A DNA stretch of 39,514 nucleotides, taken from the NCBI GenBank assembly GCA_002731275.1, contig PCBK01000145.1:1-39514 (forward strand), written 5' to 3'. The DNA is from Deltaproteobacteria bacterium. GTDB lineage: Bacteria; Myxococcota_C; UBA6777. This document shows, in pieces, positions 1 to 39,514 of the stretch. The notes under the pieces were generated by a model. It searched no databases. It had not been told where the DNA came from and saw only the letters and a list, made by a program, of their open reading frames with translations. The translations under genes and the position numbers were made by a program. Position 1 is the stretch's first letter. Every line of letters begins with the position of its first letter.

Positions 1-606
1 CAATAAAACGACCCCAAAGGAGACTTTGTCGTTCGCCAGCTCGATCTTTGTCACAAAGACAACGTTTTTGTTGTTCGCCAACTCCTTCACAAACATTTCT
101 CGTGAGTTGTTTCCGTTCTCCAAGTCATCACAAATGACAACCTTCGCCTTTTTCCTTTCGGGAAAGTCATCAAAAGCCACAAAAAACGCATGTATTTTCT
201 GCAAAAACTCGAAAAAAATGACTTCATATGACTTCGCGAACGGCGAAAACTCGAAGGAAATGGAAATGAAAGACTTCGCGAACGGCGAAAACTCGAAGGA
301 AATGGAAATGAAAGACTTCGCGAACAGAAACAACTCGAAGGAAATGGAAATGAAAGACTTCGCGAACAGAAACAACTCGAAGGAAATGGAAACGAAAGAC
401 TTCGCGAACGGAAACAACTCGATGAAAGCAACTTTACATGACTTCGCGAACAACAAAGACTCGATGAAAGCGACTTTCTATGACTTCGCGAACGGAAACA
501 ACTCGATGAAAGCGACTTTACATGATTTCGCGAACAACAAAGACTCGATGAAAGTCACTTCACATGGATATCCCAAAGCAAAAACGCACCCGAAGTCACT
601 TTACAT
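1..606. repeat. 42-bp tandem repeat (minisatellite), running off the left edge
   Basis: Eight clear 42-bp units start at 230, 272, 314, 356, 398, 440, 482 and 524, each opening with GACTTCGCGAAC or one change from it. Units 1-4 form one subtype; units 5-8 alternate between two others, as if a two-unit block was duplicated. More degenerate units in the same phase can be followed leftward at 188, 146, 104, 62 and 20, and one decayed 41-bp unit lies to the right at 566-606. The unit length is 14 codons, so the reading frames stay open. It is not a CRISPR array, because every part of the unit is conserved and no unique spacers are present. The repeat lies about 300 bp beyond the 3' end of the cas operon. 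Confidence 0.92.
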
Positions 607-754
607 GGAGATCCCAAAGGTACGCTCGCCTCTGGCTTCGCATCGATCAGAATGCAACAGGAGCTGCTCCTATCTCGGCCCACTGCCCTTCGACATACTC
701 AAGCCAAAACAAACGTGGACAAAAAGTGAACGCATTCACAGCACGCACCGGTAG
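2..754 (+). CDS. Possible 14-residue-repeat protein, C-terminal part (open at left edge)
   Basis: This reading frame is open from the window edge to a stop at 752-754 and spans the whole 42-bp repeat. It gives a 14-residue unit of the type DFANGxNSxKxTxx. The degenerate upstream units still keep a Ser and a Thr/Met at matching columns, which weakly favours coding. The first internal start is a TTG at 26, with no convincing ribosome binding site, so a real gene would begin outside the window. No signal peptide or known domain is visible, and the last 50 or so residues do not repeat. A frame kept open by a 42-bp unit may be a by-product of the repeat, since a shorter frame is also open on the minus strand (87-431). 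Confidence 0.22.
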   Translation, partial: NKTTPKETLSFASSIFVTKTTFLLFANSFTNISRELFPFSKSSQMTTFAFFLSGKSSKATKNACIFCKNSKKMTSYDFANGENSKEMEMKDFANGENSKEMEMKDFANRNNSKEMEMKDFANRNNSKEMETKDFANGNNSMKATLHDFANNKDSMKATFYDFANGNNSMKATLHDFANNKDSMKVTSHGYPKAKTHPKSLYMEIPKVRSPLASHRSECNRSCSYLGPLPFDILKPKQTWTKSERIHSTHR

Positions 755-917
755 TGTAGACATGGACGTCTCTTCCATCACAGCCTCCAAAAATCAAAGA
801 AAACCCCACCAAATGGGAAAATAGATTATTCTCTTGTCACACAGCGACCCTCTCTGGTTCTCCAAAGAATGCTCTCCAAACACCCAAAGAATGCAGCTGA
901 ATCAGATGTCAGGCAAT

Positions 918-2624
918 TCACTCATCGCCAGTGTCGATGGGACGAAACATCCCCAAACCAAAGTGTGCGCCATACCCAACAGCAAGTGGCCCTCGCACCG
1001 GCTTCGAGAAGGTCACCCGAAATCCCTTGGGACTCGCACGACTTCGTCGCCCTCCCCCTCCACGAACGCGCTCCGTCCTGAACTTGTACCAGGCGACCTC
1101 CTTGCCACCCATGACACAAGCCTCTTCCTCGATCGACTCGATACATAACGCCGGCTCATCCTCGCGAAGATACGCCAATAATAAACGCTCCAAGTCGTGC
1201 TTTGGCGAACCAATTTGCCAACCACGTTCATCACACTTAGGCGCACCACTCTTCTTCGTCTTCGGGTGGCGAGTCGCCACAAAAGGCGTCACAGACGTCC
1301 ACACCTTCGACTTTTCAAAGAGCACACATTGACCAGCTTCCTCCTTGAAGCCCGCAAAGTCCTCCGGCCGCCCAACACCTAACAACACGAGCTGAAGCGT
1401 CCTCCCAGACCAAGATAACTTCGAAAAGCGTTCAAGCACACGCCGCGCCTCCTCGTCAAAACCCATCCGCGCATACAATGTAAGATGAGAGATGTGACCC
1501 CGACGCTGCCTCCCTGATGATTCCGGCAAGATAAACACATGACGATGCCCCTTCAACGCGTTCTTATCATCATCACATCCAGAGAGCACCGTGGGTATGG
1601 TTTTGATGCTGCCCCCTTCCACCATTTTATCCGCATAAGACACGAACGCCCTGTGCAATCCTCCCCCAACCTCGATGGCTTCCAACAGACGCGGCAACAC
1701 CTGATCCGCCACAGCAAAACGTGCAACAGTCGGAGAGACAACTCTCTTCCGATTCGCGAGCGCATAAGAGCGCCTGGGACGCATCGCCTCTTTGGGCCGT
1801 CGATAATCCACCCACACACTCCCTGGCGGCCACTGCCAACCGTCCTTGTGAATGTCTGCTGTGTCGAGCTGCAGCGCCTCAAACATCCCAATGGGTAAAG
1901 CATCTTCTATCTTCTGCAGATCCTTCTTGGTGAGCTTGACTTTGGAGACATCCTTCCCCTTTTCATAGGCTTTTTGTTGCTTGATGAAGAGATCTTGTGC
2001 CTCTCTCCTCTCCTTCACACGTTCACGCCATAACCCATAATCAGAAGGCGTCATCGCCTGCAAAAGACGAATCTTTTCATCACCTTCAGGAAGCGCTCCC
2101 TCATCCTCTACAGGACACACATTCATCTCTGGGATATTGGATGGCATCGGAACAAACGACGCCTCAACCCATGACTCTGCTCGCCCAAGATACCCCATCT
2201 TCTCAAGTAATGAAGAGAGAGTGTCTTGCAATGCACTTGAGAGAGAGAGGTCCGGCCAGTACATCCATAGAGGTTGATACTCATTACCTTCCTCTCTCTT
2301 CACATGCAAAAAGGCGTCGAGAATCTTCGTCGTCTTATCCTGTGACGTTTTACCATCGAGAGCGCCGAGGGGCATATAATGTCTCGTGTGTGCAACGACA
2401 CCATCTGGAATATGATAGTGAGGCTGAACAGAGACGAGTTGTTCGATCAGCGCCCTCATCTGCGCCTCTTCAATGTCTCCACCTTTGAGATGCCAGCAGG
2501 CGAGTAACGCACGGTATATCCGCCAGGGTGAAGGCGGCCACTCGATCGCACCTTCGTTGACCTGACGGTCCCAGGGCGTCGCGTGATACCGACCCGTCAA
2601 AAAGCGAAATTTGATCGCAAACAT
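918..2624 (-). CDS. csb2: Type I-G CRISPR-associated Cas5-Cas6 fusion Csb2 (GSU0054 family)
   Basis: A 568-residue RAMP-type protein. In type I-G (formerly I-U) systems Csb2 combines the Cas5 role (holding the crRNA 5' handle in Cascade) with the Cas6 role (cutting pre-crRNA). The N-terminus, RFLTGRYHATPW followed by NEGAIEWPPSPWRIYRALLA, is the family signature. The C-terminal region is Gly/Arg-rich near residues 525-545 (RVRGGGGRRSR) and ends in a glycine-rich RAMP-like stretch. The ATG at 2624 has a strong GAGGGGGG four bases upstream. It is the last gene of the cas3-csx17-csb1-csb2 operon and starts 10 bp after csb1 ends. I identified the family from the sequence but could not point to the Cas6 catalytic residues. 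Confidence 0.93.
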   Translation of the reverse strand: MFAIKFRFLTGRYHATPWDRQVNEGAIEWPPSPWRIYRALLACWHLKGGDIEEAQMRALIEQLVSVQPHYHIPDGVVAHTRHYMPLGALDGKTSQDKTTKILDAFLHVKREEGNEYQPLWMYWPDLSLSSALQDTLSSLLEKMGYLGRAESWVEASFVPMPSNIPEMNVCPVEDEGALPEGDEKIRLLQAMTPSDYGLWRERVKERREAQDLFIKQQKAYEKGKDVSKVKLTKKDLQKIEDALPIGMFEALQLDTADIHKDGWQWPPGSVWVDYRRPKEAMRPRRSYALANRKRVVSPTVARFAVADQVLPRLLEAIEVGGGLHRAFVSYADKMVEGGSIKTIPTVLSGCDDDKNALKGHRHVFILPESSGRQRRGHISHLTLYARMGFDEEARRVLERFSKLSWSGRTLQLVLLGVGRPEDFAGFKEEAGQCVLFEKSKVWTSVTPFVATRHPKTKKSGAPKCDERGWQIGSPKHDLERLLLAYLREDEPALCIESIEEEACVMGGKEVAWYKFRTERVRGGGGRRSRASPKGFRVTFSKPVRGPLAVGYGAHFGLGMFRPIDTGDE

Positions 2625-2634
2625 ATATCCCCCC

Positions 2635-5828
<3,194 letters not shown>

Positions 5829-5870
5829 CAGACGTACTCCTCATGTGGGAAAAGGGGGTTTGTTTCTATT

Positions 5871-5948
5871 GGGGGATTTAAAATCCCCCTGGCGCGAACT
5901 TCGTTCTTGCCTTCCCCAACAGTTGCACCCCTCACGGGGTGAGGTTGG
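5871..5948. repeat. Three-hairpin element between cas3 and csx17
   Basis: Three adjacent inverted repeats fill the gap between cas3 and csx17. The first (5871-5889) has perfect 9-bp arms GGGGGATTT/AAATCCCCC around one base. The second (5891-5911) has imperfect 9-base arms around TTC. The third (5916-5948) has an inner stem CACCCC/GGGGTG with loop TCAC and outer arms CCAAC/GTTGG. There is no long T-run on the minus strand right after the hairpins, so it does not look like a simple terminator. In the operon mRNA it could block decay, cause partial termination, or simply be a dispersed palindromic element. A similar CCCC-TACGG-GG motif lies in the right-hand array near 38,676. Confidence 0.75.
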
Positions 5949-5976
5949 CGCTTTGCTTTAGAGGACATAGGGGTTT

Positions 5977-8538
5977 TTATTTGCATGGAGTTTCCTTCTC
6001 TTTGCAGGCGTTGGCGCTACCTTCCCAGTCAGACAATCGCAAAATCGTCTCCAAGAATGCCATTCGAAATGGACCCAACTCAGCATCATCTCTCAACGCG
6101 AGCATCCGCTCTAGCCAGCTCCCGGCTCCCATTTTCATCACGGAGAGATCGAGCTTGAAGGATTCGAGTGTTCTCCCCTCACAGAGTCCGTTGATGGCTG
6201 GCAACACAATCCCCGCAGGAAGCTCGTCACCATCCCACACGCCCCTCGCGTACAAACACGTATCATCTGTGGGGACGTTCTCACCAGGCAATGCACGTAA
6301 CGAGAGCCGAATTTTCCCGTGGTGTGACGCGATCAGGTAGGCAATGAGATCTTTCTTTTCGGTCTCTTGCTCATCTTGTAACCACGCAAGCGCCGACGCC
6401 AGCTCATGTCGGAAGTACTTTCTGCTTGTGTTACCGCGATGGTGATTGGATTTCGCCCAAAAGATCCCCTCTCCACTTTCAGGTGGAGGTTCAAGCTCCG
6501 TTTTGTCATCACCTCGAAAAGGAGATAACAACCGATCTTGGAACACATGATGCGCCTTTCCGACATCGTGCCATTGTGCAGATCTTTTCAGCGCATATTT
6601 GTATGGTTCGAGTTCATCGAGATGGCCAAAGTGAGGGAGAATGTCCTCAAGAGCCTTCACCACATCATCGAGGTGCTCTGTCAACGAAAGCCAACAACCT
6701 TTTTTGTTCGGGCGGCTTGTGCTTGTGTCGTGATCGTCATCCATCCCATTGAAGCGTTTTGCATCCTCAAGACTCACAAGCTCAACAGCAGGAGCTCCCT
6801 TTTTGGGTTTCTCACCAGTCCACCCTAGCGACGCATCGTAGCCACCAGCCCTTTGACGCAACATGATAGTCATTCCAGGCTGGAGCTTTGTGTAACCTTC
6901 TTTGGGTGTCCAATCAGGTGCGACACCTCGCCACTCTTTGTCCAGGTAATCCCACGTCCAGGCGTCTGCTTCTTTGAGAGACTTCAGAAAATCTTTGGCA
7001 GCACCGATCGAAACAGCACATAGCTCGTCGCGTACAGGCTGCAGACACTCTTCTTTTGAAGGTGCCTCCTTGAAATCACGCCAATAAAAACGGACATCTG
7101 TATCTTCTTCGTCTCTGATATAGCCAGAGATATCGAGCTGGTCACCACATAGATCTGGTGTTGTATCAAACAAGGCAAGAAGATCTTTTCTCCGGAGCAC
7201 TGGCCGATAAACTTTGGGGGGGTTGTATGTATCTGCGATCGCCTTGAGAGAACCAGGTCCAGCATCATCTCCCAACTTCTCCAACAAGTGACGAGCAACA
7301 AACATCTCTTCTAGCGTGTAGGGTAAAGACTCGCCTCGAAGGGTATTCTCTTCTTTCTTCAGCGCGTCGATAGTGTCTTTGTCTGTGTTGAGATCGATCC
7401 AATAGATCGAGGCATGTGTATTCTTTCCTCCCTCGCGATTGCATCGACCAAATCGCTGCACAAGAGAAGGCCACATTGCAAGCTCTGTGATCATCATATC
7501 TGCGGAGATATCGAGACCAGCTTCGATCGCCTGCGTAGCGACAACGATCTCGGCCTTGCGCTTCTCAGGAAACAAGGATGATTCAAGTGCTCTGCGTTCA
7601 TAGGGTCGAAAGCGGGAATGGATCAACGCGAGCTTGCCTTCATCGAAGTGCGCCTTCAATGCTTTATACACACCTTGTGCACGATCGACCCTGTTGAGGA
7701 CAACGAGGGTAAAGTGCCCATCTTTATGGAGCTCTTTGATCTTGTTTGCGAGATCAATGGTGTATTGTTTTCGCTCATCTTTTTTGGAATACCCAAACAC
7801 AACATCATCGAGCCTTTGAATCTTTTTACGAGCCCCAACCCTCGCCTGTACCTGAGCGATCGTCAGATCATTTTCAGAGAGGCATACAGATGTGTACTCA
7901 CCGTGGGGCTTTTTGTAATCGATGGTCTCGATTTGATGGGTGTCGAGGGTGGCGCTCATCCACATCGTATGCGTTGGACCAAACGCTCCCATTTTTTGTC
8001 TGAACGCCTGTAATTGCGCACCTGTCTCGATCCCAACACCAATGAGCTGTGTTTCATCAAAGACCCACATCACGTCATTATTGAGCCACCCAAAGTGCAT
8101 CGGCCAGCGATAAGGCCCCATCGCATACCCACGATTCAGCGCACGAGACAACAAGATATCTTGTGTCCCAATCAACAACGCAGGGCGCTCGTTTTGGGTA
8201 AGCCACTTATCATCAATCTCTCCCCCCATCATGATCGAGACGAGAGGTTTCTCCTCCTCAGAGATGAGACCAACGTCAACCGCCTTCTCAAACCAATCTT
8301 TTGCAACGTCATGTGTTTGTCGAACGAGCGATCTCATCGGCAAGCAATAGACTAATCTTTTCGGATTGTTCGTGTCTTTTTGATGGTGTTTGAAGAACCA
8401 TGCAAGGAGCACGGCGGCCGTCTTCCCCAAACCTGTAGGGATATCCAACAACTCAGGCCACACATTTGTCGCCAACTCTTGTTGGTATGGGTAGGGATCG
8501 TGCCCTGTGATCGTGCGAAAGAATTCGGTATACTCCAA
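5977..8538 (-). CDS. cas3: Type I-G CRISPR-associated helicase-nuclease Cas3 (helicase then C-terminal HD)
   Basis: An 853-residue Cas3 that would unwind and degrade target DNA after Cascade recruits it. Superfamily-2 helicase motifs are seen in order: motif I DIPTGLGKT (32-40), motif II FDETQ (160-164, as DETQ not DExH, as is usual for this subtype), motif III SATLDT (195-200) and motif VI QRFGRCNREG (361-370). The HD nuclease is C-terminal, with QWHDVGK (H657-D658), H711 and the pair HH at 739-740. HD after the helicase is the I-G arrangement; in I-E Cas3 HD comes first. The start is a TTG at 8538 with AAGGAG eight bases upstream; no ATG competes. First gene of the effector operon, 249 bp downstream of the WYL regulator. 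Confidence 0.95.
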   Translation of the reverse strand: MEYTEFFRTITGHDPYPYQQELATNVWPELLDIPTGLGKTAAVLLAWFFKHHQKDTNNPKRLVYCLPMRSLVRQTHDVAKDWFEKAVDVGLISEEEKPLVSIMMGGEIDDKWLTQNERPALLIGTQDILLSRALNRGYAMGPYRWPMHFGWLNNDVMWVFDETQLIGVGIETGAQLQAFRQKMGAFGPTHTMWMSATLDTHQIETIDYKKPHGEYTSVCLSENDLTIAQVQARVGARKKIQRLDDVVFGYSKKDERKQYTIDLANKIKELHKDGHFTLVVLNRVDRAQGVYKALKAHFDEGKLALIHSRFRPYERRALESSLFPEKRKAEIVVATQAIEAGLDISADMMITELAMWPSLVQRFGRCNREGGKNTHASIYWIDLNTDKDTIDALKKEENTLRGESLPYTLEEMFVARHLLEKLGDDAGPGSLKAIADTYNPPKVYRPVLRRKDLLALFDTTPDLCGDQLDISGYIRDEEDTDVRFYWRDFKEAPSKEECLQPVRDELCAVSIGAAKDFLKSLKEADAWTWDYLDKEWRGVAPDWTPKEGYTKLQPGMTIMLRQRAGGYDASLGWTGEKPKKGAPAVELVSLEDAKRFNGMDDDHDTSTSRPNKKGCWLSLTEHLDDVVKALEDILPHFGHLDELEPYKYALKRSAQWHDVGKAHHVFQDRLLSPFRGDDKTELEPPPESGEGIFWAKSNHHRGNTSRKYFRHELASALAWLQDEQETEKKDLIAYLIASHHGKIRLSLRALPGENVPTDDTCLYARGVWDGDELPAGIVLPAINGLCEGRTLESFKLDLSVMKMGAGSWLERMLALRDDAELGPFRMAFLETILRLSDWEGSANACKEKETPCK

Positions 8539-8613
8539 GGTGACTTCTCCTTCTCGTTAGATCATACAAAGAGAAATTAAGTTCTTACCTCTTCAACGAA
8601 AGAAGAGATATAC

Positions 8614-8648
8614 ATCTGACAGATCATGTCATTTTCACGTTAACGTGA
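8614..8648. promoter_or_regulatory. Two palindromes upstream of cas3 (candidate regulator sites)
   Basis: In the 249-bp gap between the WYL regulator and cas3 there is a perfect 14-bp palindrome TCACGTTAACGTGA (8635-8648) and, 10 bp nearer cas3, an 11-bp one with arms ATCTG/CAGAT (8614-8624). They sit about 75-110 bp upstream of the cas3 start, where a promoter for the operon would be expected. I could not assign clear -35/-10 boxes. Binding by the adjacent WYL protein is an inference from position only. Confidence 0.4.
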
Positions 8649-8787
8649 TATTTCAACGGTCTCAAAACGAATTGTAACAAGAGGGTGTGACAAATAGCGT
8701 CAAACCCACCAGATGTTCAGGAAACCCCGACACAACAATAGTGACATAAACACCTAAAAACATGATAGATACATGCACACACTTTTT

Positions 8788-9750
8788 TCACATAGGTTGT
8801 TGGAGGAAGGCGCTCACAGCCTCCAATACTTGCTGCTTAAGGCTTTGTGGCTCTAACACATGACAATCGGGTCCAATATAAAGGATACGACGCACGATCG
8901 CAGCTTCACCACCGCTCTCGAAGGCGATCTCGACACCATCTTCGACCTCACAGATCGTTTGTGTTGGATGAAAAAAGAGCTCCTTGGCCCAATGTGCGGT
9001 CTTTCCCTTGATAAGGAGACGCACCTTTTGTACGGGGGTAGAACGCATCCCATCGAAGGTTTCCTTTGTAAACTGCTCCAGATCAAAGCGTCTTTCTTCG
9101 GGGGAGAACGTCTCCTCAAGCGCGTGGGCCTGACGAATACGATTTGCGTTGAGGTAAACAAACTTTTGTTTTTCGAGATGGTACACGATGAGATGTAGGC
9201 CGCGAACCGTCAACTTAAGGAAGAAAGGTTCAACTTTTATCCAGCTCTCCTCGCCACGATTTGCGCTGAAGTAAAGCAACTCAAGCCGCTGATGTTCGAG
9301 TGTCGCTTGCAAAAGAAGCTCATGAAAAGAAGCTTGTATTTGTGGCGTGGGAAAATCGGTCTGATAGACTTGTGGTAATTGCTGTGCCTTCCGCCAACTT
9401 TGGCCTTTTTGAAAGCGTTCAACGCGCTCAAGTGCGGCGGCAAAAGAGTCGAAGAAAGGGAGCTGTTCGAGGGCTTTGAGGGCGTGCTCTTTCCCAACCC
9501 ACAGCGCAGCGAGTTCATCAGGCGTGAAGGCGATCCCTGGAAAGCGATACCAATCTTCGAGATGATATTGATAAGCGTTCTCATGTGAACCAAACACGAT
9601 GGGAAAGCGCGCAGAGAGCGCTTCGAGATCCCGACGCAATGTTCGATCTGACACATCAAATTCAGCCATAAGCTCCTGGAAGGAACACTTCCCAGCTCCT
9701 AACTTGAGTAAGATCTCAAAGCGCCGATTCGTCGTCTCTGTAGAACTCAT
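8788..9750 (-). CDS. WYL-domain transcriptional regulator (HTH + WYL), cas-associated
   Basis: A 320-residue protein with an N-terminal winged HTH of DeoR type (SFQELMAEFDVSDRTLRRDL, about residues 21-40) and a following WYL domain (about residues 130-220, with RLELLYFSANRGEESWIKVEP and a LHLIVYHLEKQK segment). WYL regulators often sit beside CRISPR-Cas and other defence operons and can respond to nucleotides or single-stranded DNA. I chose the ATG at 9750 because GAGAGG lies six bases upstream; a TTG two codons earlier also exists. It is on the same strand as cas3 and directly upstream, so it is the likely regulator of the operon, and may be co-transcribed with it. Confidence 0.88.
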   Translation of the reverse strand: MSSTETTNRRFEILLKLGAGKCSFQELMAEFDVSDRTLRRDLEALSARFPIVFGSHENAYQYHLEDWYRFPGIAFTPDELAALWVGKEHALKALEQLPFFDSFAAALERVERFQKGQSWRKAQQLPQVYQTDFPTPQIQASFHELLLQATLEHQRLELLYFSANRGEESWIKVEPFFLKLTVRGLHLIVYHLEKQKFVYLNANRIRQAHALEETFSPEERRFDLEQFTKETFDGMRSTPVQKVRLLIKGKTAHWAKELFFHPTQTICEVEDGVEIAFESGGEAAIVRRILYIGPDCHVLEPQSLKQQVLEAVSAFLQQPM

Positions 9751-9911
9751 CCACAACCTCTCATATTTCTTTTTCCTCTACACTTTTTTTCTTGCAGTAG
9801 CCTTATATCCGCATAAGACGGTAATATATCACAAATCCCACAAAAGACCACCCTCCTTTTTGGCTGAAAAAGAAGCGTTTTGACAACAAGCGTAGGATAG
9901 ACTCGAATGCG

Positions 9912-10510
9912 ACTCCGACAGACGTTGCACCAGCACAGCACGCTGAACCGCACTTGAACACCCACAGAATCGGGACTCTGCCTCCTGCAGAGTCCTTCTT
10001 GAAGGGGCTTCTCTTCGGGCTTACTTGCCTCGTGCGCTTGCAATATACGCCCCAACAACATGGGGCAAACGATATACACGGGATTTAGCTTAAAATCGGT
10101 TCCAGCGGACGTTGCACTTGCGTCCAAGGCAAGCGCCCTCGTCGGGCTGATTTGCCTCGTACGCTTTGCAACATACGCCTCGACAAACTCTCCTCCCTGA
10201 GCCTTCGGCTCTTCCCTCCTCTCAAGCCTTTCGAGAGGAGGGATCATTTAGCCGACATGTACGGGGGATTCTAGATTTCTGTTCCGGTGGACGTTGCACT
10301 TGTGTCTCCGCAAACTCCCCTGATTCCACTCTACAATCCCCTTCCTGCAGGCGGATATAGCAAGCCATATCCTTATAGTGCTCGGTTGCTTGCGAGCTTT
10401 CAGTGGGTTTTTTGCGTCTTCACTTGCAATCATCCACCTCAACAAACTCACCTCCCTGTCGCTTCGCGACATCCCTCCTCTCAACCCTTTCGAGAGGAGG
10501 GAATAACCAA
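9912..10510. repeat. Left composite repeat array (elements C1-A1-B1)
   Basis: Three related direct elements lie head to tail. C1 starts at about 9912, A1 at 10101 and B1 at 10281. Each opens with a form of CCGGCGGACGTTGCAC. C1 is the most diverged and lacks the shared 3' part. A1 and B1 share a 3' part: GCAACATACGCCTC or a variant, ACAAACTC, then a perfect 11-bp hairpin TCCCTCCTCTC/GAGAGGAGGGA with a 9-base loop (10213-10243 and 10472-10502). B1 carries an extra middle segment with a GGATAT/ATATCC hairpin and GTGGGTTTTTTGCG. The same C-A-B order recurs at 38,630. No transposase, terminal repeats or target duplications are visible. Confidence 0.9.
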
Positions 10511-10811
10511 GCAAAAGATAAAAAACAAAACAGGAGCCATGACCCCTTCAGTTCTCACAAGTGTTTGGACACCTCCCATCTACTCAAGTCTCGGATTCTC
10601 AGCTTACCGAAGAAGGAGTGAGTCATGTTAGGCCATCGGATTCAAAAAGGATACTAAGGATACAGAGGAAGAGACATGAGTAGAGGTTGCAGTTGAAGTC
10701 TGATGTTTCAATCTTCACCAACTTTACAGCACCACAACTTCTCCTCATACCTTGCCAGAAGCTCAATCACTTACCCTTTGACCCTTCGATGATGCCATTG
10801 CTGAGGAGCAA
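10511..10811. other. Gene-free stretch
   Basis: About 300 bp between the left repeat array and the small zinc-ribbon ORF. Short open frames exist but none has a ribosome binding site or a recognisable protein. I see no strong hairpin with a T-run. Confidence 0.5.
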
Positions 10812-11033
10812 TCATGCGCTCTTCTTCCAACTCTCCCTTCGGCATTTTTGGCAGTGGGATTGTATGTATTCGACCCCCCTGTAGTTTCTCTTGCCAAAGT
10901 AAGAAAGAGGAAAGAAAACAGCTTCATCATCATTGGCTGCCTCTGAAACGAAACTGCAGTTTGGACAAGTTTTGAACAATTTACCATCAATCTCTTTGTA
11001 AAGGCTTTTGCGCCCTTTTTCATTTTTACTCAT
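10812..11033 (-). CDS. Small zinc-ribbon protein of unknown function
   Basis: A 73-residue basic protein with a CPNC knuckle near residue 24 and a CQKC knuckle near residue 64, about 40 residues apart. The pattern, with F-x-x-x-Y-F-G-K-R between and CRRE after the last Cys, resembles the zinc-binding N-terminal part of some phage-type HNH or endonuclease VII-like proteins. No HNH catalytic core is present, so it may be a free-standing zinc ribbon or a fragment. I chose the ATG at 11,033 because AGGA lies eight bases upstream; in-frame ATGs at 11,039 and 11,066 would lengthen it. It sits alone in A/T-richer DNA next to repeats, suggesting acquisition from a mobile element. Reality as a gene is likely but not certain. 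Confidence 0.5.
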   Translation of the reverse strand: MSKNEKGRKSLYKEIDGKLFKTCPNCSFVSEAANDDEAVFFPLSYFGKRNYRGVEYIQSHCQKCRRESWKKSA

Positions 11034-11642
11034 TTTCATTTTCCTAAATGAAAACTTGCTCAACATGCACTCTCGGTCTATAGTGACCGACGAAAAAAAA
11101 TGATCGCTGAGCAAGCGGTTAAAGTTGATCCCTATTGGCTTAGGGATTACGAATAAATCGGCAGTTGCCCTTTGTGGTGACTGCTTTTTTTTTACCTCCA
11201 AACAGTCACAAAAAGGGGCCTCCGGTAGCTCTACAAAAGCAGAACCACTAGAGGAAAAGTACCGATTGAACGTTACTGCTCAATGCAACACTTTCAACAA
11301 AATGAATCACAATGACCACAATCAAGCCACTATCTTCAAAGGAGCCACAAGGCAAGTCTGTATACCACCCGACTTTCCCCTTGCAGAAGAAAGAGCACAA
11401 TCAAGTCACTAGAAAGTAGAATAATGCTTTTCTTGAGTAGCGCAAGTATTTTTTCAAAAAACATCAACATCACGCCCCACCCCATCACAAAAAAGAATCA
11501 TAAAATCAAACATGTAAATGAAAAAGAAGTATACCATAGACATGTCTTCCTTTTCATGGGACTCGCATTTCAATGAGAAACAGTTGAAGAGAGAAACGCC
11601 AAAGGCGCCAACAGGAGGGGAAAGCAAAGCCTTCAGGCTGCT
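11034..11642. other. A/T-rich gene-free stretch
   Basis: About 600 bp with poly-A and poly-T runs and only short frames without ribosome binding sites. A weak hairpin CTTG/CAAG followed by TATTTTTTC (about 11,435-11,459, plus strand) is terminator-like but ends no recognised gene. Confidence 0.5.
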
Positions 11643-11811
11643 CTTGGGGACCGCCTCCAGTCCCCGATAGCCTTGCAACCAGCCAAGCAGAGCGCGGCAG
11701 TCGCGCTCGGAGAGCGCAACACAGACGATGCGTGAGCATCGTGAGGTCTGGGGGCAACGACCCCAGGCGGGTGTGGGCAGCCAGCCCACTACGCCAAGCA
11801 AAGCGCGGCAG
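11643..11811. repeat. Block of five consecutive hairpins plus an 18-bp direct repeat
   Basis: Five perfect short inverted repeats follow one another in 144 bp: GGGGAC/GTCCCC (11646-11665), GAGCGCG/CGCGCTC (11690-11708), ACGATGC/GCATCGT with loop GTGA (11725-11742), CTGGGG/CCCCAG (11748-11766) and GTGGGC/GCCCAC (11773-11789). The 18-bp sequence beginning CCAAGCAGAGCGCGG at 11683 recurs at 11794 with one mismatch. A 152-codon frame is open on the minus strand, but its translation is low-complexity (repeats of CRALLG) and has no domain, so I treat the block as non-coding. It could be a structured RNA or a cluster of extragenic palindromes. Confidence 0.75.
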
Positions 11812-12053
11812 CCGATACCGAGCAGAGCACATGCCCTCACACCTGATAGCCCTGCAGCCTGCCAAACCAAGCGGCAGTCATCCCCTGATGGAACCCCCTG
11901 AAGTTGTGTCAAAAATTTCCGTTCAAGGCATCAACCTCTTACACTGTGTCAGGTCGGTCCACACACATCGACTCGTGAGAGAGACCGGCGAGCAACCCAT
12001 GAGAGTCTCAGATGGAACACCACCTGTAGGCTCGCAACAACGGAGACGGAAAA

Positions 12054-12578
12054 ATGGCCAGACAGAGACGTATGCGTGGGTATCAAATGGCAGCCAAACT
12101 CTTCCTCACCTGGAAAGAGTTTGCTGGATACGCACGTGAATTTGGACACGCGTTCACATCCGCACAAAACTCACTTCCACAAGACGAAGCTCTCGCGCTC
12201 ATCGAAAAAGTACAACATGTCCGTGAGCTGCTCCAACAACAACCCAAACAGATCTTCGAACAAACCTCCACCACTGGATCATATGAATTGCTCCGAGGAT
12301 ATCCGATCAGCTGGGACGTCGAGGCTGTCAATGTCGACACACCGGGGCAAACAATGTGGCAAAAGTCCACAAAGATCGAAGACGTCCCCACACACGAAGT
12401 CCAACGCAAAACTGGTGCCAATGACTGCTTCGCGGACGCTGAACACACAGAAACCCCAACATTGATCCGCTTCGAAGAGACCGCGACACTCCCCACACAA
12501 CCCACCCCCACACATGAAGTCCAACGCAAAACCTCTGGCTGGACAGCGTTCTATCAAGCCTTCCAAGACCGCGCGTAA
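12054..12578 (+). CDS. Hypothetical protein with a duplicated PTHEVQRKT motif
   Basis: A 174-residue protein I do not recognise. It has a basic N-terminus (MARQRRMRGYQ), a predicted helical or coiled segment (about 38-65, EALALIEKVQHVRELLQQQ) and two copies of PTHEVQRKT about 40 residues apart near residues 110 and 150. These are also near-identical at DNA level (around 12,390 and 12,509). There is no signal peptide or membrane segment, so it is probably cytoplasmic. The ATG at 12,054 has GGAG nine bases upstream. It ends 109 bp before the Hsp70-like gene, which has its own promoter. The duplicated peptide could be a docking motif; that is a guess. Confidence 0.7.
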   Translation: MARQRRMRGYQMAAKLFLTWKEFAGYAREFGHAFTSAQNSLPQDEALALIEKVQHVRELLQQQPKQIFEQTSTTGSYELLRGYPISWDVEAVNVDTPGQTMWQKSTKIEDVPTHEVQRKTGANDCFADAEHTETPTLIRFEETATLPTQPTPTHEVQRKTSGWTAFYQAFQDRA

Positions 12579-12628
12579 CACGTCCCCCAGCTCTTTTTCG
12601 AAACCTTTTTTCGAACCTACCATCTCCA

Positions 12629-12658
12629 TTGTTCGTATGACCTTGCCTTTTGCATAAT
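12629..12658 (+). promoter_or_regulatory. Candidate sigma-70 promoter of the Hsp70-like gene
   Basis: TTGTTC (12629-12634) and CATAAT (12653-12658) are separated by 18 bp. The start codon follows about 30 bp downstream, after an AGGAGG ribosome binding site. Boxes match the consensus at 4/6 and 5/6. Confidence 0.5.
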
Positions 12659-12687
12659 CTACCCACCCATGAACAGGAGGTTTCGAG

Positions 12688-13980
12688 ATGTTTGTAGGAC
12701 TGGACTTTGGTACCACAAACAGCGCAATCGCCGTCTGTGACCACGATCAACCTTCGCGAGTCGCGCAATTCTCTCTCTTTAACAAACCCGTCGATCTCTT
12801 TCGTTCGATCCTTTACTTCTCCTTCTCACAACGGGACAAACGAGGACAACCCAAAGTCTCCGCCGGCCCCTACGCCATCGAAGACTATCTCGAAGAAGAC
12901 GGCCTCGGCCGCCTGATCCTCAGCCCCAAGAGCTCCCTCGCAAGCAAATCCTTTCAGACCACACAGATCCTTCACAAACAATACTCACTCCCCGAGCTCG
13001 TCGCCATCATTCTACGACACCTCCGCGATGAAGCCGAAGAACAATTTGGACCTCTTGGCCGACGGGTTGTCGCAGGACGCCCCGTCCGCTTCGCCGGCGC
13101 AGATGATGACGAGGAACGCACACAGCTCGCCCTCGAACGACTCCACAACGCCTTCGCCATCGTCGGATTCGACGAAGTTGTCTGCGAATTTGAACCCGTC
13201 GCCGCCGCATACTCCTATGAAACCAGCCTCGACCACGATGAACTCGTCCTCGTCGCCGACTTCGGTGGGGGTACGACGGACTTCTGTGTGATCAAAGTCG
13301 GACCCTCTCATATCGGACAATCAAGTCAGGAAAAAATCCTCGGTATCGACGGTGTCCCCATCGCCGGAGATACCTTCGATGGACGCATCGTACGCGAATT
13401 TGTCTCCCCTCACCTCGGGATCAACAGCACATTCAAATCCCAATTTGGTGAAGTCCTCCCCATGCCCATCTGGCCTTACTCCAAACTCGAACAATGGCAC
13501 CTCCTCGGCATGCTCTCCGACAAAAAAACACTCGGCATGCTACATGACATCCAAAAAGCTTCCCACAAACCCGAACAAGTCGAAGCTCTTATCGATTGTA
13601 TCGAAGGCAACCTGGGATTCTATCTCTACCGCGCTGTCGAACAAACCAAAGTCGCACTGTCTAATAAACAACAACAAAACTTCCGCTTTACACCCCTGCG
13701 CACACCTATCGAAGGCGACATCCAAAGAGATGACTTCGAAACTTGGATCACAAAAGAGTTAGACCAGATCGCAAGCTGCTGTGATAGGCTCATGGACGAT
13801 TTGAATCTCGGCAGTGACGCGATCGATAGAGTCTTCCTGACTGGAGGGACGTCTTTTGTGCCTTCTGTTAGACAGATCTTTATCGACCGCTTTGGAGAAG
13901 AGAAAATGGGGAGCGGAAACGAACTCACATCCGTCGCGTCAGGTCTCGCACAGATAGCTCGTCATACATTCGAAGGATAG
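12688..13980 (+). CDS. Hsp70-like ATPase, YegD family
   Basis: A 430-residue actin-fold ATPase of the Hsp70 superfamily. Phosphate-1 motif GLDFGTTNSAIAV is at residues 4-16, the phosphate-2 motif VADFGGGTTDFC is at about 189-200, and the adenosine motif VFLTGGTSFVPSVRQIF is near the C-terminus. It lacks the substrate-binding and lid domains of DnaK, and its length fits YegD-type proteins (about 450). The role is probably cytoplasmic chaperone-like or regulatory; substrates are unknown. The ATG at 12,688 has AGGAGG seven bases upstream. It is convergent with the MOSC gene, with only 26 bp between their stops. Confidence 0.88.
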   Translation: MFVGLDFGTTNSAIAVCDHDQPSRVAQFSLFNKPVDLFRSILYFSFSQRDKRGQPKVSAGPYAIEDYLEEDGLGRLILSPKSSLASKSFQTTQILHKQYSLPELVAIILRHLRDEAEEQFGPLGRRVVAGRPVRFAGADDDEERTQLALERLHNAFAIVGFDEVVCEFEPVAAAYSYETSLDHDELVLVADFGGGTTDFCVIKVGPSHIGQSSQEKILGIDGVPIAGDTFDGRIVREFVSPHLGINSTFKSQFGEVLPMPIWPYSKLEQWHLLGMLSDKKTLGMLHDIQKASHKPEQVEALIDCIEGNLGFYLYRAVEQTKVALSNKQQQNFRFTPLRTPIEGDIQRDDFETWITKELDQIASCCDRLMDDLNLGSDAIDRVFLTGGTSFVPSVRQIFIDRFGEEKMGSGNELTSVASGLAQIARHTFEG

Positions 13981-14006
13981 TAAATCAAGGGGAGCAAAGA
14001 AAAGAA

Positions 14007-14840
14007 TCAGGAGAGAGGGGGATTGGCTTCGTCGTGTTCTTCGAGGACTTCGACAAGGTCACCGACTTTGATCGTGCCCTCGTTCAGTGGGATCAAGTTC
14101 TGACCAAAGAAGATACGCTTGTCATGACGACGAAAAGACGCCAACGTCTTGAGAGGTTCGGCCCCACGCTTGCCTGTCGTCTGATCGATGGTAATGACCG
14201 CGCACCGATCACAAGGCTTCACGACAGCAAAGGTGATCTCACCGATCTTGACCTTCTTCCAGCGATCTTCGGCAAAAGCAGGTGGACCCTCTATCACCAA
14301 ATTAGGCCGAAAGCGGTTCATCGAAATGCCCTGCTCCAGGCGTCCATTGAGGTCTTGTAGAGAGGACATGGACGCCAACAAGAATGGATAACCATCTGCA
14401 AAGCTCACAATGCCTTCACCTGCCTTGTACGCCTCATTGACGTCTCTTCGGACATTCTTGGGCATCCACACAAGATGACATGGACGCTCGATATATTTGG
14501 AGAACCACTCATCGACCTTCTCAGAGACCAACAACGCCTCCACGTCCGAACGCCACACTCGTACACTTTTATGTTGCTCGACAGGAGGCTGCATCGGAAT
14601 GTCACAAGGTGGCATCCCAGGCGCCTGCACGACCAATGTATCCCCCTGAAGAGATGTTTGGATCAACGACATCTTTGGGTCCCGACGCTGTGTCATGAAG
14701 GTCCCATCGAGCTCAACGAGCATCCAACGACGATCATTTGAGAGACCCCGATGCTCAACACGAGCTGTCGTTGTCAAGATACCACCCGCCGACTTGAGCG
14801 GATATGTCCAACATTCAGAAAGATGCCATTGTTCCATCAT
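14007..14840 (-). CDS. MOSC domain protein, YcbX-like
   Basis: A 277-residue protein with an N-terminal MOSC_N beta-barrel (CWTYPLKSAGG, RGLSNDRRWMLVELDG) and a C-terminal MOSC domain (MNRFRPNLVIEGPPAFAED, VKPCDRCAVITID). The Cys pair in KPCDRC supplies the family's catalytic or sulfur-binding Cys. Relatives act with molybdenum-cofactor enzymes, for example in reducing N-hydroxylated compounds. The open frame runs 26 codons further upstream into repeat DNA, but AGGTGA just before the ATG pair at 14,840/14,837 favours the shorter form. No redox partner domain is fused. Confidence 0.85.
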   Translation of the reverse strand: MMEQWHLSECWTYPLKSAGGILTTTARVEHRGLSNDRRWMLVELDGTFMTQRRDPKMSLIQTSLQGDTLVVQAPGMPPCDIPMQPPVEQHKSVRVWRSDVEALLVSEKVDEWFSKYIERPCHLVWMPKNVRRDVNEAYKAGEGIVSFADGYPFLLASMSSLQDLNGRLEQGISMNRFRPNLVIEGPPAFAEDRWKKVKIGEITFAVVKPCDRCAVITIDQTTGKRGAEPLKTLASFRRHDKRIFFGQNLIPLNEGTIKVGDLVEVLEEHDEANPPLS

Positions 14841-14887
14841 TGTCACCTGTTTGTAGCATTGTGGATCTTGGTACGGGTAAGGGAGCA

Positions 14888-15041
14888 GAACCCCCTCCGT
14901 CGGCGAAAACGCCGACACCTCCCCCTACTCGACTTCGTCGGCAAGGGGAGGGATACAAGTGGGGGGGGGAAGAACCCCCTCCGTCGGCGAAAACGCCGAC
15001 ACCTCCCCCTACTCGACTTCGTCGGCAAGGGGAGGGATACA
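14888..15041. repeat. Two direct copies of a 70-bp nested-hairpin element
   Basis: Two identical 70-bp copies lie at 14,888-14,957 and 14,972-15,041, separated by 14 bp. Each contains a hairpin GTCGGCG/CGCCGAC with loop AAAA, and a second with outer arms CCTCCCC/GGGGAGG enclosing CGAC-TTC-GTCG. They lie just upstream of the MOSC start and downstream of the valS-DUF971 operon. Perfect identity implies a recent duplication or gene conversion. In the minus direction the outer stems could act as a factor-independent roadblock, but no T-run follows. Confidence 0.93.
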
Positions 15042-15140
15042 GACCCAACCATATTTTACGTAGTACACAAAAGAACGAGAACCTCACCTACAATTGAATG
15101 TTTGGTTCGTTTTCTGTTCTCTTTCGTAAAGATGTGCATC

Positions 15141-15216
15141 GCTCCCCTTGCCAAGCCGAGAGCATCGAGGATTGAGTAGGGGGAGCTGGCGGGCGAAGCC
15201 CGTCTGAGGGGGTTTT
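15141..15216. repeat. Third, diverged copy of the nested-hairpin element, inverted
   Basis: This stretch reads CTCCCCTTGCC, then GAGTAGGGGGAG, then a GGCGGGC-GAA-GCCCGTC hairpin and GAGGGGGTTTTCC. It matches the reverse complement of the 14,888/14,972 element in order and spacing but with many substitutions in the stems that keep pairing. So three copies, two direct and one inverted, cluster within 330 bp. Confidence 0.7.
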
Positions 15217-15238
15217 CCCTCTATTACAGGATGGAGCA

Positions 15239-15556
15239 CTATGGTGCGACTGGGTATTCCTTGCCAGCGTCACCTGCTCCACGAAGAAAGTCATATGTAT
15301 AGATGCCTGTATCATGACCATCAGACCAATTGAGCTTTAGACCATAAAAGCCCATCTTAGACCATGATAAGAGGACGATGTCACGACTTTTCATCACGAG
15401 GTGCTCAGGTCTCGTCGCGCGGATGCGGCGACATTCAGCACAAGGACAACGTCGACGCAACATCTCAAGAGGAAATGTTGAGCGCTCGCCGTCCTTCCAG
15501 TCGATGGTCAACTCACTCGTGTTGAAGTCGATCTCTTTGGGTGTTGTGTTCTTCAA
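15239..15556 (-). CDS. DUF971 (GBBH-like N-terminal domain) protein
   Basis: A 105-residue single-domain protein of the DUF971 family, related to the N-terminal zinc-binding domain of gamma-butyrobetaine hydroxylase. Visible hallmarks are LTIDWKDGE, RRRCPCAECR (the Cys cluster) and NWSDGHDTGIYTYDFLR. Bacterial members are often linked to iron-sulfur protein metabolism; the exact role here is unknown. It starts 11 bp after valS ends on the same strand and is likely co-transcribed with it. It is full length for the family. Confidence 0.88.
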   Translation of the reverse strand: MKNTTPKEIDFNTSELTIDWKDGERSTFPLEMLRRRCPCAECRRIRATRPEHLVMKSRDIVLLSWSKMGFYGLKLNWSDGHDTGIYTYDFLRGAGDAGKEYPVAP

Positions 15557-15567
15557 GGTGCGCTCCG

Positions 15568-18500
15568 TTATGCCTGTGACTTCAGCTCATTGAGCTGCTC
15601 TTCGAGGACTTTGACAGCTTGCTGATCACTCTGAAGACGATCTCTCGCCTGCTGGACAACAGCCTCTGGTGCGCGCTCGACGAACTTCGCGTTCCCAAGT
15701 TGTTTTTCAGCTCGTTCGATGTTCTTGTTGAGATCGCCGATCTGCTTTTCGAGACGAGCTACCTCAGCTTCGATATCGATGACACCTTCGAGGGGGATCG
15801 TCAGACGAAGCTCATCCACAACAGACGTCGCGCTCATGCCAGACGTCTCAATGTCCTCACCGATCTCGATCTCTTCAATGTTCACGAATCGGGACAGACC
15901 GACCAATGTCGGTTTGAGTTGTGCTTGAAGTTCTTCACTTGCACCGGAGATGATCAGTTTTGGCAACTTCATGCGATCATCGATCCCCGATTGCATCGCT
16001 CTCATCTGGTTGACCGCGCCAGCGATCTGACGAAGTGTGTTCGTCAACTGCGCTGCCTCTTCGTCACGTGGGAAGGAATCAAGTGTCGGCCAAGGCGCGA
16101 CAATGACCGCCTCAGGAAGATCAGCCTCACCGGCTTTCTCTCGCAGGTCACGCAGCTCCTGCCACAAAGACTCGGAGATAAAAGGCATGACAGGGTGCAA
16201 GAGTTTGAGCAACGTGTTGAGTGCGAAGACGAGGTGTGTCTGGGCCTGTGCTTTACTCTCTTCACCGTGGGAGCCCCACAGACGGGACTTCACGATCTCC
16301 AGATACCAAGAACAGAATTCATCCCAGAAGAGATGATAGAGCTCTTCACAGATCTCACCAACCTGAAGTTTTTCGATGTGGTCGCTGATCTTCTCAACGG
16401 CGACGTGAAGTCGGTGGTACAGCCAGCGATCTTCGATCGTCTCGATACGTGTGTCGATCGTATAATCTTCACACTGACGGAAGACGAGACCACGACTGGC
16501 TTGCCAGATCTTGTTACAGAAGCGACGCCCTTCTTCAAAGCGTGGGATCGTCACGTCAAACTCAGGCGTCTCCCCTTTTTTGCCTTTGCGCTGCTCGCGA
16601 TCGACCTTCAGACGAAGATCTTGTGCGTGACCTGTCGTCAACAACAACAAGCCGTAGCGCAAGGAGTCAGCACCGTACGAGACGTTGTAATGCTCGATCC
16701 GGTGTTTGGGGATATTGCCGATGTTGTACTTTCCTTTGATCTCATCACGACCACCAGCAATGACACGCAATGGATCGAAGCCATTACCACGTGATTTCGA
16801 CATGATGTTCCCGTGATCATCCTGGACCGTCCCGTGGATCAGGACGTGCTGGAAGGGTGTTTTGCCTTCGAACTTCATCCCCATCATGATCATCCTCGCG
16901 ACCCAAAGAGCGATGATGTCACGGGCTGTACTCAAGACACTCGTAGGATAGAAGTGTTCGAGGTCTTCTGTCTTGTTGGGCCACCCAAGTGTACTCAGAG
17001 GCCACAACTGTGAGCTGAACCATGTATCGAGGACGTCGGGGTCTTGGACCAATCTCGTGCCCGAACATTGTGGACAGCATGCAGGTGTCGCGTCTGCTTC
17101 GTCTGTTTCGGGGAGGATTGGATGGGCATCTTCGGGGATCGAGAAGCCACGTGGTTCATTGTCCTCATCGAGTAAGATCGAAGGATTACAATCGAGACAG
17201 TACCAGATCGGGATCCTGTGTCCCCACCAGATCTGACGGGAGATACACCAATCAGGTGTGGAGTCCAGCCAGCGCATGTAATCTTTTCCGCGTTGTTTGG
17301 GATGGAATTCGACATCACCATCCTCGTAGCACTTGCGCGCGAGATCGACGAGTGGATCCATCTTCACGAACCACTGATTGGAGAGATAGGGTTCGATCGG
17401 CACACCAGTACGGTAGCAGTGGGCGACCTCATGAGGATGGTCTTTGACTTCAATGAGGAGGCCGAGCGCGTCGAGATCTGCGACGACCTTTTTGCGACCT
17501 TCCGTGTAACCATGAAGACCCTCATAGACACCGGTGACTTCGTTGAGCGTACCGTCGGGGTTGAGGATGTTGATCATGGGTAGATCGTTGCGTTGTCCAC
17601 AAGCGTAGTCATTGGGATCGTGTGCAGGCGTGACCTTGACCGCGCCGGTTCCTTTTTCGGGATCAGCGAGGATCGCATCACCGACGATCGGAATGGGTCG
17701 ATCGACGAGAGGCAGCATAATGGTCTCACCGATCAGATCGGCGAAGCGTTTGAGACGAGGCAGATCGTTGGCGATACGTGCTTCGAGCGCTTCGATCTTT
17801 TCGGTTTTGTCATCTTGTTTGGCTTTTTCGAGGCGCTTGTTCAGCTCAGCCTCAGGATCGGGGTGAACGGCGACGGCAGTATCACCGAGCATCGTCTCAG
17901 GTCGTGTGGTCGCGACCTCGATGAATTCTCCCTCGCGATCTTTCAGTGGATACTTGAATGTCCAAAAGGAGCCGTTAACGGTCTTGTAGTCGAGCTCGTC
18001 GTTGGAGAGCGCGGTGAGGATCCCAGTGGACCAGTTGATCAGTCGCTTACTGCGGTAGATCAGGCCGTCGCGAAAGAGTTGTTGAAAGACGACGCGGACA
18101 GCGTGGGAGAGTTCGGGTGACATGGTAAACTGGGTGCGTTCCCAGTCGAGGGAGGCGCCAATTTTGCGGAGCTGTCCGAGGATACGTGCCTCGTAGGTGT
18201 CCTTCCATCCCCAGATACGTTCGATGAGAGCGTCCCGTCCGATATCGTTACGGGTCTTCTCTTCTTCTTCCCAGAGACGTCTCTCGACGACGGCTTGTGT
18301 GGCGACTCCAGCGTGGTCCGTCCCTGGTAACCACATGGCGTTTTCGCCTCGCATACGTGCGGCACGGATCAAGACATCCTGAAGGCTGTTGTTGAGCGCG
18401 TGGCCGAGGTGAAGTGCGCCAGTGACGTTAGGAGGGGGTATCATGACGGAGAATGGTTTGCGATTGGGATCGACTTCGGCGTGGAAGAAACCATTTTCAT

Positions 18501-18606
18501 CCCACCATTGGTACCATGGATCTTCGATCGCCATAGGATCGAAGGTCTGACTTTCGCAGCGTCCGGGGCGCGGCGTGAGCTTCTCTTGTTCGTGTTTACC
18601 CGACAT
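15568..18606 (-). CDS. valS: Valyl-tRNA synthetase
   Basis: A 1012-residue class I aminoacyl-tRNA synthetase that charges tRNA-Val. The HIGH motif is present as HLGH (66-69) within PPPNVTGALHLGHALNN, and the KMSKS motif as MSKSRGN. The CP1 editing region has the family's GTGAVKVTPAHDPNDY block. The C-terminal end (from about residue 940, EVARLEKQIGDLNKNIERAEKQ) is the tRNA-binding coiled coil. The ATG at 18,606 is preceded by AGGAG. It leads an operon with the DUF971 gene. Length is within the upper normal range (bacterial ValRS about 880-1000). Confidence 0.98.
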   Translation of the reverse strand: MSGKHEQEKLTPRPGRCESQTFDPMAIEDPWYQWWDENGFFHAEVDPNRKPFSVMIPPPNVTGALHLGHALNNSLQDVLIRAARMRGENAMWLPGTDHAGVATQAVVERRLWEEEEKTRNDIGRDALIERIWGWKDTYEARILGQLRKIGASLDWERTQFTMSPELSHAVRVVFQQLFRDGLIYRSKRLINWSTGILTALSNDELDYKTVNGSFWTFKYPLKDREGEFIEVATTRPETMLGDTAVAVHPDPEAELNKRLEKAKQDDKTEKIEALEARIANDLPRLKRFADLIGETIMLPLVDRPIPIVGDAILADPEKGTGAVKVTPAHDPNDYACGQRNDLPMINILNPDGTLNEVTGVYEGLHGYTEGRKKVVADLDALGLLIEVKDHPHEVAHCYRTGVPIEPYLSNQWFVKMDPLVDLARKCYEDGDVEFHPKQRGKDYMRWLDSTPDWCISRQIWWGHRIPIWYCLDCNPSILLDEDNEPRGFSIPEDAHPILPETDEADATPACCPQCSGTRLVQDPDVLDTWFSSQLWPLSTLGWPNKTEDLEHFYPTSVLSTARDIIALWVARMIMMGMKFEGKTPFQHVLIHGTVQDDHGNIMSKSRGNGFDPLRVIAGGRDEIKGKYNIGNIPKHRIEHYNVSYGADSLRYGLLLLTTGHAQDLRLKVDREQRKGKKGETPEFDVTIPRFEEGRRFCNKIWQASRGLVFRQCEDYTIDTRIETIEDRWLYHRLHVAVEKISDHIEKLQVGEICEELYHLFWDEFCSWYLEIVKSRLWGSHGEESKAQAQTHLVFALNTLLKLLHPVMPFISESLWQELRDLREKAGEADLPEAVIVAPWPTLDSFPRDEEAAQLTNTLRQIAGAVNQMRAMQSGIDDRMKLPKLIISGASEELQAQLKPTLVGLSRFVNIEEIEIGEDIETSGMSATSVVDELRLTIPLEGVIDIEAEVARLEKQIGDLNKNIERAEKQLGNAKFVERAPEAVVQQARDRLQSDQQAVKVLEEQLNELKSQA

Positions 18607-19295
18607 TCTATCTCCTGGTCAGCCTGATTGGCGTTGGAAAAAAGACAAGACCTCATGGGCAAGGTCCGTCGTGCATATGTAATGACTGATGCCTCTGGAT
18701 CAAGACGAGATCAACGGCGAAAGGTTTGTTGTTTTTTGGCCTTACGCACCATACAGGAAGGATCAAGTCGTCCAAAAGCTCGTGCAGTGTACCAAATCAC
18801 GCGGCGGCTGCAAATTGAAAATCGCATGGAGCAGCAAAGGACAAAAAGTCACTGTCAAAAATGTCGATGTATAGGAGGTTTGGGCATTTGGACGAGGGAG
18901 CACTTCAAGAAAGTGATTTAAAGGCTTTCTTTTTGTGTCTGAGCATGTTACAAGATGTCCCCCCGATCGGTACATCGTGCCAGGCGTACCAGATCGCTGG
19001 GAAGAGAGAGCATACACACGCGGCAATCCTTCTTGTTTCACAAGCACTTACAAAAAAGGCTTGAAAAACAGGTAGGAGTTTGTGTATTCTCTTGCGTCCT
19101 TTTTGGAAGAGATATTTGAAATGTACAATTTCGTCTTTTCGAGATAACGTTTTACGACATGTGATCTTATCTCACCAGATAACAAAACAAAGAACAAACA
19201 TGATAGCGTTTCAATGCACAATCGAAGGGACATGAGTGTTCCTCTTTCATTGAAACCGTTCAAAGTGCCGACAGCACAATCGGAGGTATTTCAGA
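18607..19295. other. Divergent intergenic region between valS and rpsD, with a candidate rpsD promoter
   Basis: About 690 bp. A 61-codon frame at 18,689-18,874 (plus) has no ribosome binding site and I do not accept it as a gene. TTGAAA (19061-19066) and TATTCT (19085-19090), 18 bp apart, form a candidate promoter for rpsD, leaving a leader of about 200 nt. That leader contains a stem with arms GAGATAA/TTATCTC (about 19,139-19,171). S4 is known to regulate its own operon by binding leader RNA in other bacteria, so the leader deserves attention, but no known S4 site is recognised here. Confidence 0.4.
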
Positions 19296-19910
19296 ATGGC
19301 TCGTTATAAAGGACCCCGCGTCAAGAAACTGCGTGCCCTTGGTGTGGATCTTCCTGGTCTTTCGAGAAAATCCAGAGAGCGTCGTCCATATCCCCCCGGA
19401 CAACACGGAAACGTTGGTCACAAGAAGACCACTGAATACGGTCGTCGTTTGATGGAAAAACAAAAGCTTCGCTTCAACTACAATGTAAGCGAGCGCCAAC
19501 TTCGTCGTCTCGTGAAAGAAGCACGTTCGAGCAAAACGGCAACAGGTCAAAAGCTCCTCGAACTTCTCGAATCCCGTCTTGACAATGTCGTCTTCCGCGC
19601 AGGTTTCGCTCCAACGATCCCTGCAGCTCGTCAATTGACTGGCCACGGACACGTCACTGTCAACGGAAAACGCGTCGACATCGCTTCCTACCGCGTCAAG
19701 CAAGGTGACGTCATCGGATTGCGTGAGAAGAGCCGCAAAATCGACATCGTCGAGTCTTCCCTGACACAGCTCTCCCTCCAACGTCCCGAATGGCTCAGCT
19801 TCGATGAAGGCGAGCGCTCCGCTGAAGTGCTCAACCTTCCAGACAGCGAATCTGTTCCGTTCCCCATCGACATCCTCCTCGTCGTGGAATACTACGCCAA
19901 ACGACTCTAA
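19296..19910 (+). CDS. rpsD: 30S ribosomal protein S4 (uS4)
   Basis: A 204-residue S4, the primary 16S rRNA-binding protein of the small-subunit body. The N-terminus MARYKGPRVKKLRALGVDLPGL, the block ERRPYPPGQHG, and the S4 RNA-binding domain (LESRLDNVVFRAGFAPT, TGHGHVTVNGKRVDIASYRV) are all typical. It is the Cys-free (zinc-independent) type. GGAGG lies nine bases before the ATG. It stands alone rather than in the usual alpha operon with rpsM, rpsK and rpoA. Confidence 0.98.
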   Translation: MARYKGPRVKKLRALGVDLPGLSRKSRERRPYPPGQHGNVGHKKTTEYGRRLMEKQKLRFNYNVSERQLRRLVKEARSSKTATGQKLLELLESRLDNVVFRAGFAPTIPAARQLTGHGHVTVNGKRVDIASYRVKQGDVIGLREKSRKIDIVESSLTQLSLQRPEWLSFDEGERSAEVLNLPDSESVPFPIDILLVVEYYAKRL

Positions 19911-19977
19911 TCGCTGCACCTCGTCGGCGAGACTCCTCTCTCTGCCCCACTCTCTTCTCCTACACCCCCTACATCTT

Positions 19978-20002
19978 CACAAAAAGATTTTCTTTTTTGT
20001 GG
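19978..20002 (+). terminator. Possible rpsD terminator
   Basis: CACAAAAAGA and TCTTTTTTGTG form an A/T-rich stem with a short T loop, 67 bp after the rpsD stop. The stem is weak and has no G/C core, so this is tentative. Confidence 0.3.
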
Positions 20003-20173
20003 CGACTTGTATCTCGTGTGCAACGAACTGTACAAAATCACCAGTCCCGTCGTATACAATCAAGAGCGCTCCGCACTTCGTGTGGAGAGGGTACCTTCAC
20101 AGCTCCACACAGACCCTTGTGGCGTCTTGGCTTGCAAAAGCCCAACACGCCCAAATACATACGGACAAACACG

Positions 20174-20641
20174 ATGGCAAATTTGAAAGAAATTGTACTC
20201 ACTGAAGAAGTCAGACCCAAGTTGATCCGCGACTGCGCCACCGTCCTCAACGAGGAAGTCAACAAGAAAAAAGGCGTCAAAGGGCTGATGATCAAAGGAG
20301 GCTTTAAAGTCATCCGCAAGCTGGAAAATGGCCGCATGATCGAACGCGCGATCGACTTTTTGCTCGACGAATTTGTCGAAGAACTCGACGCCTACTACCA
20401 AAGTTACCTGCAAGAAGATGAAGCCTCACGCCCCACCTTCTCGATGTACATCCAGCAACGAGAGAACGAAGTGACCGAGTCTCTGCTCAGCGTCACAGAT
20501 CGTCGACGTCAACGCGCGAGTAACAAAGTGCTCATCGCGACCTATGACAAACTTCGGGGTGTCGCCGCCAAAAACGTCAAAGAAGGCGTCCCCGCAGTCG
20601 GTCGCTTGATGCAAAAGTACGCCTTTGAGCTCAACACCTGA
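20174..20641 (+). CDS. Small helical protein, DUF6918-like
   Basis: A 155-residue soluble protein with the segments IRDCATVLNEEVNKKKGVKGLMIKGG and ERAIDFLLDEFVEELDAYYQ. This pattern (a short Gly-rich KGGFKVIRK link followed by an amphipathic helix ending before a Tyr) resembles the DUF6918 family found in deltaproteobacteria and actinobacteria; I give that as a likely but unconfirmed match. The C-terminal half is Arg-rich with no recognised domain. I chose the ATG at 20,174, as the open frame upstream to 19,997 has no ribosome binding site and unlikely composition. No strong Shine-Dalgarno is seen even here. Function unknown. Confidence 0.75.
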   Translation: MANLKEIVLTEEVRPKLIRDCATVLNEEVNKKKGVKGLMIKGGFKVIRKLENGRMIERAIDFLLDEFVEELDAYYQSYLQEDEASRPTFSMYIQQRENEVTESLLSVTDRRRQRASNKVLIATYDKLRGVAAKNVKEGVPAVGRLMQKYAFELNT

Positions 20642-20692
20642 GACCATACGTGAGAGAAAAAGATGAGAGGGGGAGTTGGGGTGCGTCTCTGA

Positions 20693-22162
20693 TCAGGGAC
20701 GGAAGGAAAAGTCGTAGGTGATACGGATGCCTCTTCTGGGGAAAACAGCGCGTCGCAACGTCCACTTCACACATGCTTGTACGAGTGGATCTTTAAGCGT
20801 CGATTTTTCCAGATCCCATGAAACACGGACAGGTTGGCTTTTGGGGATGGCCAGCTTCACGACGAGCTTCCCTTTGAGTTTGGGTTGCTCCTTCAAGCGC
20901 GTCTTATAACACTTGTAAATGATCCCTTGGCACTTCTTGAGCACTCCGCGAACAGATGGACCTCTCACTGGCTGATCGGAGAGTCCCAATCGATCCAAAA
21001 GCTTTTTCATATCAGTACGGACACTGGCGTCTTTCGGCGCACGTTTGAGGATCTCTTGATATTGTCGAAGTGCGTCCGCGTACTCTTTTCGCTGGATGTG
21101 AGCCTTCGCGAGATTCTTTCGAGACTCGACACGCTTCCCATTGACACGAACAGCGCGGCGCAAATAGAGGATGGCCTGTTTGGGTTCACCTTTTTGCAGA
21201 TACAATGTCCCGAGGCGGAAGAGCGTCTCATCGTGTTCTCGTTCGAGTTTGAGCGCCTCTGAGAGCGCTTTGATCGCGCCATCGATATTGCCGACACCTG
21301 CACGCAGGACACCGAGACGAAAGAAGGTCTTGAAGTGCACCTGTGGCAAACGACTTGCGCGTTCGTACAGCGCGAGGGCTTTCGCAGCGCTTCCCATCTC
21401 TTCGTAGGTTTGTGCGAGACGGATGTGTAGACGAAAGAGTTTGGGGCGCAATTTGAGCGCCCGCTCCCAGTGAGAGGCGGCCTCGGAGTTTTGCTTCTCC
21501 GCTTTGTACAATTTGCCGACAGCACGCAGCGCTTCAAAGTGTTCGGGTTGTTGTTTGAGGAACTTTTGATACCAGCTGATGGAGTTTTTACGCTGCCCGA
21601 GACGTTCGTACAAGACGGCGAGACCGTAGTTGGCGTCTGCGTTGTTGGCTTCCTTGGCCAACGCGCTCTTGTAAAGCTCCACAGCTTTCTCATTTCGCTT
21701 GCGCGCGAAAGCGATCTCAGCCTTACCAAGTAGCGGCTCGACGCGACCAGGCAGAGATTTTTCGGCGAGCTCAAAGTCACCCTTTGCACGATCCCAAACG
21801 CGCCACGCCGTATAAATCCGACCACGTCCAACGAGACACCAAAAGAATTCAGGGTTACGTCGCAAACACAGATCAAAAAGACGCCACTTCTTCTTTTTGT
21901 TCTTCAGCGCATATCCATACAGATAGTAATACACAGGGTTGTCTGTGTTTTTTTGGAAGAGCGTCTGATATTGTTTGATCGCGGCGTACTGTTTTCCTTT
22001 GGACACGAGGCCCTGGATATCAAGTCGCCCTTTTTGTAAGATGTCTTTGTCCTTTGCGGTCAGACCACCTTCTTTGGTATTCTTCGTTGAAGACGGACAC
22101 CCACTCAAAAGTGCAACGGTAAACATACAAGCACCCAGGATGGGGATGATTCGATTTCTCAT
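20693..22162 (-). CDS. TPR-repeat lipoprotein with AgmX/PglI-like C-terminal domain
   Basis: A 489-residue lipoprotein. The N-terminus MRNRIIPILGACMFTVALLSG-C has a lipobox ending at Cys21. At least eight tetratricopeptide repeats follow (about residues 45-385; for example ANNADANYGLAVLYERLGQ). The last 80 residues (KCQGIIYKCYKTRL through VKWTLRRAVFPRRG) match the AgmX/PglI C-terminal domain common in Myxococcota, related to TonB C-terminal folds. It is likely a periplasm-facing scaffold at the envelope. The frame is open 102 codons further upstream, but GAGGAG and the signal peptide fix the start at 22,162. Confidence 0.87.
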   Translation of the reverse strand: MRNRIIPILGACMFTVALLSGCPSSTKNTKEGGLTAKDKDILQKGRLDIQGLVSKGKQYAAIKQYQTLFQKNTDNPVYYYLYGYALKNKKKKWRLFDLCLRRNPEFFWCLVGRGRIYTAWRVWDRAKGDFELAEKSLPGRVEPLLGKAEIAFARKRNEKAVELYKSALAKEANNADANYGLAVLYERLGQRKNSISWYQKFLKQQPEHFEALRAVGKLYKAEKQNSEAASHWERALKLRPKLFRLHIRLAQTYEEMGSAAKALALYERASRLPQVHFKTFFRLGVLRAGVGNIDGAIKALSEALKLEREHDETLFRLGTLYLQKGEPKQAILYLRRAVRVNGKRVESRKNLAKAHIQRKEYADALRQYQEILKRAPKDASVRTDMKKLLDRLGLSDQPVRGPSVRGVLKKCQGIIYKCYKTRLKEQPKLKGKLVVKLAIPKSQPVRVSWDLEKSTLKDPLVQACVKWTLRRAVFPRRGIRITYDFSFRP

Positions 22163-22194
22163 CCGTTTTTTTCTCTCCTCGTTCGGTGAATCAT

Positions 22195-22276
22195 TCGACA
22201 AATATCGAAGGCATTGTATAGCATGTGAAGGACAGATTGCAAGCGAAGGCCAAACTCGTCGAGGCTTCGCTTTTTT
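22195..22276 (+). promoter_or_regulatory. Promoter followed by a terminator-like leader hairpin
   Basis: TCGACA (22195-22200) and TATAGC (22217-22222) are 16 bp apart. About 20 bp downstream lies a stem AGCGAAGGCC/GGCTTCGCT (22242-22271; one bulged G) followed by six Ts (22271-22276). This has the shape of an intrinsic terminator 27 bp before the start of the Cys-rich lipoprotein gene. It may attenuate that gene or end a very short transcript. Confidence 0.45.
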
Positions 22277-22303
22277 GTAGATGGATTGCGTTGGAAGAAT
22301 AGT

Positions 22304-22723
22304 ATGTTTTGTGTCTTTGGAGCGAGAACAAAAAGAACGATACCATCGAGAGGACAGAGGGCATTCCCTGTGCGCAGTAGGCTTTGTCTCCTCGCGCTCG
22401 TCGTTTGTCTGGCCTTGTCTTCTGCCTGTGGGACGTTTGGTGTCGGTGAAGCCTGTCAGTCCGATCAAGAGTGTCTGCGTGGTCTATACTGCGACCTCGG
22501 TGCGCCCGATGGATACTGTAGTATGGAGTGTGATGAGACGCTCCCCTGCCCTCGCTTCTCATATTGTGCAACCGTCGAAACACAAGACCCCAGTGGTGCC
22601 CCAATTAACATTCGTCGCTGCCTCAAACCCTGTGGGAGCAATGACGACTGTCGAGCACAATACACATGCACACAGCTACCACTCGATCAAATTCGCGTCT
22701 GTTTTCCCACATACTCGATCTAG
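22304..22723 (+). CDS. Cys-rich lipoprotein
   Basis: A 139-residue protein with a signal peptide ending LALSSA-C (lipobox). The mature part has twelve further cysteines with C-x5-C and C-x4-C spacings, in units like CQSDQECLRGLYCDLGAPDG-YC and CGSNDDCRAQYTC. Such disulfide-rich units are widespread in secreted or surface proteins of Myxococcota; ligand and role are unknown. The ATG at 22,304 has GGAAG seven bases upstream; a TTG six codons earlier has no better site. The gene is divergent from the TPR lipoprotein, so the two may both serve the envelope. Confidence 0.78.
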   Translation: MFCVFGARTKRTIPSRGQRAFPVRSRLCLLALVVCLALSSACGTFGVGEACQSDQECLRGLYCDLGAPDGYCSMECDETLPCPRFSYCATVETQDPSGAPINIRRCLKPCGSNDDCRAQYTCTQLPLDQIRVCFPTYSI

Positions 22724-22951
22724 CACCCTCCAACACAAAGGAACATAGCTAGACAAGCCGACACGAAAAAAGTTGTTCACAAAAGCAATGGGTCGTGCTA
22801 TACCGATCACATGTTGGTCACCCGATGTGACCAAACAGCGCATAACAGGTCGTTGTACACTCTGCGATCTCGTAAACGAATTCACCGAAGTCGTTTTGAA
22901 CGTAAAGCAAAACCTTCGGCCCAAGACAGAATAAGAACACGGAGGTGGATC

Positions 22952-23545
22952 TTGACTGACAGCAAAAAGGGTATCCCAGAAGATATCCCACCCGCACCAA
23001 CTGGTGGTGCTAGTGGCCCCGAGGTTTCCAGTGAACAGCTCGAAAAACTACTCAGCGGAGAAGCCTCTTTTCAGAACTTCTTCAACCTCTCCGATGATGT
23101 GCTGTTGGCCTGGGCCAATCAGGGATACTTTTTTTACCAACAAGGTAAGTACGACGACGCAGAGACCATCTTCAAAGGCCTCGTCACGCTGAACCCAAAG
23201 ATCGCCTATTACCATACAGCCCTCGGCTCCATCTACGAAGCCAAACAGGACTACGAAGAGGCGCTCATCGAGTTCAACAAAGCCCTTGAGATCGACGCAG
23301 ATGATATTTGCGCGCTCGTCAACCGCGGCGAAATCCGACTTCGCAAAGGTGAAGTCCTCGAAGCTGCCTCCGACTTCCAAAAAGGTATCAAGCTCGACGA
23401 AGTGAACATCCAAAAACAACGTCAAGCTGGTGAAAAGATCAATCCAGATCCCGCAGCTCAGCGTGCACGTGCCCTCTCTGTCGTGACTTATGAAGTCCTC
23501 AAAGAGATCGAAAAGAAAGTCAAAGAGACACAAGGCAACGGCTAA
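22952..23545 (+). CDS. TPR protein, SycD/LcrH-like (possible type III secretion chaperone)
   Basis: A 197-residue protein with about three TPR units (ANQGYFFYQQGKYDDAETIF, YYHTALGSIYEAKQDYEEAL and ALVNRGEIRLRKGEVLEAAS). This layout, with an N-terminal helical extension preceded by a Pro/Gly-rich tail, resembles SycD/LcrH class II chaperones, which hold translocator proteins of type III systems. sctV lies 2.4 kb away, which supports the link, though generic TPR proteins look alike. I chose the TTG at 22,952 because GGAGG lies exactly six bases upstream; the open frame reaches 47 codons further with no site. Its stop codon abuts that of the TetR gene with no gap. Confidence 0.75.
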   Translation: MTDSKKGIPEDIPPAPTGGASGPEVSSEQLEKLLSGEASFQNFFNLSDDVLLAWANQGYFFYQQGKYDDAETIFKGLVTLNPKIAYYHTALGSIYEAKQDYEEALIEFNKALEIDADDICALVNRGEIRLRKGEVLEAASDFQKGIKLDEVNIQKQRQAGEKINPDPAAQRARALSVVTYEVLKEIEKKVKETQGNG

Positions 23546-24181
23546 TCACGCCCCCTCCCCCACAAACCATTCGTTCATATCTCCCCCCTGAAAAATCGCC
23601 AACAATCCCGGAATCATCAACGTCTCAAACATCGCGCCCATCAGCTCTGGTGTGTACGTCTCTGTGTTCTCCAACCAACGGCGAAACAACGTCATCATCA
23701 CACCTGCAAGACAATCGACAACGAGCAGCTTCAGCTCCTCCGGGTAATCGACCAACCCCAAACGCTCAAGGTGGATCTGTAACGCCTGCATTGTATACTC
23801 CTGAAACCTCTGCAGGACCAATCCCTCCGCGCGTGAGTGCAACAACAAACGTATCAATTCCTCTCGCTCCGCCCATAGCTCAAAGACCCACACGATCAAC
23901 TGACGCGCGTAAAAAGACGCCCCCAAGTCGACCTCTTCGCTCTGCATAAAATCTTCTAGCTTCTCAAAGAAATCCTCAAACGTCGCGTCAAAACAGCTCA
24001 ACAGCAGATCATCTCTCGTCTTAAAATGAGAGTAAAATGTCGGCCTCGACACGCCGGCTTTCTCCGCAATATCAGCCACCGAAATACGATGATACTCCTT
24101 CTCCGCGACCAGCTCCCGTAACGCGTCCTGCATTTGCCGCCTTGAACGCAACATCCGACGATCCATCTTCTTATCCTCCAT
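23546..24181 (-). CDS. TetR-family transcriptional repressor
   Basis: A 211-residue regulator with an N-terminal TetR helix-turn-helix (ISVADIAEKAGVSRPTFYSH, about residues 34-53, followed by FKTRDDLL) and a divergent all-helical ligand domain. The ATG at 24,181 has GGAGG five bases upstream; a later ATG at 24,166 is also possible. It is divergent from the P450 gene, and two matched palindromes lie between them, so it very likely represses the P450 and itself until a ligand binds. The ligand is unknown but may be a P450 substrate such as a sterol or lipid. Confidence 0.92.
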   Translation of the reverse strand: MEDKKMDRRMLRSRRQMQDALRELVAEKEYHRISVADIAEKAGVSRPTFYSHFKTRDDLLLSCFDATFEDFFEKLEDFMQSEEVDLGASFYARQLIVWVFELWAEREELIRLLLHSRAEGLVLQRFQEYTMQALQIHLERLGLVDYPEELKLLVVDCLAGVMMTLFRRWLENTETYTPELMGAMFETLMIPGLLAIFQGGDMNEWFVGEGA

Positions 24182-24260
24182 CACTTCCTCCACATGTCTT
24201 CCAACTCCCCCACCTACCATCTCTTATACCCAAAACACTGTGGAACGGAAAGCACACCCG

Positions 24261-24298
24261 TCCCACAACTATTTTACACTTGTAAAATAGTTGTGGGA
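24261..24298. promoter_or_regulatory. Operator 1: 38-bp palindrome
   Basis: Perfect 18-bp arms (24261-24278 and 24281-24298) around CT. The inner core has arms CTATTTTACA and TGTAAAATAG, identical to operator 2. It overlaps the candidate -35 box TTGTAA (24280-24285) of the P450 promoter. Confidence 0.9.
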
Positions 24299-24308
24299 CA
24301 TGTATACC
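24280..24308 (+). promoter_or_regulatory. Candidate P450 promoter
   Basis: TTGTAA (24280-24285) and TATACC (24303-24308) with 17-bp spacing. The -35 box is inside operator 1 and operator 2 begins about ten bases after the -10 box, an arrangement that would allow tight repression. Confidence 0.55.
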
Positions 24309-24318
24309 CGTAGAGAGT

Positions 24319-24340
24319 CTATTTTACAGGTGTAAAATAG
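24319..24340. promoter_or_regulatory. Operator 2: 22-bp palindrome
   Basis: Arms CTATTTTACA and TGTAAAATAG around GG. The arms are identical to the core of operator 1, and the two centres are exactly 50 bp apart, close to five helical turns, so dimers bound at each would face the same side. Confidence 0.88.
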
Positions 24341-24385
24341 TCATCCCCAAACAAAGACACGCAAGGTAGAAAAGCAGGAGGCGTC

Positions 24386-25789
24386 ATGACGACCACGAAG
24401 CCACAACCCCCTTTGTTATCAGGTTCATATCCACTCATTGGGCATCTCATTGAGATGGCAAAAGACCAGCCCGCGCTCTTGCGAAGGGGACAGCAGGAGA
24501 AAGGAGCTCCCTACATGATCAAGATGGGGAAGACGCCCTGTGTTGTGTTACAAGGTCCAGAGCACGCGAAGGTGTTTTTTCAGCAAACGGACAAAGCGCT
24601 ACGCATGGACAAAGCCTACCAATTTCTGAAGGCGATCTTTGGCAACACGAGCTTTCTGCAAAGTCCCGAGAGCTACCACAACCAACGCCCTGTCCAGATC
24701 GCTCCCTTTAAGCGGGACAAGATGCTCTCCTATATCCCAATCATCCAAGAAGAAGTGCAGCGTTGGCTCGATGGTCTCGGTGAAGAAGGTGAGATCCAAC
24801 TCGTCGACGAGATGCGATATCTGACACAAGTCGTCGCAGCCCACGCGATGATGGGAAAAGAGTTCCGCAACGCGATGAGTCAAGAGTTTTGGGATCTGTT
24901 CATGGATATCAGCAACGCGCTTGACCCCTACCTTCCTTCCAATTGGCCATTTCCCAAGTTTATCAGACGAGATCGTGCCAAGAAGAGGATGATCGAGATC
25001 CTCGAACCCATCATCAAAGAACGTCAGGCTCACCCAGAGAAGTACGATGACTTTTTGCAAGAGCTGCTGATGACCAAGACCAAGGACGGTGAACAGCTCA
25101 CGGTCCATCAAGCGATCGATTGGGTCATTGGTTTCATGTTTGCGGGGCACGAGACGACTTACGGTCATGGTAGCTGGTTGATGATTTTGCTGTTACAAAA
25201 CCCTTGGTATATTGAGCACATCGAGAAAGAGATGGATGAACTGATGCCCTACGGTACACAGATCTCGATCGAACACATTGTGGGGCTCAAGCATATTCAA
25301 TGGGCGATCGATGAGACAGAGCGCATGAAACCTGTCGCGCCGGGATTGTTCCGAGGTGTTGAAGAGCCCTTAGAGCTCGATGGCTACTCGATCCCTGCAG
25401 GTTCATGGGTCATGCTCGATACACTTGGGGCACACTACTCCGAAAAGGTCTACACAGAACCGGAGAAGTTCGATCCGTTGCGTTTTGGTCCAGAGAGAGA
25501 CGAAGGCAAGGGGCGCTTTAAATTGACGGGATTTGGTGGTGGTATTCACACGTGTACAGGGAAAAACTTTGCGCACTACGAGATGAAAATCATCGCGAGC
25601 TTGATGCTCCAGCAATTCACATGGGAGCTGCGGACCAAAGATCCTCACACAGTGATGGGCAAAGGCGCAGCAGGCCCTAGCCAGACGACACTCGCTTACA
25701 AGCGCAAGACACTCACGAAACGCACAGCGCCCCAAGCGACGCCCGCTGCGACAGGCTGTCCTCACATGGCTGCAGCACAAAACGCTTGA
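24386..25789 (+). CDS. Cytochrome P450, CYP51-like
   Basis: A 467-residue soluble P450 monooxygenase. The I-helix oxygen motif is AGHETT (253-258), the K-helix ExxR is ETER (310-313), and the heme loop is FGGGIHTCTG with the thiolate ligand Cys390. The N-terminal PLLSGSYPLIGHLIEM and the general layout suggest the CYP51 clan (sterol 14-demethylase and relatives), but the subfamily is uncertain. The C-terminus ends in a Thr/Ala-rich tail with CPHM. AGGAGG is four bases before the ATG. No ferredoxin or reductase is adjacent. It is probably repressed by the divergent TetR protein. Confidence 0.93.
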   Translation: MTTTKPQPPLLSGSYPLIGHLIEMAKDQPALLRRGQQEKGAPYMIKMGKTPCVVLQGPEHAKVFFQQTDKALRMDKAYQFLKAIFGNTSFLQSPESYHNQRPVQIAPFKRDKMLSYIPIIQEEVQRWLDGLGEEGEIQLVDEMRYLTQVVAAHAMMGKEFRNAMSQEFWDLFMDISNALDPYLPSNWPFPKFIRRDRAKKRMIEILEPIIKERQAHPEKYDDFLQELLMTKTKDGEQLTVHQAIDWVIGFMFAGHETTYGHGSWLMILLLQNPWYIEHIEKEMDELMPYGTQISIEHIVGLKHIQWAIDETERMKPVAPGLFRGVEEPLELDGYSIPAGSWVMLDTLGAHYSEKVYTEPEKFDPLRFGPERDEGKGRFKLTGFGGGIHTCTGKNFAHYEMKIIASLMLQQFTWELRTKDPHTVMGKGAAGPSQTTLAYKRKTLTKRTAPQATPAATGCPHMAAAQNA

Positions 25790-25950
25790 CCCACCGACCT
25801 TCCCTCACAGCACCTGCTTAACACAAGACAATTCCAAACACACGCAAAGAGCCAGCAGTAGATACTTCTCAGAGAGGTTGATTTGGTGTATAGTGTGGCG
25901 GAAAATGTGATTGTATTGAAGAATCCCCCGCAAGAAAAACGAGGCACATA

Positions 25951-28101
25951 GTGGCACAAGATCTGAAAACCCAATTGATGGAAGGCTCTTGGACCGACGT
26001 CCTGACACGATATGCCGACATTGGTTTGGCATTACTGGTCGTGTTTATCGTGGGCATGATGATCATCCCTCTCCCCACGTTTATCATGGACATCTTGCTC
26101 ACGTGCAATATCAGTATCGCCTTGACGCTCGTCTTGATCGCGATCTATATGCCCAGCTCCCTCAACCTCTCAGTGTATCCTTCACTGCTGCTGGTGACGA
26201 CGCTCTTTCGACTCGCCCTCAACGTCTCCTCCACCCGACTGATCCTGCTCAACGCAGACGCCGGTGAGGTGATCAAGTCATTTGGTGAGTTTGTCGTCTC
26301 AGGTAACCTCGTCGTCGGGGCGATCATCTTCTTGATCCTGATGTTGATCAACTTCATCGTCATCGCCAAGGGGTCGGAACGTGTCTCGGAGGTCGCAGCT
26401 CGTTTTACACTTGACGCGATGCCTGGTAAACAGATGTCGATCGACGCGGATATGCGCGCAGGTGCGATCGATATGGATGAAGGTCGACAACGTCGCCGTA
26501 ACCTCGAACGAGAGTCGCAATTATTCGGAGCGATGGACGGCGCGATGAAATTCGTCAAGGGTGATACCATCGCTGGTATCATCATTACGGTGATCAACAT
26601 CGTCGGAGGGATCATCATTGGTGTCTTGCAAAAGGAGATGAGCGCCGGAGAGGCGGCTTCGACTTACGCGATGTTGACCATCGGTGACGGTCTCGTCTCC
26701 GCGATCCCGTCGCTCCTGATCTCGGTCTCTGCGGGGATCATGGTCACGAGGGTCACTCCCGAGAAGGAAGGCACCAACCTCGGTGCGGACATCGGCGCCC
26801 AGATCCTCGCCAACTACAAACCCTTCTACATTATCAGTGGTTTGCTCGTCGTCCTCGGCTTGATTCCAGGTCTACCAAAGGTCCCCTTCTTTATCCTCTC
26901 AGCAGGTGCAGGCTTCCTCGCTTACAGCCTCCAAAAGACCAGAGAGATCAAGACTCTTGGTCTCGATGGAGACGAAGATATCGATGACATCCCGGCGCTT
27001 GACCAGCCCAAAAAGCCCAAAAAGAAGAAGAAAGACGCCGAACCACAAGACCTCGTCCCGATCGTCACGCCCATCGCGCTCGAAGTCTCCAACGCCCTCA
27101 CACCATTCGTCGACTCAGCGACCGAGTCGGGGGAGCGCTTCCTCAATGAGATGCTCCCCCTGATGAAAGAAGGTCTCTTCTACGAATTAGGGGTCGCTTT
27201 CCCAGGTGTTCGTGTGCGGGGTTTCTGCTCCCACCTTCCTGATGATACATACATCCTCAAAATCAACGAGGTCCCCGTCGCCGTCGGCCAGATCCCTGAT
27301 GGAAAAATCCTCGTCAACGAGAGCGCTGAACGTATCGCGATTATGAACATCGAGGGTGATCCCACGATCAACCCCGCAAACGGTATGGACGCATGTTGGA
27401 TCCCCGAAGACCGCAAAGAGATTATCGAACAATCAGGTTACACGACGTGGGATACACCGGGATACGTGATTCTTCACCTCTCCAGTATCCTCCGGCGCTT
27501 TGCCTATGAATTTGTCGGTATCCAAGAGGTCCAATCCAGTCTCGACAAACTCGACCCAGCCTTCCCAGCGTTGATCAAAGAGGTCAGTCCCAAAGTCCTC
27601 TCACTGCAACAGCTCACGGACATCCTCCGACGCCTCGTCGAAGAAGAGATCTCCGTCTGTAACCTCAAAGGGATCCTCGAAGCGCTCGCAGAGTGGGGAC
27701 AAATGGAGAAAGATCCTGTCATGCTCACGGAGTACGTCAGGATGTCCATGAAGCGCTACATCACCTACAAATACTCCCGTGGTGGCAACACCCTTGTCGT
27801 CTATCTGCTCGATCCACAGATCGAACAGGCGATCAAGGACTCCATCCAGATCACCTCTTCGGGTAACTATCTTGCGCTTGAGCCAGAGATCGCACAGGAC
27901 ATCCTCGACGCCGTACGGGTCGAGATTGGCGACCTCCCCGCGACAGCACAGCAGCCCGTTATCCTTACAAACGTCGAGATTCGTCGCTACTTCCGACAAC
28001 TCGTCAAACTCGAATTCCCCTATCTCGCGGTTCTCTCCTTCCAGGAGTTGAACCCCGATATGAATATCCAACCCGTCGCACGTATCAGTGTCAGACGCTA
28101 A
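25951..28101 (+). CDS. sctV: Type III secretion export gate protein SctV (FlhA/InvA/LcrD family)
   Basis: A 716-residue inner-membrane protein with about eight N-terminal membrane helices (residues 25-335) and a C-terminal cytosolic ring domain. The family signature [20 protein letters not shown] is at about 147-166, followed by the conserved [17 protein letters not shown] and [23 protein letters not shown] (rather than the KGAxRI of FlhA) argues for the non-flagellar SctV branch. The linker at about 350-365 is Lys/Pro-rich. The GTG start has GAGG six bases upstream. No other sct gene is in the window except the possible SycD-like chaperone. It heads an operon-like row with the acyl-CoA genes. 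Confidence 0.93.
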
Positions 28102-28129
28102 TCCCAACTCTCAACACGATGAGGTCGCG

Positions 28130-28594
28130 ATGCGCCAGGTGGGACAACGAACCCCAAGAATTTTGATCGCAAAACCAGGACTTGATGGACATGATCGAGG
28201 CGCCAAAATTGTCGCCCGTACGCTCCGTGATGCAGGCTTCGAAGTCATCTACACAGGGCTCCATCAAACCCCCGAAATGGTCGTACAGGCTGCGCTCCAA
28301 GAAGATGTCGATGCCATTGGCTTGAGCATCATGAGCGGCGCACACAATTATCTGTTCCCAGAAGTGATTCGACAACTCCAGTCCGAACAAGCCGATGACA
28401 TCATCGTCTTTGGTGGCGGAATCATCCCAGATGAAGACATCCCCACGCTCAAAGAGGCAGGTGTCTTCTCGATCTTCACCCCCGGCTCCTCTCTCGTGAA
28501 GATCGTCAAGGATATCGGTGAAATGCTTGGCTGGGAGAACACAACAGAGGCCGTCAAAAAGATCGAACACACAGTAGGACTCAATGAGTCATAA
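28130..28594 (+). CDS. B12-binding subunit of a methylmalonyl-CoA-type mutase
   Basis: A 154-residue stand-alone cobalamin-binding domain. The DxHxxG motif is DGHDRG, with His21 as the lower axial ligand to cobalt, followed by the family's SIMSGAH and GGGIIP elements. With a separate large subunit it would catalyse carbon-skeleton rearrangement such as methylmalonyl-CoA to succinyl-CoA or isobutyryl-CoA to butyryl-CoA. No large subunit is in the window. The ATG at 28,130 is chosen because GAGG lies five bases upstream; the frame also opens with a GTG at 28,088, which would overlap sctV. It is followed by acyl-CoA dehydrogenase and meaB. Confidence 0.92.
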
Positions 28595-28661
28595 GCCTTG
28601 AGGTCTCTCTTCTACCCTCACAGACTCACCAGCTCCGCCCCAAAAGACAAGGAAGCCCTCT

Positions 28662-29783
28662 ATGCAATTTGAACGCAGCGCCGATCAACAAATGATCGCA
28701 GAACAAGTCCGCCAATTTGCTCGCACAGAGCTATCTCCGCTCGTCCATCAGTGGGAATCTGCCCGACGTTTTGCCTCAGAAGGTGTCGAAACCCTTGGCA
28801 GCCTGGGACTCTTTGGTGCATGTATCCCAGACCAATACGATGGCGCTGAAGCTGACCCCATCGCGCTCTTACACGTCATCGCTGAGGTCTCTTGGGTCGA
28901 CGCCTCACTCGGTGCCCTGCTCGCCTCTCACAACGGCTTTGTCGTCCCCTTCTTGCTCACACACGGCAGCGAAGCACACAACAAAGTGCACCTGCCAGCG
29001 ATTGTCGAAGGCACAACGCGCGTCGCATTCGCAGCGCTCCCGCCTCATAAAGCCCCCACAATACAATACACAAACACAAGTGATGGCTATCAGCTCGAAG
29101 GCACACTCTCCTCGATCCCAATGGCAGCCGACGCGACGCACCTGCTCGTCCTCGCGACACAAGACGACACGACCGCAGCCTTCTGGCTCGAAAGAGGACA
29201 TGAAGGGCTTCAGATCACAGCAGCCCCACAATCCCTCGGTCTCCGCGGCGCAGGCAACGCACATATCGAATGCAAAGCGCTCCAGGTCCCAAGTGCACAC
29301 CTCATCACCACATTGGATGGCGACGAGCAGGCAGCGCTTTGGCGTAGAGGACGCCTCTGCCTCGCCGCTACAGCCTACGGCGTCGCACAACGTGCGCTCG
29401 ATGAATCCGCAGCCTATGCCAAACAACGCAAGCAATTTGGCAAGCCCATCGCCGCATTCCAGGCCATCCAATGGAAAATTGCCGATATGGCTATGGAGAT
29501 CGACGCCGCACAGCTCATGTTCGAGCAAGCAGGATACGCATGGGCACAAGGTGATGAAGACGCCCTTGAAACCCAGAGCCGTAGCGCCCTGTTCTACACC
29601 ACACAGAGCGCGGTAAAAGCAGCCCAAGAAGCCATTCAGATCCACGGTGGATACGGTTTTACGACAGAGTACCCGGTCGAGAAATTGTATCGCGACGCCC
29701 AGGCCCTTCAGGCTCGATGGGAAGGACGAGAACAACAGATACATCACATCACCGAGCAGTGGTGGACACAGGGAGCAGGATAA
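28662..29783 (+). CDS. Acyl-CoA dehydrogenase
   Basis: A 373-residue FAD enzyme of the acyl-CoA dehydrogenase family, performing the alpha-beta oxidation of an acyl-CoA thioester. The N-terminal helical domain, the central beta domain and the C-terminal domain are all represented (AAYAKQRKQFGKPIAAFQAIQ; IQIHGGYGFTTEYPVEKLYRD). The segment ARWEGREQQ near the end aligns with the loop that carries the catalytic Glu in short-chain members. Between the B12 subunit and meaB, it fits branched-chain (isobutyryl or 2-methylbutyryl) or short-chain acyl-CoA oxidation feeding the mutase. AAGGAAG is six bases before the ATG. Confidence 0.94.
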   Translation: MQFERSADQQMIAEQVRQFARTELSPLVHQWESARRFASEGVETLGSLGLFGACIPDQYDGAEADPIALLHVIAEVSWVDASLGALLASHNGFVVPFLLTHGSEAHNKVHLPAIVEGTTRVAFAALPPHKAPTIQYTNTSDGYQLEGTLSSIPMAADATHLLVLATQDDTTAAFWLERGHEGLQITAAPQSLGLRGAGNAHIECKALQVPSAHLITTLDGDEQAALWRRGRLCLAATAYGVAQRALDESAAYAKQRKQFGKPIAAFQAIQWKIADMAMEIDAAQLMFEQAGYAWAQGDEDALETQSRSALFYTTQSAVKAAQEAIQIHGGYGFTTEYPVEKLYRDAQALQARWEGREQQIHHITEQWWTQGAG

Positions 29784-29786
29784 AGC

Positions 29787-30752
29787 ATGTCTTCACTTGC
29801 CTCCCGCATCCTCAAGGGTGATCGTCGTGCTGTCGCGAGATTGATCCGCGATATCGACGATCGAATGCCCTCCGCCCGCGAAGAACTCAAAGCCCTCTAC
29901 CCCCACACAGGTAACGCTCATATTATCGGATTGACTGGTGCACCAGGGAGCGGAAAGAGTTCACTCACAGACCAGCTCATCGCAGCCTTCCGACAACGAG
30001 GTCAGACCGTCGGCGTCCTCGCAGTTGACCCGTCAAGTCCGTTCACTGGAGGTGCCATCCTCGGTGACAGGATCAGGATGCAACAACACACTCTCGACAA
30101 AGGTGTCTTCATCCGCTCGATGGCGACACGTGGACATCTCGGCGGCTTAACAAGAAGCACACGAGACGCCGCCCGAGTGCTCGACGCATTTGGCGTCGAT
30201 ATCATCTTGATCGAGACTGTCGGTGTTGGTCAAGACGAGGTGGATATTGTCAAACAGGCAGACACAACACTCGTGATCGCGGTCCCTGGCCTCGGTGACG
30301 AAGTCCAAGCGATCAAAGCAGGCGTGTTGGAGATTGGCGACATCTTTGTCGTGAATAAATCCGACCTTCCTGGCGCAAGAAAAGCCAAGCGAGATCTGGA
30401 GATGATGCTCGATCTACGCCCTCGCCCGGCAGACGCGTGGCATCCTCCTGTCCTCCAAAGTATCGCGACACAGTCCGAAGGCATCGAGCAGATCCTCACA
30501 TATACAGATAAACATGTCGAGCATATCCGCGAACATGACGGACACAAACACAAGCGGGAGCGACTCCATGAGGAGTTCTTCGTCCTGCTTAAAGGTATCC
30601 TCCACGATCAACTTGAATCGCTCTTGCAGTCCCCGACACACTCCGCGTCTTTCTTCGAAGCACTCGAACAAGAAGCGCAAGATCCCATGACCCTCGCCGA
30701 ACAATTTATTGAGCGATACGTCTCCTTTCATCACACACCAAACCAACAATAG
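29787..30752 (+). CDS. meaB: Methylmalonyl-CoA mutase-associated GTPase MeaB
   Basis: A 321-residue G3E-family P-loop GTPase. The P-loop GAPGSGKSS is at residues 51-59, the Asp-containing AVDPSSPFTGGAILGDRIRM follows, ETVGVGQDEVD is the switch region, and NKSDLPGA gives base recognition. MeaB guards B12-dependent acyl-CoA mutases, gating cofactor loading and rescue. It starts 3 bp after the acyl-CoA dehydrogenase stop, so the two are co-translated. The B12 subunit just upstream is its likely partner. The C-terminal dimerisation arm is present, so it is full length. Confidence 0.95.
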   Translation: MSSLASRILKGDRRAVARLIRDIDDRMPSAREELKALYPHTGNAHIIGLTGAPGSGKSSLTDQLIAAFRQRGQTVGVLAVDPSSPFTGGAILGDRIRMQQHTLDKGVFIRSMATRGHLGGLTRSTRDAARVLDAFGVDIILIETVGVGQDEVDIVKQADTTLVIAVPGLGDEVQAIKAGVLEIGDIFVVNKSDLPGARKAKRDLEMMLDLRPRPADAWHPPVLQSIATQSEGIEQILTYTDKHVEHIREHDGHKHKRERLHEEFFVLLKGILHDQLESLLQSPTHSASFFEALEQEAQDPMTLAEQFIERYVSFHHTPNQQ

Positions 30753-30761
30753 ACAGGTCTC

Positions 30762-32087
30762 ATGGAACGTATACTCGCGGCTTTTCGCAGAGCCGACAAA
30801 CCCCTCTATCTCGTAGGTGCCGCAGCACGTAACTTCCTCCGCACACAGGATTGGGGGACGCCCGGTGTCTTCGAATTTATCTCGCCGATCTCTCGCAAGG
30901 AGATCTTCCAACTGCAAGACCTCCCCGTACGATACAAAACACAACGCGGCCCCATCCCCGTAAATGTCGAGCTTGGCGAGCACACATTACTCGGCTATAT
31001 CACTTGCAGCTCGCGCAAAAAATCGAACGCTCAAGCGCTCGAACGAATGCTCAAAAAAAGAGGCTACACGATCGAAGCGCTCGCGATCGACGGTTCAGGT
31101 CAGGTCTTTGACCCTTTTGGGGTGCAGAAGGATTTGGAGCTACAAAAGATCCAACTTTTCCAAAAGGAGCCTGTCCGCGCCTTCGAGGAAGATGCGCTCA
31201 AACTTATCGGTCTCGCCCGCCTCGTCGCCGAGCTAGGCGTCCAGCCAGAGCGCGCCCTGCTCCGCTCTGCCACGGAGGAAGCTGGACGTGTCCTCTTTGC
31301 CCCTCGTGATGGATGGTTTAGAGAGATGACGATGCTCTTATGTGGTCCACACGTTTGGGAGGGGATGCAGGTCCTCTTCGACACACGGGTGCTTGGATTG
31401 CTCCTGCCAGAAGCGCACGCGATGGTCGGTTTTGCCGAGACCTCACGTTACCACCATAAAGATCTTTGGGACCACACGAGGCAGGTGATTGACCAAGCGA
31501 TTCCTACGCCGCTCGTCCGGTGGGCTGCGCTGCTGCACGATGTTGGAAAGTGTTGGACACGGACGTATGGGAAACGCAAAGAGGTACACTTTTACATGCA
31601 CGATGAGCTTGGCGCGATCCTCGTCGAAGGCATCGCGACACGCTTTCGCATGGAGCCATCGTTCCAAGATGCCCTCGCTTTTCTCGTGCGAAACCACCTG
31701 CGTCCCAACAGCTATGTTCCTGAATGGACGGATTCAGCAGTCCGCCGCTTGATCACAGAGTCCGGCGATCGACTTCAGCCTTTGTTGCAGCTCTCTCGTG
31801 CAGATATGACCTCTGGGAATGAGCAGAAGCGGCAGCTCGCAGCACAGCGTGCCAACGAGCTTGCGCGACGTGTTGAAGCGATTCAAAAAAAGGACGCAAG
31901 GCGGACCTTTTTACCGACAGGATTGGGGCGAGATATCATCGAAACACTGGCACTTGAGCCAGGGCCTCGTGTGCAAAGAATCAAACGATTTTTGGAGGAG
32001 TCGATCGAGGCAGGTGAGCTTGAGGCGTGGAAGGACATCGAATACTACATGGAGTTTCTTCGCAAGCAGACATCCCTTCCGGAATAG
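30762..32087 (+). CDS. tRNA nucleotidyltransferase/poly(A) polymerase-like HD protein with a degenerate NTase head
   Basis: A 441-residue protein with the layout of class II CCA-adding enzymes and poly(A) polymerases fused to an HD domain. The head begins LYLVGAAARNFL (15-26), where active enzymes have GGxVRD, and the metal-binding DxD that should follow is absent (GTPGVFEFISP). The RRDFTINAM motif is reduced to KKRGYTIEAL (98-107), and DPFGVQKDLE (117-126) remains. The HD domain is intact: H238, H259-D260, H280-D281. So nucleotidyl transfer is unlikely and phosphohydrolase activity or RNA binding may be what is kept. It starts 9 bp after meaB and ends the operon. Confidence 0.85.
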   Translation: MERILAAFRRADKPLYLVGAAARNFLRTQDWGTPGVFEFISPISRKEIFQLQDLPVRYKTQRGPIPVNVELGEHTLLGYITCSSRKKSNAQALERMLKKRGYTIEALAIDGSGQVFDPFGVQKDLELQKIQLFQKEPVRAFEEDALKLIGLARLVAELGVQPERALLRSATEEAGRVLFAPRDGWFREMTMLLCGPHVWEGMQVLFDTRVLGLLLPEAHAMVGFAETSRYHHKDLWDHTRQVIDQAIPTPLVRWAALLHDVGKCWTRTYGKRKEVHFYMHDELGAILVEGIATRFRMEPSFQDALAFLVRNHLRPNSYVPEWTDSAVRRLITESGDRLQPLLQLSRADMTSGNEQKRQLAAQRANELARRVEAIQKKDARRTFLPTGLGRDIIETLALEPGPRVQRIKRFLEESIEAGELEAWKDIEYYMEFLRKQTSLPE

Positions 32088-32124
32088 GTAAGGTCAAAGA
32101 CGCGCTCTATCACAATGACGAGAC

Positions 32125-32676
32125 TCACTCATCATCATCCAGACCATCGACATAACCAATATACGGAAGATTCCGAAACTTCCCTTGGAAATCCAATCCA
32201 TATCCAATCACAAAATAATCATCGATTGTAAACCCGAGATAGTCGATATCGACGGGCTGGATCGTCCGTGCAGGCTTTTCGAGCAATGAACAGATCTTGA
32301 GAGTCTTGGGTTTACGTGTACGAAAATTCTCGATGAGATATTGCATCGTCAACCCAGTGTCGACAATGTCTTCGACGACGATGACGTGCTTATCGACAAC
32401 GGCAGTTGAAAGATCTGAGGTGATCTTGACGACTCCAGAGCTTTCCGTGCGATTACCGTATGAACTCAAGCCCAAGAAGTCGACGTGAATAGTCAAATCG
32501 AGTTGCCGACACAGATCGGCAAAGAATAAAAAGGCACCACGTAACACACCAACGACGATGATATCTTCTTTGACGTCTTTGTAATCGGCTGTAATCTGTT
32601 TTCCGAGCGCTTCGATACGCTCTTGGAGCTGCTCTGCGGAATAGAGGACTTTGATGTTTTCTTTTTTGATTTCCAT
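32125..32676 (-). CDS. hpt: Hypoxanthine phosphoribosyltransferase
   Basis: A 183-residue purine salvage enzyme that converts hypoxanthine (and often guanine) with PRPP into IMP or GMP. The PRPP-binding loop VIVVEDIVDTGLTM is at 98-111, the flexible loop SSYGNRTESSG at 71-81, and the C-terminal base-binding region DYLGFTIDDYFVIGYGLD is present. It starts one base after the tdk stop, so translation is coupled. Normal length (about 180). Confidence 0.96.
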   Translation of the reverse strand: MEIKKENIKVLYSAEQLQERIEALGKQITADYKDVKEDIIVVGVLRGAFLFFADLCRQLDLTIHVDFLGLSSYGNRTESSGVVKITSDLSTAVVDKHVIVVEDIVDTGLTMQYLIENFRTRKPKTLKICSLLEKPARTIQPVDIDYLGFTIDDYFVIGYGLDFQGKFRNLPYIGYVDGLDDDE

Positions 32677-32677
32677 C

Positions 32678-33316
32678 TCATGTAGCCTTTTGTTCGGAGT
32701 TCATGTCAGCATGTGGAGGAACAACAGAGGCGATGGTTTGGCCATTTTGTTGACGTGGCGTCGGTTCTTCGAAGCAGAAGCGACAGCGAGCTTCATAGGA
32801 TTCGGTGGCCCCTACGAGGACCTGACCTTCGTCGAGAACCAGTCGCTGTGAGCGTGTTGCCGGTGCGCCACAACGCATACACACAGCTTGCAATTTGGTG
32901 ATGGACTCAGCGACAGCCATCAATTGGGGCATAGGGGGAAAAGGTGTGCCCAAGTAATCCATATCGAGTCCAGCGATAACAACGCGCAGCCCGCGATTGG
33001 CCATATCTTCACATATATCGAGTAATTCGTCTCCAAAGAACTGGGCCTCGTCGATCCCAACGACATTGGTTCCGACCTCGACCTTTTCCAGGATCTCAGC
33101 AGCTTGCTCAATCGGGTACGCCGTAAAACGCTGCTTGGAGTGAGAGACAATATCGACAGCGTCGTAGCGATCGTCCGTGCTTGGCTTAAAGACAGCGACA
33201 CGTTGACGCGCGATCACAGCGCGCTTGAGACGCCGAATCAGTTCTTCAGACTTTCCAGAAAACATAGGTCCTGTGATAATTTCGATCCATCCGGATCGAT
33301 GGCCATTTGAGTACAT
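32678..33316 (-). CDS. tdk: Thymidine kinase
   Basis: A 212-residue type II thymidine kinase that phosphorylates thymidine in the salvage pathway. The P-loop GPMFSGKS is near residues 16-23, the catalytic region VVGIDEAQFF follows, and a structural zinc site is made by CMRC and CRFC. The lasso loop with the YEARC segment is also present. The C-terminal 30 residues after the zinc site (PTPRQQNGQ...) are a free tail. The ATG at 33,316 has GAGGAG eight bases upstream; a GTG one codon earlier also fits. hpt follows one base later. Confidence 0.96.
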   Translation of the reverse strand: MYSNGHRSGWIEIITGPMFSGKSEELIRRLKRAVIARQRVAVFKPSTDDRYDAVDIVSHSKQRFTAYPIEQAAEILEKVEVGTNVVGIDEAQFFGDELLDICEDMANRGLRVVIAGLDMDYLGTPFPPMPQLMAVAESITKLQAVCMRCGAPATRSQRLVLDEGQVLVGATESYEARCRFCFEEPTPRQQNGQTIASVVPPHADMNSEQKAT

Positions 33317-33427
33317 CACCGAGACTCCTCTACGTGTGCTGATGAGGGTATGTTGAAAAAGAACGACCGATGAGGTCGAGAGCGCGTTATCATAAGGCCC
33401 AGAGGTACGCAGACATTGGGCATGACA

Positions 33428-34039
33428 TCAAAAATGTATGGGTTCAGCGGCGCGCTGAAAGGCTTCAAACTGTTCGGGTGTATTGAGATTTCGTAGAGTT
33501 GCACGGGTTTTGACGTCTCGATATTCGATGGATTGGGGGTGCTCTTGGAAGAGACCACGTAACCCACCCTCATGTTTTCGGAGAAGAGGTCGAAACCCGG
33601 CACCGATCAATACAGGATGGCCTTGTTGTGTTTGGTATGTTGGGATGCGAACGCGGCAAGCGTCCACAGGAAACTGCTGACATAATGTCGTCAAAAGTGA
33701 GACAGGGATCGGTCCTTGATCGACAGGACCGACAAGCAGCGCTGCGTCGGGGGCATTATCCAAGACAGCAACAGCTCGAAGGAGCGAATCGATCGGCTCT
33801 TCTTGGTCAAGTCCTTGTACCCACGTCACAGGACACTCTATCTCTTTAGCCAACGCCTCTTTGACGAGAGGCAATGTCACGACAACGACGTGTGTGACAC
33901 CGGCTTCGTAGTGTGCACGGATCAGATGCTCACAAAAGGAACGTCCTTGCCAGCGCAACAGCGCTTTTGGTTGTCCCATTCTCCGCCCACGTCCAGCAGC
34001 GAGGAGTACGCTCACGATGTTGCGAGTAGCCTTCTGCAA
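33428..34039 (-). CDS. MobA/GlmU-like nucleotidyltransferase
   Basis: A 203-residue protein of the NTP-transferase fold that adds a nucleotide to a small molecule. The N-terminal signature VLLAAGRGRRMGQPKALLRW (about 10-29) binds the NTP and the loop LLVGPVDQGP provides a metal-binding Asp. Relatives include MocA/MobA-type molybdenum cofactor enzymes; the MOSC gene about 19 kb away is a distant thematic link only. I chose a TTG at 34,039 with AGAGG nine bases upstream. The frame is open 35 codons further, but that part looks unlike the family. Substrate is unknown. Confidence 0.83.
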   Translation of the reverse strand: MQKATRNIVSVLLAAGRGRRMGQPKALLRWQGRSFCEHLIRAHYEAGVTHVVVVTLPLVKEALAKEIECPVTWVQGLDQEEPIDSLLRAVAVLDNAPDAALLVGPVDQGPIPVSLLTTLCQQFPVDACRVRIPTYQTQQGHPVLIGAGFRPLLRKHEGGLRGLFQEHPQSIEYRDVKTRATLRNLNTPEQFEAFQRAAEPIHF

Positions 34040-34252
34040 CGCTGTATTCCTCTCAAAACAGGTCCATGAACAGGTCGACGACGACGCCCTCAGCGTCCGA
34101 TCTTTGTGCAGATCGTTGATACCAAAAATGCACAAAATCGTCAATGCAGTGAGGGCAGAAAAAGCACATCAGCACACACAAACATCATGAAGTCTTTGGC
34201 GAATTGGTAGAGAGAGGGAGAGTGTGGAGGGCAAAAAAGAAGCACCGCGTCG

Positions 34253-34876
34253 TCAGATGAAGAACGAGACGTTGACCGAGCCCATTAAACTATGAAACGG
34301 GAAAAGACCGACCTTTTGGTCAATAAAGAGTTGCAGTCCATACCTGAATTTGACACCGATCGAGATCTCTTCTTTGAGGAAGTAATCAAAACCAACACCT
34401 GGCGCAAGACCTGGCGCGGTGATGTGTCCCTGAACAAAGGTCAATGTCTGCCAAAAGCCCACAGCGAGCTCGACAAACGGGCGAAATTCATCGGTCAGAA
34501 AGTAGTAGCGGAGATCCGTAAAAGCCTCGACCATAAGAGGTGTTGAGGTGCTCACACAGATATCGTTGGGGACCGCACAGGCGTGCAAGGAGACGTGCGC
34601 TTCGATTGCAAACGCCCAGGCATCAGCAAAGCGCTGTGTATACTCAAGCCCAAGCGCACCACCCGCCCCTACACCATAGCCGTTTTTGGCGCGGTTGTTC
34701 GTCGATGTGGGATCGCCACCAACATTGAACGTAAACGGCACAGAGGCATGGATGCCAATGGAAGTGTGTTTGTATTGCGCATGTGCTGTGGATGGCGTCA
34801 TCACCCAGCCCATCGCAAGGAAACCACCGAGAAAACAAAGCCATGTCCATGCTGATCGCTTGTGCATTTTCATCAT
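34253..34876 (-). CDS. Small outer-membrane beta-barrel protein
   Basis: A protein of about 207 residues with a signal peptide cut after THA-like STAHA (about residue 33) and then alternating hydrophobic strands typical of an eight-stranded barrel, with an aromatic C-terminal end (VNVSFFI). Gly-rich turn GYGVGAGGALGLEY is visible. Closest in style to OmpA/OmpW-like or myxobacterial porin-like proteins; specific function unknown. Two alternative ATGs, 34,873 and 34,867, follow the first within ten bases, and AGGA upstream could serve any. The next upstream gene is another barrel-like protein. Confidence 0.78.
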   Translation of the reverse strand: MMKMHKRSAWTWLCFLGGFLAMGWVMTPSTAHAQYKHTSIGIHASVPFTFNVGGDPTSTNNRAKNGYGVGAGGALGLEYTQRFADAWAFAIEAHVSLHACAVPNDICVSTSTPLMVEAFTDLRYYFLTDEFRPFVELAVGFWQTLTFVQGHITAPGLAPGVGFDYFLKEEISIGVKFRYGLQLFIDQKVGLFPFHSLMGSVNVSFFI

Positions 34877-35029
34877 TCCTTATAGCAGATTCTAACGCGA
34901 TAAGTGCGGTCTTACCGGCCAGAAGAATTGAAGTCTATGTTGCGGGACTTCTTCTTGTGGTGCAAGTGAGTTTCGGCGCGTCGTACAAAAAAGTTGCGGT
35001 GGAAGAACATACACCTCGTCGCGCACTTG

Positions 35030-35563
35030 CTAAAATACCAAAGTGAGTCGCAGATGCAAACTTTTGGTGATGGGAAAGCTCTCGATTTGAAGCGGTACAT
35101 AGATGTTGTACGTCACTCCCACCCGGCCTCCAAAAGGTAAAGGTACATCAACCCCCCCACCAAAATGGACGTCCGCTGTCCACAACATTCCGACAACACC
35201 AAAACGCCCTTGAAAACCAACACTCGTCTGAAAAAAGGGCAGGATCGGCAGTATATCCAGGAGAAAGTGGACGCCCACTGCCCCACGCAGAAAGTGTGTC
35301 CCTTGGTGATTTGACCATGTCGAGAAGACACCTACACCCATCCGCTCAACGGGGTGGAGCAACAGATCGACCCCCAACCCCGCACCATGTGGTAGCTGTG
35401 GATCATCGGACAACGCCATTCGCGCAGCCATCGTCAACGCCCATCTCTTTGGCTTGAATATCTCTTGCTTGACTTGCTTGGCAGGCGTCGCGGCACTTAC
35501 CACACCACAACACGTACACATCGCGAGCAACAAAAGACCTAACCATCGTACATACAAAGGCAT
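35030..35563 (-). CDS. Small outer-membrane beta-barrel protein
   Basis: A 177-residue protein with a signal peptide (VRWLGLLLLAMCTCCGVVSA, cut near residue 25) and a run of amphipathic strands ending in LRLTLVF, an aromatic C-terminal residue as expected of a BAM-assembled barrel. The stretch GGGVDVPLPFGGRVGVTYNI is a strand-turn-strand pattern. It shares style, not obvious sequence, with the adjacent 34,253 protein; both are on the minus strand 153 bp apart, so they may be related duplicates. Function unknown. Confidence 0.75.
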   Translation of the reverse strand: MPLYVRWLGLLLLAMCTCCGVVSAATPAKQVKQEIFKPKRWALTMAARMALSDDPQLPHGAGLGVDLLLHPVERMGVGVFSTWSNHQGTHFLRGAVGVHFLLDILPILPFFQTSVGFQGRFGVVGMLWTADVHFGGGVDVPLPFGGRVGVTYNIYVPLQIESFPITKSLHLRLTLVF

Positions 35564-35679
35564 ATACGCTCCCTATATACAGATCACCAAAACGCTCCTA
35601 TGAACATAGCGCCTTTGACATTCACGTGCAAATCGTCCAAAACGAAAGCGTACGCCTCATTCAGGAAAGGAAGAACATA

Positions 35680-37344
35680 TTGAACCGTTTTCGTGTCAAT
35701 CCATTGGGCCAGGCCTGGCAAGATGTCGGCAGATTCAGGGACATTGTCGCTGTCCTCGTGAGATACGGCTTTGGTGAGCTGATCGCGCGCATGAATCTGC
35801 AAGATACCTTCGTCACACGTATGCTCGGACATAAACCCGCGCCACAATCAGAAGGTCTCTCCACTCCAAAACGATTGCTCCTCGTCATGCAGGAGCTTGG
35901 CCCAACATTTATCAAACTCGGACAGATCCTCAGTACACGACCTGACTTGATACCTGAGGAGTTCATCGAAGAGTTTAAAACACTCCAGTCTTCCGCAGCG
36001 CCCCTTCCCTTCGAGAAGATATCTGCGCAGCTAAATATCGCACTCCCTGCGCCTGTCGATGAGATCTTCGACAACATCGATCCAGAACCGCTCGCCTCTG
36101 CCTCGATCGCGCAGGTCCACAAAGCGACGCTAAAAGACGGCTCCAAGGTCGTGTTAAAAGTCATTCGTCCAGGGATTCGCGAGACACTGATGAGTGATCT
36201 TTCGATCCTCAAATTCTTCGCCCGACAGGTTGAGTCGCTCTTTCCTGACGCCGTACTTTTTGATCCAGTAGGGATCGCCGCGGAGTTCGAGAAGGCCCTC
36301 TCCAAAGAGATAGACTTCACCGTCGAGCTGCGAAACTTACAGCGCTTCACCAAAAACTTTACGGACAACCCAGACGTCCATATCCCGATCGCCTACCCCG
36401 AGCTCTCCTCCAAAGACGTCCTCGTCATGGAGCGCGTCGAAGGACAGAAAATCACGGACGTCGAAGAAGATCGAGAATATCTCGTCCGGAGGATGGTCGC
36501 CATCTCCTTTGAGATGATCTATGTACACGGCTTCTTCCACGGTGATCTTCATCCCGGCAACATCTTTGTCCTTCCTGACGGACGAATTGCCCTGATCGAC
36601 TTTGGACTCGTGGGGCGACTCACCCCCAAGATGAAGGATTACGTCATCGATCTGCTCCTCGGACTCGTCAGACACGACTATGAAGTCGTCCCGGAGACAC
36701 TCTACGAGATCGGTATCAAAAAAGTCCCGGTCAATTACGATCGGTTCCAGGCAGATGTCGCGAGCTTGATGGATGAATACCTGCTCGGCGCGAAGATGGC
36801 TGACATCGACTTTGGAAAGCTGATCCAGGAGCTACTCGACGGCGCGATGAGACACCACATCGCCGTCCCCCCCGATTATACAATGATGTTTAAAGCGCTC
36901 GTCACAGTGGAAGGCGTCGGTAAACAGCTCGATCCAGAGCTTGATCTCTTCAAAGAACTCGAACCCTACGTACGAGAGCTTGTCAAACAGCGCTATAGCC
37001 CAGAAGAATTATGGCATCGGGGGATGAGGCAGGTTGGGCATATCAACCGCCTTCTCCAACAATTCCCGATCACGGCTCGTCAAGTACTCTTGGGGATCGA
37101 AAACGGACGCATTCAATTTGGTCTCGATGAGCGGCAAATGGGCCGATGGCTTGAGGAATACAGACTTCAAAACGCCCGACGACTTGAGGTCGCGCTCTCG
37201 GGGATCTTCATGTTGATGGCGACCCTCTCACTCTCCCACGGGACGCCCACGATCTTTGGATTGCCAACGATCAGCTTTATCGGTTACCTGATCGGGGGTG
37301 GTCTTGCGGGATGGGTGATGCTCAACATCATGAGGGACAGTTGA
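35680..37344 (+). CDS. ubiB: UbiB/ABC1-family atypical protein kinase
   Basis: A 554-residue kinase-like protein of the ABC1/ADCK/UbiB family, needed for quinone lipid synthesis in many bacteria. The KxGQ-type motif is GPTFIKLGQILSTRPDLIP (about 75-93), followed by an Ala-rich loop LASASIAQVHKA and the catalytic HGDLHPGNIFV with LIDFG. Two C-terminal membrane helices (about 505-552; IFMLMATLSL, FIGYLIGGGLAGWVML) anchor it. I chose the TTG at 35,680 because AGGAAG lies six bases upstream; a GTG at 35,626 has no such site. The symbol is by family; other quinone genes are not nearby. Confidence 0.92.
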   Translation: MNRFRVNPLGQAWQDVGRFRDIVAVLVRYGFGELIARMNLQDTFVTRMLGHKPAPQSEGLSTPKRLLLVMQELGPTFIKLGQILSTRPDLIPEEFIEEFKTLQSSAAPLPFEKISAQLNIALPAPVDEIFDNIDPEPLASASIAQVHKATLKDGSKVVLKVIRPGIRETLMSDLSILKFFARQVESLFPDAVLFDPVGIAAEFEKALSKEIDFTVELRNLQRFTKNFTDNPDVHIPIAYPELSSKDVLVMERVEGQKITDVEEDREYLVRRMVAISFEMIYVHGFFHGDLHPGNIFVLPDGRIALIDFGLVGRLTPKMKDYVIDLLLGLVRHDYEVVPETLYEIGIKKVPVNYDRFQADVASLMDEYLLGAKMADIDFGKLIQELLDGAMRHHIAVPPDYTMMFKALVTVEGVGKQLDPELDLFKELEPYVRELVKQRYSPEELWHRGMRQVGHINRLLQQFPITARQVLLGIENGRIQFGLDERQMGRWLEEYRLQNARRLEVALSGIFMLMATLSLSHGTPTIFGLPTISFIGYLIGGGLAGWVMLNIMRDS

Positions 37345-37476
37345 GCCAAACAGCAACAACACCGAACTCATTGACACCAACACACAAAAAATTCAAATAA
37401 TGTAACCCGAACACAAAAGTGCGTGATACATATCAATAAGGTTTACGCCTTTCCCTGTATGATGCACACCAGTCCA

Positions 37477-37491
37477 TCACATTGAATGTGA
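37477..37491. promoter_or_regulatory. 15-bp palindrome upstream of the DUF4476 gene
   Basis: TCACATT-G-AATGTGA, perfect 7-bp arms around one base, 69 bp before the start. It could be an operator, but no adjacent regulator is known. Confidence 0.35.
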
Positions 37492-37560
37492 ATATCACAC
37501 GTCATGATACGTCGAATGCAGACGAAGCGTCCGCACATCAAACATGCCTGAGGAGGCCAT

Positions 37561-38610
37561 ATGCAAAGTTTCCAGAAAACGACCTGGCTTGTTTTGCTCC
37601 TTGCTGTGGGTATCTACTTTATCCCAGAGCAACAAGCCAAAGCCGCTCCTATCTCGATCACGATCAGCCCTTCATCCAAAGTGATTTTTTCACAAGTCCG
37701 CATTCGTAGACGTCGCTGGAGACGTATTCGCCGACAACATTGGGACTTCAAATTGCGCGTTTGGGTACGCAAAATGTCCGGCTGGACCAAGCTGCGCACC
37801 TACACAATGTCCAAGCGTAAATGGGTCAAGAGCATATCCAAAAGGCGAGTATGCCGAGGAGTCATGGGCAAAACACGCCTCGCGATCCAGGTCGGTATTT
37901 TCTACAAAAACTGGTGGTGGAACCGCGATACACGTAAGTGGCAACGTAACTTCCTGAGTGTCAGACAAGAGCTTCATACTGTCCAGTGTGGGAACATCGC
38001 AGACGATCTTCCCCCAGGAAGCCCCGCTCCCACCAACGGTCCTCCACAAAATACACCAGACTCCGTTGCGCCTCCCGCAAACTCATTGCCCCCTCGTACC
38101 CATGCACCACCACAAACAGGGACCGTACCAGGAGATCCAGAAGGCCAACACCACGGCACCAACGATCACCATGGCACCAACGATCATCATGGAACGACAA
38201 CCACACCCCCTCCTCCAGTGGCACTCGGAAGAGGACAATTCCGTGGATATCTCCGCTCCTTCAAAAAATTGAGCTTCGACCGCAATCGTCTGCGTTCACT
38301 CAAAAACTGGACATCCCGCCTGAATGGACTCAAACTCAAAGCCTGGATGGTTCGCCGTCTGATGAAAGAGTTCTCATTCAGCAAAGGGAAGATACGAGCA
38401 GCGAGAAGGCTCTCCCGCCACATCCTCGCGCCCATTAAAACACGCCACCTCCGCCGCATCATCTCGACCTTCTCTTTTGATCAATACAAACTCAAGGCTG
38501 CGCTCTACTTCTGCCGTCGTGGGATCGCAGATCCACTCAATCTCCACAAAGTGTCTGGTGAATTCTCCTTCAGCTCCTACAAAAACAAATTCCTCAAACG
38601 CTGCCACTGA
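37561..38610 (+). CDS. Secreted DUF4476-domain protein with a His/Pro-rich linker
   Basis: A 349-residue exported protein. The signal peptide (WLVLLLAVGIYFIPEQQAKA) ends near residue 28. Residues 30-145 form a very basic N-terminal domain (RIRRRRWRRIRRQHW). Then comes a Pro-rich linker with three repeats of the type DHHGTN (about 200-215), and from about 225 a C-terminal DUF4476-like domain with repeated F-S-F-x-x-x-K/R units (MKEFSFSKGKIRAA, ISTFSFDQYKLKAAL, GEFSFSSYKNKFL). The His-rich linker could bind metal. GAGGAGG lies four bases before the ATG. The repeat array starts 20 bp after the stop. Function unknown. Confidence 0.8.
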   Translation: MQSFQKTTWLVLLLAVGIYFIPEQQAKAAPISITISPSSKVIFSQVRIRRRRWRRIRRQHWDFKLRVWVRKMSGWTKLRTYTMSKRKWVKSISKRRVCRGVMGKTRLAIQVGIFYKNWWWNRDTRKWQRNFLSVRQELHTVQCGNIADDLPPGSPAPTNGPPQNTPDSVAPPANSLPPRTHAPPQTGTVPGDPEGQHHGTNDHHGTNDHHGTTTTPPPPVALGRGQFRGYLRSFKKLSFDRNRLRSLKNWTSRLNGLKLKAWMVRRLMKEFSFSKGKIRAARRLSRHILAPIKTRHLRRIISTFSFDQYKLKAALYFCRRGIADPLNLHKVSGEFSFSSYKNKFLKRCH

Positions 38611-38629
38611 TCATAAACCCTCTCTATTG

Positions 38630-39514
38630 ATCCGGCGGACGTTGCACCATCGCAGCGCGCTGGACCGCATTTGAACCCCTACGGGGTTAGGGCTTTACCG
38701 CCTACAATGCTCTTCTTGGAGAGGCTTTTCTTCGTGGCTGATTTGCAACATACGCCTCAACAAACTCACCACCCTAAGCCTTCGGCTCTTCCCTCCTCTC
38801 AACTCTTTCGAGAGGAGAGACTACTTCCCCGACATATGCGAAAGATACTCGGAAACTGCTCCGGCGGACGTTGCACTTGCGTCCAAAGCAAGCGCCCTCA
38901 TCGGGCTGATTTGCTTCGTGCGCTTTGCAACATATGCCTCGACAAACTCACCACCCTGTCGCTCCGCTCCTTCCCTCCTCTCAAGCCTTTCGAGAGGAGG
39001 GACCAATTACCCGATATGCGCGGGGGAAGCTCGAATGCTGATCCGGCGGACGTTGCACTTGTGTCTCCGCAAACTCCCCTGATTCCACCAAACAATCCCC
39101 TACTTGTAGGCGGATATAGCAAGCCATATCCTTAGAAGGCTCCCTTTCTTGCGTACTTGCAGTGGGTTTTTTGCGTCTTCACTTGCAACATACGCCTCAA
39201 CAAACTCACCACCCTGTCGCTCCGCTCCTTCCCTCCTCTCAAGCCTTTCGAGAGGAGGGAACAATTAACCGATATGCGCGAGGGAAACTCGAATGCTGAT
39301 CCGGCGGACGTTGCACTTGTGTCTCCGCAAACTCCCCTGGTTCCACTATTTCATCCCTCACTTTCAGGCGGATATAGCAAGGCTATATCCTTGGATTCCC
39401 TTTTGCTTTCGAGCTTGTAGTGGGTTTTTTGCGTCTTCACTTGCAATCATCCGCCTCAACAAACTCTCCACCCTGTCGCTCCGCTCCTTCCCTCCTCTCA
39501 AGCCTTTCGAGAGG
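38630..39514. repeat. Right composite repeat array (elements C2-A2-B2-B3), cut by window end
   Basis: The same elements as at 9,912-10,510, in the same order and orientation, with an extra B. C2 starts at about 38,630, A2 at 38,859, B2 at 39,041 and B3 at 39,299. A2 and B2 are about 80-90% identical to A1 and B1 by eye. Each ends with the TCCCTCCTCTC/GAGAGGAGGGA stem (C2 has one mismatch). In the B elements two parts vary: a 19-base stretch after GATTCCAC and a stretch before GTGGGTTTTTTGCG. The GGATAT/ATATCC hairpin between them is kept, and in B3 it is extended to 8 bp by a matching change. The array runs off the right edge. Confidence 0.92.

Follow-up and report, generated by a model that had tools for sequence, protein, structure and literature searches.

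The window analyzed here, an entire contig of 39,514 nt (PCBK01000145.1; C134), is part of a 10.75-Mb, 200-contig genome that is 94.65% complete and 5.5% contaminated. Few relatives were present in the collection, and for one protein encoded in the window, the closest matches were to Myxococcota/Deltaproteobacteria metagenome genomes at 57 to 63% identity. The effector genes of a type I-G (I-U/Dpsyc) CRISPR system, Cas56g/Csb2, Cas7g/Csb1, Cas8g/Csx17, and Cas3g, occupy positions 918 to 9756 on the minus strand. A 42-nt direct repeat, seven-fold at positions 188 to 553, lies within an open frame (26 to 754) and is probably a 14-residue protein repeat. The window also contains two arrays of composite repeats, both on the plus strand. 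Direct reading and a repeat search showed that the left array (9912 to 10502) has the unit order C-A-B. The right array (38631 to 39514) has the order C-A-B(-B) and runs into the contig end. The left array was considered as a possible CRISPR; it lies beside the type I-G cas operon but has no repeat-spacer layout. It also adjoins a WYL regulator gene, 150 bp upstream of which it is located, an exception to the placement at gene 3′ ends described below.

In each unit, a long stem, P1, encloses a body of one of three types (A, B, or C); downstream of P1 are a linker and two hairpins, the short P2 and H, whose 11-bp stem is purine on one side and pyrimidine on the other. P1 is formed by the 5′ box and a downstream arm of the same unit (GGCGGACGTTGCA / TGCAACATACGCC). 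As a sequence-only reading of the locus had claimed, the box CGGACGTTGCAC starts three elements of the left array, near 9919 (C, as CAGACGTTGCAC), 10105 (A), and 10287 (B), and A and B share the 3′ hairpin TCCCTCCTCTC-9 nt-GAGAGGAGGGA. The C unit (9912 to 10050) comprises the 5′ box, the C body, and the 3′ arm of P1 (TTGCAATATACGCC); third strand, P2, and H are all missing. The A unit (10100 to 10243) is complete and scored 173.9 bits with the covariance model R1. Its P1 arms are at 10105 to 10116 (GCGGACGTTGCA) and 10167 to 10178 (TGCAACATACGC), its P2 hairpin (GAGCC-TTC-GGCTC) is at 10199 to 10211, and its H hairpin, an 11-bp homopyrimidine/homopurine stem with a 9-nt loop, is at 10213 to 10243. 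Between it and the B unit (10282 to 10502), the last of the array, is a spacer (10244 to 10281) that contains a near-palindrome of the CCGACATGTACGG type. In the B unit, P2 (GTCGC-TTC-GCGAC) is at 10458 to 10470 and H, with which the left array ends, is at 10472 to 10502. The bases of both P2 hairpins are as that reading gave them. What it did not contain is the pyrimidine-rich stretch ahead of each P2 hairpin, CTCTCCTCCCT at 10188 to 10198 in A and CTCACCTCCCT at 10447 to 10457 in B. The minus strand of the former, AGGGAGGAGAG, is the mirror of the H purine arm, with 11 of 11 triads. In the right array, a shortened C unit with a P2/H tail (38631 to 38820) starts ∼20 bp past the stop codon of a gene at 37561 to 38610, followed by an A unit (38859 to 39002), a B unit (39042 to 39260), and a second B unit (39299 to 39514) whose H is cut by the contig end.

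The spacing of these parts is fixed. The distance from the 5′ box to H is 109 nt in A, 185 to 187 nt in B, and 170 to 171 nt in C, and that from H to the next box is 73 to 74 nt; the composite unit is 145 to 260 nt long. The unit edges are sharp and repeatable, with CTG(A/T)TCCGG on the left even where the flank is unrelated and GAGGGA on the right. RNA folding was far stronger than for shuffled sequence, with z scores of −5.9 (the left A unit) and −5.7 for A units and −7.9 for the left B unit. Hairpins are swapped within bodies: C has either CCAGCGCAGCGCGCTGG or CCAGCGGGCGGCCGCTGG, and B has either GGATATAGCAAGCCATATCC or ATGTCGCAGGCGACAT. A near-palindrome of the CCGATATATACGG type is found between units and also outside arrays.

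The units are dispersed through the genome in high numbers. BLASTN gave 105 matches for the A element, 43 for C, and at least 40 for B, and the covariance model R1, built from 34 copies of A, gave at least 150 matches in the 10.75 Mb; the census of units is a lower bound. Arrays are head-to-tail, and the units within an array all point in the same direction. The C-A-B order, which had been proposed to be conserved, recurs in the right array, but among the 68 multi-unit arrays of the genome, it is a tendency rather than a rule. The first unit was most often C (27 of 68 arrays), and the commonest step from one unit to the next was A to B (33), followed by B to B (22), C to A and C to B (15 each), B to A (9), and A to A (4). 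Because at least 34 of the 200 contigs start within ∼700 bases of a unit, as judged by covariance model matches, many arrays are truncated by the assembly; the practical effect is that arrays break assemblies. Beyond this genome, the A unit was not found by BLASTN in four relatives of the same family, and the covariance model, run on three of these and one outgroup, gave two weak matches only (E value of 0.004), both in the relative G002. No copy was present among 50,697 phage or 72,556 plasmid records or, by an exact-pattern search, in viral contigs.

Analysis of the stems showed that pairing is maintained within units. In 34 A units, 95.1% of the stem cells paired, compared to 91.4 ± 0.3 in shuffled controls, and both sides had changed in 49 cells, compared to 17.1 ± 3.0 in shuffled controls and 0 to 4 when the alignment was slid. 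For units of all types, the P1 arms of the same unit were Watson-Crick paired at 307 of 360 positions (251.8 ± 5.5 shuffled; none of 2,000 shuffles was as high), whereas pairing between a unit and the next was at chance (140 of 206, compared to 141.2 ± 4.4). Covariation is thus found within units but not between them, so the fold belongs to the individual unit. Compensatory changes in P2, which the sequence-only reading had noticed in a pair of hairpins, are general, with GAGCC/GGCTC in 71 copies, GTCAC/GTGAC in 21, and GTCGC/GCGAC in 19, and its remark that not all copies pair also holds, since P2 is partly broken in ∼30 of 150 copies. Collecting the copies and building a covariance model, as that reading had suggested, gave at least 150 units, and the stems covaried above the shuffled level; the copies share descent. 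The compensatory changes in P2 and P1 are real, but their use as a mark of selected structure is weaker than it looks, because template switching alone can make compensatory changes and keep hairpins matched (PMC8794818). Covariation alone is no proof of RNA.

A further finding concerns the 11 nt directly before P2 (CTCTCCWCCCT or CTCACCWCCCT), which run parallel to the purine arm GAGAGGAGGGA of H. The minus strand carries, in turn, the pyrimidine arm, the loop, the purine arm, P2, and a purine-rich third strand, as in class II of the bacterial intrastrand triplexes (class according to PMC4666352). The purine-motif rule places G on G-C pairs and either A or T on A-T pairs. By this rule, 122 of 163 copies were perfect across 11 triads and 28 more had a single mismatch. 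None was perfect in any of 16 other registers, where the mean dropped from 10.6 triads to between 3.1 and 6.7, and by the pyrimidine-motif rule, only 11 of 163 copies were perfect. The variation among copies follows the same rule. At third-strand positions facing A-T pairs, T was replaced by A 211 times, compared to 6 times by C or G, and at positions facing G-C pairs, 2% had changed. These counts describe the family, as the 163 third strands are not independent but share descent, and the T/A variation may represent few events. Three-part motifs with stems of at least 9 nt were present in this genome and in none of the Markov-shuffled sequence. The third strand and H could possibly form a triplex, as predicted from these fits.

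Similar layouts were found in other sequences. A second family, D, has the stem H′ CCCCCTTCCTCT..AGAGGAAGGGGG with a third strand altered to match (TCTCCATCCCCC), for example at about 1000 to 1350 of locus L187, and its own P2 variants, such as AGGCC-TCC-GGCCT; the triad counts for this family are rough and indicative, as the both-strand search mixed in wrong orientations. G002, which belongs to another genus, has two multicopy triplex-type repeat families of its own, CCCACCCCAGCCCTCCCCCGTGAACAGGGGAGGG and CCCCCCTCAATCCCCCCGTGAACGGGGGGA (loci L227 to L246). Its 366 kb contained 13 motifs, compared to none in shuffles; these were seen with 7-nt stems and missed with 9-nt stems. Within the window, two tandem 77-nt copies at 14881 to 15041 have a 7-triad layout (CCCCTCC - hairpin - CCTCCCC..GGGGAGG) in sequence unrelated to the arrays.

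Are these folds maintained as DNA or as RNA? Distinct departures from stem pairing were equally often G-U and A-C (7 each), showing no preference for G-U, and the pooled departures in P1 leaned the opposite way (∼15 G-U compared to ∼34 A-C cells). The H loop is inverted in 11 of 164 copies, and arm homogenization together with spacer inversion is the footprint of DNA template switching between the arms of inverted repeats (PMC8604942). Purine-motif triplexes form in DNA and not in RNA. No family in Rfam 15 matched above its gathering score, and a permissive search gave three sub-threshold matches to known RNA families, which were taken as chance. H was also considered as an intrinsic terminator; it is a strong hairpin but is not followed by a T run. 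Of the proposal in the sequence-only reading that the repeats are a family of structured noncoding RNAs, the structure and its covariation stand, but the lack of a G-U bias, the inverted H loops, the DNA-type third strand, and the lack of an Rfam match speak against the RNA part. Taken together, the inverted loops, the arm-matched changes, and the absence of a G-U bias are better explained by DNA hairpins and template switching than by RNA.

The arrays are positioned mostly at gene 3′ ends. Of the left neighbors, 52 of 67 had their 3′ end facing the array, compared to 12 of 28 right neighbors (Fisher P = 0.0016) and a background of 74 of 164 in 400 kb; these numbers are approximate, as gene calling used a simple criterion, an open frame of ≥200 amino acids. 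The array start is typically ∼40 bp (median, about 38 bp) past the stop codon of the codirected gene, and usually at 0 to 110 bp. Some genes seem to take their stop codon from the unit, whose left edge (CTGATCC) contains a TGA, as though the unit had landed on the end of the gene.

REP/BIME sequences of enterobacteria have been proposed to stop read-through or shield mRNA 3′ ends. By analogy, the arrays could be 3′-UTR RNA elements, cotranscribed with the upstream gene, in which P1, P2, and H stop read-through or shield the mRNA 3′ end from exonucleases. The position and one-orientation bias of the arrays, the apparent gene stops at the unit's TGA, the strong RNA folding of A and B units (z of −5.7 to −7.9), and the real covariation all fit such an element. 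However, the stems show no G-U preference, P2 is partly broken in ∼30 of 150 copies, the third strand conforms to the purine motif of DNA and not to the pyrimidine motif that RNA needs, and neither a T run after H nor an Rfam match was found. We regard this explanation as quite unlikely. A different one, also raised by the sequence-only reading, is a nonautonomous mobile element (MITE- or REPIN-like), with a transposase acting in trans and insertion 3′ of genes or of earlier copies, giving rise to arrays. The dispersed copies with sharp ends, CTG(A/T)TCCGG and GAGGGA, favor it, as do the head-to-tail arrays, since REPINs of Pseudomonas also occur in tandem clusters (PMC3116915). The genome has Y1 transposases of the IS200/IS605 type, a class that acts on hairpins, and one lies ∼1.4 kb from an array. 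There are only four Y1 matches, however. The two that were scanned are IS200/IS605 TnpA proteins (150 and 146 bits) that scored 30 and 26 bits with the RAYT model, against a cutoff of 80, and the Y1 genes on contigs C11 and C23 are not flanked by units. A REP/RAYT system was rejected on these two grounds, the transposase type and the lack of units beside two of the four genes; the absence of a RAYT among four Y1 matches, two of them scanned, is not certain at 94.65% completeness. A search of the flanks showed no inverted repeat between unit ends, and the lack of copies in phage, plasmid, and viral sequences also counts against mobility. The sharp edges and the dispersal of copies suit a mobile element, but with no RAYT found, and with IS200/IS605-type transposases of which one lies near an array, we consider it unlikely.

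An integron gene-cassette array (CALIN) was the least probable of the candidates, and we think it highly improbable. In that case, R″ (TGCAAC...) and the R′ of the next unit (...GTTGCA) would form an attC site moved by an integron integrase. The box layout and the ∼135-nt spacing do recall attC, and a true integrase is present on another contig (C77; locus L119, 4734 to 5711; TIGR02249, 450.6 bits against a cutoff of 265). Yet attC sites would need pairing between units, and covariation is within units and at chance across the would-be attC, so attC sites were excluded despite the real integrase. The same three short noncoding bodies recur everywhere in place of varied cassettes, no final R′ follows the last H of an array, and no unit is present on the integrase contig. 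That contig encodes a reverse-transcriptase-like protein and a leucine-rich-repeat-like protein, with no obvious cassette array, and the region upstream of the integrase looks duplicated near 2150 to 2260.

Comparison with known systems places the repeats close to the bacterial triplex and mosaic repeats. The PIT/BoxC/TM(ECO) elements (Holder et al. 2015, PMC4666352) likewise have a pyrimidine stem, a purine stem, and a matched third strand on one strand; like our units, they are intergenic and multicopy with lineage-specific numbers, and their loops vary more than their stems. They differ in sequence, and in our case the triplex is one module of a 145- to 260-nt composite unit, the second loop is the covarying hairpin P2, and directed tandem arrays stand at gene 3′ ends, whereas TM(ECO) has no preferred orientation. 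In segment length and triads, our motif agrees with class II of PIT/TM (6 to 15 nt; C-G-G, T-A-A, and T-A-T triads), and at only one register. With an 11-nt stem, a loop 1 of 9 nt, and the 13- to 14-nt P2 as loop 2, the module exceeds the loop limits for intrastrand triplexes, which PMC4666352 gives as 1 to 6 nt (ITxF) or 0 to 10 nt (Hoyne et al.). The stem sequences also differ from the TM(ECO)/BoxC pattern CCCTCNCCCN3-6GGGNGAGGGN3GGGNGAGGG. The module therefore looks like PIT and may work like it, yet falls outside PIT by the loop-length definition. BIMEs and REPINs (PMC3116915) are also intergenic mosaic palindromic repeats with many copies, genome specific and partly in tandem clusters, and our units, being interspersed, extragenic, palindromic, and numerous, match that description of REP/REPIN. 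In contrast, no RAYT was found here, the units are much longer and point in one direction per array, and they have no inverted REP doublet but include a triplex module. Integron attC/CALIN arrays share repeated boxes able to pair over the junction, with an integrase in the genome, but differ in the within-unit covariation, the lack of coding cassettes, and the lack of a terminal R′ seen here. MITEs are likewise short, noncoding, dispersed, and hairpin-folding; neither terminal inverted repeats nor a parent transposase was found for our units.

On balance, and with confidence only slightly better than even, we favor a genome-specific composite interspersed repeat family that acts at the level of DNA structure, with a long imperfect P1 hairpin and an intrastrand-triplex motif, and that would evolve by folding-driven template switching and recombination. 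P2 would serve as the second loop of the triplex motif, so that third strand, P2, and H form a module joined to P1. A unit that becomes single stranded during replication or transcription might fold and stall the polymerase, and the stall could lead to template switching and to recombination with other copies. Such events would produce the arm-matched changes, inverted loops, swapped bodies, and tandem amplification. Spread may combine recombination and template switching within arrays with a separate dispersal step, and copies would survive mainly where they are harmless, just past stop codons. Against this explanation, the sharp edges are at least as compatible with transposition as with slippage, and the one-orientation bias at gene 3′ ends would also suit a transcribed 3′-UTR element. 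Chromosome plasticity, a block to read-through, and protection of mRNA 3′ ends are candidate host roles. The family is best described as a composite variant of the bacterial interspersed mosaic/triplex repeats and is neither a known RNA nor a set of integron cassettes.

What is new here is the fit of the 11 nt before P2 to hairpin H, together with a second loop that is itself base paired. Intrastrand-triplex repeats of bacteria have been known for decades, and the importance of the triplex in the cell is unsettled. Triplexes of PIT and TM motifs do form in vitro, and the motifs are associated with instability, whereas in vivo footprinting of the related TM motif in E. coli failed to support the presence of a stable triplex (PMC4666352). 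The present family, with more than 150 copies and a third strand in which nearly all variation conforms to the triplex code, provides a natural data set for testing this question. There is also a caution for RNA discovery: compensatory changes, which are often taken as proof of RNA, are accompanied here by inverted loops, which suggest template switching of DNA. Finally, a bolder reading, doubtful though still a real possibility, is that the units persist in the form of folded DNA, with a stem of the cruciform type and an intrastrand triplex. The third strand would then change only within the limits of the purine-motif code, by which C is fixed opposite G and either T or A may stand opposite A. 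If true, the family would provide evidence from evolution for a role of intrastrand triplex DNA in the living cell, in the form of a composite element at gene 3′ ends.
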